NCBI GenBank assembly: GCA_016928235.1
Contig: JAFGLD010000090.1
Coordinates: 1 to 53,811 of the forward strand
Reading direction: 5' to 3'
Source: Anaerolineae bacterium
Lineage (GTDB): Bacteria > Chloroflexota > Anaerolineae > Aggregatilineales > UBA3940
DNA: 53,811 nucleotides
Position numbers and translations under genes: made by a program. Below are positions 1-53,811 of this stretch, piece by piece (the stretch's first letter is position 1; every line of letters begins with the position of its first letter). The notes under the pieces are model-generated. The model did no database searches. It saw nothing but the letters and a program-made list of their open reading frames with translations, and had not been told where the DNA came from.

Positions 1-2
1 AT

Positions 3-58
3 GGGCTTCTCGTGATAAGGGATTTGGTATTCACCTCTTTCTTACCACGAAAGCCCTT
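3..58 (+). terminator. Imperfect hairpin followed by a T-run
   Basis: GGGCTTcTCGTGaTAAG near position 4 pairs with CTTAcCACGAaAGCCC near position 41, with mismatches, across a loop of about 20 bases. A TTTT run follows. It fits a rho-independent terminator for a plus-strand gene left of the window, and it also lies just beyond the 3' end of prfB. The stem has mismatches, so this is tentative. Confidence 0.4.
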
Positions 59-98
59 TTATCGTCCAGTTTTGGCGAAGGTATTGTAACGCTGAACC

Positions 99-1176
99 TT
101 ACGCTCCACGCAGAAAAGCCTCCATAAACACATCTAGCTGCCCATCGAGAACAGCCAACGTGTTAGCAGTCTCATGCCCTGTGCGATGGTCCTTGACCAT
201 CTGGTAAGGATGCAAAACATAGGACCGTATCTGATTGCCAAAGTTGGCATCGACATAATCCCCCTTAAGAGCTACGCGCTCGGCCTCCTGGCGTTGATGC
301 GCCATCTCCAAGAGCCGTGCACGCAGCACACGCATGGCGCTCTCGCGGTTTTGTGTCAAAGACCGCTCGTTCTGACAACTGACAACAATGCCGGTTGGCT
401 TGTGTGTGATCCGGATCGCCGTCTCATTTTTCTGGACATTCTGCCCTCCAGCCCCACTCGACTTATATGTATCGATGTCCAGATCGTTAGGATTGATATC
501 GACTTCGACATCGCCATGAACATCGGGCCAGACTTCCACCAGGGCAAATGACGTGTGACGCCTGTGAGACGAGTCGAAGGGAGAAAGCCGGACGAGACGA
601 TGCACGCCCCGCTCCGCTCGCAAATAACCATACACCCAATCGCCGCTGATCGTCATTGTCACGCTCTTGATCCCTGTTTCATCCCCCTCACTCCGGTCAA
701 GCGTTTGCGTCTTATACCCATGCAACTCGGCCCATTTTAGATACATACGCTCAATCATCTGTGCCCAATCCATCGCATCTACACCACCTGTACCCGCATG
801 GATAGCCAGGATAGCACCTTCGCCATCGTAATCGCCGGACAACAAAGTGATAAGTTCCAACTGCTCAAACAAGCGACCCAATTCATCAACTTCAACAGCA
901 ATCTCAGCCTGGATCGTATCATCGTTCAGATGCGCCAATTCAAGTGCATCATTGATGCGGATCATAACGCCATCCCATCTTTCCAGCTCGGACCGCATCT
1001 GAGCAGCTTTTTGCATCAGAGCCTGGGCAGCACGTGCGTCATCCCAAAAACCCGGCTCGCTTGACTGAGCTTCTATCTTCGCTAACTCGACTCGCTTTTC
1101 GGCTAAGTCAAAGACGCTCCATGAGATTCTGTATTCTCTCAGACAAATGGTTCAGTTCACCAATTAAAGCATCCAC
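99..1176 (-). CDS. prfB: Peptide chain release factor 2 with +1 programmed frameshift
   Basis: Class I release factor that reads UGA and UAA in the ribosomal A site and triggers peptidyl-tRNA hydrolysis. The catalytic GAGGQNVQ motif and the RF2-type codon-recognition tripeptide SPF (in RLSPFDSSHRRHTSFA) are both visible. An uninterrupted frame starts only at 1016 with MQKAAQM, too short for RF2. The missing N-terminus lies in another frame: GTG at 1176-1174, preceded by AGGAG, reads MDALIGELNHLSERIQNL, then MERL, then an in-frame TGA at 1110-1108. The site is GGAG CGT CTT TGA C, the classic RF2 slip site with an internal Shine-Dalgarno-like GGAG. After a +1 shift the reading continues as DLAEKRVELAKIEAQSSEPG and joins the long frame. 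Low RF2 would thus raise frameshifting (known autoregulation). It lies 30 bases downstream of ftsY and is probably cotranscribed with it. Confidence 0.95.
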
Positions 1177-1206
1177 AAGATGTCACTCCTCAACAAAATA
1201 AGTTCG

Positions 1207-2100
1207 TTACTCAAACAAACTGTCGACAAAAGCCTGGGCATCAAATGGCAGAAGATCATCCAACCCCTCCCCTACCCCAACATAGCGAACCGGCAATCCA
1301 AGCTCATGACCAACAGCAAACACCATACCACCACGCGCAGTGCTATCCAGCTTGGAGATGATTACACCCGTGACACCAATATCATCTTTGAAGTGTTTTG
1401 CCTGAGATAATGCATTCTGTCCTGTCGTCCCATCTAAAACAAGCCAGACCTCGTGCGGGGCTTCATGGACATTCTTTTCGGCAACGCGACGCACTTTCTT
1501 CAACTCTTCCATGAGGTTGTACTTCGTATGCAGTCGCCCGGCAGTGTCGACGATTAGCAGGTTGTAACCCCGCGCCCGTGACGCCCGCAGGGCATCGTAG
1601 GTCACAGCCCCCGGATCACTGCCGCTCTGTCCTGCAATCACAGGTACGTTCAATCGCTCTCCCCAGGTCTGCAGTTGCTCGATCGCTGCCGCCCGGAATG
1701 TATCGGCAGCGGCAAGCATTACCTTCCAATCATCCTCGACAAACTGCCTGGACAACTTGGCAATGGTCGTCGTCTTTCCTGAACCATTAACACCCACAAC
1801 CAGGATCACGTTGAGCAAGCGTTTGCGATCCAGCGAAGGGATTGTATGGGGGGGCAATAGTTCCAGCAATGTCTCCTTGAGAGCCGTTTCGAGTTGACTG
1901 CGTGTGGTCAACCCTTCGTCACTCACGCGCTTTTTTAGATTGGACGTGACCATCAAAGCAGTCTGCACGCCTAGATCGGCCTGCACGAGTGCCGCTTCGA
2001 GATCATCCCACACGCTTTCGTCTAACTCTGTTACGCCTAAAAGTGTTGCAATCCGGCCCACGAAAGCCTGCCGGGTTCGATTGAGGGAATTACGGAACAC
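1207..2100 (-). CDS. ftsY: Signal recognition particle receptor FtsY
   Basis: GTPase that docks SRP-ribosome complexes at the membrane for cotranslational insertion. The 297-residue protein is essentially the N and G domains. The P-loop GVNGSGKTTTIAKL, the DTAGRLHTKYNLMEELKKV segment and the STARGG motif near the C-terminus are all FtsY/SRP54 signatures, and the RH(T/N)KYNLMEEL form favours FtsY over Ffh. The long acidic A domain of enterobacterial FtsY is absent, as in many other phyla. The start is GTG at 2100 with AGGAG upstream, because the codon just before it in frame is followed further back by a stop. An extended -10 (TGGTATAAT on the minus strand at 2138-2133) lies about 33 bases upstream. 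Confidence 0.95.
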   Translation of the reverse strand: MFRNSLNRTRQAFVGRIATLLGVTELDESVWDDLEAALVQADLGVQTALMVTSNLKKRVSDEGLTTRSQLETALKETLLELLPPHTIPSLDRKRLLNVILVVGVNGSGKTTTIAKLSRQFVEDDWKVMLAAADTFRAAAIEQLQTWGERLNVPVIAGQSGSDPGAVTYDALRASRARGYNLLIVDTAGRLHTKYNLMEELKKVRRVAEKNVHEAPHEVWLVLDGTTGQNALSQAKHFKDDIGVTGVIISKLDSTARGGMVFAVGHELGLPVRYVGVGEGLDDLLPFDAQAFVDSLFE

Positions 2101-2132
2101 GTTTCATTCATCTCCTGTTCAAAAGCCCGGCG

Positions 2133-2138
2133 ATTATA
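2133..2138 (-). promoter_or_regulatory. -10 element of the ftsY-prfB operon
   Basis: Read on the minus strand the sequence is TGGTATAAT, a perfect -10 hexamer with an extended TGn motif, 32 bases before the GTG of ftsY. No convincing -35 is seen. Confidence 0.55.
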
Positions 2139-2349
2139 CCACAAATTGAGTGGATTCCGTGAGACCTCCGCAATAGATCAGCAGACTCGTCACTCTCGAT
2201 GATCCGGGAGATTGACTGCTCGACATCACAACAGGCGGGACGCTATGAACTGGTCATCGAAGCCAATGACGCTTTTCAACTCGCGCAGAGCGATGCCCGG
2301 AGTTCAGTCGAACTGCAAAGCATCCTGTGCATCCACTCGCGCTCTAGGC
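2139..2349. other. ftsY-moaC intergenic region with a possible orphan ORF
   Basis: Between the divergent promoters, a plus-strand frame from ATG 2199 to TAA 2354 encodes 51 residues (MIREIDCSTSQQAGRYELVI and onward). The composition looks protein-like (YELVIEANDAFQLAQSD), but there is no good ribosome binding site and the stop overlaps the moaC -10. It could be a gene remnant. I do not recognise the family. Confidence 0.25.
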
Positions 2350-2355
2350 TATAAT
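2350..2355 (+). promoter_or_regulatory. -10 element upstream of moaC
   Basis: GGCTATAATG contains a perfect TATAAT 48 bases before the moaC start. The expected -35 position carries only TGTGCA-like sequence. Confidence 0.5.
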
Positions 2356-2403
2356 GTCATCATCATTTGAAGCCTCCAAATACTTACAACAGGATACCAA
2401 TCC

Positions 2404-2880
2404 GTGAGCCACTTGACTCACCTCGATAAGACCGGACAGGCCAGCATGGTTGATGTTGGCCACAAACCCGACACTGAACGATTAGCCATTGCGCGAGGTC
2501 GCGTTACCATGAGCCATGATACTCTGGCACTCATCCAACAGGGCGCGCTCCAAAAAGGCGATGTTCTGGCTGTGGCGCGCATCGCCGGCACAATGGCGGC
2601 CAAGCGCACAGCAGAGCTGATACCTCTCTGCCATCCCCTGCCTATCACACACATCGATGTCTCCCTGTCGATCGATGAAGCGGACTCGGCCATCCTGATT
2701 GAGGCCAGCGTCAAAACTGTCGGCAAAACAGGGGTCGAAATGGAGGCTTTGACGGCCGTCTCTGTTGCAGCACTTACTATCTACGATATGGCCAAAGCCG
2801 TTCAGCGTGATATGCAGATCGAAGCCATTCGCCTTGTCGAAAAGCACGGTGGGCAATCCGGCGATGTGGTATTGGAATAG
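2404..2880 (+). CDS. moaC: Cyclic pyranopterin monophosphate synthase MoaC
   Basis: Second step of molybdenum cofactor synthesis: converts the 3',8-cyclo-GTP made by MoaA to cyclic pyranopterin monophosphate. The 158-residue length is normal. Signatures seen are [18 protein letters not shown] at the N-terminus, the conserved [11 protein letters not shown] loop, and [20 protein letters not shown] with the active-site Lys/Glu region and the DMAKA segment. The start is GTG (SHLTH follows), with AGGA about 10 bases upstream. The next gene begins 9 bases after the stop and encodes the molybdopterin synthase subunits, so the pair forms a Moco operon. moaA, moaB, moeA and mogA are not in the window. 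Confidence 0.95.
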
Positions 2881-2889
2881 ATCGTAACG

Positions 2890-4791
2890 ATGCTTATCAA
2901 CGTTCGCTTCTTTGCAATTCTCCGCGACCGGGCAGGAATGGATCACATGGACATGGAGCTGGCAGAGCCCACCAGTGTCAAAACATTCCTGGAGCTGCTT
3001 GCCGAAGACATCCCTAAGCTCCACCCCCTGATCACGACTACATTGGTCGCCATCAACCAGGAATACGCCTTCCCGGATACTATCATCCAAGACGGCGATG
3101 AGGTTGCCCTCTTTCCCCCTGTTAGCGGCGGTCATGTAACCGTCTGGCCCGAATATTTCGCGATCACACAACACGCGCTCGACATTGATGGGATTGTCAG
3201 CCGGATCACCGATTCTCAAACCGGCGCGACCTACCTGTTCGTCGGAACGGTGCGCGGCATCACACAACATGACAAGGGGCGGCTGAGCACCGAGCACCTG
3301 GTTTACGAAGCCTACTCACCAATGGCCGAGCAGAAGCTGCGCCAGATAGCCGAGGAAATCCGGCAAAGATATCCCAAAGTCCAGGGGATAGCAATCGTGC
3401 AGCGGATCGGGAAGCTGGCGATTGGAGAGACGACAGTCCTGGTTGCCTGCGCCGCGGGACACCGTAAAGACGGTTGTCTCGAAGCGGCTCAATATGGCAT
3501 CGACCGCCTGAAAGAGATCGTCCCAGTTTGGAAGAAAGAGATCAGCCCCGGAGGAGAGGTCTGGGTTGAGGGGCATTACCATCCCACCCCAAGTGATGTT
3601 CGGATAGTAAAACCCCAACCCTTGCCGACGGGAAGGCAGACAGAAGAAACGCTGTCCTTCACATTGAAATGCTCAACATGCGATCGGCAGTATCCCTGGA
3701 CATCGGCTCAAGTCCACTGTTCATGTGGCAGCCCGTTGGAACCGGCAAACACACCGCGCTTCGATGAGAGGCTTATTGTCCGGCAAGCCGCTTCAATGTG
3801 GCGTTATCGATCGCTGCTCATGCCGTCAGGAGTGGCGTGTGTTACGCTAGGCGAAGGCTGGACACCACTTATCACCGTCGAAGCTCTGGAGAGGGTCATT
3901 CATCTCAAAATGGAAAGCCTGAACCCAACCGGATCTTTCAAAGCTCGTGGCGCATCGATGCTGGTCAGCCTGCTCAAGACACAGCGCATCGGACGGATCC
4001 ACGACGACTCCTCCGGAAACGCAGGGGCTGCACTGGCGGCTTACGCGGCACGAGCCGGGTTGTCTGCGCGGGTATATGTCCCGGATACTGCCGCGCCCCA
4101 CAAGCTTGCCCAGATCGAGCTATATGGCGCACAATTATACCGTGTCGCAGGCCCGCGTGAGGCAGCAACACAGGCCGCCCAACAAGCATCGAACAATGGT
4201 ACATCGTTCTACGCAAGCCATGTCTACAACCCCTCCTTTATCTCGGCCTACAAATCGACCGCCTATGAGTTGTGGGAACAATTAGATCACCGGGCCCCAG
4301 ATATCATCGTCATGCCTGTAGGCCATGGCACACAACTGCTGGGTATAGCTGCCGGCTTCAACGATCTACTCCAGGCAGGTATCATCGATCATCTACCAAG
4401 ATTAATTGGGGTGCAAGCACAAGCCTGTGCACCCTTATGGTATCTGTCCAAACACAGTACACAATACGGCGATCCGCCAACCGCTCTTCCTACGCTTGCT
4501 GATGGCATCCACATCTCACATCCAACCAGGGGCAAGCAGGTCATCGATGCTATTAACAGCAGTGATGGAGAGATCATCGCCGTCAGTGAAGCGGAAATTC
4601 GCCAGGGCATCAAGGCATTGGCGTACATGGGCATACTCGTCGAGCCCACCAGCGCTGTCGTATGGCCTGCGTTACAACAGATTACCGTTCAACGCTCAAG
4701 AGATGCTACAATCGTCCTGATCATGACGGGTTCCGGTCTTGGTTGGAGAATGGAAGGCTGTCATCCTTACAGCGACAACCAAAGGTCATAG
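2890..4791 (+). CDS. MoaD-MoaE-threonine-synthase-like triple fusion
   Basis: One uninterrupted 633-residue frame. Residues 1-81 are MoaD (ubiquitin fold) ending in the diagnostic PPVSGG, where Gly81 would normally be the free C-terminus that carries the thiocarboxylate. Residues 82 to about 232 are MoaE, with HRKDGCLEAAQYGIDRLKE and PVWKKE (Lys215/216), the catalytic region of molybdopterin synthase. Residues about 255-633 resemble threonine synthase and related fold-type II PLP enzymes: a Cys4 zinc-ribbon-like start (Cys261, 264, 277, 279), the PLP lysine Lys351 in NPTGSFKARG, and the SSGNAGAALAAYAARAG loop. SFKARGA is closer to dehydratases than the SFKDRG of threonine synthase, so its substrate is open. 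MoaD-MoaE fusions are known (mycobacterial MoaX, which is cleaved after the Gly-Gly), and the same processing would be needed here. No frameshift is seen at either junction. Confidence 0.85.
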   Translation: MLINVRFFAILRDRAGMDHMDMELAEPTSVKTFLELLAEDIPKLHPLITTTLVAINQEYAFPDTIIQDGDEVALFPPVSGGHVTVWPEYFAITQHALDIDGIVSRITDSQTGATYLFVGTVRGITQHDKGRLSTEHLVYEAYSPMAEQKLRQIAEEIRQRYPKVQGIAIVQRIGKLAIGETTVLVACAAGHRKDGCLEAAQYGIDRLKEIVPVWKKEISPGGEVWVEGHYHPTPSDVRIVKPQPLPTGRQTEETLSFTLKCSTCDRQYPWTSAQVHCSCGSPLEPANTPRFDERLIVRQAASMWRYRSLLMPSGVACVTLGEGWTPLITVEALERVIHLKMESLNPTGSFKARGASMLVSLLKTQRIGRIHDDSSGNAGAALAAYAARAGLSARVYVPDTAAPHKLAQIELYGAQLYRVAGPREAATQAAQQASNNGTSFYASHVYNPSFISAYKSTAYELWEQLDHRAPDIIVMPVGHGTQLLGIAAGFNDLLQAGIIDHLPRLIGVQAQACAPLWYLSKHSTQYGDPPTALPTLADGIHISHPTRGKQVIDAINSSDGEIIAVSEAEIRQGIKALAYMGILVEPTSAVVWPALQQITVQRSRDATIVLIMTGSGLGWRMEGCHPYSDNQRS

Positions 4792-4950
4792 AGATGAGAG
4801 GGTGGGGAAAAGCACGGCCCTCATGAGAAATTATCAGACATTGGGTAGGAACCTCCAGTCATCGATCAGAAATCGTTGGTCAACACCCATCGAGATATGT
4901 ATCCAAAATGGCTTTGGTCATTTTTCATTGCAACCGAAAGGTCCAAGACT

Positions 4951-6180
4951 ATGCGCCGTGTTGTCATAACAGGAATCGGAATAATCAGTCCATTAGGACA
5001 CACTGCTCAAGAAACATGGGAAGCCATCAAAGACGGTCGTTCCGGAATAGGCCCCATTACGCTTCTGGATGTCAGCAATTTCGAAGTCAAACATGCCGCC
5101 GAAGTCAAGAACTTCGACCCCACAACTGTACTTGACCGCCGTGAAGCGCGGCGCCAGGACAGATTCGAATGGTTTGCCAACGCCGCGGCAACAGAAGCAT
5201 TACGACACAGTGGGCTCGAAATCACCGAGGAGAACAATTCAAGAATAGGGGTGGCTATCAGCAGCGGAATAGGCGGCCTAGCAACCCTGGAAGAGCAGGT
5301 AAAGCTGCTCCAGGCCAAAGGGCCAAGAAGCCTGAGCCCGTTCGGGATACCCAGAATTATGGGCAATGGAGCCGCAGGCTCGGTTAGTATCCTCAACAAA
5401 ATCCACGGCCCATCCTTTTCGGTGGCATCTGCCTGTGCCTCCGGAGCAGACGGTATTGGCACGGCAACTCTGCTGATTCGCTCCGGCATCGTCGATGTGA
5501 TGATAGCGGGCGGTTCGGAAGCCCCTATTACAGGACTGGGCATAGGAGGATTCGAACGGATCGGCGCAGCCAGCCTCCGCGATTCTGAGACACCATCACC
5601 CTTCAGTCATGATCGTGATGGCCTGATAGTCGGCGAAGGCGCAGGCATCCTAATTTTGGAGAATCTGGAACATGCCCGTGCCCGGAAAGCTGACATTCTC
5701 GGCGAGATAATCGGGTATGGCGCCTCTGCTGACGCGCATCACATCACCGCCCCCACAGAAGACGGTAGTGGAAGCGCGAAGGCCATAAAATACGCCTTGG
5801 AAAACGCAGGTATATCGCCGGGAAATGTCGACTACATCAATGCTCATGGGACGGGAACCCAACTCAATGACGAGGCCGAGACCAACTCTATCAAATTAGC
5901 ATTGGGAACACACGCCTACAATATCCCTATCAGCTCAACGAAAAGTATGACTGGCCATATAATGGGGGCCACTGGAGCCATCGAGGCCATTTTCTGTATT
6001 CAGGCAATTCGTGATGGTATCATTCCCCCAACAATTAACTATCGAGGCCCCGATCCGGTCTGTGATCTCGACTACGTTCCTAATAAGGCCAGAGAAAAGG
6101 AGATCACAATAGCTATGAGTAATTCTTTTGGCTTTGGGGGCCACAACGCGGTGTTAATATTCAAGGCATTCAAGAATTAG
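4951..6180 (+). CDS. fabF: Beta-ketoacyl-ACP synthase II
   Basis: Elongating condensing enzyme of type II fatty acid synthesis, joining malonyl-ACP to acyl-ACP in the cytoplasm. The Cys-His-His triad is complete: Cys162 in ASACASGADGIG, His299 in NAHGTGTQLNDE and His336 in STKSMTGHIMGATGA. The GFGGHNAVLIF end is also typical. The frame is open back to 4876, but MRRVVITGIGIISPLG at 4951 matches the family start and has GAAAGG upstream, giving 409 residues (normal size). It precedes rnc, a common bacterial order, but acpP is not next to it here. Confidence 0.95.
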   Translation: MRRVVITGIGIISPLGHTAQETWEAIKDGRSGIGPITLLDVSNFEVKHAAEVKNFDPTTVLDRREARRQDRFEWFANAAATEALRHSGLEITEENNSRIGVAISSGIGGLATLEEQVKLLQAKGPRSLSPFGIPRIMGNGAAGSVSILNKIHGPSFSVASACASGADGIGTATLLIRSGIVDVMIAGGSEAPITGLGIGGFERIGAASLRDSETPSPFSHDRDGLIVGEGAGILILENLEHARARKADILGEIIGYGASADAHHITAPTEDGSGSAKAIKYALENAGISPGNVDYINAHGTGTQLNDEAETNSIKLALGTHAYNIPISSTKSMTGHIMGATGAIEAIFCIQAIRDGIIPPTINYRGPDPVCDLDYVPNKAREKEITIAMSNSFGFGGHNAVLIFKAFKN

Positions 6181-6270
6181 GAATGAGAAGTGATTAACTT
6201 ACCCATCCATAGCAGTCTCAACCGGGAAAGTTATCGAGTCGCCATACCTTAGGAACTAAATTATCTAAAC

Positions 6271-6981
6271 ATGACAAACACCCTCGATCTCAGTCAATTG
6301 CAGCAAATCACAGGTATCCAGTTTCGTGACGAGCATATTCTGGAGCACAGCCTGACACATCCTTCCTACCGCAATGAACATCCCGGCCTCAAGCTGCAAG
6401 ACAATGAACGGTTGGAATTTCTCGGTGATGCTGTCCTGGACTTTATCAGCGGAGAGTGGCTGTATGAGCGATATCCGGACGGCTCAGAAGGCTATCTGAC
6501 TCGTTTGAGATCCGCCCTCGTCAGGACAGAGACACTCGCCGGATTTAGCATCCACTTCAGCCTCGATCAGGCCCTTTTGCTGGGACGCGGTGAGGAAGAA
6601 CACGGTGGGCGGCAACGAGCAAACAACCTCTGTGCCGTGTTCGAGGCTTTTGTCGGCGCTATTTATCTCGATCAGGGTATACAGGTCGTGCGCGATCTGG
6701 TGTTTCCTTTCTTCGAGGAAGCGCTGGAGACCATCCTGCAGCACGACTTGCACAAAGACCCCAAGAGTCTGCTTCAAGAATGGAGCCAGGCCAATATAGG
6801 GCTGACTCCGAGCTACCAGACCATCGACACTCAGGGGCCCGATCACGCCAAGCTCTTTACAGTGGCTGTATATCTTGGGGATAAACGCTATGGGGAAGGC
6901 CGCGGAACAAATAAACAGTCTGCCGCACAAGCAGCAGCACAGCAAGCCCTTGAGATACTGAAGTCGTCGCCCGAATCATGA
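6271..6981 (+). CDS. rnc: Ribonuclease III
   Basis: Double-strand-specific endonuclease for rRNA and mRNA processing. The 236-residue protein has the signature NERLEFLGDAVLDF in the N-terminal RNase III domain, the second acidic cluster NLCAVFEAFVGAIYLDQG, and a C-terminal double-stranded RNA-binding domain (from about DPKSLLQEW to the KQSAAQAAAQQALEIL helix). Its stop overlaps the ATG of the next gene (ATGA), so the two are translationally coupled. Confidence 0.95.
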   Translation: MTNTLDLSQLQQITGIQFRDEHILEHSLTHPSYRNEHPGLKLQDNERLEFLGDAVLDFISGEWLYERYPDGSEGYLTRLRSALVRTETLAGFSIHFSLDQALLLGRGEEEHGGRQRANNLCAVFEAFVGAIYLDQGIQVVRDLVFPFFEEALETILQHDLHKDPKSLLQEWSQANIGLTPSYQTIDTQGPDHAKLFTVAVYLGDKRYGEGRGTNKQSAAQAAAQQALEILKSSPES

Positions 6982-7868
6982 AGAGGTTACTGGTTACCGG
7001 TGCCGGCGGGAACCTTGGCAGACCCCTATCAACTTTGGCTGCTTCCCAGTTCGACACAACAAGCATCTACTATCACCATTCGACAGTTGGGGGCGGCAAC
7101 CCTGTTCAGCTCGATCTTCGGGAAGCCCAGGCGGTCACAGCCCTGATTAACACTATCCGCCCCGATGTTATCATCCACGCCGCCGCTTCAGAGCGAAGCG
7201 ATGATATGGTCGAGACCAACCGCGTCGCCGCGATCAACATCAGCCAATCCGCGCAAGAAACAGGGGCCCGCCTGATTGCGATCTCGACGGATTTGGTCTT
7301 CGATGGGACGGCTCCACCCTACGACGAAGAGGCTCACCCTACCCCACTCAGCCCTTATGGTCGCGTCAAGGCCGAGAATGAACAACGCTTTCTGTTGTAC
7401 AACAACTGCCTGATCGTAAGAACAAGCATCATCTACGATCTGCATCCATCCAACAACCAGGTCAAATGGCTCCAGGGATTGATCGAGAAAGGACAGTCTA
7501 TTCCTTTGTTTGTCGACGAAATCAGGCAACCAATCTGGGCCTGGAATCTGGCCGCCGTCTTGATCGAACTGGGTAACAGCCCGGTAACCGGCGTTATGAA
7601 CGTTGCAGGGCCGCAAAGCCTGAGTCGATGGCAATATGGATGTGCCCTACTAAGCGCCATGGGGCATCAACCAGAGTTACTGGCACAACCTGTCTACGCA
7701 GCACAGATTGCCCCGCAACGCCCACGAGACTGCACACTTAGCCTCAGCAAGGCTCGCTCCACACTCAAAACACACTTACTCGACCTGAACACAGCATTGG
7801 CGTTAGCCAGAGAAAAGCTCCGGCTATCAGGGCCAACCAACCTCAACAACAACCAGTCGATGATCTGA
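6978..7868 (+). CDS. dTDP-4-dehydrorhamnose reductase-like (RmlD family) SDR
   Basis: NAD(P)-dependent reductase of the extended SDR superfamily, closest in pattern to RmlD/MAT2B-type sugar reductases. The N-terminal Rossmann motif TGAGGNLGRPL, ISTDLVFDGTAPPYDE and the catalytic YGRVKAE (YxxxK) are seen, in 296 residues (normal for RmlD). The neighbours are not nucleotide-sugar genes, so the substrate cannot be inferred. Its start overlaps the rnc stop by 4 bases, and its 3' end overlaps the convergent minus-strand gene by 42 bases. Confidence 0.75.
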   Translation: MKRLLVTGAGGNLGRPLSTLAASQFDTTSIYYHHSTVGGGNPVQLDLREAQAVTALINTIRPDVIIHAAASERSDDMVETNRVAAINISQSAQETGARLIAISTDLVFDGTAPPYDEEAHPTPLSPYGRVKAENEQRFLLYNNCLIVRTSIIYDLHPSNNQVKWLQGLIEKGQSIPLFVDEIRQPIWAWNLAAVLIELGNSPVTGVMNVAGPQSLSRWQYGCALLSAMGHQPELLAQPVYAAQIAPQRPRDCTLSLSKARSTLKTHLLDLNTALALAREKLRLSGPTNLNNNQSMI

Positions 7869-9764
7869 AGCGGCACTGTCAACCTGGCGAGAATCGATTG
7901 GGATAAGTCCTCGCACAAGAACATAGTCATGGCGAAGCGTAGGATTGCGCGAAGGGGCCGTGAAACCTTGTTCAATGCCCAACGTAATATTCGGATCCAC
8001 AAAGCCATTCGCCAGGAGCTGCTGATAGACAACATCATCAGGGGAAGCGCCCAAGTCGGCAGCCAAAACAACCGGACCGGCTTGACTATCCAAAGCAAGA
8101 TTGAGCAGCACTGCCAATTGCTGAAGGCGATCTTCTTCCTGTCCTGGGCTTAACTGCGTCCCGAGTACTGTCACATAACGCCCCGTCGCCGGATCGCCCA
8201 CCAAAACACGGAAGGCCCCTTTCTGAATCCCTGGGCCCGGCAAAAGCGTCTGGTGTTGCTCGCCGATTGGCCACTTTGAAAGAATGGCAATTCCGGACAA
8301 ACCTTCGACGGTTGGTTGGAAATACTGATACATGCGAAGCCGACGCGCCAGGAACTGAACCTGATCAACCCCATACCCAACCGGTCTGCCGGCATCGACT
8401 TCCTGCAGCACAACCACATCCGCCAGGCCTGCCTCAATCGTCCGGGCAATCAACTCAAGCCGGAAATTCTGCCCTGCGTCATATCCTTCATTGATATTAT
8501 ACGTAGCAACACGCAACGTATTGCCCGTCGTCATCGTTGGGCTGGAGCCCAGACCGCTCAGCATCAAACCAAACACTGCCATCGGCACCACAAATGTGAT
8601 CGGCACTCCCTTCGGCACAACTACAGGCGCCTCCCACAAGTCTTCTTCATGCCACCACAGCCGCGGGAACGTCAGCAAGACCACTGCCACAACGATGATG
8701 ATCAGCCCTTGATCTTTCAGCCACAAGAAAGTCCTTGCATACTCGAATGTCAGGCTATAGGCATACACCAGCAAGGCGAGGACAAACATCCCTAAACTAA
8801 AAGATGGGCCGACTTGCTCGATCTCGGTGATCTCAGACGCGCTCGGTATCCACCACAACGAAAGAACCGCGACAAACTGCGCAACAATCAGGATGCCGGC
8901 AGCGGCCGGGCCACCAAGTCGATTTCCTAAAATAATCGTCAGAAGCAGCACAAACATCCAGACCCAACCCCGCAAGTGCGCATCAAACAGCCCCAGCGTG
9001 TGCCCAATCAGCTTTCGAACAGAGGGCAGCAGAGGAAGCGCCGTCACGAGGATCAGCCAGGGCACCAAACCCGCGTAAGACACACCGGTCCAACGCGCTA
9101 TGACACCCGGCATACTCAGAAGCAGGGTCTCGACTACCCAGAATCCTCCGATTGCCAATCCGCCCCAAACGGTCAAAAAGGCAGGCTCATAAGGTTCCTG
9201 CCGCGTGGAACGGCGAGCTGCAAGACTGGCCAGAATAGCAACAGCCGACAAAAACACCTGGACACCTAGCCAGGGTATCCCCAGCGTACGGGTACCCATA
9301 GGGATCTCCAACATAATGACTCGAAGAGATAAATCATAGGTATCCAATGCTCGCAAAAGTTGATCAATTGTGATGCCAACGACGATTGAGGAAATCCAGG
9401 CACGCCAGTTGGCGCGCAGCAGCGACGCAAAGTAAACGCCGGCAAACCCGACCAACGCCACTCCAGCATAAAGACGAAGAAAGGAAAGATTCAAAGAGAT
9501 TAACAATCGAGCAACCGCGACCAATATTGCACTGATCATGAGTGTTCGAGGAAGCGCCGCGCGAGTTCGTGGGGAAAACCAGGGCAAAACAAGCGCCACT
9601 ATCAAAGCCAGATGCGAGTTAACGATTACCAGGTCAACCTGCCTGGCGGCCAGAGCACCACCAGCCATGCTCAACAAGATCGCAAACACAACACGTATCG
9701 CCTGGATAAAAAACAAGACCACCAGGCTACTTTCGATCAATCTAAAAACACGTGCTGCTCCCAT
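7827..9764 (-). CDS. Polytopic membrane protein with C-terminal endonuclease/exonuclease/phosphatase domain
   Basis: 645 residues. Roughly the first 390 are hydrophobic and hold about a dozen membrane segments. The C-terminal 250 residues are an EEP-superfamily domain (DNase I / sphingomyelinase / inositol-phosphatase fold): ATYNINEGYD near the start, the metal-binding Glu in VVLQEVDAGRP, and SDHRLVVVEV near the end. The usual GDFN motif is degenerate here (AADLGAS keeps the Asp but lacks the Asn), so activity is uncertain. The arrangement of a membrane half plus an EEP half resembles that of eukaryotic Cwh43, which suggests a lipid-headgroup substrate. That is inference. AGGGAGAAG precedes the ATG. 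Confidence 0.7.
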   Translation of the reverse strand: MGAARVFRLIESSLVVLFFIQAIRVVFAILLSMAGGALAARQVDLVIVNSHLALIVALVLPWFSPRTRAALPRTLMISAILVAVARLLISLNLSFLRLYAGVALVGFAGVYFASLLRANWRAWISSIVVGITIDQLLRALDTYDLSLRVIMLEIPMGTRTLGIPWLGVQVFLSAVAILASLAARRSTRQEPYEPAFLTVWGGLAIGGFWVVETLLLSMPGVIARWTGVSYAGLVPWLILVTALPLLPSVRKLIGHTLGLFDAHLRGWVWMFVLLLTIILGNRLGGPAAAGILIVAQFVAVLSLWWIPSASEITEIEQVGPSFSLGMFVLALLVYAYSLTFEYARTFLWLKDQGLIIIVVAVVLLTFPRLWWHEEDLWEAPVVVPKGVPITFVVPMAVFGLMLSGLGSSPTMTTGNTLRVATYNINEGYDAGQNFRLELIARTIEAGLADVVVLQEVDAGRPVGYGVDQVQFLARRLRMYQYFQPTVEGLSGIAILSKWPIGEQHQTLLPGPGIQKGAFRVLVGDPATGRYVTVLGTQLSPGQEEDRLQQLAVLLNLALDSQAGPVVLAADLGASPDDVVYQQLLANGFVDPNITLGIEQGFTAPSRNPTLRHDYVLVRGLIPIDSRQVDSAASDHRLVVVEVGWP

Positions 9765-9808
9765 AAAGAATCTTCTCCCTACTAGTGTATCAGGTTAACC
9801 ATACCGGC

Positions 9809-9814
9809 TATAAT
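9809..9814 (+). promoter_or_regulatory. -10 element upstream of the amidohydrolase-CYTH gene
   Basis: CGGCTATAATC carries TATAAT 27 bases before the ATG at 9842, followed by a strong GGAGG. The same GGCTATAAT string occurs upstream of moaC. Confidence 0.55.
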
Positions 9815-9841
9815 CAATCTCAATACTTGGAGGATAAATCA

Positions 9842-11824
9842 ATGCCTTTAGCAGACATCATCCTTACACATGGAACTGTCGTTACAATGGGTCAATCATA
9901 CACGATTATCCCAGATGGTGCGGTTGTCATCCAGAGTGACACGATCATCGCCATTGGGACAAGTGAGCAAATCGCTCGTGAATACCAGGCCACCGAGACA
10001 GTTGACTGTCGAGGACAGGCCATTATTCCCGGCCTAATCAACGCCCACACACATGTTCCCATGACACTTCTGCGCGGCCTGGCAGATGATAGACGGCTTG
10101 ATGTTTGGCTCATCGGCTACATGATGCCGACAGAACGCGAGTTTGTGAACCCCGATTTTGTCCGTCTGGGCACCCTGCTGGGCTGTGCCGAGATGATCAA
10201 ATCGGGCATTACGACCTTCAACGACATGTACTACTTCGAAGATAGCGTCGCAGCAGCCACCGTTGAAGCCGGCCTGCGTGCCATTTGCGGTCAAACCGTT
10301 CTCAAATATCCTACGCCGGACGCGGCGAGCTATGAAGAAAGTCTTCAGTCTTGCCGAGACTTTATCATCAAGTGGAAAGGGCACTCCCTCATCATACCGG
10401 CAGTTGCGCCCCACGCACCCTACACCTGCACACCTGAGATTCTACAGGCATGCGCCTCGCTGGCCACCGAGTTCGATGTGCCCCTTCACATCCACATCAG
10501 CGAAACATCTCTGGAGGTACTTGAAAGCCGCAAACAGTACGGAATGCCTGTCGTCCCCTGGGTCAAAAAGCAAGGTCTGCTGGACGCCAGGGTCATCGCC
10601 GCTCATTGTGTCCATGTGGACGACGGCGAAATGCATACACTCAAACATCATAACATTGGCGTCGCGCATAATCCAACCAGCAACCTGAAGCTGGCCAGTG
10701 GCATAGCCCCAGTTAGACGCATGCTCGAACTCGGCTTGAAAGTAGGAATCGGCACCGACGGATCAGCCAGCAACAACGATCTCGATCTCTTTGAGGAAAC
10801 CCGGTTAGCTGCCCTGATCGCCAAAGTAGCAACCGACGACCCAACCACGCTGCCGGCAAAGATCGCCCTTGCAATGGCCACCAACATCGGTGCACAGGCG
10901 CTGCACATTGAGCATCTAACAGGCTCTATTGAGCCTGGAAAACGAGCCGACCTGGCCATCGTCGACCTTGAAAAACTACACAACTGGCCTCATTTCAACC
11001 GCGATCCCGAGGCAATCTACTCGCGACTCGTGTATGCGGCAAAAAGCTCCGATGTTCAACATGTCTTATGCAATGGACAATGGCTGATGCGCGATCGGCA
11101 GTTGCTCACAATCGACACAGAAACATTAACCCACCAAGCATCTGAAATTGCCCACAAGATCGACGTCTTCTTGTCTACTCGTGAAAACAACATTCTCTCC
11201 AAGCTTCTTGCTATTGGAGAGCTCCAACAGGAAGAAAGCTTCGAGATTCAGGTCAAAGTGCGCGTCGAGACCACCGAGCAAGCCCAACAGATCCTCGACC
11301 ATCCTGGCGTCAGCATCACAAAGACATCACACTACCGCCAGCACGATACTTACTTTGGGTTTACTTCACCAACGGCCAGCTACATCCGCTACCGGGAAGA
11401 TGATTATCTCGATGAGAGAGGCCATGTCTATAACCTTCGGGCCCGCCTTACTTTTACGGAAGATGGGCAAAAACAAGAGATCGACAAGGCCATACTTCTA
11501 TCACGCTCACGCTATATATCCCCAGCGACTCGACCTCTGCGTTTTTACCGTGAATACTTCCAGGCCCAAATGGAACATACTATTGTCAAGGAACGTTGGC
11601 GCTGGCACACAGACTACAAAGGGCTACAGATCTACATCAACATCGATCAGATGATCGAGCCTCCTCAAGACTGCTACTATCTAGAGATCAAGAGCCGCAC
11701 ATGGTCACTGTCTGACGCCAAAGAAAAGGCAAACGCCATCTTAGAGTTGCTGGCTTACCTTGGTATTCAGGAATCGGCTCTCGTCACGGAGGAATATTTA
11801 ACCTTGAGTCAGACTGAGCATTAG
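9842..11824 (+). CDS. Amidohydrolase (MTA/SAH deaminase type) fused to a CYTH-like domain
   Basis: 660 residues from the ATG at 9842, chosen for its GGAGG and for MPLADIILTHG, the usual family start. Residues 1 to about 440 are a metal-dependent amidohydrolase of the TRZ/ATZ class (S-adenosylhomocysteine / methylthioadenosine deaminase-like): NAHTHVPMTLLRG, HIHISET, AAHCVHVDDGEM, GTDGSASNNDLDLFEE and the closing GSIEPGKRADLAIVDL. Residues about 465-660 look like a CYTH / triphosphate tunnel domain: EIQVKVRV near its start (ExExK-like, with Gln for the second Glu), the Arg pair in SYIRYREDD, KERWRW, and YLEIKSRTWSLSDAKEKA near its end. Such domains bind polyphosphate or nucleotide triphosphates. 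The fusion suggests linked nucleoside deamination and triphosphate chemistry or sensing. That function is inferred; the domain assignment is by motif only. Confidence 0.8.
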   Translation: MPLADIILTHGTVVTMGQSYTIIPDGAVVIQSDTIIAIGTSEQIAREYQATETVDCRGQAIIPGLINAHTHVPMTLLRGLADDRRLDVWLIGYMMPTEREFVNPDFVRLGTLLGCAEMIKSGITTFNDMYYFEDSVAAATVEAGLRAICGQTVLKYPTPDAASYEESLQSCRDFIIKWKGHSLIIPAVAPHAPYTCTPEILQACASLATEFDVPLHIHISETSLEVLESRKQYGMPVVPWVKKQGLLDARVIAAHCVHVDDGEMHTLKHHNIGVAHNPTSNLKLASGIAPVRRMLELGLKVGIGTDGSASNNDLDLFEETRLAALIAKVATDDPTTLPAKIALAMATNIGAQALHIEHLTGSIEPGKRADLAIVDLEKLHNWPHFNRDPEAIYSRLVYAAKSSDVQHVLCNGQWLMRDRQLLTIDTETLTHQASEIAHKIDVFLSTRENNILSKLLAIGELQQEESFEIQVKVRVETTEQAQQILDHPGVSITKTSHYRQHDTYFGFTSPTASYIRYREDDYLDERGHVYNLRARLTFTEDGQKQEIDKAILLSRSRYISPATRPLRFYREYFQAQMEHTIVKERWRWHTDYKGLQIYINIDQMIEPPQDCYYLEIKSRTWSLSDAKEKANAILELLAYLGIQESALVTEEYLTLSQTEH

Positions 11825-11884
11825 CCCTGTCTTACTCGGAATATCCACAGCGAGTCATAGCAATCTGTCAACCTGATTTTTGAT

Positions 11885-11993
11885 GGGTGTGTCTCCTTAT
11901 CGGTTGAAAAGCTTCCGCAGATTGTGTGAGCATAATCAGGCTCACCATAACAACCTGCGGAAGGTTGTGCTCAACCCATTTGAAATACACCCC
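11885..11993. repeat. Long nested inverted repeat
   Basis: Successive arms pair around one centre: GGGTGT/ACACCC (outer), GGTTGA/TCAACC, CTTCCGCAGATTGT with ACAACCTGCGGAAG (one mismatch), and GTGAGC/GCTCAC (inner). This gives a cruciform-capable element of about 110 bases after the amidohydrolase gene. It could be a transcript-end structure or a mobile palindromic element. No second copy was seen in the window. Confidence 0.6.
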
Positions 11994-12111
11994 CCTTTTG
12001 TAATCACTCAATTGTGCGTTGCTAACTGCTGAACAGTGCTGAGTTTCTGTCGTGACGCATTGCTTTATGCTGAACAGCCGCGCTCTCTTGTTTTGGACAG
12101 ACCGCTGACAG
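11994..12111. other. Intergenic spacer
   Basis: No gene is supported. The spacer contains an imperfect direct repeat: GCGTTGCTAACTGCTGAACAG near 12015 is echoed by GCATTGCTTTATGCTGAACAG near 12056. Nothing else stands out. Confidence 0.3.
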
Positions 12112-12133
12112 ATGGGTAGTTACCCCATTTTTA
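12112..12133 (+). terminator. Rho-independent terminator-like hairpin
   Basis: ATGGGTA-GT-TACCCCAT (one bulge) followed by TTTTT. Its position and orientation fit termination of plus-strand transcripts from the amidohydrolase gene. Confidence 0.5.
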
Positions 12134-12216
12134 CAGCTTGATCGATCGGGCAATCAGAGTCTTGCCCTTCAGCCTTCATCAAGAGCCAGGATGACGGGCT
12201 GATGGCAAAAAGCCCC

Positions 12217-12897
12217 CTACTCCACGCTCTCTCCGCGCTGGACGAAACGGAACCCATGACCTCTCACCGTAGCAATATATTGGTGTTCAGGATCCAGCTC
12301 TGCCAACCGATCTCGCAAACGGCGTACCAACGCATCGATAGCCTGCTCACTGATACCTACATCAGCTGCATCCGGCCAGACAAAATGAACAACATCATCC
12401 CGAGCACAAACGCCTCCGCTCTGCTCACACAGTAATTCCAGCAGGCGATACTGATAGAGCGATAGCTGAGGATCGAGTATCTTGCCATCGATCGTGACCT
12501 GCCGGGTATGAACATCGAGAATCAGACCGCTCGTTGATACAACCGGCTCGTCAATCGATAAAGGCACAGTAGCATCAGAGCCAATAAACTTTAACTTGAC
12601 TGACAAAGCCACCTGGATCTCGTCACCCTCACTCAGCTCGCGGGGCCCTTCCAGCTTCACAGCATTAACATGGGTGCCGTTTTTGCTACCGAGATCTTCC
12701 ACCCAATATGTTTCATCATCACGCCAAATTCGGGCGTGCTCACGCGAGACACTTCTCTCCGGAATAACAATATCACAGTTATCAGCACGTCCAAGCGTCA
12801 ACTCATCCCTATGAATGACCCACTGCTGTCCACGCAGAGGACCATCAACCACCAGCAATATAGGCTTATCTTTGTTGGTTGTTCGTGTATTAGTCAC
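12217..12897 (-). CDS. FHA domain-winged-helix transcription factor
   Basis: 226 residues in two parts. Residues about 10-105 are a forkhead-associated domain, which binds phosphothreonine: LGRADNCDIVIPERSVSREHARI and VEDLGSKNGTHVN are the canonical GR, SRxH and NGT motifs. Residues about 135-222 are an OmpR/PhoB-type winged helix (LSLYQYRLLELLCEQSGG, ALVRRLRDRLAE, IATVRGHGFRFV), so this is a DNA-binding regulator without a receiver domain. The start is GTG with GGGAG 8 bases upstream. It is divergent from a Ser/Thr kinase gene 126 bases away, which suggests that the kinase or an autophosphorylated partner supplies the phosphothreonine ligand. Confidence 0.85.
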   Translation of the reverse strand: MTNTRTTNKDKPILLVVDGPLRGQQWVIHRDELTLGRADNCDIVIPERSVSREHARIWRDDETYWVEDLGSKNGTHVNAVKLEGPRELSEGDEIQVALSVKLKFIGSDATVPLSIDEPVVSTSGLILDVHTRQVTIDGKILDPQLSLYQYRLLELLCEQSGGVCARDDVVHFVWPDAADVGISEQAIDALVRRLRDRLAELDPEHQYIATVRGHGFRFVQRGESVE

Positions 12898-12909
12898 TTA
12901 CTCGCTCCC

Positions 12910-12938
12910 TTGACAAACTTTATAGGAAACGTTAATGT
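12910..12938 (+). promoter_or_regulatory. Sigma-70 type promoter of the Ser/Thr kinase gene
   Basis: A perfect TTGACA (12910-12915), a 17-base spacer and TAATGT (12933-12938) lie 86 bases before the kinase ATG. The same pair of hexamers with the same spacing occurs upstream of the lipoprotein gene at 43117. Confidence 0.5.
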
Positions 12939-13023
12939 CTCGTTGATCATTATCACCCTGGCGTCCGCACAATGTCAGGTTGATTTCATGCCAAACCAAA
13001 ATAGGTTCTAAAGGAGATTTCAG

Positions 13024-14028
13024 ATGCTGCCGTCTCGAAAACCGGACAGCATGCTGCGGTCACGTTACCGCATTATTGAGACCGTTGGCCAGGGAGGAAT
13101 GGGGTCGATCTATCAAGCCGAAGATACGCGCTTGACAGGACGCTTTTGCGCCATTAAAGAGATACAGATCAACCCCAAAACACCCCCATCCCATCAGAGT
13201 CAGGCTCGCGAACAGTTCCGGCGTGAAGCCAGCATCCTTGCACGCCTCGACCATCCTAATCTCCCTAAAGTATCCGATTTTTTCAGTGAAGGCAATAGAG
13301 ACTACCTTGTTATGGATTTTGTGCGCGGTGATGACCTGCGCCAGAAGATCGAGGAAGCAAAAAGCAACGAAAGGTTCATACCTGAACGTCAGGTTATGGG
13401 ATGGGTTGCCCAGCTTTGCGATGCGCTTTCGTACCTTCACAGCCAAAGCCCACCCGTGCTCCACCGAGATATTAAACCGGCAAACATCAAATTAACTCCT
13501 GATGGCCTGATCAAACTGGTCGATTTTGGGCTTGTAAAGCTCATGACACCCGACGAAGATCGTACTATCACCGTATTACAGGGACGCGGAACGGCATTTT
13601 ACATTCCACTAGAGCAATACGGAGGCGATACAGGTCATACAGACATCCGTTCAGATATCTATTCACTGGGAGCAACTTTATATCATCTACTCACCAATGA
13701 GCCTCCCGCGGAAGCAAAGACACGTTTTCTAAAACCCAATGCGCTCGTCCCGCCCCGCTCCCTCAATCCACAGCTAACAACACGTACAGAACAGGCCATT
13801 CAATGGGCACTGTCCATGCATCCTGATGACCGTCCTCCTTCAGTCCAGACTCTACAGGATTTCCTTGTCTCAAAGGATCCGCTCAATTTGTTGCCCTCCT
13901 ACGAGGACAGCACCGTCATCTCTCAAATTGCTCCTGTCAACCGCGCTCTTGGGGCAATCGCACTGGGACTACTGATTTTCTCTATCATGATAACATTCTT
14001 CTCACCGATGGTCCCCCCAATTCACTGA
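13024..14028 (+). CDS. Membrane-anchored Ser/Thr protein kinase (PknB type)
   Basis: 334 residues. The Hanks-type kinase domain covers residues about 15-280: the glycine loop VGQGGMGSIYQAED, Lys in CAIKEI, the catalytic loop HRDIKPANIKL, the metal-binding DFGLVKL, and an activation segment with GTAFYIPLEQY, then the HTDIRSDIYSLGATLYHLLT helix. A single C-terminal membrane segment (ALGAIALGLLIFSIMIT) is followed by only a few residues, so there is no extracellular sensor. AAGGAG lies 8 bases before the ATG. It is divergent from the FHA regulator, its probable partner. Its 3' end overlaps the convergent GH3 gene by 27 bases. Confidence 0.9.
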   Translation: MLPSRKPDSMLRSRYRIIETVGQGGMGSIYQAEDTRLTGRFCAIKEIQINPKTPPSHQSQAREQFRREASILARLDHPNLPKVSDFFSEGNRDYLVMDFVRGDDLRQKIEEAKSNERFIPERQVMGWVAQLCDALSYLHSQSPPVLHRDIKPANIKLTPDGLIKLVDFGLVKLMTPDEDRTITVLQGRGTAFYIPLEQYGGDTGHTDIRSDIYSLGATLYHLLTNEPPAEAKTRFLKPNALVPPRSLNPQLTTRTEQAIQWALSMHPDDRPPSVQTLQDFLVSKDPLNLLPSYEDSTVISQIAPVNRALGAIALGLLIFSIMITFFSPMVPPIH

Positions 14029-16824
14029 TGAGGCCTGGGGCCACCGATCTAATGTGTAGAGGGTCAGCGTTATCAATCCAAGCCCCATCAATGCGCCAAT
14101 CCAGGTCACAGTCCCTGCCCCAAAAACATCTCCAAGCATACTTCTCCACAAAGCCGCGCCTGGCCAAAGTAACACATAATAGTTATACCCAATCAGCCCA
14201 AATATGATCGTCGGCAGCGCCAGCAACAAGCCATAGTTGAAATTGCGACGGCTAATACCAAACACAAAGACAGCAGTGCCAATTACCCCCAGGCCAAATA
14301 ACGACAACAGCAAATCGCCGACACCTACCACAGGAACATCCTCCGGTTCGGGATCCACAGGCGGAGGCGTAATCGTCACTGGTATGGGAGTCTCCGTCGG
14401 CGTGGGAGTCGTCGTTGGCCTGATATCCGGCGAAGACACCTCAATCGATACCTCACCGGTGTCACTGACAGTAATCCCAATCGTATCCGATTGAACAGCA
14501 TCGCCGCTGGTAGCTGTGATTTTCAACTCCCCAGCCCGATCCAGCTTCCAACTAGCCTGTGCTATGCCATTAAAAGTCGTTACAGGTATCGCGTTGCTCA
14601 ACCCTTCGTTGGTATAGTTTTGGATAAACTCGACTTGCGTCCCATCCGGTACAGGTCGCTGATTTCGATCCTGAATGATCCCTGTACTGACCAACAATAC
14701 ACCTCCTTTGGTAAGCACTGGAACCGACGTCGAGGTTTCACCTGACACTCCCTCCTGGCTGTAGGAAAGCTTGATAACCTGATCGGGATCCGGCGAGGTT
14801 GCCTTGACGATATTGTAGTTAACGCCGGCGACAGACACCGGAGAGGCCCCCGCAATTGGAATACCAAGAAACAAAGCGCGAGCCGCCACATCGACAAATG
14901 GCTCAGTATGGCCATAAAGGCCATAATAAGCAGCCAGCTTGGCGACCTCCGTCGAATCGAGATAATAAGGAGCCCCCATAGCCATCACAACAATCCGGGT
15001 ACCAGGTTCAACAGGAGGAACAGCCAGAAACTGCTTGACTGCGCTCGACGATGGCACAGCCGCGCTCACATCCAGCATAACAAACACAACCCAGTCAGCA
15101 GCATCAAGCGCAAGGGACAGATTGTCCGGCGCAGGCGTTGCCTCTTCGGTACCAGCAACCTGCTGTGGGCCATGTTCCAGGTAACTTACCAGCTGCTCAA
15201 AGGGAAAGCTCTGAACATCAGAAGATGTCACCTGTTTACTACCCTGGGGACCATATAGCCGCAAGATTGCCAACTGCAACGCATTGACAGCGATCAGGGG
15301 GCGTGGCATACAATTGGCACACTGCAAGACAGTGCGCGCATCGGTAAATATTACAATCCGATCACCTTCCTGGGGAGATTCAAGTGGCTCGGATTGAGAA
15401 GACAACAACGTCAGCGCGCTCCGCGCAACACCAGAAGCCACTTCGGTGTGTTGACCCAACGCCGCGATTTCAGAAGAGGAAAAACGCTTAACAGCCTTGA
15501 TGTCAAATTTCCCGCCATACAAATCGAGCTTCTTGCGAAGAATACGGCGAACAGAATCATCGACCCGCTCCTTGAATGCAGCATCGCCTTGATAGGTCTG
15601 GACGAAATATTCTAAGGTGTCGATGATGGTTTCCGTCTGATTAGCCACCACATCCTTACGGAAATCGCTCAGATATAGCAGATCGTTGCCGGCCATCAAT
15701 GCATCATGGGCAATCCGGCGGCCAGGAAAGGTATCCTCCTGGCGATCATACAAACGCCGAACGCCTCGCATTCCAAGAGAATCACTGACGATCAAGCCAC
15801 CATTCGATCGCCATGAAGCAATCGGCTCTAACTTCAGCAATTCCTGTAAGGGTCTACCGTCAAGGCTGACGGGGCGTGTTGCGACACGTGGGTTATTGCC
15901 CTGAAAACCCAGATAACTGATGTGACCCGTCAGCAAGCCGTCAGCAACAAATAGTGGGTCTTTCGTGGAATCTGTAACCGCAAAAAATGGCATCAGATCG
16001 AGCTGCTTGAGTTGATCGAGTGAGCGGCGCACCGTTGGCACTTCCACACTCGCCGACCGATCTGCCCCGCCATGCCCAGGGAAATGTCTGGGGACGACGG
16101 CCAAACGGCCTGAGCCACCCTCATGTACGCCGTACATATAGGCTGCAGTCATCTGGGAAACCCAAAAAGACTCGCCACCGAAAACCCGCGTTCCCAGGTC
16201 GCCAGACGTAAAGGGCTGAGGAACCTCGACAACATCCGCAGAGGGACCAAGCAACAAGTTGATTCCCAACACCGATAGTTCTTGGCCAACTACCTGTCCT
16301 GTGCTTTTGGCAAAATCAGGATTCCAGGTTGCGCCAATAGCCATATTACTTGGTAATATACTCAAACCGGAAAGAAGTTGGCTATGAGGCGGTCCGCTAC
16401 CATCATGTTCCAGACCAATAAACAAGGGAATATAGGGGCCGGAATCTTCCAACAGTTCAGGTGTTGCGGTCAGAGAGGACTGTCCCGCAGCCAGCGTCTG
16501 GAGACTATTCGTCAATTGGTGAACCTGAGCTGGGATGTCACTGGAATTACTGAAATTGTCATTCGTCGCCAACAAGACAACGCCACCAACATGATATCCG
16601 GATATCAACGTCGCTATTTCAGACGCTTCACTCACATCCGAGCCATAGTAGGTAACCAGAAACAACTGCCCCACCCGCTCTTCCGGCCCCATTTGTGCCA
16701 ACACAGCCTCGACATCAGAGTCTCTAACTACCTGAGACTCCTCACAAGCCCACACAATGTCCTGTGGGATCATCATTAAAAACACCAACAAGAGGCTCAA
16801 AAAACGTCGCATTCGCCGTGCCAT
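14002..16824 (-). CDS. Exported, membrane-anchored GH3-family glycoside hydrolase
   Basis: 940 residues. A signal peptide (RRFLSLLLVFLMMIP) is followed by a GH3 (beta-N-acetylhexosaminidase/NagZ-like) domain to about residue 430: LFIGLEHDGSGPPHSQLL, RHFPGHGGADRSAS and the likely nucleophile Asp in GLIVSDSLGMRG. In NagZ the FPGHG loop continues to an Asp-Ser-His dyad that acts as acid/base; here that part reads ADRSASVEV, so the His is missing. A second alpha/beta domain and an Ig-like domain follow, then a Thr/Pro-rich linker (TTTPTPTETPIPVTITPPP) and about four membrane segments. It may act on peptidoglycan or envelope glycans outside the cell. A promoter lies just upstream on the minus strand. 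Confidence 0.75.
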   Translation of the reverse strand: MARRMRRFLSLLLVFLMMIPQDIVWACEESQVVRDSDVEAVLAQMGPEERVGQLFLVTYYGSDVSEASEIATLISGYHVGGVVLLATNDNFSNSSDIPAQVHQLTNSLQTLAAGQSSLTATPELLEDSGPYIPLFIGLEHDGSGPPHSQLLSGLSILPSNMAIGATWNPDFAKSTGQVVGQELSVLGINLLLGPSADVVEVPQPFTSGDLGTRVFGGESFWVSQMTAAYMYGVHEGGSGRLAVVPRHFPGHGGADRSASVEVPTVRRSLDQLKQLDLMPFFAVTDSTKDPLFVADGLLTGHISYLGFQGNNPRVATRPVSLDGRPLQELLKLEPIASWRSNGGLIVSDSLGMRGVRRLYDRQEDTFPGRRIAHDALMAGNDLLYLSDFRKDVVANQTETIIDTLEYFVQTYQGDAAFKERVDDSVRRILRKKLDLYGGKFDIKAVKRFSSSEIAALGQHTEVASGVARSALTLLSSQSEPLESPQEGDRIVIFTDARTVLQCANCMPRPLIAVNALQLAILRLYGPQGSKQVTSSDVQSFPFEQLVSYLEHGPQQVAGTEEATPAPDNLSLALDAADWVVFVMLDVSAAVPSSSAVKQFLAVPPVEPGTRIVVMAMGAPYYLDSTEVAKLAAYYGLYGHTEPFVDVAARALFLGIPIAGASPVSVAGVNYNIVKATSPDPDQVIKLSYSQEGVSGETSTSVPVLTKGGVLLVSTGIIQDRNQRPVPDGTQVEFIQNYTNEGLSNAIPVTTFNGIAQASWKLDRAGELKITATSGDAVQSDTIGITVSDTGEVSIEVSSPDIRPTTTPTPTETPIPVTITPPPVDPEPEDVPVVGVGDLLLSLFGLGVIGTAVFVFGISRRNFNYGLLLALPTIIFGLIGYNYYVLLWPGAALWRSMLGDVFGAGTVTWIGALMGLGLITLTLYTLDRWPQASSVNWGDHR

Positions 16825-16851
16825 TTTTCACAAGATTGAAACTTCAGATCA

Positions 16852-16881
16852 AGTATACCTTGCGTGACAGAGGGGCTGCAA
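16852..16881 (-). promoter_or_regulatory. Promoter of the GH3 gene
   Basis: On the minus strand, TTGCAG (16881-16876), an 18-base spacer and TATACT (16857-16852) lie 27 bases before the ATG at 16824. Confidence 0.5.
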
Positions 16882-16964
16882 TTTACCCAAACAGGTATTT
16901 GCATATCTTCCACCGCCTTTTTAGTTAACAAGGAGAGGTCAGCGTAGTTTGATCGTAGGGAAAA

Positions 16965-16980
16965 CGACGCCCTTGCGTCG
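16965..16980. repeat. Short hairpin CGACGC-CCTT-GCGTCG
   Basis: Perfect 6-bp stem with a 4-base loop in the GH3/ABC intergenic region. It has no T-run, so it is not an obvious terminator. Confidence 0.35.
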
Positions 16981-17047
16981 ACAGAAGACAGCCATATTAT
17001 GCTATTCTAAGAGTGCGGACGCCTTCTTCTCCTCCTTTAAGTAATGG

Positions 17048-17076
17048 AAAAATGCCACCTCCCCGGTGGCATTTTT
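17048..17076. terminator. Strong bidirectional terminator
   Basis: AAAAATGCCACC-TCCCC-GGTGGCATTTTT: a perfect 12-bp stem with an A-run and T-run on the two sides. It sits 20 bases past the stop of the minus-strand ABC permease gene and would end that operon. Confidence 0.85.
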
Positions 17077-17095
17077 CGATTCAACGTCCAGGGTG

Positions 17096-17905
17096 CTACC
17101 GTCGAATCCGCCAAAAATCCCCCAGTTCCATCACACTAATAACAGAGATAGTCAGCAATACGCCGGGTACTACGGCGATTAAAGGTGCTATACCCAAGAA
17201 AGCTCGCCCTTCGCTGATCATCCTTCCCCAAGAGGGAACAGAGGGAGAACCAGTCACCCCCAAAAAATCCAGAGCAGCGCCATTTGTCAAAGCCCGGGCA
17301 TAGACAACCGTAGACATAGTAGCGATCTGGCCCATGGAATTGGGCAGCAAATGATGCCATAAGACACGCCAACGTGAAGCTCCCAAGGCATAGACAGCCT
17401 CAACGAACAATGTCTCGCGAATACTGAGCATCATAGCCCTAATCCACCGAGCATACATGGGGGTGAGTGACAACCCTATAGCTACGGATGCCGGCCAACG
17501 ACCATCCCCCAGAATCGCAACAGCAACAAGAGCCAACAAAAGACCAGGGAAAGACAACAAGACATCGACACATCTCATCAAGAGCCACTCGACCCACCCA
17601 CCCAGGACGCCGGCAGCACCACCAAGCATCAGGCCCAAACCTACCGCAAAAAAAGTAGACAACGCCGCGCCGAACAAACTGGATCGTGTTCCCCAAACAA
17701 CACGGCTAAGGACATCACGGCCCAGTTGATCCATTCCCAAACCATGTTCAAGCGTCGGTGGAGCAAATTGCATGAGGGGTTCCGCATACAATGGATCGAA
17801 TGGCGACAGAAGTGGAGCAAGTAGAGCCAGAATAAACAAAGCCAACAAACCGGCCAAGCAGAAGGGGCTTAACGATCGGGGCAATTTCATAGCATCAGCA
17901 ATCAA
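17096..17905 (-). CDS. Peptide/nickel-type ABC transporter permease (DppC-like)
   Basis: 269-residue inner membrane permease with the N-terminal OppC-type entry (LALFILALLAPLLSPFDP), the GMDQLGRDVLSRVVWGTR segment that is nearly diagnostic for DppC/OppC proteins, and the EAA-like loop EAVYALGASRWRVLWHHLLPN that contacts the ATPase. It pairs with the DppB-like permease, whose stop overlaps this ATG (ATGA). The operon ends at the terminator at 17048-17076 without ATPase genes, so those must be encoded elsewhere. Confidence 0.9.
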   Translation of the reverse strand: MIADAMKLPRSLSPFCLAGLLALFILALLAPLLSPFDPLYAEPLMQFAPPTLEHGLGMDQLGRDVLSRVVWGTRSSLFGAALSTFFAVGLGLMLGGAAGVLGGWVEWLLMRCVDVLLSFPGLLLALVAVAILGDGRWPASVAIGLSLTPMYARWIRAMMLSIRETLFVEAVYALGASRWRVLWHHLLPNSMGQIATMSTVVYARALTNGAALDFLGVTGSPSVPSWGRMISEGRAFLGIAPLIAVVPGVLLTISVISVMELGDFWRIRR

Positions 17906-18828
17906 AGAGTCATCCGTATACGCGGGTCGAGCCAGGTATGAGTGACATCTGCAAACAGATTCAGAAGGCTATACAAAACAACCGAGAGCACAACAACACC
18001 CAGTACAACAGGGATATCTTTGTTCAAGACCGCGGTAACCAACACCCTACCAATCCCTTGCCGGGCAAACAGACTCTCGGTAATAACCGTTCCGCCTAGA
18101 AGATAACCAAACTCAAGCGCAACCACATCAACCACCGGCAGCAAACCAACGCGAAAGCCATGCCGGCTCAATGCGCGCCAGCGCGAGAGCCCCTTCGCCA
18201 GTGCCGTACGCATAAAGGGTTGCCTCAGGATATCGCTTATCCCTGCATCGACAGCTCGGGCAATGCCCCCACCGGCGCTGATGCCAACCACCGATGCCGG
18301 TAAGATCAAGTGTCTGAACCCTCCCTGTCCTGTTGCAGGCAACCAGCCCAACAGTACAGAAAACACCCACACAAAAACAACCCCTGTGAATATCACCGGA
18401 AGTGCCAACGAAGCTCCCGTCATAACACGACTGACATGACTAACCCAGCATCCCGTCTTTGCAGCAGACAAAATTCCCAACCCCACACCCAGCACAATCG
18501 CAACAACTGTCGCGCTTGAAGCCAGACTGATCGTCGGCCCAACCTGCTGACCAATCAGAAGCGCAACAGATTGTCCCCCAAACCAGGACTTGCCCAGATC
18601 GCCATTAGACAACTGGCGCAAATAACGGCCATACTGAGCTAAAACAGGCAGATCGAGTCCAAGAGCTTCGCGGCGACGCTCAAGCACATCATCCGAAGCG
18701 GCACTCTGGAAGAGCGACGCCTCGGCAGAATCGCCCTGAACAAGATGCAACAACAGAAAGCTAAGCGTGATAGCGAGGAAAGCTGAGAGACATATACTTA
18801 TCAAGCGACGAAGAATAAACCAGGCCAT
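17902..18828 (-). CDS. Peptide/nickel-type ABC transporter permease (DppB-like)
   Basis: 308-residue permease with the DppB/OppB start (FILRRLISICLSAFLAITLSF), the periplasmic segment before GDLGKSWFGGQSVALLIGQQ, about six membrane helices, and the C-terminal ESLFARQGIGRVLVTAVLNKDIPV motif of the family. It lies 15 bases downstream of the binding-protein gene and overlaps the DppC-like gene by 4 bases, giving a binding protein-DppB-DppC operon. Confidence 0.9.
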   Translation of the reverse strand: MAWFILRRLISICLSAFLAITLSFLLLHLVQGDSAEASLFQSAASDDVLERRREALGLDLPVLAQYGRYLRQLSNGDLGKSWFGGQSVALLIGQQVGPTISLASSATVVAIVLGVGLGILSAAKTGCWVSHVSRVMTGASLALPVIFTGVVFVWVFSVLLGWLPATGQGGFRHLILPASVVGISAGGGIARAVDAGISDILRQPFMRTALAKGLSRWRALSRHGFRVGLLPVVDVVALEFGYLLGGTVITESLFARQGIGRVLVTAVLNKDIPVVLGVVVLSVVLYSLLNLFADVTHTWLDPRIRMTL

Positions 18829-18843
18829 ACGTCACCACAACAG

Positions 18844-20454
18844 TTAAGGGCTCAGTTCGAGATCGGTAAGATAGGGATACCAGCCTTGGGTATCAAAATG
18901 CAAACCATGAACCGCCAACTGCACCCCGGTCAGATTGACATATTCACGAACGGGAAGGATGAGTGCCTGCTCCATAATGCGACCCTGGATCAATCCATAA
19001 AGTTCAGCCCGGCGTGCCGGATCCAGCTCGGCCCGGGCTGCCAACAACCAATCATCCAGCTCAGGATCTGTATATCGTGACCAGTTACGACTTCCGTCCG
19101 ACAAAAAGAAGCTGTCAAGCACTGTGGGATCGAGGCCGGCGAAGTTCAGAGATATGGCATTGTACTCACCCTTCTTTGCCTCGTCGCTGAGCATAGGAAA
19201 CGAAGCCACTTGTTTAATCCGTACCTGCACCTTGAGTCGGCTTTCCCACTGACTCTCAATGAGCTGAGCAACCTCAGGTGCTAATCCCCAGGGAGGAACC
19301 ACCAGGACGATCTCCAAGGGCACGCCTGCGTTGTCACGCCAGCCATCATTATCACTATCAATCCACCCTGTGCTGTTAAACAATGCCTCAGCCTGAACCG
19401 GGTTGTAGGCATAAAGACCTTCCACAGCAGAGTCATAGTAGAGAGTGTTAGCGTTCAAAGGGCCGTGAGCCATTGGAGAGTAGCCTTGAAAGACCGATTG
19501 GACAATAGCCTGGCGATCCGTTGCCAATGTCAGTGCCTGTCGCACTTCTAAACTACTGGTCGGCATTTGAGCCGTGTTAAAGAGAAATTGAAGCGGCTGA
19601 CCGGGAATTACCACGCTCTCCAGACGGACGATCTCCTCTTCAGAGAGTTGGCGAGCATCGGTAGGCAGCAGTTCACCCATGATCTGGACATCCTGGCTTT
19701 GCAAAGCCAACGCCCGAGAGGCAGGGTCCATGAAAAAGCGAAAGATTATTCGCTCTACTTTGGGAACGTCCTGGTTAACAACCACCGAAGGCCCCCAGTG
19801 ATAGTCATCATTGCGATCAAGCACTAACCGATCGTTAACAATGTATTCGACAAAGCGATAGGGGCCCGTTCCTACTTGATGGAACTGATAGGTCTCCAGA
19901 TCGTATTCACCAAGAGCCTTGGGAGAAGCGATGCCTATATAGGGCTGGCTCAGGCCATCCATGAGAGGCACAAATGGCACAGAGAGTGTGATGGTCACAG
20001 AATATTCAGAATCAACCCGAACCTCCTGGACAGGACCCAACAACTGTGCCGCTTTCAGTGAATTGGCAGCAGGATCGAGAATCCGTTGAAGGTTAAAACG
20101 TACTGCCTCAGCGTTGAGTGGAGTCCCGTCATGGAAAGTCACATCCTGGCGGAGATTGAAAGTATATATCAAGCCGTCCGGACTGATATCCCAAGACTCT
20201 GCCAGCCCAGACACAAACTCATGCGTCTCCGGATCCTGGTATACCAGAGTGTCATAAACACTACGCAACGGGATACCCAATTCAGAGGAAGCATGAATAT
20301 GAGGATCGATACCTGAAGGAACCAGTGTCAAGCCATAGACAATCTGATCCGGTTCTTTCTTCTGTGTATCCCCCTTACACCCTGAGAAACTAACCAACAA
20401 GAAAACGATAACCAGAACAATTGTCAACTTGTGGAGACAATTGGTTTTTACCAT
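18844..20454 (-). CDS. Extracellular solute-binding lipoprotein, family 5
   Basis: 536-residue binding component of a peptide-type importer. The signal peptide ends in a lipobox (LLVSFSGC), so the protein is lipid-anchored at Cys26. The family 5 (DppA/OppA) pattern follows: [57 protein letters not shown] and [19 protein letters not shown]. Family 5 proteins bind oligopeptides, nickel, sugars or opines, and the ligand here is not evident. AGAGG precedes the ATG by 7 bases. It is first in the operon with the two permeases. Confidence 0.9.
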
Positions 20455-20611
20455 TGATGTCCTCTCCCAAAATTCTTTTGCAATTCAGATGATTGATTAA
20501 GGAGACTCTCCCAGCATTTTGGAGCCATCGGCCTCTGAGTATAGCGATCCACAACCAGGCGTGACAAAAAATGATTAGTAGTACGCGAGAATCATATGAT
20601 CGGCGTGGTAT
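20455..20611. other. Spacer upstream of the ABC operon
   Basis: Apart from the ribosome binding site of the binding-protein gene, no gene, repeat or clear promoter is seen before the transposase remnant begins. Confidence 0.3.
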
Positions 20612-20815
20612 TTTGCCGACCAAAAGGCTTTTGCCACATACTTCATGCGTACTTTCAAGGATGAACATTTCAACTATACCAAATACGATGATTTTGATAA
20701 CGCTTATTGCCGGGTTGAGCACTGGATTGAGGTCAGACACACTACCGAGCGTATTCACTTCTCTCGACTACCTCGCTTCATCCGAATTCGAGATGGCTGA
20801 TCACGTCTGGGCGAA
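20612..20815 (+). pseudogene. Remnant of an IS3-type transposase C-terminus
   Basis: Reading plus-strand codons from about 20612 gives a stretch resembling the end of an IS3-family OrfB integrase core: AFATYFMRTFKDEHFNYTKY, then DDFDNAYCRVEHWIEV and TTERIH, matching the consensus pattern NGYAERLMRTIKEE...YxDFxDAYxxIxxFIE...RIHSSLGYLTPAEFE. At about 20755 the frame shifts, and the following codons in another frame read TSLDYLASSEFEMADHVW, the equivalent of the SSLGYLTPAEFE tail. The DDE catalytic region is absent. It is a decayed fragment, with no intact inverted repeats visible. Confidence 0.6.
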
Positions 20816-20979
20816 TCTTCTTATCTCATCCCGACTTTTGCGCCCGGATTTTGGGGTGCATCTACACACTATGGAAAGATATGTTCGTCAATTCGCGTTC
20901 CTTAACAGACTCGTCCGTCGATATATCGTTGATAAAACCCGCATCTCATCAACACATTGAAACCTGACGCAGAGCCAGG
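20816..20979. other. Spacer after the transposase remnant
   Basis: No gene is supported. The open frame here continues the shifted remnant and shows no family pattern. Confidence 0.25.
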
Positions 20980-20983
20980 TACA

Positions 20984-21958
20984 ATGGCCTACATGTCTAC
21001 TCATACCTATGCGCGCTGCACTGTTTGTGGCCAAACACTATCCAGAACCCTTGAGTTCAAAAATCGCTACTACTGTGACGTTCATTATGGGCTATTTTAC
21101 CAAAACACTCGTCCTCTGTGGCGTGCCAGCATCTTGACTTTTGGATTTCTGGTTGCTGCATTGCTTGGCTTCGCCATAGGTAATCAGCTTGCCCCAGAAC
21201 GATTTAGAGACACCGTTCAGTCAGGAACAGGAATATTCATAGCCATTCTTCCAGCCTTGATCTGGATCATCTCCCTGTACCGTATTGGAGCACAAACGCA
21301 ATTCCAACTCTCGCCGCTCCCCATCACCATTTTCGTTCTGGGAGCACTCCTGTCAGCCGCTGTCACACGTCCCTTTTTATACAACATCGTCAACCTTGAC
21401 ATCTGGATAGGAAGCACAACCGCAAGCAACCGGCTGATGGGCAATATCTTACTGAATGGCTTCACCCATACATTCACGCTGTATGCCATCATCAGATACA
21501 TTGCCTGGGACAGCCCTGCCTTTATGCGCAGAACCGATGGTGTGATGTTTGCGCTTGCAGCCAGTTGGGGATATGCATCGCTCATCAATATCCTGTATGT
21601 AATCGATCTGGGAGAAATAACCCTCCTTAACGGAAGCTTGAGGCTCATCACCCAGTTATGCATTTTCCTGACAACCGGATTGATACTTGGATACTTCATC
21701 GGGCGCAACCGTTTCGAAGATGCGCCGGTTTACCACCTTAGTGTGGGCCTGATAATGGCAGCTACTGTCAATGGATTCATGCTCTACGCCAGCAGCGCGT
21801 TGAACAGCACCAGTCTCAGCCTGACGCAGAGCGGTTTCAGTCCATGGCCCGGCTTAGCCTTGAGCATGGGAGGACTTGCCCTGACATTTTCAACAGTGCG
21901 TGGCCTCATGCAACGTCAAAATGCCTTGACCCAGGCAAAACTGGAGCAGATCGCATGA
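20984..21958 (+). CDS. Zinc-ribbon multi-pass membrane protein, PrsW-like without catalytic Glu
   Basis: About 324 residues. The N-terminus has a treble-clef-like motif (CTVCGQTL then YYCDVHY), followed by about nine membrane segments. The middle (GFTHTFTLYAIIRYIAW, then GVMFALAASWGYASLINILY) lines up by eye with PrsW glutamic proteases, where the same places read EExxK and GFAxxEN; the catalytic Glu residues are replaced here. This family call is tentative. The start is uncertain: TTG 20957, ATG 20984 and ATG 20993 are in frame. A TACAAT at 20980-20985 lies 7 bases before the last one and would make it leaderless. It is first in an apparent operon with the next two genes (ATGA overlap). Confidence 0.6.
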   Translation: MAYMSTHTYARCTVCGQTLSRTLEFKNRYYCDVHYGLFYQNTRPLWRASILTFGFLVAALLGFAIGNQLAPERFRDTVQSGTGIFIAILPALIWIISLYRIGAQTQFQLSPLPITIFVLGALLSAAVTRPFLYNIVNLDIWIGSTTASNRLMGNILLNGFTHTFTLYAIIRYIAWDSPAFMRRTDGVMFALAASWGYASLINILYVIDLGEITLLNGSLRLITQLCIFLTTGLILGYFIGRNRFEDAPVYHLSVGLIMAATVNGFMLYASSALNSTSLSLTQSGFSPWPGLALSMGGLALTFSTVRGLMQRQNALTQAKLEQIA

Positions 21959-22569
21959 GCCAGGATCTATGGGGAACAGACTCGGATCTGCCCGAAATTG
22001 GCTCAGGGCTCACAAAGAATGATCGTTTCTCGGCCATTCTCGTGGCCTTGCTCACCGTGGCCGCTCTGGGGCTTGGACTGATCACCAAGCAGCGATCAAG
22101 CACGGATACCTGGCCTTACGAAAGTCGAGAAGCCGGCATTTCTATCAACTATCCAACAGGCTGGCTAACCGATGAGCGCGGTGACTACGTGGTAAGAATG
22201 CGAGATCCCAAGGCTCGCCCCTTCAAGACGCAGTACATCATCACCATTGTACCAATGGGAGGACAGACATCGACACGAAATGTTCTCGATGGTCTGACAT
22301 TACAACGCTCCGCCGACCTGTCAGCCTACCGTGTGCTCAACGTTCAAGAAATGACTGTGAGCGGCGTAAAATCGACTAAAATGAGCTTCGCATTTGTCGA
22401 TGCAGATCCCAACCCATTCATTCAGCGATTGCCCGTTGCCGTCATGGGAATTGACTTCCTCATTCTCGACGAGAATCGAGCCATCATTGTCACCTTTATG
22501 TCTGACAAGCAAATGTTTGAGGAAAATCTTCCTACATTTGAGCGATTCATGTCCAGTTTGCGATATTAG
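21955..22569 (+). CDS. Single-pass membrane protein with exported domain
   Basis: 204 residues from the ATG that overlaps the preceding stop (ATGA). A short cytoplasmic N-terminus and one membrane segment (FSAILVALLTVAALGLGLIT) are followed by an exported domain of about 160 residues. The start of that domain (ISINYPTGWLTDERGDYVVR) resembles PsbP/DUF1795-like lipoprotein domains, which often begin with a YPxGW motif. No catalytic motif is seen. The next gene, an exported protease-like protein, starts 2 bases after the stop, so the two probably act together at the cell surface. Confidence 0.65.
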   Translation: MSQDLWGTDSDLPEIGSGLTKNDRFSAILVALLTVAALGLGLITKQRSSTDTWPYESREAGISINYPTGWLTDERGDYVVRMRDPKARPFKTQYIITIVPMGGQTSTRNVLDGLTLQRSADLSAYRVLNVQEMTVSGVKSTKMSFAFVDADPNPFIQRLPVAVMGIDFLILDENRAIIVTFMSDKQMFEENLPTFERFMSSLRY

Positions 22570-22571
22570 CT

Positions 22572-24857
22572 ATGTCCATAGTCAACACAACAAAACCTGA
22601 TCGACATCCTCTTTGCCCAATATGGCTCAGAGTCCTCGCCATGCTGCTGCTGATATCATCAAGCATAGCTCAATCGACAAAAGCCCAGGAAGGCCAGAGT
22701 GACGAAGACGCATCGCTGATAGCCGCCCGCCAGGCTACCGTTTTCCTGATGCAAACCTATGAGCAAAGTGGCGCGCAAGTGATATCATGCGTTGGCTCAG
22801 GCACCTTGATCAGCTCGACGGGGCTGATCTTGACAAATGCCCATCTGGTAGAGGCACTTGGGCCTTGCCGAGGCGAGCGAATTATTGTCCAACTGCCGGT
22901 TCGTCTCGATGAGCCGCCCATCCCCACCTACATTGCCAGTGTTATTCAAAGTGATATCCGTCTCGACCTGGCCGTCCTGCAAATCTCCGGTGGGCTTGAC
23001 GGCAGCCTCGTCGAGGCTCAAACGCTGGATTTGCCTTATGTCACATTGGGTGACTCTTCACAACTTGGCCCAGGCAAGATGATACACTACATTGGCTACC
23101 CTGATATCGGCACGACCAGCGTAACGGCTACCGAAAGGTTGATATCGGGTATGACGGTCGAAAAGAGCGGCGGCCGCATGGCATGGTTGCGCACACACCC
23201 GGCAATAGAGGGCAGCATGGGCGGCGGTGGAGCCTTCGATGCTAAGGGGAGGCTGGTAGGCATCATAACTGGGGCATCGCCTACTGACGGAAAGCTGCCG
23301 GGATCGTATTGCATGAGTATCCAAGACAACAACCGGGACGGTCTTATCACCGAAAGAGATGCTTGTGTACCCGTCGGTGGGCCAATTACCGCCGTGCGTC
23401 CTGCCAGCTTCGCTCTCCCGCTGATCGAAGCTGCCGGCAACAACTTCCGCATCGACCGGGCAAGCGGCTTTCAAGATACAGCGCCAACCGCGGCTCCTGT
23501 GCTCTACCGTCTCCTTTTCTCTCAAGGAATCAGCGATGCCGGTTTACCCTCCCGTCTGGTTACCTCCTTGCCAAGCGGCACAACCAACCTGTTCTTGTTT
23601 TTCGATTACGACAACATGCGTCCTGGAACTCCTTATGAAATGCGAGTCACGAGTAATGGCATCGAGATACCTGAATTCGGCCTGGGGCCACTGGCCTGGG
23701 GAGGTGACAGACGCGGCACCTGGTATATTGGCACAGAGGAGGCTCTCTGGCCTGACGGCTCTTATGATTTTACTTTGCTGCTCAGCGGACAAGCTGTCGC
23801 AACTGCCAGCATCAGCATCGGTGGCGCGGCAAACGAGCCTGCCTTCAGCAATCTAACACTGGGTATCCCAAACGGGCTGGGTGGCTTTTTGACGTCTGGC
23901 ATGTTGTTTCCAGCCGAAACCAAACAGATCGATGCCCAGTTTAGTTTCAGCAACATGAGCGATGATAAAGACTGGACCGAGATCTGGTATCTTGATGGGC
24001 AGGAAGTTTCTCGCACAGTTCGCCTATGGGATAAAGGATCGAGCGGCCAGGCGTCGGTCAGCGCAGTAAACTACGAAGGTCTTCCAATGGGAACATATCG
24101 CCTGGAATTGTTGAGTGGTCAGCAGTTGATGGCAACCGGCGATATCATCCTTGCAGGAACCAGCAATGCGCAATCCGAATCGGCCGTGTTCTCCAACCCA
24201 AGAATCGCCAATGATATCACGCGAGACAACGAGCCGTCCGGCGTTATTGGATCAGCGATGCCTCTCGGCACCAGCACACTCTACGCCTTCACAGATTGGG
24301 ATCTGATGCCTAATGGAACACACTGGACATATCGTTGGTTCCTGGATGGACGGTTGGTCGCCGGCAGCTCACAAAACTGGAATAACGGCGGTGTTGGCCA
24401 GAACTTTTGGGTCAGCCTGTTCTCCGATCAGCCCTTGCCGGAAGGTTCATACGACGTCGAATTCCTGGTCGAAAATCGGCCGATGTTTTCACACAATGTC
24501 ACCATTGGAAGCGGTACACGCCCCGTCAGCGGCGAGATCCAAGAAAGCGAAGCCGTAGAGATCTCCGGAACAGTCATCGATGCGCTGACCGGGCAAGGGA
24601 TTTCAGGAGCGCTCATTGCAGTCTTGGATGTCAAACTCGAATCACCCGACTTCGTCTACGACGAAAAACAAATCTACAGCCAGGCCATATCGGATCAAGA
24701 GGGACATTTTGTCCTATCAAGGGCACTACCACGAGGGCAATACTACACAGTCTTTGTGTTCGCTGATGGGTACATCACGATTAAAGAGGACAATTTCGTC
24801 ATCCGGCGTGCCCAGACCTCACCAGTGGACATCATCATCGAGATGGGGCGTCCATAG
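22572..24857 (+). CDS. Exported trypsin-like (S1C/HtrA-type) protein, probable pseudoprotease, with beta-sandwich repeats
   Basis: 761 residues. A signal peptide (LAMLLLISSSIAQSTKAQ) precedes a chymotrypsin-fold domain at residues about 50-290 with His91 (LTNAHLV) and Asp132 (RLDLAVLQI). At the nucleophile position, where HtrA proteins have GNSGG, this one reads GSMGGGG (Ser215, Met216), so the Ser is displaced by one residue and the enzyme may be inactive. A calcium-loop-like DNNRDGLITERD follows. Residues about 305-660 hold three related beta-sandwich units (each with a GTxYxMRxxxNG- or GTYRLELLSGQ-like strand), and the C-terminus is a CarboxypepD-regulatory-like domain (ISGTVIDALTGQGISGALI). 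It may bind cell-surface ligands. It overlaps miaA (convergent) by 23 bases. Confidence 0.75.
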   Translation: MSIVNTTKPDRHPLCPIWLRVLAMLLLISSSIAQSTKAQEGQSDEDASLIAARQATVFLMQTYEQSGAQVISCVGSGTLISSTGLILTNAHLVEALGPCRGERIIVQLPVRLDEPPIPTYIASVIQSDIRLDLAVLQISGGLDGSLVEAQTLDLPYVTLGDSSQLGPGKMIHYIGYPDIGTTSVTATERLISGMTVEKSGGRMAWLRTHPAIEGSMGGGGAFDAKGRLVGIITGASPTDGKLPGSYCMSIQDNNRDGLITERDACVPVGGPITAVRPASFALPLIEAAGNNFRIDRASGFQDTAPTAAPVLYRLLFSQGISDAGLPSRLVTSLPSGTTNLFLFFDYDNMRPGTPYEMRVTSNGIEIPEFGLGPLAWGGDRRGTWYIGTEEALWPDGSYDFTLLLSGQAVATASISIGGAANEPAFSNLTLGIPNGLGGFLTSGMLFPAETKQIDAQFSFSNMSDDKDWTEIWYLDGQEVSRTVRLWDKGSSGQASVSAVNYEGLPMGTYRLELLSGQQLMATGDIILAGTSNAQSESAVFSNPRIANDITRDNEPSGVIGSAMPLGTSTLYAFTDWDLMPNGTHWTYRWFLDGRLVAGSSQNWNNGGVGQNFWVSLFSDQPLPEGSYDVEFLVENRPMFSHNVTIGSGTRPVSGEIQESEAVEISGTVIDALTGQGISGALIAVLDVKLESPDFVYDEKQIYSQAISDQEGHFVLSRALPRGQYYTVFVFADGYITIKEDNFVIRRAQTSPVDIIIEMGRP

Positions 24858-25794
24858 TCCCTCGATCGTCGACCAACCAGCGACGGACGGCTTCCAATAC
24901 ATCATCAGGGGATTGCCGATCGAGATCAAACCATACCAAATGGGGATCCTCAAGCCGGAACCAATTGTACTGCTTACGTATAAAAACCCGTGTGTTATGC
25001 TTGATGCGGGCAACAGCATCCTCTAAAGTACACTCACCGCGTAGGTAGGCACCAATTTCCATGTAGCCCAGGCTACTCATGGCAGGCAAATCCCATCCAT
25101 AACCTGCCTGAATGAGCCTCTCGACTTCCTCGACGAATCCATGCGCGATCATTTGCTCGATTCGGGCATCGACCCGCCGGTATAGCATCTGGCGATCACG
25201 GGTCAAGCCGATTTGAAGAATGCGATACGGTCGAGGTCGGCGAGCTTGGAGTGTCGTAATGGGTTGTCCACTCACTCGATAAACCTCAAGTGCCCTCACA
25301 ACCCGACGCACATTCCGCCAGTCGATAGATTGAGCGGCAGCCGGATCGACCCAGGCAAGCCAGGCATGAAGCCCTGTCGCGCCATAGATATCAGCAAAAG
25401 TCTCCAGATCCGCCCGCAAGGCCGGCTGGGGTGGAACATGCGGAATTCCCCACCCTTCCACGACAGCCTTGACATATTGCCCCGTCCCCCCGACTAACAG
25501 TGGCAGCTTGCCTCGTGCCATGATCTGGTCGATGGCAGCATAAGCAGCAGTCTGGAACCCTGCCAGGGTCAACCATCCATCAGGCATATTCGTGTCGATC
25601 AAGTGGTGCCTGACCTGCTCCAACTCGACCAGCGTTGGTTTAGCCGTCCCGATGTCCATCCCCGCGTAAACCTGGCGCGAGTCGGCAGAGACAATCTCGC
25701 CGTCTAATGCCCGCGCGACGTGTATCCCAACAGCAGTTTTGCCAACAGCAGTCGGCCCAACGATGACAACCAGAGGAGGCTCTTGTCTACTCAT
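24835..25794 (-). CDS. miaA: tRNA dimethylallyltransferase
   Basis: Transfers the dimethylallyl group to N6 of A37 in tRNAs that read UNN codons. The 319 residues carry the P-loop GPTAVGKTAVGI, the substrate motif SADSRQVYAGMDIGTAKPT, HHLIDTNMPDGW, the LVGGTGQYVKAV segment, and the C-terminal FIRKQYNWFR motif. Its start overlaps yraN by 8 bases, so the two form a minus-strand operon. The dimethylallyl diphosphate would come from the isoprenoid route encoded at 45-48 kb. Confidence 0.95.
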   Translation of the reverse strand: MSRQEPPLVVIVGPTAVGKTAVGIHVARALDGEIVSADSRQVYAGMDIGTAKPTLVELEQVRHHLIDTNMPDGWLTLAGFQTAAYAAIDQIMARGKLPLLVGGTGQYVKAVVEGWGIPHVPPQPALRADLETFADIYGATGLHAWLAWVDPAAAQSIDWRNVRRVVRALEVYRVSGQPITTLQARRPRPYRILQIGLTRDRQMLYRRVDARIEQMIAHGFVEEVERLIQAGYGWDLPAMSSLGYMEIGAYLRGECTLEDAVARIKHNTRVFIRKQYNWFRLEDPHLVWFDLDRQSPDDVLEAVRRWLVDDRGTMDAPSR

Positions 25795-26176
25795 TCATAT
25801 CTGCCTGTATCGCATCCCGATAAATCGCTAATCGACGCACTGTACCGGCCGATCCCAGATCGATAGCCACCACATCGACACGCCAGGCAGCATCCTCAAC
25901 TTCATGCTCGGACAGATAGGCTGCTGCCACACGCAATAGCCGCGAGCGCTTGATGCCCGTGACCGCTTCCTCCGGTGTACCATGCCCGGTTCCTTGCCGC
26001 GTCTTGACCTCGACAAACACCCATTCCTCACCCTGCCGCGCCACTATGTCGACCTCGCCGATCCGGCAGCGCCAGTTCCGCTCAACGATTTCGTAGCCAT
26101 GCGCGCGCAGCGCCTGCACAGCAATATCTTCGCCATATCTTCCGGTTTCTGTCGTCGATACCTTCTCACTCACCAT
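25787..26176 (-). CDS. yraN: YraN family (UPF0102) endonuclease-like protein
   Basis: 129 residues, the usual size. The restriction-endonuclease-like core is intact: GRYGEDIAVQALRAHGYEIV, then WRCRIGEVDIVARQGEEWVF with the acidic metal-binding residues, and VEVKTRQGTGHGTPEEAV with the ExK motif. Its role is poorly defined in most bacteria; a link to DNA repair or uptake is often proposed. GAGG precedes the ATG by 7 bases. Confidence 0.9.
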   Translation of the reverse strand: MVSEKVSTTETGRYGEDIAVQALRAHGYEIVERNWRCRIGEVDIVARQGEEWVFVEVKTRQGTGHGTPEEAVTGIKRSRLLRVAAAYLSEHEVEDAAWRVDVVAIDLGSAGTVRRLAIYRDAIQADMNE

Positions 26177-26189
26177 TCACCATCCTCGA

Positions 26190-26218
26190 TTGCTCAGCCC
26201 CACGGCGTGTGCTAGAAT
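26190..26218 (+). promoter_or_regulatory. Promoter of the cyclic-nucleotide-binding protein gene
   Basis: TTGCTC (26190-26195), a 17-base spacer and TAGAAT (26213-26218) lie 51 bases before the ATG at 26270, just upstream of the divergent yraN start. Confidence 0.5.
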
Positions 26219-26269
26219 GATCGCCAGATTGGATGTTATCGATCATATAACACAGGTTCAGGAAATGCG

Positions 26270-26770
26270 ATGGACACAATGATTATTTACTCCATACTGA
26301 AGCAAACCGGCATCTTCAGCAATCTGGATGATGCACAAATCGAAAAACTGGCATCAATCACTCACCTCCTGGAATGTAACACCGGTGACATAATTTGCGA
26401 GGAAGGGTCGGCCAGCGATGAACTGTATGTCATCATGAGCGGTGAGGTCGATATTCAAGTCGATCCACCTCCAACGGGATATGCATTAAAAGGCGTCACC
26501 CGGCCCATCAAGATTACAACACTCCGAAGGGCACAATCGTTTGGCGAGATGGCGCTGGTCAGCCAGGGCATCCGTTCAGCGTCTGCCCGGTGCGCCCAAC
26601 ACGATACCAGACTGGTCGTCATCCCCCGCCAGGAGCTGCTCCAGCTCTGTGAGGCAGATCCTCGCCTGGGCTACAAGATCATGCACAACCTGGCTGCCGA
26701 TCTGGCCGCCAAGATTCGTAAGACCGATCGATTGATCCAGGAGCGAGTCAGCTGGTCCCGCATCAAATAA
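26270..26770 (+). CDS. Cyclic nucleotide-binding domain protein
   Basis: 166 residues, almost all one cNMP-binding beta-barrel: an N-terminal helix (LKQTGIFSNLDDAQIEKLAS), barrel strands with GDIICEEGSASDELYVIMSG, and the phosphate-binding cassette SFGEMALVSQGIRSASARC, which keeps the key Glu and Arg. A C-terminal helical tail has no HTH, so it is not a CRP-type regulator. It probably acts as a sensor subunit for a partner protein. AGGAA precedes the ATG. The gene stands alone between two divergent or distant genes. Confidence 0.85.
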   Translation: MDTMIIYSILKQTGIFSNLDDAQIEKLASITHLLECNTGDIICEEGSASDELYVIMSGEVDIQVDPPPTGYALKGVTRPIKITTLRRAQSFGEMALVSQGIRSASARCAQHDTRLVVIPRQELLQLCEADPRLGYKIMHNLAADLAAKIRKTDRLIQERVSWSRIK

Positions 26771-26775
26771 TTCGA

Positions 26776-26820
26776 GTGGTCAGACAGGGTGACCATCATG
26801 CATTCCGCCGGCCTGACCAC
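26776..26820. repeat. Two mutually exclusive short hairpins
   Basis: GTGGTCAG (26776-26783) can pair with CTGACCAC (26813-26820), while its inner GGTCA can instead pair with TGACC at 26790-26794. There is no T-run. It lies just past the stop of the cNMP-binding gene. Confidence 0.35.
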
Positions 26821-26978
26821 GATCAAAACAAGAGTCACGAGGGCAGAAACCATCACAGACCTACTCAGACGCCTTGGCCAACTTTCAAGCAGACTGAGTA
26901 AACCGTCCCCCTACCCCCATCAGACTTTCTGACGATACAGCCACCTTCAACACAATCGAACGCACATTGTGAGGTCAC

Positions 26979-28187
26979 ATGCAAGCTGAACTCATCTCGG
27001 TTGGCACCGAACTCCTTTTAGGAGAAATTACCGATACCAACGCTACCATCATCGCGCAGGCACTGACCCAGACCGGTCTCGATCTGGTCTTCAGGACAAC
27101 CGTTGGCGATAACGAACAACGGATTGCCCAAGTCGTCGACCACGCACTAAATCGGGTGGACATCGTGATCACCTCCGGCGGACTAGGCCCTACAGTCGAT
27201 GACGTGACTCGGGAGGCCATTGCCAGGGCTACGTGTCGACCGCTTGTTTTCCAGCCCGATCTCCTCGAACAGATCGCTGATCGTTTCCAACGTTTCGGCT
27301 CTCAGATGAGCGAGAACAACCGGCGCCAGGCTTACGTTCCTCAGGGAGCACTCCCGATTGAAAACCCGGTAGGGACAGCCCCCATCTTCATCTTGGAGAC
27401 CGAGCGCGGAACAGTGATAACACTCCCCGGCGTTCCGCGTGAGATGAATTATCTGTTGGAAAACACCCTCATACCCTGGCTTAAAGAACACCTCCAAGAA
27501 GTTGCTGTCATCAAAAGCCGGACACTCCGAACTGCCGGTATTGGCGAGAGCCAGATCGATGCCCGCATTGCCGATTTGATGATTGGCGCCAATCCGACCG
27601 TTGGTTTGGCTGCCCATTCCGGCCAAACCGATATCCGCATCACGGCCAAAGCCGGGGACAAAGCGGCGGCACAAAGACTCATCGAGCCTGTTGAACACGA
27701 GTTAAGAAAACGGCTTGGCAATTGGATCTATGGCATCGGGGCGCAGCCCATCGAAGAAGTCATCATCCAAATGTTGCGAGAGCGCCAGGCATCCATCAGT
27801 AGCATCGAAGCAGGCACAGATGGATTACTGGCCCAGCGGCTGAGGCGTATCGAAAACATCCACGAGTTTCTCACACAGAGTATGGCTTTTTCAACGGCAG
27901 ATGAGGTGCGTCAGGAGATCGAGAGCACGGAGGTTGAAATTGGCGCCTTGGCCACAGCAGCCGCCCAGTCAATGCGTACAACGCACTTGACGACATACGG
28001 GGCAGCCGTCATTCTGATTGAACACGAGGGAGGGTTCACTGAAGCGGGTATGGCCGTCGCCTCCGAAAACACATGCCGATCACAAGTCTCTTCGTGGACA
28101 GCCGAGCGCACCGATGCGCCGATTTGGGTCACAACGCATTGTTTTGCACTGTTGTGGAGGCTGCTGCTTGGTCTGGCAGAAGATTGA
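26979..28187 (+). CDS. cinA: CinA-like protein with degenerate amidase domain
   Basis: 402 residues. The N-terminal MoCF/COG1058 domain (pyrophosphatase type) is complete: AELISVGTELLLGEITDTNA, TSGGLGPTVDDVTREAIA, and LPGVPREM, followed by the KH-like middle part. The C-terminal NMN-deamidase domain is altered. Where CinA/PncC proteins have ESCTGG, this one reads EAGTDG (residues 277-282), so the catalytic Ser is Ala, and the usual GPxGGxxxKPVG segment is also missing. The first domain may still work in nicotinamide-nucleotide recycling, but deamidase activity is unlikely. The protein starts at the ATG after a weak purine-rich stretch. Confidence 0.85.
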   Translation: MQAELISVGTELLLGEITDTNATIIAQALTQTGLDLVFRTTVGDNEQRIAQVVDHALNRVDIVITSGGLGPTVDDVTREAIARATCRPLVFQPDLLEQIADRFQRFGSQMSENNRRQAYVPQGALPIENPVGTAPIFILETERGTVITLPGVPREMNYLLENTLIPWLKEHLQEVAVIKSRTLRTAGIGESQIDARIADLMIGANPTVGLAAHSGQTDIRITAKAGDKAAAQRLIEPVEHELRKRLGNWIYGIGAQPIEEVIIQMLRERQASISSIEAGTDGLLAQRLRRIENIHEFLTQSMAFSTADEVRQEIESTEVEIGALATAAAQSMRTTHLTTYGAAVILIEHEGGFTEAGMAVASENTCRSQVSSWTAERTDAPIWVTTHCFALLWRLLLGLAED

Positions 28188-28316
28188 GTGCCATCCATTC
28201 AGAAGATCGGAAGATAGGGCGGCCTGGTGACAGCAAGCGGCTTCCGGTGAATAGTTTTTTGTCGTAGCGCATCACTTGCTATGAGCACACTGTCCTTGCC
28301 ATCACCGCGGCAGTGG
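28188..28316. other. Spacer after cinA
   Basis: Convergent intergenic region between cinA and lepA. No gene is supported. Confidence 0.3.
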
Positions 28317-28340
28317 ATTCCCGTTCTCGCGGGAATGACA
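28317..28340. repeat. REP-like palindrome ATTCCCG...CGGGAAT
   Basis: ATTCCCG-TTCTCG-CGGGAAT followed by GACAGCA. A more perfect version occurs at 34035-34062, also followed by GCA. This matches the widespread GTCATTCCCGC/GCGGGAATGAC extragenic palindrome seen in many bacteria. Confidence 0.6.
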
Positions 28341-28587
28341 GCATGCATGAGGTGATTCACACAACAAGACCCCGGTAGGAACATAGCAAGTTATGCGGTA
28401 ATAATGAGGCAAACAGGCATGACATTTTACATATTAGACTTTTCAACTGCGCTTCTATAATCATCGTCCATGGCTACCATATTCATCCCAAATTCATCTC
28501 AAAATCACCTTGTAATCATCTCTTAAGCCCTTCAAGGAGAAGAACCTTAACCCGTCACTCATCACCCGTCATCCCAGAGAGACGGCT
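28341..28587. other. lepA 3' spacer
   Basis: No gene is supported. A plus-strand TATAAT at about 28456 lacks any gene downstream in that direction. A GTCACTCATCACCCGTCATCCC stretch near 28553 shares CGTCACTCATCAC with 39952-39964 in the leader of the phospholipase-D-like gene. Confidence 0.3.
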
Positions 28588-30393
28588 CTAATCTTCATCC
28601 AGCCTGAGTAGTGTCATGAAGGCCTCCTGCGGCAACTCGATCTGCCCGATCATCTTCATGCGTTTCTTGCCCTTCTTCTGCTTTTCGAGTAGCTTGCGCT
28701 TACGGCTGATATCACCGCCGTAGCATTTTGCCAACACGTCTTTGCGCAATGCTTTCACGTTGGCCCGGCTGATGACCTTCTTGCCCTGGGCAGCCTGGAT
28801 GGGAACCTCGAACTGCTGTCTGGGAATGGCTTCCTTCAGCTTGGTTACCAGTGCCTGCCCCTTATGATAAGCCGCATCCTGGTGAACGATCAGCGCCAGC
28901 GCGTCAACAGGCTGATGGTTGATCAGGATATCGAGCTTGGCAAGGTTACCTGGTCGATAGCCCTCAAAATGGTAATCCAACGACGCATATCCCCGCGTGA
29001 TCGACTTAAGACGGTCGTAGAAATCGATGATCAGTTCTGCCAGGGGAATCTGGTAGTTTAACATAACACGACGCGGATCCAGATACTCCGTCGAGATGTA
29101 CTCCCCACGCTTCTTGGTGACCAGTTCCATGATAGGGCCGATGTAATCGGTTGGCGTGAAGATCTGGATGCGCATCCACGGCTCGCGGATCGACTCGATC
29201 TCAGCTTCGTCAGGCAGCTGCGCCGGGCTATCGATCACTCTGATTTCGCCCGTATTGCGCATCTCAATCTCGTACTCGACGCTGGGCGCTGTCGCGATAA
29301 TGTCCAGATCGTACTCACGCTCCAGGCGTTCCTGGATGATATCCATGTGGAACAACCCCAGGAAACCGCAGCGAAAGCCAAAATTGAGCGCCTGTGATGT
29401 CTCCGGCTCAAACACCAGCGATGCATCATTGAGCTGAAGCTTCCCCAGCGCATCCCGCAGCAGATCGTAGTCATCGTTTTCGACAGGGTACAGCCCTGCA
29501 AAGACCATCGGCTTCACAGCCACATAGCCGGGCAGAGCTTCAGAGGCAGATCGAGAACGAACGGTGATAGTATCTCCAACCCGCGCGTCACGAACCGTCT
29601 TGAGGCCCGTCGCCACATACCCGACTTCACCGGCTTCCAGCTTGCCGCTCGATTTCATATTCGGCGAGAAAATGCCGATCTCGATAGGCTCGACCACGGC
29701 GCCGGTCGCCATCATGAGCAGCGGCTCGTTCATGTTAAGCACACCTTCAATGACCCGCACATAGGCAATCACACCTTTGTACGAGTCATAGTGGCTATCG
29801 AAGATGAGCGCCCGCAGCGGCAGCGTAGGGTCGCCTTTCGGCGGGGGAATCCGATCGACCACAGCATCGAGAATCGCCGCCACGTTAACACCGGTCTTGG
29901 CCGATATTTGAATGACGTCAGCCGCATCGATACCCAACAACTCTTCGATTTCCTCGGCCACTTCGTCGGGTCGGGCTGCCGGCAGGTCGATTTTGTTGAC
30001 AACCGGCACAATCTCCAGATCGGCATCCAACGCCAGGAACAGGTTGGCCAGTGTCTGTGCTTCGATGCCCTGTGTAGCATCAACAACTAAAACGGCGCCT
30101 TCACAAGACTGAAGGGCCCTCGATACCTCATACGAGAAGTCGACATGTCCCGGTGTGTCGATCAGGTTCATCTCATAGATATGGCCATCGCGGGCCGCGT
30201 AATTCATACGCACTGCGCTGGCCTTGATTGTCACCCCACGCTCCCGCTCCAGATCCATCGAATCGAGCACCTGCGCGGTCATATCGCGATCCGAGATCGT
30301 CCCGGTAAGCTCCAGGAGCCGATCGGCCAGCGTGCTCTTACCGTGATCGATATGAGCAATGATGCAGAAATTTCTAATATCGGTTCTTTCCAT
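28588..30393 (-). CDS. lepA: Elongation factor 4 (LepA)
   Basis: Ribosome-bound translational GTPase that back-translocates or aids ribosome assembly under stress. The 601 residues have all domains: G1 [16 protein letters not shown], the effector loop [11 protein letters not shown]3 [17 protein letters not shown]4 NKIDLPAA and G5 SAKTG, then domains II, III and V, and the LepA-specific C-terminal domain ([20 protein letters not shown]) ending in [17 protein letters not shown] is placed 5 bases before the ATG. The gene is monocistronic between two long spacers. Confidence 0.97.
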
Positions 30394-30861
30394 GTTCCTA
30401 CTCGATCATTACACAGGTTGGGGCTACACACTCGCACCCACTATCAAGATGTAAAGGACGATTGTACCAGGCAAGCACCTGGCCGCACACATCGCAAGTA
30501 TGGGCGGGCCTGAGACCCGCCCGATTGACAGGGCCACGCCTATTCGCCGACACCATCAGAGCAACAGAGGGATATGTGACAGCATCACCATATTTGTGTT
30601 TACATGTTCGTTCCGCTCAGAAGAGATTCTCAGACATGGATCAGGCCATGTCGACGTGCTTACTATCATTCGTATGGCAATGATACCCAAACGAATCGGG
30701 CCCTCTCCACGAGCACTTTCCCAGCTACTCCGCGCATAACCACATGTAGTTGCTTAACCTCCACACTCTCTAGACGAAATGGCAGTCTCGTGACCTATAC
30801 CCAACTTTTGATGGATCGCAAAATCGATTGGGAGTCTGATGATACCCTGAGACGGGCAAAC
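30394..30861. other. Long spacer upstream of lepA
   Basis: No gene is supported on either strand. It contains the perfect hairpin GGGCGGG-CCTGAGA-CCCGCCC at 30502-30522, which lies about 110 bases upstream of lepA in the minus direction and has no T-run. Nothing else is recognised. Confidence 0.4.
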
Positions 30862-30867
30862 TATACT
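30862..30867 (+). promoter_or_regulatory. Candidate -10 of the CPBP protease gene
   Basis: TATACT about 107 bases before the CPBP ATG. The leader that follows has an 11-base direct repeat (AAGTATGGATA at about 30891 and 30971), the second copy covering the real start codon. A 30-codon frame from the first copy overlaps that start and could be a leader peptide. Weak evidence. Confidence 0.3.
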
Positions 30868-30973
30868 ATGCTCATCGTCATTCCAAGGTGAAGTATGGAT
30901 ATTCCCCACTTGGGAAGATGCTCCAATGTAAGAGGATCACACTTTGCCCATTTCATTTACCCATGGAGGAAGT

Positions 30974-31675
30974 ATGGATACCCCTGATGTTAACAAAAAC
31001 ACTGTTTGGCGTCGTCTGGCTACGGTGATCGTTCTTCTGATTCTGCTTGTCGGACCAAACTTTGGTCCAATCCCAACTCTGCTGAGCCGACATCTGTCTA
31101 TCGAAGCCTCAGTCATCGCTTTGCTGGCATCATTTTGGATTGGTTTCGCTATTGTCGTCGCCGTAATCTTACGGATGAGTGGTGGTATATCCCTGATTGA
31201 GTTGGCGCGCTCGCTGGGACTCGGCGCTCCCTCCCGTACAGCTGCGAACATCGCCGGATTAGTATTGGGCTTGCTGTGGGGAACTCTATTTCTGACTAGC
31301 ATTTTCCAATTTGATCCTGATGCCAACATCGCTCAGATCAGCGGCTTGCGGGTGTTGGCCGCGCTGATGGCTGCTGGAGGCGCACTGCTCGAAGACCTCG
31401 TGACACGCGGCTTCCTGATGAATCAATTACAGAAGATACAAATATCCGGCTGGGTACAGATAGTCATCTCGGCCCTTGTCTTTGCCTTGTATCACACGAT
31501 CTGGGGATTCAACATCTTCTCATTCATCTTCAGTGTGGTTTATGGGTTGTTGCTCGGTGGATTATTCTTGTGGGGCAAACGCAGCCTAACGCCCGTGATT
31601 TTGGGACACAGCCTGGCTGTGCTCATCAGCGAGCCGTTTGCCACAATGATGATTTTCATGGCCGCACAAATGTAA
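30974..31675 (+). CDS. CPBP family intramembrane protease-like protein
   Basis: 233 residues with about eight membrane segments. The CPBP (Rce1/Abi) motifs are recognisable: GGALLEDLVTRGFLMNQL (ExxxR with Asp for the second Glu), FALYHTIWGFN, and ILGHSLAVL with the second conserved His. Members cleave prenylated proteins or bacteriocin-like peptides, or act in immunity to them. The start is ATG 30974 behind GGAGGA, rather than an in-frame TTG at 30944. It precedes a tiny membrane protein and a two-component pair, which suggests an envelope-stress or peptide-sensing cluster. Confidence 0.75.
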   Translation: MDTPDVNKNTVWRRLATVIVLLILLVGPNFGPIPTLLSRHLSIEASVIALLASFWIGFAIVVAVILRMSGGISLIELARSLGLGAPSRTAANIAGLVLGLLWGTLFLTSIFQFDPDANIAQISGLRVLAALMAAGGALLEDLVTRGFLMNQLQKIQISGWVQIVISALVFALYHTIWGFNIFSFIFSVVYGLLLGGLFLWGKRSLTPVILGHSLAVLISEPFATMMIFMAAQM

Positions 31676-31767
31676 AGGCTAACCGCGACCATTTGGGACT
31701 TGACGGGATATAACTTGAAAAATCCCCAAGATCCTCAACACATAGATATCAACAATGGGAGAACAAA

Positions 31768-31944
31768 ATGAACAAACAAACGGTAGCCGCATCTTTTTCC
31801 GCCATTGGAATCATCTTCATCCTGGCCACAGCATTCAGCATCTTATCGTCAAATATCGGCACATTCCTGGCAACGGTCTTCTTTGCGTTGTCCGGTATCG
31901 CCTGGGCCTTCTGGCCAAAAAACAAGCTTGAAGGCGAGAAATAG
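31768..31944 (+). CDS. Small two-helix membrane protein, 58 residues
   Basis: ATG at 31768, behind GGGAGAACAAA, opens a 59-codon frame ending in TAG at 31944. The protein starts MNKQTVAASFSAIGIIFI and carries two hydrophobic helices (SAIGIIFILATAFSIL and FLATVFFALSGIAWAFW), then a charged tail PKNKLEGEK. The ribosome binding site, the clean amphipathic layout and a terminator 10 bases past the stop support a real gene. No family is recognised. It sits between the CPBP protease and the sensor kinase, and might be a protease substrate or a signal peptide for the kinase (inference). Confidence 0.7.
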   Translation: MNKQTVAASFSAIGIIFILATAFSILSSNIGTFLATVFFALSGIAWAFWPKNKLEGEK

Positions 31945-31953
31945 ACTGAGCTT

Positions 31954-32008
31954 CCCCAAAGTATCCGAGTTCCCAAAGCATTCGGATACTTTATGGGGTG
32001 TTTTAGGG
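31954..32008 (+). terminator. Rho-independent terminator after the small membrane protein gene
   Basis: CCCCAAAGTATCCGA pairs with TCGGATACTTTATGGGG (11 perfect pairs plus 4 outer pairs), with a 13-base loop and a T-rich tail (GTTTTAGGGTTT). Confidence 0.75.
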
Positions 32009-32103
32009 TTTCGCGTGGAGATGAGAAAACAGGTGTGTTTTGCCGGCGAAACCCGCAAAAAACATCCATAAAAATGATCTATCCCGCCAAATCCAAAAGA
32101 ACC

Positions 32104-32109
32104 TATAAT
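32104..32109 (+). promoter_or_regulatory. -10 element of the first two-component operon
   Basis: CCTATAATATCC has TATAAT ending 6 bases before ATG 32116, so transcription would begin at or next to the start codon (leaderless mRNA). No Shine-Dalgarno sequence is present. Confidence 0.5.
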
Positions 32110-32115
32110 ATCCAT

Positions 32116-33303
32116 ATGATCAATCATCAGAAAAGTCGCAAGCGTGATGTCTGGGAACAGTGGGACTGGATTTGGCATGTATCTGCCTACACCTTTCTTG
32201 TTTTGAACGTTGCGTTCGATCTCAACAGCACATCACCCACCGAGGCACTACATCTCTTTTTGGCACTCTCAGCATTACTGGCTCTGTGGTATCTCCCTTT
32301 CATTGCCGTTCCCATCACGCGCTGGTGGAACGCCCCCAGGCGTGGCGCGCTGTATTTTCTGATCGGCTGGGCGCTGTGGGGAGGATTGCTTGCCCTGAAT
32401 GATCGCTCCCTGCTGCTAGCGGGGATGTTCTATCCGGTGATATTCACCCGCTTTCCCCTTCGCTGGGCGATTGCAGCGGCAGTCTCCCAGACCCTGGCTC
32501 TGTACCTGCTTTTTGTGCTTCTCTACACCCCGGAGAATTGGCTCATCATCCTGGTGATCGCATTAGGGATTCTGATAGCCGCAACCCTGATTGGTGTTTT
32601 TATCGCTGCTCTCATTGGCCAAAGCATGGAGCGCCAACATCTCCTGGATGAATTCACCCAAGCCCGCGCTAGTTTACTAAGACTTGAGCGCGAGGCGGGC
32701 ATGTTGGCCGAACGTCAGCGATTGGCCCGCGAAATCCACGACACACTCACGCAGCACTTTACCTCCATCATTATGCACCTGGCTGCCGCGCGTCTGGGCA
32801 ACCCAAATGCCATGCAGGATCGCGTGGAACAGGCTGAACAGAGCGCCCGAGAGGGTCTCGACGAGGCCCGTCGCATGATCTGGGATATGCATCCTGAACA
32901 ACTTGAACAAGCTTCCCTCGTTGAAAGGATCGAAGGGATGGCTGCGCGCTGGTCGGTGGAGAACACCGTCAATGTGGCGATGACCGTCACCGGTACCCCC
33001 CGCCCCCTCGACGCATCGATAAATGTCGCGCTGCTGCGTATCTCCCAGGAAGCGTTGCACAATATCAGGAAACACGCCCATGCGCGGAGTGTCAATATCA
33101 CCCTCTCTTACATGCCTGACATCCTTGCATTGGATGTAGCAGATGATGGCCGGGGGTTTGACATCACATCAGAGCGGCGCGGATTCGGCCTAAAATCGAT
33201 GCGCGAGCGCGCACAAGATCTTGGCGGAGAGCTAACCATCGAGAGTGGGCCAGGCCAAGGAACAAAAATAGCGGCATCGATACCTGTCCCGGAAGTGACA
33301 TGA
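32116..33303 (+). CDS. Sensor histidine kinase (NarL/HisKA_3 type)
   Basis: 395 residues. About five or six membrane helices occupy residues 15-165 with hardly any extracellular loop, so it probably senses within the membrane. The dimerisation and phosphoacceptor helix is RLAREIHDTLTQHFTSI (His208). The HATPase_c domain has NIRKHAHARSVNI (N box), VADDGRGFD and FGLKSMRERAQDLGGELTI. The frame is open back to 31993, inside the preceding terminator, so I take ATG 32116, which follows TATAAT by 6 bases. A response regulator starts 1 base after the stop. A decayed copy of part of this gene lies at 42671-42838. Confidence 0.85.
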   Translation: MINHQKSRKRDVWEQWDWIWHVSAYTFLVLNVAFDLNSTSPTEALHLFLALSALLALWYLPFIAVPITRWWNAPRRGALYFLIGWALWGGLLALNDRSLLLAGMFYPVIFTRFPLRWAIAAAVSQTLALYLLFVLLYTPENWLIILVIALGILIAATLIGVFIAALIGQSMERQHLLDEFTQARASLLRLEREAGMLAERQRLAREIHDTLTQHFTSIIMHLAAARLGNPNAMQDRVEQAEQSAREGLDEARRMIWDMHPEQLEQASLVERIEGMAARWSVENTVNVAMTVTGTPRPLDASINVALLRISQEALHNIRKHAHARSVNITLSYMPDILALDVADDGRGFDITSERRGFGLKSMRERAQDLGGELTIESGPGQGTKIAASIPVPEVT

Positions 33304-33304
33304 C

Positions 33305-33934
33305 ATGACGATTCGGATATTGATTGCTGACGATCACCCCGTTGTTCGCAGCGGACTACGTGCCCTTCTGACCTCCCAGCCGGATTTTGAAGTGGTTGCC
33401 GAAGCCGAGAATGGGGAAGCAGCTTCGATCTTATCAGCTTCCCATACACCCGATGTCATTTTGATGGATCTGGTAATGCCCAAGATGGATGGTCTGGCTG
33501 CCATCCGGCGCATTCATGCCCAACAACCCGAAACCGGCATCCTGGTGCTCACAACTTACGACACGGAGGCCGACATCGTGCCCGCCATCGAGGCTGGGGC
33601 CACGGGCTATCTACTCAAAGACGCGCCCCCCGAAGCTTTGTTCCGCGCCGTGCGCAGTGCGGCGCAGGGCGAAGTAACGCTCGCCCCCAGCGTGGCCAAG
33701 AAAATCGCCCGCCGCCTGACCGATGCCTCCAGGGACTCGCTGAGCATGCGCGAAATAGAAGTACTGGAGCTTGCATCACGCGGCAACTCGAACAAAGACA
33801 TCGCGGACAAGTTGCATATCACAGAAGCAACGGTCAAATCACACTTTGTCAACATCTTCGGCAAGTTGGGGGTCGCCGATCGCACCGCCGCCGTGACGGT
33901 CGCGTTAAAGAGAAAAATCCTCCGGCTGAATTAA
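33305..33934 (+). CDS. NarL/FixJ family response regulator
   Basis: 209 residues. The receiver domain has the acidic pocket ILIADDHPVVRSGL, the phosphoacceptor Asp55 in DVILMDLVMPKMDG, the Thr switch LVLTTYD and Lys in YLLKDAPPE. The C-terminal LuxR-type HTH is SMREIEVLELASRGNSNKDI and LHITEATVKSHFVNIF. It is cotranscribed with the kinase one base upstream, its cognate partner. The last 40 bases and the 3' flank recur at 42839-42913. Confidence 0.95.
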   Translation: MTIRILIADDHPVVRSGLRALLTSQPDFEVVAEAENGEAASILSASHTPDVILMDLVMPKMDGLAAIRRIHAQQPETGILVLTTYDTEADIVPAIEAGATGYLLKDAPPEALFRAVRSAAQGEVTLAPSVAKKIARRLTDASRDSLSMREIEVLELASRGNSNKDIADKLHITEATVKSHFVNIFGKLGVADRTAAVTVALKRKILRLN

Positions 33935-33966
33935 CCAACCCCTGCTGAGACCCTGTCAAACAGGAC

Positions 33967-34178
33967 AGCGGGATGGTTCATGAGTCTGTGATCTATGAGA
34001 AAGTTATTTGCTCACTCAATGCCTTCGCCAAACCTGTCATTCCCGCGCAGGCGGGAATGACAGCACCGCTCATGGTAAGCCACCCCTTATCCATCGGTTG
34101 TGCCGGTTACGGCCTTCTTCTCGAAAAATCAGCCCGCAAATATCTCGCTTTTTGTCACAATCTAATGAACCATCCCAA
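33967..34178. mobile_element. MITE-like element of about 212 bp
   Basis: GGGATGGTTCAT at 33970-33981 is exactly inverted as ATGAACCATCCC at 34165-34176, and the similarity runs further inward (AG, TGTGA) to make imperfect terminal repeats of about 24 bases. The related sequence at 42,911-42,922 reads CAGGACTGCACA with no insert, so it acts as an empty site. Here GAC appears at both edges (33964-33966 and 34179-34181), as a 3-bp target duplication would. It has no coding capacity and contains the REP-like palindrome at 34035-34062. Mobilising transposase unknown. Confidence 0.65.
34035..34062. repeat. REP-like palindrome TGTCATTCCCGC/GCGGGAATGACA
   Basis: Perfect 12-bp stem with the 4-base loop GCAG, lying within the MITE-like element. 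A shorter related copy is at 28317-28340. Confidence 0.7.
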
Positions 34179-34687
34179 GACTGCACAATCGCTGATGATT
34201 TTGCAGTTGCACATGGTGTGATCGTATCTTCTCGGTAGCCCCCAGAAATAGCATGGTCAGGCTCGTGAAGGCATGAAATCGACACCGGCTGTGCAGGTTG
34301 AGTGGTAGCGCCAGCCCGAAACAACCGCAATAGTAAGCCGGTAACCCGCAAAATACCTGCCACCCAACGGCTCAAATGCCAACCACGCTATTCTTGCATA
34401 GCGCCATTGTGTCTAATCATTGTGCAAATACCTCTGCCTGGAATTAGCCAGTGCTGTATCCCCAAGACAGAATCCGGGAAAGGATTCCTATCTCCACGAC
34501 TCTTTTTTGTACCCTGATACGTTATGCATTCAAAGATGAGCTACATGAATCTGGTTTCCTGATTCTTGTTTGCAGCTTACAATAGCCAACTCAACGCTCC
34601 ATCATCCAGATAATCCAAGGTGTTGCCCAACATCTTGTGTCACCGCCGCCATACGGAGCCACCATCTTCCTCAAGGAGATGACACTT
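34179..34687. other. Spacer between the two two-component systems
   Basis: 34179-34226 continues the sequence duplicated at 42914-42959 (TGCACAATCGCTGATG and CACATGGTGTGATCG are shared). The rest has no supported gene. A TACAAT at 34578-34583 could be the -10 of the second sensor kinase gene, but it lacks a clear -35. Confidence 0.35.
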
Positions 34688-35875
34688 ATGTTCGGTGACA
34701 CACTAATGTCTACCCCATCACAAGAAGTCGCAGATGAGCTTCGTGCATGGCGCATTCGACTGCTTGACTTCCTTTTGGTCAGCTCACTCGTGCCTGGAAT
34801 GTTCGCTCTATACTCGGTCATTGTCAACGCTATCAATGATCCCGCTCTGAGACCGTCAGCAACGTTTTACGTTGTGGTCTATATACTTGTCGCGCTCCTC
34901 CTGCTGGTACGTAGAGTAGATATTAGCTGGCGAATAGCCGGCTACCTGGTTCTGGTATTGGCGCTGGCTACTTCAGCCATGTTCGTCAGCGGATTGGTTG
35001 GCAGCGGCCGGGTTCTCATGATGGTGGCTATTGCGCTGGGGACCGCCTTGTTTGGTTGGCAGGTTGGTGTGATAACCAGTCTATTCAGCCTCGCTGTCTA
35101 TATAGGGATATGGATAGCTGTCAGTCAGGAGTATCTGACCCCTTTGCCGGCCACTGATTCTTGGTGGATGTCAGAAGGACTGACCCTGGTGTTAGGCATT
35201 GCGGTATTGCTGGTCACAGTGGTGAGCTTCGGAAAAGCGCAGCAGCGAGGCATGGAGCGAGCGCAGGAGGCTGAAGTGAAACTGATGGCAGCACAAGCAC
35301 AACAGTGGGTCTTGGCTTGCAATCTGCACGATGAGACTGTGCAGCAAATGTATGGTGTCATCCTTGTTTTGCGGCGAGCTATCGCTGTTATCCAATCCAA
35401 CCCGGAGCAGAGTATAGCCCGGCTGAAACGCGCACTCGATCTATCTATTCAAGCCTGGTATGGGCTACGCGACCATCTCTCGCAGTTAGGCGGAGCAACA
35501 CAGCCGGACAAGCCATCTTTGGCCACAGCCATGCCAAGAAATGGCAGATCCGATCTTCCCGGTGAAATGGTCCCTTTTGACATTCAAATGATACTGACCC
35601 GGATCATCCAGGAATCCATGTCGAATGTTTACCGCCACAGCCGGGCCACGCAGATAGACGTAAATATGCGTGTGGACAAAGAGCTTGTTCGGATCAATAT
35701 TCGCGACAATGGAATAGGGTTTGCTCCGGATGGCATCAACAAGGTTGGTTTTGGCTTGACCAGTCTGCGCGAGCAGATCGGCGAACTAGGGGGAACATTT
35801 ATCGTTCAGAGTGCTACAGGCATAGGTACAAATCTAAAGGTAACGGTTCCACTGGAGGTAGTCGATCATGAGTAA
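34688..35875 (+). CDS. Sensor histidine kinase (HisKA_3 type)
   Basis: 395 residues from ATG 34688, which has AAGGAG 9 bases upstream. About six membrane helices occupy residues 25-195, then a coiled segment (QQRGMERAQEAEVKLMAAQA), the phosphoacceptor ACNLHDETVQQMYGVI (His214), and an HATPase_c domain with ESMSNVYRHSRATQI, IRDNGIGFAP and GFGLTSLREQIGELGG. The kinase is unlike the first pair outside the catalytic motifs, so this is a separate system, not a duplicate. Its stop overlaps the start of its response regulator by 8 bases. Confidence 0.9.
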   Translation: MFGDTLMSTPSQEVADELRAWRIRLLDFLLVSSLVPGMFALYSVIVNAINDPALRPSATFYVVVYILVALLLLVRRVDISWRIAGYLVLVLALATSAMFVSGLVGSGRVLMMVAIALGTALFGWQVGVITSLFSLAVYIGIWIAVSQEYLTPLPATDSWWMSEGLTLVLGIAVLLVTVVSFGKAQQRGMERAQEAEVKLMAAQAQQWVLACNLHDETVQQMYGVILVLRRAIAVIQSNPEQSIARLKRALDLSIQAWYGLRDHLSQLGGATQPDKPSLATAMPRNGRSDLPGEMVPFDIQMILTRIIQESMSNVYRHSRATQIDVNMRVDKELVRINIRDNGIGFAPDGINKVGFGLTSLREQIGELGGTFIVQSATGIGTNLKVTVPLEVVDHE

Positions 35876-36512
35876 CAACAAAATCCGTTTGCTATTGGTG
35901 GATGATCATCCTGTTGTATGCCAGGGACTCGCTGAGGAACTCGATGCTGAGGGCGATATTGATGTGGTAGGTATAGCAGGAAGCGTAGCCGAAGCATTGA
36001 CTTTGATCTCAGAGGTTCAACCGGATATCGTGCTGTCCGATATGCGTTTGCCGGATGGCACAGGTGAGGAGATATGCCGCCACATATGCGGTCATCAGAA
36101 CGGTCATCGCTTTCTGGTCCTTACAGGCTTTGACGATGCTCGCGATATATGGCAAATGAGGGAGGCCCAGGCCAATGGAATGATCTACAAGTCAGCCGAT
36201 CCACACCAGGTTACACAGGCCGTGAAGCAAGTGATGGCCGGGGAGCGGCTATGGACAGACAAGCAGATCACGTGCGCGAGACGGTGGTGGGACGAAGTGG
36301 GAAGCCGGCTTGCGACACTCACGAACCGCGAGCGAGAAGTGCTGCGATTGGTAGCCCAGGGCATGTCGAATAAGGATATCGCAGCGACTTTGGGAATCTG
36401 TGTAGCCAGCACCGAGACTCATCTGACACATCTGCTGCAAAAATTAGAACTCAAATCTCGCAGAGAGATGGCAGCGTTCGTCTGGCGCCACAGGCTCATG
36501 GATTGCCTGTAG
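35868..36512 (+). CDS. NarL/FixJ family response regulator
   Basis: 214 residues. Receiver domain with LLLVDDHPVVCQGL, Asp58 in DIVLSDMRLPDGTG, LVLTGFDD and a MIYKSADP Lys. LuxR-type HTH: TLTNREREVLRLVAQGMSNK, DIAATLGICVASTETHLTHL. Its gene overlaps the kinase gene by 8 bases. It is directly followed by a secreted-protein gene whose upstream region shares a 28-bp element with the next secreted-protein gene, so these are its most likely targets (inference). Confidence 0.95.
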   Translation: MSNNKIRLLLVDDHPVVCQGLAEELDAEGDIDVVGIAGSVAEALTLISEVQPDIVLSDMRLPDGTGEEICRHICGHQNGHRFLVLTGFDDARDIWQMREAQANGMIYKSADPHQVTQAVKQVMAGERLWTDKQITCARRWWDEVGSRLATLTNREREVLRLVAQGMSNKDIAATLGICVASTETHLTHLLQKLELKSRREMAAFVWRHRLMDCL

Positions 36513-36530
36513 ATTTGTGCCGAGACTGTT

Positions 36531-36558
36531 GAAAAATCATAGTTTTCATGGATGACAC
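36531..36558 (+). promoter_or_regulatory. Shared 28-bp upstream element, copy 1
   Basis: The 28 bases starting GAAAAATCATAG and ending GGATGACAC are identical to 37991-38018. Thirteen bases further on each copy has a -10-like TATGAT (36571-36576) or CATGAT. ATCATA within the element and the later TATGAT are inverted repeats of each other. It could be an activator site or part of the promoter of the 36640 gene. Confidence 0.6.
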
Positions 36559-36639
36559 TGGCCCTTTAAGTATGATAGTCTGGGCCTTGGACTGTGTATC
36601 CAAACAACTTTAGATTATATATAACAAGGAGACAGATAA

Positions 36640-37827
36640 ATGTTTTCATCCTCAAAAATCAAAACGAGGTTGGGAATCCTGGTAGGAGCAGTAGCCATCA
36701 GTGTGATTGTCGGTATTCTTGCAATACCCCGTCAGTCTGCCAATGCAGCCAGCTTCCTGGATTGGTCATATTGGTACCCCGTGGATCGCGGGCAACCGGT
36801 AGGCCGGCGTGTCATAAACAGATGGGATCACCCTTATTCCCGCGAGATTACAGGGACAGCTCCGCTGACAAGCTGGTGGAGATATCACGGTCAGGCAACG
36901 TGGAATGTGCCAGGTGCACCAGAAACGTTACCCACGACATATAATAGTCAGAATGTCGATTATTTCGTCAACTGGCAATGTGGAGCGGCGTCTGACGACA
37001 ATCAGTGTCTGAAATATTGGACAACCTATCGAGAATATATTTCGGAGGGCAGGGTTTCAGGAGCTGACATCGATCTACAGCATTGGGCACGTGGTTCCGA
37101 ACACAATTGGGAGGTTTACTATAATCCCAGCACGATTACCAATTGCACTTCCTCCGGTGTTAAGAGTGTTGGCAATAATATTGTAAAAAGCACATCTAGT
37201 AAGTCTCCGCTTGTTATGAGATTGCCGACTCAGGCAGGTACAACATATAGAAGTCCAATGGTATGCACAGTTGCATATGATCAATACATCCAAGATGTGA
37301 ACCATACGATTGATCAGCGAAACCTGTCTATGTCTGCACAGAGGGAACTCTACAAAAAAGGCGAGTTGGCTCTATGGCAGACAGGTAATTGGATTGTGGA
37401 AACTAAAACGCTTTCCAAATCCGGCAATCTAGTACAAGCTGAAAATCGATACTATTCCAACAATCCAAGCCAGGGCAACTTTTTCTCGTTTGATTACTGT
37501 GAGAAAAGGAATCCTTATCAAAACCCTCCACCATGGTTTACAGCCGATAGCGAGCACTGCAATGGCAAAACCAGAAAAACAAAGACATTTGATGGTAAAA
37601 CATATTACCTGTTTGCATTCGAGACCTATTGGATGCGCCAAGTCGAACCATCAAACCGCTTGACGAATGGTATGGGATCGTATCACTGGTCCAGTTGGGG
37701 GCTGACGGAGCTTCAAAATCTCATCCAACATCCTGATTGGTTCAATGCCTGGGATGATGATGTTGTTCAGGAGTGGACTGCTCCCGAGGCCTGTCACATG
37801 GAAAATGGGATGCTCCGGTGCCCATAG
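36640..37827 (+). CDS. Secreted Cys-rich protein of unknown family
   Basis: 395 residues. An N-terminal signal peptide (LGILVGAVAISVIVGILAIP, with a likely cleavage after ANA) is followed by a soluble, aromatic-rich domain (WSYWYPVDRGQP, TSWWRYHGQATWN) with eight Cys residues in the mature part, an even number that suits disulfides outside the cell. No enzymatic motif is recognised. AAGGAG precedes the ATG by 8 bases. The gene carries the shared 28-bp element upstream and follows the second two-component pair. The 3' side has a CCCGGC-AAACA-GCCGGG hairpin at 37875-37891. Confidence 0.75.
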   Translation: MFSSSKIKTRLGILVGAVAISVIVGILAIPRQSANAASFLDWSYWYPVDRGQPVGRRVINRWDHPYSREITGTAPLTSWWRYHGQATWNVPGAPETLPTTYNSQNVDYFVNWQCGAASDDNQCLKYWTTYREYISEGRVSGADIDLQHWARGSEHNWEVYYNPSTITNCTSSGVKSVGNNIVKSTSSKSPLVMRLPTQAGTTYRSPMVCTVAYDQYIQDVNHTIDQRNLSMSAQRELYKKGELALWQTGNWIVETKTLSKSGNLVQAENRYYSNNPSQGNFFSFDYCEKRNPYQNPPPWFTADSEHCNGKTRKTKTFDGKTYYLFAFETYWMRQVEPSNRLTNGMGSYHWSSWGLTELQNLIQHPDWFNAWDDDVVQEWTAPEACHMENGMLRCP

Positions 37828-37874
37828 CAGCCTATTTCGAGTAAAGCTTGAGGACACATAGCCCAGAATAGATG

Positions 37875-37891
37875 CCCGGCAAACAGCCGGG
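37875..37891 (+). terminator. Weak terminator-like hairpin
   Basis: CCCGGC-AAACA-GCCGGG followed by TATTTG, 48 bases past the stop of the 36640 gene. Confidence 0.4.
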
Positions 37892-37990
37892 TATTTGATT
37901 CCGGCTCGAAAGAGTAATCGACGAGCAAAAGCATCCAAGTCTTCACAACCAGACTCGACCTCAAACACCATGGCCGCCCAGGCTTCTTCG

Positions 37991-38018
37991 GAAAAATCAT
38001 AGTTTTCATGGATGACAC
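37991..38018 (+). promoter_or_regulatory. Shared 28-bp upstream element, copy 2
   Basis: Identical to 36531-36558, here 76 bases before the ATG at 38094. It is followed after 12 bases by CATGATAGGCT, matching TATGATAGTCT of copy 1. Both copies stand at similar distances (about 76-82 bases) from their gene starts. Confidence 0.6.
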
Positions 38019-38093
38019 CTGTTTTTTAGCATGATAGGCTGATATCAGCTCGATATTTTTCCGGAGTCAAACTGAAATCCAAGAGGATGGAAA

Positions 38094-39584
38094 ATGACAA
38101 TCAAATCAGCCTTAACCTGCCTTGTCGCTGCCGGCAAGACTATCTGTTCCAAATGCGTTTCTCTCCCACGACGCACGCTGCTCTTTCTTGGCCTGGGTTT
38201 GGGATTGTTGGCTGCTGCTTTTGCCGCCCAGCCCTACACAACCGGCATGGCAGCTCCGGCATTGTACAACCGGCCCGTGCTGGCAAATGCTGCTAATCCC
38301 TTGAGTATTCCAACGTATGAGGGATCCGGGCAGGCTGTTCATCCGGATGTTGTGTATGTTCCCGGCGGCTGGAAGGGCTACAAATACTGGATGGTCATGG
38401 TCCCTTATCCGTATAGTAACGGAATCTATGAAAATCCCAGTATTGTTGCCTCAAACGACAACCAAACATGGAAGGCAGTCACGAACAACCCAATTGTTCC
38501 TAACCCCGATCCTGGTAAATATGTCCAGAGTGACCCTGATATACTGCTGGTCAACAATATCATGTATGTCTATTTTCGCCGAAATACCAAGATTTCCGGG
38601 TCATCTGAGACCACCACTCTCTACCGTATTTGCTCAACGAACGGCGTCGATTGGGGATACAATCCGGCGAACCCTATTAACCCGGAATATTGTGCACTCA
38701 CGGCAACTTCCATAAAGAATGTGAATTCACGTACCTTTGCCTCCCCATCCGTCATCTACAAGAACGGGAAATACCATCTGTTTTCCGTTGATACCACGGA
38801 CAAGAAGCAAGTGCATTATAGATATAGTCCCAGTGGTGACGGTCTCAACTGGTATGGCGATCAGACAGTCTCCTTAACGCTAGATTATGCCTGGCACCTG
38901 GATGTCGTTCCCTATCAGAACCATTATCTGATGCTCATCAACAATTACGATCTCTCCAGCGATCCTGCTTATTCAACTCTCTACTATTTTCATAGCGAGA
39001 ATATGAAAACGTGGACGTACGGTGGGGCTGTTCTTAAGAAATCCGGCAACGCTAACGCCTGGGATAGTCAAAACATTTATCGTTCCAGTTTTGTCATCGA
39101 ACCCCGTTCCAATGGTAAAACCTACTTCCGGGTCTGGTACTCCGCCTTTAAGGATAATGATGATCCTGGCTCAGGAGATATACCTCACATAGGTTACACA
39201 GAAGCCGAGTGGACATACGGGTCTGCAGCCGCCCCTACCTGCGAGTCTTGGACCGATGTTTACATTAACGATTGCAACTCCTGGGCTGCCTTTGAAGGAC
39301 AATCACCAGCCTGCACCACGACAAACAGGTTTGTCGATCTCAAGATTTACGGGACCAACAAGCCTACCCAGATGCAAGTGGTCAATGTGCCGGACCCTAG
39401 CTGGTATTGTACGGACAGTAGAATTAACTGGCCTTCAAGTTGGAGCACTTACACGCCGCTCCTCAAGGGTTGGAAGCTTTTCGACTCTAACGGCATCAAA
39501 AAGGTCTGTGTTCGGCTAAGGAACAACATGGGTGAAAGCTCATTCTCAAAGTGTGGCGGCGAAATCCGCCTTCAGGAGGAGTAG
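38094..39584 (+). CDS. Secreted beta-propeller-like protein with Cys-rich C-terminus
   Basis: 496 residues. A signal region with a long hydrophobic stretch (LLFLGLGLGLLAAAFAAQP) is followed by residues about 70-375 that look like a five-bladed propeller of the GH43/GH117-like type: HPDVVYVPGGWKGYKYWMVM, YENPSIVASNDNQTWKAV, DPDILLVNNIMYVYFRR, SPSVIYKNGKYHLF and WHLDVVPYQNHYLMLI are blade-like repeats with acidic residues at typical positions. The C-terminal 115 residues form a separate domain with most of its cysteines (CESWTDVYINDCNSW ... KVCVRLRNNMG). It may bind or cleave polysaccharide; substrate unknown. AGAGGA precedes the ATG. Confidence 0.65.
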   Translation: MTIKSALTCLVAAGKTICSKCVSLPRRTLLFLGLGLGLLAAAFAAQPYTTGMAAPALYNRPVLANAANPLSIPTYEGSGQAVHPDVVYVPGGWKGYKYWMVMVPYPYSNGIYENPSIVASNDNQTWKAVTNNPIVPNPDPGKYVQSDPDILLVNNIMYVYFRRNTKISGSSETTTLYRICSTNGVDWGYNPANPINPEYCALTATSIKNVNSRTFASPSVIYKNGKYHLFSVDTTDKKQVHYRYSPSGDGLNWYGDQTVSLTLDYAWHLDVVPYQNHYLMLINNYDLSSDPAYSTLYYFHSENMKTWTYGGAVLKKSGNANAWDSQNIYRSSFVIEPRSNGKTYFRVWYSAFKDNDDPGSGDIPHIGYTEAEWTYGSAAAPTCESWTDVYINDCNSWAAFEGQSPACTTTNRFVDLKIYGTNKPTQMQVVNVPDPSWYCTDSRINWPSSWSTYTPLLKGWKLFDSNGIKKVCVRLRNNMGESSFSKCGGEIRLQEE

Positions 39585-39912
39585 CCTGGAATCAAAAGGG
39601 GTAGAGCAGCACAGCGCGAGCCCGGTCTGCTTTACCCCGACACATTTGATCCTACGATTAGAAATATGGGCATGGTTCAATGCTTGCGCTGTTGAGACAA
39701 GAGGTATCTTTACAATTTTGGCTACACTTGGGGAATGAGGGGAAACCACAAAAGAACGCTTTGGAAAAAGCGTTGGAGCAAAGTAGGTTGTTGTCCGAGG
39801 GGATTGTTGCCCTGGACTATTGCTAATCATACCACAAGTGCTCATGAATTTGTAAACTTACTTTCCGCGATTATGAACCATGCCGAAATATGCTATTGGG
39901 GTTGTCGATGAT
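39585..39912. other. Spacer with two hairpins
   Basis: No gene is supported. 39598-39638: GGGGTAGAGCAG pairs with CTGCTTTACCCC (one mismatch), 14 bases past the stop of the previous gene and probably its transcript end. 39755-39774: AACGCTTT-GGAA-AAAGCGTT, a perfect 8-bp stem. Confidence 0.45.
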
Positions 39913-39949
39913 CAAAAAGCTCACCATAGGGGATGAAAATAGCTTTTTG
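39913..39949 (+). promoter_or_regulatory. Leader hairpin before the phospholipase-D-like gene
   Basis: CAAAAAGCT (39913-39921) pairs perfectly with AGCTTTTTG (39941-39949), ending 26 bases before the GGGAGG of the next gene. A T-run is part of the right arm, so it could act as an attenuator or terminator in the leader. Confidence 0.4.
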
Positions 39950-39985
39950 ACTCGTCACTCATCACTATTTTCAAGGGAGGTAATC

Positions 39986-42037
39986 ATGCGTTTACGTAAC
40001 CTGGCTTTTTCAAGCAGTGTAGCCGGCCACATCAGAGTTTCCCGTATCCTATGTGTCTCGATCATCGTGCTTGTGCTCTTGCTGGTCACTGCTGGCGCGG
40101 TGAGGCTCAATCACGCGATGGCAGAAGAGAGCGTGTCCGACGAAGTCAACACATCTGTTCCCCCTGACTTTGCCATTCAATGCAAACGTATGACGGGGTA
40201 TCTTGACTGTAAATACCTGAACGGAGATCCTGTCAGCCTCGACACTGTGGCAGGAAATGGCCAGACGGCAATGATGAGAGTCATGGAAATGTGTGGGGAT
40301 GAACGATGTACCCCCAGATACGATATCCATTACTATGCGCAATGCAACGCAACATGGTCAGACCCGATTCCCGAGCTGACGCGTGTCCTGGCTACTAATG
40401 CTCACGATCCTTTCTATTTTAGTGAGACGAAAAGAGTGTATTGTGGCACCGGGCACAGTGGTGGTTGCAGCCTCACGTTTTCAGGAGTCATGCCTGCTGC
40501 AACCGGCGGTGGTAATGGTTATGATTGGGAATTGATAACCGGCTTCGAGAACGACTTCGACTCAGGCATAATGCCTCCTGGACAGCATCACATAGAGTGC
40601 AATTACTGGCTCGGATCAGATCCTAGACTGATGCCAATAGTGATGTACCCTGGTGCATGCAAGGATGTGCTACCCGGTACGGCTGCCGGACGTGCGGTGT
40701 TATCTGCTATCAACTCATCGTCACCCTTTCAGATAGATGCGGCACAGGCATATTGCGATAACAACTATGTGGATTTGATATCTCTGCCACCTGGCGAGGA
40801 CGCATTTAACCGATTTGCGGAACTTGCAGAAGATGCAGAATACGAGGTGGACTTCGCTAACATGATTTGGGACCCATATGCCGGAAATACGGCAGACTCT
40901 GCGAATACCGAAGCCTCCGAAAGTCCTGGAGGATTATTCCTCCAGGGTGTAAAGAGACTTTACGACAAGACATTCTTGCCCAATCCGATGAAGTATAAAC
41001 CTTTAGAACCTTTACGAGTACGAATCTTGTTAGGCGATACTCGTCTTCTTGGAAAAGGCCAAGATCAGCGGATAAGTGTTATCAATGATCTCACAAGATT
41101 GGGTATACCCATGAGATATCCTCCATTCTCTCTAGAGCCTACCTGGACTGTCGAGGTAGCCTATTCTCGGCACAGAAATCCGCTCCACAGCCATGCCAAG
41201 ATGATGGTCGTGGATGGGAAGCGTGTTATTGCCGCCGGTTACAACATGCAATACGATTATTTACGGAACGATCCCACTCACGATCTCGGCGTTGAAGTCA
41301 GTGGTCCAATCGGTGTCGACGCCTTGGAAACCTTCGACAAGTTATGGGCCGAGGCTTATCGCTGCGACAGGATCGTAGACGATCTGGGTATTCAAAAATG
41401 CGTCCAATCCCAAACCGAGCCCTTGGGACAGATACCCCATGCTAAGCGGCTGTACTTCCCTACAGCCACCGGAGACGATATTGTCTTCTCACTCTACCGC
41501 GATCATGAGGAAAAAACATCCAACAATGCCATGGTTGCTGCAGTTGCAACTGCAGAGACAAGGGTAGATATCCTGGCAGCTACTTTTGCGTATGGGGTCA
41601 CTCCTTCACCACCAAATGATCCTCCGCCCTATGTAGAAGCGATTCTGGATGCCTTAAAGAGAGGAGTACCCGTCAGGATCATGTCGAACAACAACATAGA
41701 GGCCACAGTGGGCCTGTGCAACCTGCAAAGGAAAATCCATGACGATGACCCATCCAAGGCTTCTCTTCTTGAAATCAAGGTCTCTTCGTATCGAATCCAT
41801 ACCAAAGCCATCTCGATTGATGACTCGTTTATCATCGTCGGTAGCCAGAATTTCGATTTCAGTTCCTGGGGAGATGACCGGGCTGATCTAGGGATCGACT
41901 TGGCCGAGTATTGTCTGGGGGTGGAAGGATCTCAAGCAGCTCGGGATTTCGCTTTGACATTCAACTCAGAGTGGGAAGACCCAAGAAGTGACTTCTTACC
42001 GTGTTTCTTTGCCGACGAGGCCTCGGAATCGCCCTAG
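39986..42037 (+). CDS. Secreted phospholipase-D-like protein with two HKD motifs
   Basis: 683 residues from ATG 39986, with GGGAGG 5 bases upstream. A signal peptide (ILCVSIIVLVLLLVTAGAV) leads to an N-terminal Cys-rich part and two PLD half-domains. HKD1 is LHSHAKMMVVDGKRVIAAGY (His403, Lys405) and HKD2 is IHTKAISIDDSFIIVGSQNF (His605, Lys607); both are intact, so catalysis by the usual His nucleophile pair is expected. The domain order resembles cardiolipin synthase and secreted phosphodiesterases. About fifteen Cys in the mature protein suggest a disulfide-stabilised enzyme outside the cell. It is the third consecutive exported Cys-rich protein, but it lacks the shared 28-bp element. Confidence 0.85.
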   Translation: MRLRNLAFSSSVAGHIRVSRILCVSIIVLVLLLVTAGAVRLNHAMAEESVSDEVNTSVPPDFAIQCKRMTGYLDCKYLNGDPVSLDTVAGNGQTAMMRVMEMCGDERCTPRYDIHYYAQCNATWSDPIPELTRVLATNAHDPFYFSETKRVYCGTGHSGGCSLTFSGVMPAATGGGNGYDWELITGFENDFDSGIMPPGQHHIECNYWLGSDPRLMPIVMYPGACKDVLPGTAAGRAVLSAINSSSPFQIDAAQAYCDNNYVDLISLPPGEDAFNRFAELAEDAEYEVDFANMIWDPYAGNTADSANTEASESPGGLFLQGVKRLYDKTFLPNPMKYKPLEPLRVRILLGDTRLLGKGQDQRISVINDLTRLGIPMRYPPFSLEPTWTVEVAYSRHRNPLHSHAKMMVVDGKRVIAAGYNMQYDYLRNDPTHDLGVEVSGPIGVDALETFDKLWAEAYRCDRIVDDLGIQKCVQSQTEPLGQIPHAKRLYFPTATGDDIVFSLYRDHEEKTSNNAMVAAVATAETRVDILAATFAYGVTPSPPNDPPPYVEAILDALKRGVPVRIMSNNNIEATVGLCNLQRKIHDDDPSKASLLEIKVSSYRIHTKAISIDDSFIIVGSQNFDFSSWGDDRADLGIDLAEYCLGVEGSQAARDFALTFNSEWEDPRSDFLPCFFADEASESP

Positions 42038-42108
42038 TACATTTGGGTGCCTATATGGCTGCGAGAGCCTTTCTGTCCAATCGCTGGCTCTATTTACGCC
42101 TTAATGTG

Positions 42109-42193
42109 CTATAGCTTTTCAGAAAACGTTCCAGGTAGCTTTGCACTTACAAGAGACGTGATTTTGTTCAAATCATTATCTGAAAAGCTATAG
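42109..42193. repeat. 85-bp element with 14-bp terminal inverted repeats
   Basis: CTATAGCTTTTCAG (42109-42122) is exactly inverted as CTGAAAAGCTATAG (42180-42193), separated by 57 bases without coding capacity. It resembles a very small MITE, or a long-loop transcript end after the PLD gene. Confidence 0.55.
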
Positions 42194-42247
42194 ATACATC
42201 GCTGTAGTTGTATCGCCAGCAGTCACAAAGTCTTAAGTTCTACTCAC

Positions 42248-42288
42248 CGCAGCACGCAGAGATCATAAGTTTCTCTCTGCGTGCTGCG
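42248..42288. repeat. Hairpin with perfect 14-bp GC-rich stem
   Basis: CGCAGCACGCAGAG pairs with CTCTGCGTGCTGCG across a 13-base loop. This looks like the common extragenic CGCAGAG palindromes of bacterial genomes. Confidence 0.6.
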
Positions 42289-42339
42289 AAGCACCAGAAA
42301 GAGATGCAGTTTGCCCTTGCATGGAGATACTGGGTCATA

Positions 42340-42670
42340 CTACAAGTGAGTCACCGGGACAAAATAATGACGCTGAATGCCCATTAAGGCTGTATTTTTC
42401 GCCAGCACATCGAAGGCCGGATATTTTCCCAACACCTGCCCCTCCTCCTCGATCATCAACCAGTTAGTGTGCCCCCACTCCACCGGGTTGCCATCGAGGG
42501 CGAAAGGCGTTATGGCCACCACGCGCGGATCGGCCAGCCAGGGCATCCAGCCTTCCTCCGGATCATCAGGATAGTGTCCATTGTTGCCCCACAGCGCCAG
42601 ATCGAGATAGTGTGCCGCTGTCTGAGCATCGGGCAGGGCAGGGCCATCATCAAGCAAGTCCAGATCGATT
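42340..42670 (-). pseudogene. 3' fragment of a glycosidase-like gene
   Basis: The minus-strand frame ending in TAG at 42340 encodes about 105 residues that read like the C-terminus of an exported glycoside hydrolase: LALWGNNGHYPDDPEEGWMP, WLADPRVVAITPFALDGNPV and EWGHTNWLMIEEEGQVLGKY. The upstream part is missing: at about 42671 the sequence switches to plus-strand homology with the histidine kinase gene, and the antisense of that segment fills the frame. The gene is therefore truncated at its 5' end. The family is not certain. Confidence 0.55.
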
Positions 42671-42959
42671 CGGCCCGCCACATGATCTGGGACATGCATC
42701 CCGAACAACTTGAACAGGCTTCCCTCGTTGAAAGGATAGGGGAGATGTCTGTGTACTGGTTGGTAGAGAACACTGTCAACGTGACAATGACCATCACTGG
42801 TACACCCCGCCTCCTCGATGCATCGATAGATGTCACGCCGCCGTGACGGTCGCATTAAAGAGAAAAATCCTCCGGATGAATTAACCAAACCCTGCTGAGG
42901 CCCTATCAAACAGGACTGCACAATCGCTGATGGTTTTGCTGTTACACATGGTGTGATCG
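42671..42959 (+). pseudogene. Decayed copy of the first histidine kinase/response regulator operon
   Basis: 42671-42838 is closely similar to 32864-33032 of the sensor kinase gene and still reads MIWDMHPEQLEQASLVERI and ENTVNVTMTITGTPRLLDAS in frame. At GATGTCACGCCGC it jumps directly to the 3' end of the response regulator: CGTGACGGTCGCATTAAAGA continues as in 33893-33934, then on through its 3' flank to CACATGGTGTGATCG. About 850 bases between the two are deleted. The copy also lacks the MITE-like insert found in the intact locus. Confidence 0.8.
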
Positions 42960-43036
42960 GCATTGATTGGACATGATGCAGGCCAAGGAAATAGCCTTTC
43001 GACAATAGACATGCTATGTTAACCCATCATGATGTG
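42960..43036. other. Spacer before the lipoprotein promoter
   Basis: No gene is supported. It includes the short palindrome ATCATGAT near 43027. Confidence 0.25.
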
Positions 43037-43065
43037 TTGACAAACAGCACAGCGACCGGTAATGT
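43037..43065 (+). promoter_or_regulatory. Promoter of the lipoprotein gene
   Basis: TTGACA (43037-43042), a 17-base spacer and TAATGT (43060-43065), 51 bases before the ATG. Both hexamers and the spacing equal those before the Ser/Thr kinase gene at 12910-12938. Confidence 0.6.
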
Positions 43066-43116
43066 AGATCACAAAACAGACAACCACCTGATCATTTCAT
43101 CCGCCGGGAGTTTGAC

Positions 43117-43905
43117 ATGAGATACCGCAACTATATCCTGATTGTCCTATTGTCGATCACCCTGGCTTGCAACCTGCCGTCCGTCAAACCAACCGTCACA
43201 CCAACTTCCGCCTCGACCACCCCAACATCGCCAACGTCCCACCCGGCAACCGAAACGGCCACCGATCTTCCCGCGGAGACCCCCACGGCCACGCTGCCCC
43301 CCACGGCTACAGCAGCATCCGCAACCTCCGAGGCAGTCACATCAGAGCCACCGCCAAATCATGGCGCGTTGCTCTACGAAACACGCTTTCGCCAGGGATG
43401 GGTAGCCCTACCAGGAGATAAAGCTGTTGGGACACCGAAATCAGACGGTTATCAAATCGATATCAGCCAACCCTGGGCGCTCTATGCATACACGACACAC
43501 ACACAGCAATCTTCTTTTTTCGCTGAGATCACGGCCAGCCCTGTACAGTGTCCAGAGCAAAGCGGGGCCTACGGCATGATATTCCACTACCAGAGCAACA
43601 CGTCGTTTCGCTTCTTTGTGGTCTGGTGCAGCGGACGGTACTCTCTGCTGGAGCGAACAGGGCCTTTGTCGGTGACAATGCTGGCCGAAGGCACACTACC
43701 GGAAGAGATCGACCCTGCAACCGGAGAACATACCTTGAGCGTCCATGCTCTCAACAAGAAATTGACCCTGTATGTTGACAACAAACGGCTCGCCGGAGCA
43801 ACTGTAACCGGCTGGCCCACGGGGGATTTCGGGCCTTACGCGGAGACAATAGGAGAGCCCTTATCGGTTCTCTTTACATGGCTCTCGATATACTCAGCGC
43901 AATGA
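43117..43905 (+). CDS. Lipoprotein with Thr/Pro-rich linker and LamG-like domain
   Basis: 262 residues. The short signal peptide ends in the lipobox SITLAC, so the protein is anchored through Cys18. Residues about 20-78 are a low-complexity Thr/Pro/Ser/Ala linker (TPTSASTTPTSPTS and similar), typical of surface proteins. Residues about 80-262 look like a jelly-roll, concanavalin-type domain (GALLYETRFRQGW, YGMIFHYQSNTSFRFFVVW, HTLSVHALNKKLTLYVDN), which in this context would bind glycans. No catalytic motif is seen. GGGAG is placed 6 bases before the ATG. Convergent with tlyA, 16 bases apart. Confidence 0.75.
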   Translation: MRYRNYILIVLLSITLACNLPSVKPTVTPTSASTTPTSPTSHPATETATDLPAETPTATLPPTATAASATSEAVTSEPPPNHGALLYETRFRQGWVALPGDKAVGTPKSDGYQIDISQPWALYAYTTHTQQSSFFAEITASPVQCPEQSGAYGMIFHYQSNTSFRFFVVWCSGRYSLLERTGPLSVTMLAEGTLPEEIDPATGEHTLSVHALNKKLTLYVDNKRLAGATVTGWPTGDFGPYAETIGEPLSVLFTWLSIYSAQ

Positions 43906-43921
43906 TTGGTGCCGGCATCGA

Positions 43922-44728
43922 CTACAGTGGCTCGTGAGCCGTGCTAACGGCCTCCTCGATCCACTGGTCGATGTTTTGATCCGCGGGCGGCGCCAGGCCA
44001 AGCCACATCAGGAACTCGATATTACCTGACGGCCCACGCAAGGGTGAGGGGATAATCCCCAGCACGGCAAAACCATCCCGCCGCGCCGATTCGGCGACCT
44101 GGAAAAGGACATCTCGATGAACGGCAGGGTCACGCACCACGCCACCCTTGCCCACTTTACTCTTACCGGCCTCGAACTGGGGCTTGACCAGCGCCACGAC
44201 CTGACCACGCGATATCAGCCAATCATGCGCAACCGGCAGCAAAAGCCCAAGCGAGATAAACGAGGCATCGACGCACACAAAGTCCACGATCTCGGGGAGC
44301 ACATCGATATAGCGCGCATTCGTACGCTCCATCACGATCACCCGTGCATCCTCCCGCAGCGTCCAGGCCAGTTGCCCATACCCCACATCGATGGCGTAAA
44401 CCTTCGCCGCCCCCGCCTGAAGCAGACAGTCGGTGAAGCCGCCGGTCGATGCCCCAACATCGGCGCACACCCAGCCCGCGGGATCGATCGCGAACCGTTC
44501 TAACGCTGCCGCCAGCTTCTCGCCGCCACGGCTAACAAAGCGAGGCTGCTGCCTCAGGCGAATATCGACATCCGGACGGAAGCTGACACCCGGCTTGGTC
44601 GCAGGACGATCATCAACCAATACCTCACCAGCCATGATAAGCCGGCGCCCTATCTCGCGCGATTCAACCAGGCCGCGCTCAAGTAAAAGCAGATCCAACC
44701 GCACTCTCTTGGGGATTTTCTGAGCCAT
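43922..44728 (-). CDS. tlyA: TlyA family rRNA (cytidine-2'-O)-methyltransferase
   Basis: 268 residues. An N-terminal S4 RNA-binding domain (RVRLDLLLLERGLVESREIG) is followed by an FtsJ-type SAM-dependent methyltransferase: ADVGASTGGFTDCLLQAGA is the SAM site, and the K-D-K-E tetrad is in SRGGEKL, CVDASFISL, LVKPQFEAG and GPSGNIEFL. Known members methylate 16S and 23S rRNA. The frame is open to 44794, but MAQKIPKRVRLD at 44728 matches the family. That ATG follows a TATTAT -10 by 6 bases, so the transcript may be leaderless. Divergent from the prenyltransferase operon. Confidence 0.9.
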   Translation of the reverse strand: MAQKIPKRVRLDLLLLERGLVESREIGRRLIMAGEVLVDDRPATKPGVSFRPDVDIRLRQQPRFVSRGGEKLAAALERFAIDPAGWVCADVGASTGGFTDCLLQAGAAKVYAIDVGYGQLAWTLREDARVIVMERTNARYIDVLPEIVDFVCVDASFISLGLLLPVAHDWLISRGQVVALVKPQFEAGKSKVGKGGVVRDPAVHRDVLFQVAESARRDGFAVLGIIPSPLRGPSGNIEFLMWLGLAPPADQNIDQWIEEAVSTAHEPL

Positions 44729-44733
44729 TTTGC

Positions 44734-44740
44734 TATAATA
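44734..44740. promoter_or_regulatory. Overlapping divergent -10 elements of tlyA and the isoprenoid operon
   Basis: On the plus strand TTGCTATAAT gives an extended -10 (44734-44739) for the prenyltransferase operon, 48 bases before its ATG. On the minus strand the same bases read TATTAT (44740-44735), ending 6 bases before the tlyA ATG. The two promoters share bases and should compete. Confidence 0.5.
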
Positions 44741-44787
44741 CACCCAATCTGGAGCAAAACAACGATTACATATATGTAGGAACTTCC

Positions 44788-45666
44788 ATGTCACAATTGT
44801 CTGGTCTTATCCGCACCATGCGTCCCAAACAGTGGACAAAAAACGGTTTTATATTCATCCCGCTGCTGTTCGACCGTAAGCTTGATGATATTCCTCACCT
44901 GATTGCCACACTGGCCGGCTTTGGGCTGCTATGTCTGATCAGCAGCACCATCTATCTCATCAACGACCTGGCAGATATCGAGGCAGACAAGGCACATCCA
45001 ACCAAGCAGAATCGCCCCCTACCCTCAGGACAACTCTCCAAGACCATCGCGCTCGGCGCAGCTATCGTCCTACCATTGATCGCGCTGCCACTCGCGTTCC
45101 GGCTCAACCCGAACTTTTGCGCAGTCCTGGCCGGCTACCTGGTCTTGCAACTGGCCTATTCGTTTTACCTGAAACACATTGTGGTTATCGATGTGATGAC
45201 CGTTGCCGCCGGGTTCGTGCTGCGAGTCGTCGGTGGTGTCATCCTGGTCGATGTTGTTCGTTTTTCACCCTGGTTGTATATTGCCACCACCATGCTGGCT
45301 CTTTTCCTGGGGTTCGGCAAGCGTCGTCACGAGCTTATAACACTGCAAGAAAACGCAAACAGCCACCGTGCCATCCTCGAACAGTATAACATAGCCTTGC
45401 TGGACGAGATTATCATGATCGTATCCGGCGCCTCGATTCTGACATACGCCCTCTATACTTTCAGCGCGGAAGGGCTGCCGGAAAACCATGCCATGATGCT
45501 CACCATCCCATTCGCGCTCTATGTTATCTTCCGCTACCTGTACCTGATCCACGTCCGCGGCGAAGGCGGCGCCCCCGATGAAATCATACTGCGTGACCGT
45601 CCCTTGCAGGCAACCGTCGCCTCGTGGGGAATCGCGGTAGTGATCATCCTGTATATCCTGAAATGA
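44788..45666 (+). CDS. UbiA-family prenyltransferase, decaprenyl-phosphate phosphoribosyltransferase-like
   Basis: 292-residue membrane protein with about eight helices. The first UbiA Asp-rich motif is NDLADIEADKAHPTK, and the second region is YSFYLKHIVVIDVMTVAAGF. The start (MRPKQWTKNGFIFIPLLF) and HPTKQNRPLPSGQL match the subfamily that makes polyprenyl-phosphoryl ribose (DprE-pathway UbiA) better than quinone-type UbiA. Which acceptor is used cannot be decided from motifs. It is first in an operon with mevalonate-pathway genes (ATGA overlap with the next), placing polyprenyl use next to isoprenoid supply. Confidence 0.8.
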   Translation: MSQLSGLIRTMRPKQWTKNGFIFIPLLFDRKLDDIPHLIATLAGFGLLCLISSTIYLINDLADIEADKAHPTKQNRPLPSGQLSKTIALGAAIVLPLIALPLAFRLNPNFCAVLAGYLVLQLAYSFYLKHIVVIDVMTVAAGFVLRVVGGVILVDVVRFSPWLYIATTMLALFLGFGKRRHELITLQENANSHRAILEQYNIALLDEIIMIVSGASILTYALYTFSAEGLPENHAMMLTIPFALYVIFRYLYLIHVRGEGGAPDEIILRDRPLQATVASWGIAVVIILYILK

Positions 45667-46592
45667 CATCCTACACGGCCACTGCGCCGGGCAAGATCAT
45701 CCTGTTTGGCGAACACGCCGTCGTCTATGGCCAACCGGCATTGGCGGTGCCTGTCCACAAGGTTCAGGCCAGTGCAATGGTGACTCCCTGTCCGGAGAAC
45801 AGCGGTCTGATCATCGAATCGAGCAGCCTCAACCTCCGGCTCGCATTGGCCGAAGCCGCAACGCACGCTCTGGTAGTGACTGCCCAATTGGTGCTGGAAA
45901 AACTCAAGGAACCGGAGCCCGACGCGCTCATCACGATCCAATCGACCATCCCGATTGCCGGCGGGCTCGGCAGTGGGGCGGCAGTCTCCGCGGCGTTAGC
46001 GAGGGCACTATCGGGTTACCTGGGACACCCCCTCGATCCGGCCGATCTGTCTGCCCTGGTCTATGAGATCGAGAAGCTACACCACGGCACCCCCAGCGGC
46101 ATCGACAACACAGTCGTCTGCTATGGCCAGCCTGTCTATTTTGTACGTGATACACCTCCTGAGGTGTTTCGCGTTGGGAAGCCATTCCACCTGCTCATCG
46201 CCGACACGGGCGTTGCCAGTCTGACCCACATCGCCGTGGGGGGGGTACGGGAACGATGGCAGAGTGCTCCTCAAAAGTACACTGCGCTGTTCGCCGATAT
46301 CGGGCAGATTGCCCGGCAGGCGCGGGAAGCCATCGAGACAGGTAACATTGCAGCGATTGGTCCTCTCATGACAAACAACCAGTCACTCCTGCGCCGGATC
46401 GGCGTTTCAAGCGACGAGATCGAGAGGCTCATCGAAGCTGCTGAGCAGGCCGGAGCCGAAGGCACCAAGCTCTCCGGCGGCGGGATCGGGGGCAATGTCA
46501 TCGTGCTGGCAGCACCGGAACACACGGAGCGTATCAGCGAGGCGCTGCGACAGGCTGGCGCGGTACGGATCATCCATACACTCGTCACGTGA
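45663..46592 (+). CDS. mvk: Mevalonate kinase
   Basis: 309-residue GHMP-family kinase that phosphorylates mevalonate. Motif 1 is APGKIILFGEHAVVYGQPAL, motif 2 is IPIAGGLGSGAAVSAALARA (the ATP loop), EIEKLHHGTPSGIDNTVVCY carries the catalytic Asp, and motif 3 is GTKLSGGGIGGNVIVLA. The HGTPSGID segment separates mevalonate kinase from galacto- and homoserine kinases. The start is ATG 45663, overlapping the prenyltransferase stop (ATGA). Confidence 0.95.
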   Translation: MTSYTATAPGKIILFGEHAVVYGQPALAVPVHKVQASAMVTPCPENSGLIIESSSLNLRLALAEAATHALVVTAQLVLEKLKEPEPDALITIQSTIPIAGGLGSGAAVSAALARALSGYLGHPLDPADLSALVYEIEKLHHGTPSGIDNTVVCYGQPVYFVRDTPPEVFRVGKPFHLLIADTGVASLTHIAVGGVRERWQSAPQKYTALFADIGQIARQAREAIETGNIAAIGPLMTNNQSLLRRIGVSSDEIERLIEAAEQAGAEGTKLSGGGIGGNVIVLAAPEHTERISEALRQAGAVRIIHTLVT

Positions 46593-46606
46593 GGCAACCT
46601 ATCGAC

Positions 46607-47398
46607 ATGTTGATCTTTCTCAAACTGGGCGGCTCACTCATCACCGATAAATCGGGCATCGAAAAAGCCAGACCTGAAGCGATCTCGCGGCTGGCGGATG
46701 AGATTGCCGCGGCCATGAAATCTCGCCGTGACCTCTCATTGGTTATCGGGCATGGAAGTGGGAGCTTCGGCCACACAGCCGCCAGGAAATATGGCACCCG
46801 GTCAGGCGTTCAGGGACCGGATGCCTGGCAAGGTTTTGCCCAAGTAGCTTACGTTGCATCACAACTCAACAGTCTGATCTTCCATAGCCTGCTCAACGCC
46901 GATATACCGGCCTTTCACATCCAGCCGTCGGCATCTGCCGTCTGCCGCGGTGGTCAGATTATCGATATGGCGATCAGGCCCATCGAGCACACGCTGAAAG
47001 CCGGGCTGGTACCGCTCATCTACGGTGATGTAGCCGTCGATGAAGTGAGGGGCGGGACGATCATCAGCACGGAAGAGATATTCGACTACCTGGCCAGGAA
47101 GATCATCCCTGCGTGCATCCTGATCGCCGGAGATTATGAGGGCGTGCTCGACGGTAACGGACAGGTCATTCCGTCGATCACCCCATCGAATCTCGATGAT
47201 GTTAAGGAAGCCCTTGGCGGATCGGACCAGGTCGATGTCACAGGTGGGATGGCCTCCAAAGTGACTTCGATGATGGCGCTCTGTACGATGATCCCCTCCC
47301 TTAGCATACACATCTTCTCCGGACAGCAGCCGGGCAACGTTTTCCGAGCCTTAACGGAAGAGGACATTTCCGTCGGGACGCGCCTTTCGTCCGGATAG
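46607..47398 (+). CDS. ipk: Isopentenyl phosphate kinase
   Basis: 263 residues of the amino acid kinase fold. It makes isopentenyl diphosphate from isopentenyl phosphate. The family start MLIFLKLGGSLITDK, the catalytic His in GHGSGSFGHTAARKYG, YGDVAVDE, and the late motif VTGGMASKVTSMM are all visible. The start could also be GTG 46589, which overlaps the mevalonate kinase stop; ATG 46607 fits the family better, and GAGG lies upstream. The enzyme is typical of archaea and rare in bacteria. Next to mevalonate kinase and a decarboxylase it marks the alternative mevalonate pathway. Confidence 0.93.
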   Translation: MLIFLKLGGSLITDKSGIEKARPEAISRLADEIAAAMKSRRDLSLVIGHGSGSFGHTAARKYGTRSGVQGPDAWQGFAQVAYVASQLNSLIFHSLLNADIPAFHIQPSASAVCRGGQIIDMAIRPIEHTLKAGLVPLIYGDVAVDEVRGGTIISTEEIFDYLARKIIPACILIAGDYEGVLDGNGQVIPSITPSNLDDVKEALGGSDQVDVTGGMASKVTSMMALCTMIPSLSIHIFSGQQPGNVFRALTEEDISVGTRLSSG

Positions 47399-47468
47399 AT
47401 TGACGGAAGAAACCACACAGCATCCGCGCAGTTGCTAACATCAAGCACAAAAAGGATAGACCTATCAC

Positions 47469-48461
47469 ATGCCAACCCGGAAAGCAACCGCACGCGCGCA
47501 TCCGAATATCGCCCTCATCAAGTATTGGGGAAATCGAGATGATAATCTAAGAATCCCTGTCAACGGCTCAATCTCAATCAATCTGGCCGGTCTGGAGACT
47601 ATCACAACGGTGAATTTCAGCAAAGCAATAGCTGAAGATCGATTGATGTTAAACGGGGAACAACAGGCAGGCGAAACCACCGGTCGAGTAAGCCGGCATC
47701 TGGATCATATCCGCCATCTTGCCGGGATCAACCTACCGGCGGATGTCCAATCAAGAAACAATTTTCCCACCGGCACTGGGATCGCTTCATCCGCGTCGGC
47801 CTTTGCCGCGCTGACCGCGGCAGCTTGCAGCGCGCTCGACCTCCACCCGGCGGAAGCCGATCTGTCGGCCCTGGCCCGGCTGGGCTCCGGCTCGGCCTGC
47901 CGATCGGTGCCGGGTGGGTTCACGGAGTGGCATGTTGGGGTCGATCACCAGACTTCCCACGCCACCGGCATCGCTCCGGCCGAACACTGGAACCTGGTCG
48001 ATCTGGTCACCATCGTCAGCCGGGAACACAAGATCATCGGCTCAACCGAGGGACACCGTCTGGCAGACACATCGCCGCTGCAAGCCGCGCGCATTGCGGA
48101 TACCCCCCGGCGGCTGGACATCTGCCGGGCAGCCATCCTTGAGCGCGACTTCGAGGCTCTGGCCGACATCATCGAGCAGGATGCGCTGATGATGCATGCC
48201 GTCCTGCTGACCTCCCGCCCTACCCTGATCTACTGGCTGCCCGCCACCCTGTCAATCATACAGGCTGTTCAGACCTGGCGAAGCGATGGGATCCCCGCAG
48301 CCTTCACCATCGACGCAGGGCCCAATGTCCATGTGATCAGCACAACCGAATACCGGAATAAGCTGAACACCCTGCTCGGCGAGATCAAAGGGGTGCAGTC
48401 CGTCCTGACAACTGGTATTGGAGGACCAGCGCATGTCATCAGCGAACATCTCGACAACTAG
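47469..48461 (+). CDS. mvaD: Diphosphomevalonate / phosphomevalonate decarboxylase
   Basis: 330-residue GHMP-type decarboxylase: HPNIALIKYWGNRDDNLRIP, NFPTGTGIASSASAFAALTA, GSGSACRSVPGGFTEW (conserved Ser and Arg) and FTIDAGPNVHV with the catalytic Asp. Classical diphosphomevalonate decarboxylases have KYWGK; here the second Lys is Asn (KYWGNRD), at a site reported to lie near the phosphates. With isopentenyl phosphate kinase next door and no phosphomevalonate kinase in the cluster, it is probably specific for mevalonate 5-phosphate and makes isopentenyl phosphate. That is inferred, by analogy with the Roseiflexus enzyme. AAGGAT is upstream. Confidence 0.88.
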   Translation: MPTRKATARAHPNIALIKYWGNRDDNLRIPVNGSISINLAGLETITTVNFSKAIAEDRLMLNGEQQAGETTGRVSRHLDHIRHLAGINLPADVQSRNNFPTGTGIASSASAFAALTAAACSALDLHPAEADLSALARLGSGSACRSVPGGFTEWHVGVDHQTSHATGIAPAEHWNLVDLVTIVSREHKIIGSTEGHRLADTSPLQAARIADTPRRLDICRAAILERDFEALADIIEQDALMMHAVLLTSRPTLIYWLPATLSIIQAVQTWRSDGIPAAFTIDAGPNVHVISTTEYRNKLNTLLGEIKGVQSVLTTGIGGPAHVISEHLDN

Positions 48462-48494
48462 AAGCGCATTTTGATCGCAGTGCCCTCACACAGG

Positions 48495-48500
48495 TATAAT
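48495..48500 (+). promoter_or_regulatory. -10 element upstream of the site-2 protease gene
   Basis: AGGTATAATCACC, 70 bases before ATG 48571 and 10 before the alternative ATG 48511. Confidence 0.5.
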
Positions 48501-48570
48501 CACCTTGTAAATGAGTAAACGAGCAGGCCATCAGGGCCTGAAAAACAATGAAAAGGTACCGGTACAAATC

Positions 48571-49647
48571 ATGATTCCGACAAGCACACTCTTAGCTATC
48601 CTGGCATTCTTCGTCGTTCTGGGCCCGCTGATTTTCTTCCACGAGCTGGGACACTTCCTGGCATCTCGTTGGGGCAAAGTGACCGTCGAGGAATTTGGAA
48701 TTGGTTTGCCTCCCCGAGCAGTTACGCTCTTCGAGCAGGGCGGGACCAAGTTCACACTCAACTGGCTGCCGTTGGGTGGATTCAACCGGCTGTCCGGCGA
48801 GAACGATCCGGCAATCGAAGGAGGATTGGCTGCCGCAACCAAGTGGGTACGTTTCGTCGTCCTCGCGGCGGGTTCCGGAGCAAATATCATCGTCGCATTC
48901 ATCTTATTGATGATTATGTTCATGACCGGTGCTCTGGAGATCAAACCCGGCGCGCTCATTGCCAAAGTCGAGCCGGGCTCACCGGCTGAAAATGCCGGCC
49001 TGGTAGAAGGTGATATCGTCATAATCGCCGACGGTCGCGTCATCGAGCAGTATTCCGATCTGGTTGACCACATTAACAGTCATACAGGTCAACCGATCGC
49101 CTTGACAATCGTGCGCGATTCCTCAACCCTCGAATTGTCGATCACGCCACGCACAAACCCACCAGAGGGCCAGGGGCCAACCGGCACGCAAGTGGGCCAC
49201 GTCGGCACAGAGGTCAGGCGCTACGGATTTTTCGCCGCTATCAAACGTTCCGGCGAGGAGTTTCTCAACTTCTTCCAGATGATTCCTCGAGCCGTCCAGT
49301 GGGTCAGAGAAGGCTTGATATCTCCTCGCTTTCTGCGCCCGGTCAGCATCGTTGGAATCAGCCAGATCGGTGGGCAGGCCCTTGACGACTCCTTCGAAAA
49401 GCAAGCCGCCTGGCCAATCCTGGGACTGGCCGCCAATATCAGCATCGCTCTCGCCTTCACCAATCTACTGCCACTCCCGGCAGTCGATGGCGGTCGCATT
49501 ATGTTTGTCCTGGTTGAAGGCATACGGGGCCGCCGCGTCGACCCCCAGCGTGAAACACTGGTGCACTTCGTCGGCTTTGCACTGCTCCTGGTTCTCATGC
49601 TCTTTCTCGTTTACCTGGACATTGTCGATCCCCTGATAACTCCATGA
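48571..49647 (+). CDS. rseP: Site-2 metalloprotease (RseP/M50 family)
   Basis: 358 residues from ATG 48571, chosen because RseP proteins begin a few residues before their first helix; an in-frame ATG at 48511 would add 20 residues. The zinc site is IFFHELGHFLASRWG (HExxH) with the third ligand in LLPLPAVDGGRIMF. A PDZ domain (PGSPAENAGLVEGDIVIIAD) lies between, and the FGIGLPP motif follows the first helix. It cleaves membrane-embedded anti-sigma factors or signal-peptide remnants. ATGA overlap with the HEAT-repeat gene. Confidence 0.93.
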   Translation: MIPTSTLLAILAFFVVLGPLIFFHELGHFLASRWGKVTVEEFGIGLPPRAVTLFEQGGTKFTLNWLPLGGFNRLSGENDPAIEGGLAAATKWVRFVVLAAGSGANIIVAFILLMIMFMTGALEIKPGALIAKVEPGSPAENAGLVEGDIVIIADGRVIEQYSDLVDHINSHTGQPIALTIVRDSSTLELSITPRTNPPEGQGPTGTQVGHVGTEVRRYGFFAAIKRSGEEFLNFFQMIPRAVQWVREGLISPRFLRPVSIVGISQIGGQALDDSFEKQAAWPILGLAANISIALAFTNLLPLPAVDGGRIMFVLVEGIRGRRVDPQRETLVHFVGFALLLVLMLFLVYLDIVDPLITP

Positions 49648-50639
49648 GGAAACATGACGATTTATTCTCGGCACTCCTGGTAAATCTCCTGGAAACTGAC
49701 AAGCCACTGAGAGCCGCGTTGATCTACCGGTTGTCGGATCCTCTTCCTTCCGAGATGGCGGCGTTTGAAGCTGTATGGCCAACAGCGCCAGTCGAAAGAA
49801 GGCGCCTTTTGATGTCACGGCTGGCAGAAACCAGTGAAGCAAGTATCGAGGTAGATTTTTCAACAGTCTCACTGTTTGCGCTGCAAGATGCCGACGCCGA
49901 AGTAAGGCGGCAGGCCATCGAAGCTCTGTGGGAAAACGAACAACCCAGCACGATGCGAAAATTGATCGCACTGGCGCAGAGCGACCCGGACGCGAGAGTA
50001 CGAGCTGCTGCTGCCATCGCGCTAGGCCAATTTGTGCTCCTTGGCGAGCTTGAGGATATAGAGCCAATGATCGCCAAAGAGGCGGAAGAAGCACTGCTCC
50101 AGATATGCCACTTCCAGGAAGAAGAGTTAGAAGTGCGGCGAAGAGCACTGGAAAGCATTGCCTTGTCGAGCCGCCAGGAAGTTGAGCCCCTGATCGAAGA
50201 AGCGGCCAGGCATGCCGATCTCAAAATGCAAGCCAGTGCCCTGTTTGCAATGGGCCGCAACGGCGATTCCCGGTGGATACCCCATATTAGCGACGCGCTA
50301 AGAAGCCCGATCTCGGAACTCTGCTTCGAGGCCACCCGCGCTGCCGGCGAGATCGGTCTTACAACAGCCGTTCCTCATTTGATCCGGTTTGCCCACTCCC
50401 ACGATCGTGAGATCAAAGAGATGGCTATCTGGTCGCTTGGCGAAATCGGCGGTGTCGAGGCCCAAAATGCTCTCTTCGCCCTGGCCGACGAAGAAACCGA
50501 CGAGGATTTAATCGAGGCGATCGAAGATGCGAGCAACATGGCCACGTTATCGCTGGGAAACTTTGGCCTACTCGTGCTCCCTTCTGATGATGACGAAGAT
50601 CTCGATATTTTTGACGAAGAGCAGGATGCTATGGAATAG
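49644..50639 (+). CDS. HEAT-repeat protein
   Basis: 331 residues, nearly all alpha-helical repeats: pairs such as DADAEVRRQAIEALWENEQP, DPDARVRAAAAIALGQFVLL, EEELEVRRRALESIALSSRQ and HDREIKEMAIWSLGEIGG follow the PBS-lyase/HEAT pattern. The C-terminus is very acidic (SDDDEDLDIFDEEQD). No signal peptide, so it is cytoplasmic. Such scaffolds bind partner proteins, and the overlap with the site-2 protease gene suggests an accessory role there (inference). Confidence 0.8.
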   Translation: MRKHDDLFSALLVNLLETDKPLRAALIYRLSDPLPSEMAAFEAVWPTAPVERRRLLMSRLAETSEASIEVDFSTVSLFALQDADAEVRRQAIEALWENEQPSTMRKLIALAQSDPDARVRAAAAIALGQFVLLGELEDIEPMIAKEAEEALLQICHFQEEELEVRRRALESIALSSRQEVEPLIEEAARHADLKMQASALFAMGRNGDSRWIPHISDALRSPISELCFEATRAAGEIGLTTAVPHLIRFAHSHDREIKEMAIWSLGEIGGVEAQNALFALADEETDEDLIEAIEDASNMATLSLGNFGLLVLPSDDDEDLDIFDEEQDAME

Positions 50640-50711
50640 GTTATCATTGGATGAGACAAGATTTCGTCGGCAGGGTCCCCATGGCAGGGGAAGTGGAGAA
50701 ATCACATCCGC

Positions 50712-52037
50712 ATGGTTACAAGCAGTGGTAACATCAAGTATTTCTGGATAGTTGTCTTGTTCCTCATCATGTTTACGCCATTTACAATGGCGCAGACACT
50801 GGCCCAGACTCCACATATCCAGGCTGTACAATCAACGAGCGTGGACTATGGGACCAGTCTGACGTTCGAGGTACAGGCCACGGCTGACACCACCCTGACA
50901 GGTACACATCTCACCGTACAAATAGCCAATCGGAACAACACTTACAGAGAGGCCGTTTCCCTGTTTCCTGGGACAACAGTCATGGCATCACACACTATGA
51001 CAGTCGATGCGCTCCAGCTGCCTCCATTTGCCCAAATCGTCTACTTCTGGGATTTTCAAGATGAGAGCGGCGGCACATATCGCACCGATCAACAAGTCAT
51101 ATATTACGAAGACACTTATATCCCATGGAAATGGGTGCGTACCAATCAGGGCCATATCACCATTAATACCGATGGCCGCGACCAACTCGTGGCCAACTCG
51201 GCCCTTGAGATTGCCACCAGATCGATGGCACAACAAAGCCAACTACTGGGTCTTGCACAACCCCCTGACATCACACTATACATCTACCCGGAACTGACCC
51301 AGCTGGCTGCCGCTCTCAGGTTACATCACCAGCACATTCAAGATTGGGTAGCAGCCTACAGCATACCCGATCAGCACATCATTCTGATCGCAAGCACATC
51401 AGGGCCGGAAATGCTGCCCAATATGCAACGCGATCTTCCCCACCAAATCACCCATCTGGTTGTCTACGACATCGCCGGCGAGGCCGCTCATCAAGTGCCT
51501 GGTTGGTTCAACGAAGGCTTAGCCCTATCATCCGGCTCACCCGAACCCGATTCCACATTCAAGGATGCCCTGAACGAGGCCGTTCACAAGGGTGTCTTAT
51601 TATCGCTGGAAACACTGTGTATTGGAGACTTCAGCAATTTGCCCCCGCGTGACGCGACGCTGGCCTACGCTCAAAGTGACAGTGTGGTGCGATATATCAC
51701 AAAACGATACGGCGCCTCACAAATCCAGGCATTAATGGCCGCCTACGCCGACGGTTTCTCGTGCAGCGGTGCTGTTGACCGCGCACTGGGGATTTCGCTC
51801 TCGACGCTCGAAACACAATGGCACTCCGAATTAGGTCGCACGGTCACCTCCTCTCGTCAAAATATGACGTTGGCACCCTGGATCCTGGCCTGGGTGGTTA
51901 GCCTGGCACTCGCGCTGTTATTTGTCGCGCCTCAGCCGCGGCCAGCGGAAGAGCATTCAGTCTTCGATACGAAGGCAGCAATATCATCACTACCTGACAA
52001 GACAGCGGGGACAGGAACAGACAGAGAACAGCCATGA
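50712..52037 (+). CDS. Peptidase-MA-like exported protein with HQITH in place of HExxH
   Basis: 441 residues: a signal peptide (YFWIVVLFLIMFTPFTMAQ), an Ig-like region, a gluzincin-type metallopeptidase domain, and one C-terminal membrane helix (ILAWVVSLALALLFVA). The zinc motif is LPHQITHLVVYD (His244, Gln245, His248), and the third ligand is Glu268 in WFNEGLALSSG. The zinc site is thus kept, but the catalytic Glu is a Gln, a change that normally abolishes hydrolysis. It may bind peptides or act with other proteins. Its stop overlaps the acylphosphatase start (ATGA). Confidence 0.75.
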   Translation: MVTSSGNIKYFWIVVLFLIMFTPFTMAQTLAQTPHIQAVQSTSVDYGTSLTFEVQATADTTLTGTHLTVQIANRNNTYREAVSLFPGTTVMASHTMTVDALQLPPFAQIVYFWDFQDESGGTYRTDQQVIYYEDTYIPWKWVRTNQGHITINTDGRDQLVANSALEIATRSMAQQSQLLGLAQPPDITLYIYPELTQLAAALRLHHQHIQDWVAAYSIPDQHIILIASTSGPEMLPNMQRDLPHQITHLVVYDIAGEAAHQVPGWFNEGLALSSGSPEPDSTFKDALNEAVHKGVLLSLETLCIGDFSNLPPRDATLAYAQSDSVVRYITKRYGASQIQALMAAYADGFSCSGAVDRALGISLSTLETQWHSELGRTVTSSRQNMTLAPWILAWVVSLALALLFVAPQPRPAEEHSVFDTKAAISSLPDKTAGTGTDREQP

Positions 52038-52339
52038 CAGCAGCGCCCTATTCTTCATTACGGTGTCTCCATGCCATCGTTCACGGCAAAGTGCAAGGTG
52101 TTAATTTCCGAGCCTACACGCTCGAAAAAGCATTCTCGCTTAACCTGAAGGGTTGGGTGCAAAACACCATCAACGGAACGGTTGAGATCGTTGCTGAGGG
52201 CAACGAAGATTCCTTAGGCACATTCCTGGAATTTCTACACATTGGCTCTCCGTCAGCTTTTGTAACCCACGTCGATGTCACCTGGGAAGAAGCAACCGGC
52301 CAGTTCGAAGATTTTCGAGTCCGGCATTTTTCATTCTGA
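52034..52339 (+). CDS. acyP: Acylphosphatase
   Basis: 101 residues, usual size. The core HAIVHGKVQGVNFRAYTLEK has the phosphate-binding loop and catalytic Arg, and LKGWVQNTINGTVEIVAEGN has the catalytic Asn. It hydrolyses acyl phosphates such as carbamoyl phosphate or acetyl phosphate in the cytoplasm. Start by ATGA overlap with the preceding gene. Confidence 0.92.
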   Translation: MTAAPYSSLRCLHAIVHGKVQGVNFRAYTLEKAFSLNLKGWVQNTINGTVEIVAEGNEDSLGTFLEFLHIGSPSAFVTHVDVTWEEATGQFEDFRVRHFSF

Positions 52340-52363
52340 TCTCTATCCAAAACAAGACACCCC

Positions 52364-53641
52364 ATGCAAACTGATGCTGAGCGCCGAGCCTGGCGCATCT
52401 TAGTAAGTTTCTTTATGATATTTCTGTTGCTGTGCGGCAGCAGTATTTATCTCATCCAGTGGTATATCTTCCAGTCAACAGTCAAGCTGGGAGCCAACCT
52501 GAAAGTAGCTCGAGGCACAGTCAGAATCACCTTACCAAATACGCAAGAGCCTATCGCCGTCACCAACGAGCGACTTGATATTCAAGAGCGGACCATCATT
52601 CAAACTGATGAAAAATCACAGGCCATCCTCACACTCAGGGATCCAGAGAGTGGACAGCCTGTAGCTTCGGTTGTTATATTCCGAGATAGTGAAGTCATCC
52701 TGACCCGGGCCAGGACACCCCGGTTCCGCGTAAATGCCGCACCTTATCATCTTCGGATCACCAGCAGCTCCGGACGGAATGAAATAGCGATCCTGCCGGA
52801 TATCCCAAAGGCCCTTCAACTTGAAGCAATCTCTCCTCATGCTGTCATCCAGGCATCAGAGAGTGGACTGTATATCATTGAGGTTGCGCAACAGGACACC
52901 CGGGTGATGGTACACTCAGGACAGGCAATTATCATTGAAAAAGAGACAAAGGAACAATTGACATTATCACAAAACAACCATGCCGAGGTGGATTTCCAAA
53001 AGCATACCATCACACCCTTGCCTGACGAGCTGCCATTAGTCATCAACAGCACTTTCGAACAAGATCCCAGGCTCGACTGGCAAATCGAAAACAACAGCGA
53101 TGGGGGGCCAATAGCTCTTTTCCGAAACGTCATCTTCGACGGGCGGCCATCTGTGGCATTGGATAGATCCCAGAGTAACTGGCCGGACACGATACTCTAC
53201 CATGGTGAGATAGGCATGAGCCAGGAGATGGATGCGAATGTCAACCCCTTTGCCTCGATCGAGCTGCGCGCAACCTTCTATGTCGACGAGCAGTCACTGC
53301 CTCTGTGCGGAGAAGCGGGCAGTGAATGTCCTCTCATGATTCGGATCACCTACACCGATATCAACGGAACGGAACGGAGATTCTTTCGCGGGTTCTACGG
53401 TTTACCAGATGACAGACAGACGGCTCCACTCCTCTGTGACTCCTGCCGCCTGGAACATGAGCGGATCGCGCTCAAGAGCTGGTATACTTATTCCGAAAAC
53501 TTAAAAACGGTGCTCCCGGCAGATCAGCAGCCGTTTCGCATTACCGAGATATATTTTTATGCATCCGGGCACGCCTATAAAGTCTACGTATCAGAAGTTA
53601 GTCTTCTAGGGATATCTTCCCCTACCCTACCGGCGAGGTAA
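52364..53641 (+). CDS. FecR-like single-pass membrane protein
   Basis: 425 residues. A short cytoplasmic N-terminus, one membrane helix (ILVSFFMIFLLLCGSSIYLI), then an exported region with two beta-rich FecR-type segments (VARGTVRITLPNTQEPIAV and TRVMVHSGQAIIIEKE, the second typical of FecR domains). The C-terminal half holds a larger beta-sandwich domain (LVINSTFEQDP through FRITEIYFYASG) with four cysteines, and resembles carbohydrate-binding modules. No sigma or anti-sigma motif is seen. It ends the operon-like run of plus-strand genes. Confidence 0.7.
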   Translation: MQTDAERRAWRILVSFFMIFLLLCGSSIYLIQWYIFQSTVKLGANLKVARGTVRITLPNTQEPIAVTNERLDIQERTIIQTDEKSQAILTLRDPESGQPVASVVIFRDSEVILTRARTPRFRVNAAPYHLRITSSSGRNEIAILPDIPKALQLEAISPHAVIQASESGLYIIEVAQQDTRVMVHSGQAIIIEKETKEQLTLSQNNHAEVDFQKHTITPLPDELPLVINSTFEQDPRLDWQIENNSDGGPIALFRNVIFDGRPSVALDRSQSNWPDTILYHGEIGMSQEMDANVNPFASIELRATFYVDEQSLPLCGEAGSECPLMIRITYTDINGTERRFFRGFYGLPDDRQTAPLLCDSCRLEHERIALKSWYTYSENLKTVLPADQQPFRITEIYFYASGHAYKVYVSEVSLLGISSPTLPAR

Positions 53642-53652
53642 GATTCAAACAG

Positions 53653-53683
53653 GGGTTGGGGATTGGGGGATAGGGATTAGGAT
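53653..53683 (+). repeat. G-run array, possible G-quadruplex
   Basis: GGGGTTGGGGATTGGGGGAT and then AGGGATTAGG: four runs of three or more G separated by 2-3 bases, right after the last gene. Confidence 0.45.
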
Positions 53684-53750
53684 CAATACCTGTGAATGAA
53701 TGCTCAGATCGCAATACCATCCATTGACTCCACTGAAAAAACTCGATTTT

Positions 53751-53767
53751 GGAAAACGGCGTTTTCC
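53751..53767. repeat. 17-base palindrome GGAAAACG-G-CGTTTTCC
   Basis: Perfect 8-base arms around a single base. This suits a dimeric protein site better than a hairpin. Otherwise the last 130 bases of the window show no gene. Confidence 0.4.
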
Positions 53768-53811
53768 CGTCTGACGTTCTTGGTAACACACTTCTGGCCT
53801 CGTACCAAGCG

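Follow-up and report, generated by a model that had tools for sequence, protein, structure and literature searches.

An in-frame fusion of MoaD, MoaE and a threonine-synthase-like PLP enzyme among uncultured Chloroflexota-like bacteria of one family

Uncultured Chloroflexota-like bacteria of one small family encode both subunits of molybdopterin (MPT) synthase, MoaD and MoaE, in a single chain with a threonine-synthase-like PLP enzyme. The gene lies in a 53,811-nucleotide stretch of DNA, contig JAFGLD010000090.1 of the Anaerolineae assembly GCA_016928235.1, which is referred to here as the window (Table 1). The join is real and conserved and is not an assembly error. It looks as if neighbouring genes had merged, with no new step added to cofactor synthesis, and the reading that we favour, with moderate confidence, is that two adjacent same-strand genes of an old conserved block (divergent ftsY, then moaC-moaDE-PLP gene-fabF-rnc) fused specifically in this lineage, with MoaD cut off and the PLP enzyme a passenger.

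The frame begins with ATG 9 nt after the moaC stop and contains no internal stop over its 633 codons. Pfam models for ThiS/MoaD (PF02597, residues 5–81, 60 bits against a cut-off of 22.5), MoaE (PF02391, residues 92–209, 106 bits, above the gathering score) and PALP (PF00291, residues 318–614, 242 bits) all score above their cut-offs, which bears out the triple fusion proposed by the sequence-only reading, and the MoaD domain also passes TIGR01682 with 66.3 bits against 66.15. The landmarks named in that reading are all found where it placed them. These include PPVSGG at residues 76–81, which places an internal Gly-Gly at the end of MoaD; the MoaE pair HR (H191-R192) and the motif DRLKEIVPVWKKE at residues 205–217 (D205–E217, of the LK..P.WKKE type, with WKKE at 214–217); the Cys4 segment; and the PLP lysine K351. 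We take the HR and LK..P.WKKE residues, including the catalytic lysines, to have the roles that they have in Escherichia coli MoaE. Within the PLP domain, the columns of C261, C264, C277 and C279 are at least 90% conserved among 65 orthologues, and K351, positioned in NPTGSFKARG, is invariant in 65 sequences. SGG is kept at the MoaD end of all three complete fused proteins (the one in the window and those of loci L115 and L116), and a Gly-Gly at this position is also observed at L119, L040 and L041.

Table 1. Features of the fusion gene and of its neighbours in the window
Feature	Coordinates	Strand	Remarks
ftsY	1207..2100	-	Divergent upstream border of the block; FtsY probe
moaC	2404..2880	+	Cyclic pyranopterin monophosphate synthase; scores 200.6 bits with Pfam MoaC and exceeds the cut-off of NCBIfam TIGR00581
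Triple-fusion gene, MoaD-MoaE-threonine-synthase-like PLP enzyme	2890..4791	+	633 aa, 69.3 kDa, single frame
MoaD domain, residues 1–81, ending PPVSGG (Gly80-Gly81)	2890..3132	+	PF02597 at residues 5–81
MoaD-MoaE junction, residues 78–84	3121..3141	+	Proposed cleavage site after Gly81; pLDDT <50; precedent in MoaX and D. radiodurans MoaD-MoaE
MoaE domain, residues 83–230	3136..3579	+	PF02391; HR and DRLKEIVPVWKKE motifs
MoaE-PLP linker, residues 229–253	3574..3648	+	Non-conserved, predicted disordered (pLDDT <50)
Cys4 zinc-ribbon-like segment of the PLP domain (C261, C264, C277, C279)	3670..3729	+	
Fold-type II PLP domain, residues 318–614	3841..4731	+	K351 at 3940-3942, DSSGN at 4006-4020, YASH at 4210-4221
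fabF (KAS II-like)	4951..6180	+	Downstream neighbour in the conserved block
rnc (RNase III)	6271..6981	+	Found downstream of the PLP gene more often than any other conserved neighbour

The same domain order was found in one frame in three other genera of the same family, at L115 (genome G396), L116 (G397) and L117 (G401). The whole architecture is shared with the first two at 59% and 55% identity respectively, while L117, which starts at a contig edge inside the tail of MoaE, stays open all the way into the PLP domain. The assembly that contains the window consists of 372 contigs, and an assembly or sequencing artefact could have joined two separate genes there, yet the same in-frame join is present in three independently assembled genomes of other genera, each with a different linker, and such an artefact is extremely improbable. 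The region at about 3600-3660, which had been singled out as the place where an error might split the frame, is intact, and L115, L116 and L117 read in-frame through the same junction. The linker sequences differ among the four fused proteins, with the frame kept in all. Unfused MoaE proteins of relatives stop just past ...VWVEGHYxPxPxD, the point at which the fusion linker starts, so that a full-length MoaE has been joined to a full-length PLP enzyme.

Within the family, six of nine genomes have the PLP domain: the four with the fusion; G402, where moaDE ends in its own stop at a locus other than that of the PLP gene; and G288, where the PLP gene stands alone and unfused. No fusion was found outside the family in the 145 further genomes of the order (154 searched in all), nor elsewhere in the class among the matches listed from 396 genomes, and the viral contigs searched contained no relative. 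Three loci that were considered as further fusions (L038, L090 and L125) were rejected, as moaDE and the PLP gene lie in different frames. In G398, a genome of the same genus that is 87% complete, moaC, moaE and the PLP gene are all absent. G400 (95% complete) shows an empty site (L206, contig C48), with ftsY directly adjoining fabF and the whole moaC-moaDE-PLP block absent. In G399 (L204, at the end of contig C206), fabF follows about 120 nt behind a moaD gene ending ...FPPVSGG-stop, and the interval lacks moaE and the PLP gene; the same functional border is thus naturally separated there, at a point where the contig ends.

In the rest of the class the fused parts occur as separate adjacent genes, often arranged moaC-(moaDE or MOSC)-PLP gene-fabF-rnc. 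Neighbours were counted at 104 loci that encode orthologues of the PLP domain; most of these loci belong to the class and a few to other phyla. The most frequent is rnc, downstream on the same strand at 55 loci, followed by moaC at 26, where it is upstream and on the same strand in every case, and fabF, downstream on the same strand at 24. An smc gene is found nearby at 18 loci (on the same strand in 15 of these) and ftsY upstream on the opposite strand at 14; moaD and moaE are upstream on the same strand at nine, a selD-like gene is downstream on the same strand at nine, a MOSC-domain gene lies upstream on the same strand between moaC and the PLP gene at five, and ridA is upstream on the same strand at five. 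Where MoaE and the PLP enzyme are encoded by separate genes in other families, the distance between them is 27–81 nt (L090, L038, L121 and L125). The moaDE gene is itself a MoaX-type fusion in many relatives, and at least four genera have retained its join with the PLP gene. Not every member of the class has MoaD fused to MoaE: at L131, L121 and L126 (G148, G387 and G298, one family) moaD and moaE are separate genes in different frames. None of these neighbours was found at 21 loci of other threonine-synthase-like paralogues. The flanks of those loci are shorter, about 1.5 kb, but among the first 29 PLP loci, which are of that size too, about a dozen have moaC inside 1.5 kb. On the tree, the moa-linked PLP genes are clustered without forming one clade (8 changes versus 24 expected). 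Given this clustering and the constant upstream, same-strand position of moaC, there may be a weak functional link between the PLP gene and the moa genes.

The PLP enzyme has a role that does not need the molybdenum cofactor (Moco), since its gene is kept in genomes that lack moaC and moaA. Among 34 genomes bearing the PLP gene, mostly at least 95% complete, moaC is present in 30, a co-occurrence that is uninformative because Moco genes are common. The four without it comprise G288 and a trio from a single genus (G263, G357 and G243, 95–97% complete); the trio also lacks moaA and keeps the PLP gene. In G288 the PLP gene and ftsY have neither moaC nor moaDE between them, but moaA is still present, which makes this the weaker case of a Moco-free genome. 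As a counterpoint, the PLP gene and the moa genes are often absent together in the family with the fusion (G398, G399 and G400). The idea of a Moco-specific PLP enzyme, which came from the presence of moaC beside many PLP genes, was weakened by wider sampling. As a separate observation on molybdenum enzymes, three molybdopterin oxidoreductase (PF00384) genes in the genome of the window (G000; C107:13696-14967, C107:3045-4361 and C229:45891-47162) each contain one in-frame TGA that is read through, and these are probably selenocysteine-containing formate dehydrogenases.

The PLP domain is most similar to threonine synthases, and judged by its sequence it is not a canonical member of that group. 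Its nearest solved structures, by sequence and by fold, are threonine synthases (2d1f, 2zsj, 1uim and 1e5x, Z about 41–50); the bacterial enzymes show 30–33% identity to it over 310–325 residues at Z of about 41, and the domain is modeled at a pLDDT of 93. Threonine-synthase models score 121–275 bits on the domain, versus 57–73 bits for CysK/CysM models with cut-offs of 344–394. The best curated model, NCBIfam PRK06450 (NF005035) 'threonine synthase', gives 274.9 bits over residues 259–617, below its cut-off of 301, and TIGR00260 gives 133.6 bits, below 167.1. The function named by PRK06450 is to our knowledge putative, and our literature searches on PRK06450, and on a connection of MoaD with threonine synthase, returned nothing.

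The substrate site sets the domain apart from the enzymes that it resembles. Canonical ThrC shares the fold-type II PLP fold and the PLP lysine in TGSFK and has the O-phosphohomoserine site signature NSxNxxR plus GNxGN, which is common to the bacterial and the more distant Arabidopsis enzymes and is present in L004, L067, L068, L069, L074 and 1e5x. In Thermus thermophilus threonine synthase, the signature residues Asn154, Ser155, Arg160 and Asn188 bind the phosphate of O-phosphohomoserine. The signature is found in none of 105 orthologues of the PLP domain; DSSGN and Y[AG]SH, which the fusion has as DSSGN and YASH, are instead invariant in all 105. A search for a threonine synthase elsewhere in the same genome, proposed by the sequence-only reading, located a canonical thrC (L004), which passes TIGR00260 with 223.3 bits against 167.1, on another contig beside a homoserine-kinase-like gene; relatives also have one (L067, L068 and L074). 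The description 'threonine-synthase-like' therefore holds for the fold and fails for the substrate-site signature, and with the signature absent from all orthologues and a canonical thrC encoded elsewhere, the domain is not filed as a threonine synthase. That it nonetheless makes threonine from O-phosphohomoserine as a true threonine synthase, joined to MoaE by accident, is unlikely: the nearest structures and the names of the closest curated models speak for it, the latter at scores below their cut-offs, and the missing signature and the separate thrC genes of this genome and its relatives speak against it. A different domain combination is seen at L003:1009-2745 (G000, contig C196), which encodes another threonine-synthase-like protein of the same genome, 578 residues long and, by sequence appearance, with a C-terminal response-regulator receiver domain.

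Our preferred guess for the PLP domain is an amino-acid lyase that would catalyze elimination or deamination of a hydroxy- or β/γ-substituted amino acid with release of an enamine. The GxG-rich loop and the DSSGNAG loop also resemble those of dehydratases. A ridA gene is positioned 26–38 nt upstream of the PLP gene at L089, L095, L105, L147 and L149, representing five genomes from two families in one supported clade, and as the link is confined to that clade it probably has one origin. RidA genes cluster with those of enamine-releasing PLP enzymes (PMC4433059), and with this precedent the directly upstream ridA points to 2-aminoacrylate, 2-aminocrotonate or a similar enamine as the released product. 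The adjacency is thereby a hint to the substrate class of the whole branch. This large conserved 'threonine synthase' branch, lacking the site signature in the 105 orthologues examined, is probably misnamed in databases and is the more valuable by-product of the analysis; it adjoins moaC, selD-like, MOSC, ridA, fabF or rnc genes, and its substrate is directly testable.

The AlphaFold model of the full chain shows confident MoaD, MoaE and PLP domains with a pTM of 0.62, and runs of pLDDT below 50 only at residues 78–84, at 229–253 and in the C-terminal tail. With a pTM of only 0.62, the model predicts three folded domains on two flexible linkers without a fixed arrangement between them. The first linker is the site at which MoaD would have to be released to expose the free Gly81 carboxylate that it needs. 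M. tuberculosis MoaX must be cleaved behind Gly82 to become active (PMC4326299); the D. radiodurans MoaD-MoaE protein is cut by a JAMM protease (PMC8832034). The genome with the fusion encodes a JAMM protein with a complete HxHP..SxxD metal motif and a MoeZR-like ThiF-rhodanese (MoeB-rhodanese) protein. By analogy with these precedents, and with the predicted disorder at residues 78–84, the earlier suggestion that MoaD must be freed after Gly81 gains support; MoaD is probably released there as in MoaX, leaving a bifunctional MoaE-PLP protein, and the likely products have computed masses of 9.0 kDa (MoaD, residues 1–81) and 60.3 kDa (the MoaE-PLP chain). Internal re-initiation ahead of the PLP domain was rejected, as none of the four linkers has an in-frame ATG, GTG or TTG with a Shine-Dalgarno match of at least 4, a result that is not absolute: in the control set of unfused PLP genes, 54 of 87 have such a match and 33 do not.

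In this family the moaDE stop was lost, so that full-length MoaE continues through about 25 disordered residues into the full-length PLP enzyme. In the sequence of events that we propose, a JAMM-type or other protease would cleave the chain behind Gly81, and the MoeZR-like protein would then adenylate and thiocarboxylate the exposed C-terminus of MoaD. MoaD would re-associate with MoaE, to whose C-terminus the PLP enzyme stays attached as a passenger. The PLP domain would perform its own Moco-independent amino-acid reaction, with the fusion serving mainly for one-to-one co-expression or being neutral. A conserved gene block can in this way become a three-enzyme chain, in which the obligatory free Gly-Gly end of MoaD is apparently preserved only by proteolysis.

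The alternative is a mechanistic coupling between the PLP domain and MPT synthase, in which the PLP domain uses or supplies the thiocarboxylate sulfur of MoaD, for example, or gates MoaD release; this would join amino-acid and molybdenum-cofactor metabolism in one protein; the chance of this appears small. The sequence-only reading had raised a sulfur-related or gating role in Moco synthesis, and the evidence does not support it: across the class the PLP enzyme has an ordinary gene of its own, which persists without moaC and moaA and is linked to rnc more often than to moa genes. Coupling through sulfur would have thiocarboxylated MoaD feed the PLP domain for cysteine or homocysteine formation, or have the PLP domain free sulfide for MoaD. 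Carriers of the ThiS/MoaD fold feed fold-type II PLP enzymes in the CysO-CysM system, and the MOSC-domain gene between moaC and the PLP gene (five loci) and the selD-like gene downstream (nine) are consistent with such a role; even so, we give it little credence, with the PLP domain grouping with threonine synthases and not cysteine synthases, its gene kept where moaC and moaA are lacking, no docking predicted across a linker modeled as disordered, and a separate CysK/M-like-JAMM-CysO-like-MoeZR locus present in the relative G288. A regulatory version would make the uncleaved fusion an inactive reserve, with its C-terminal domain sensing amino-acid or PLP status and so controlling MoaD release and, through it, Moco synthesis. 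This would be in line with the incomplete and possibly regulated cutting of MoaX (PMC4326299) and with the inhibition of archaeal MPT synthase by SAMP1 linkage (PMC4443979). It is very doubtful, however, given that the fusion has no known allosteric domain, that the conserved catalytic lysine and PLP-site motifs look like those of an enzyme rather than a sensor, and that the PLP gene exists without moa genes.

The passenger reading, which we prefer, places the protein beside several known systems. MoaX of M. tuberculosis and DR2607 of D. radiodurans likewise combine MoaD, with an internal Gly-Gly, and MoaE in one chain; unlike them, the protein described here has a complete PLP enzyme behind MoaE, connected by a disordered linker, and its cleavage is only predicted. 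The CysO-CysM-Mec+ system couples the same kinds of parts, a MoaD/ThiS-fold protein, a JAMM protease and a fold-type II PLP enzyme, but does so through separate genes and with a PLP enzyme of the cysteine-synthase branch; JAMM linkage of the CysO-CysM type was not encountered, the JAMM genes of the genome being on other contigs. A survey of such fusions, as far as its Moco section goes, reports MoaD-MoaE fusions in 775 of 33,957 bacterial genomes, catalogues MoaC-MoaE, MoaC-MoaB and MoaD-MoeB fusions in archaea and bacteria, and comments on possible frameshifts in conserved syntenic blocks for MoaC fusions (PMC11237513). The fusions catalogued in that section unite Moco genes, whereas the partner here is no known Moco enzyme; the section contains no MoaDE-PLP fusion, and our literature search found no description of a PLP domain behind MoaE. 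Farther along the window, at 45624-48461, consecutive genes resemble those for mevalonate kinase, isopentenyl phosphate kinase and diphosphomevalonate decarboxylase, which by sequence appearance would constitute an archaeal-type mevalonate pathway in a bacterium.
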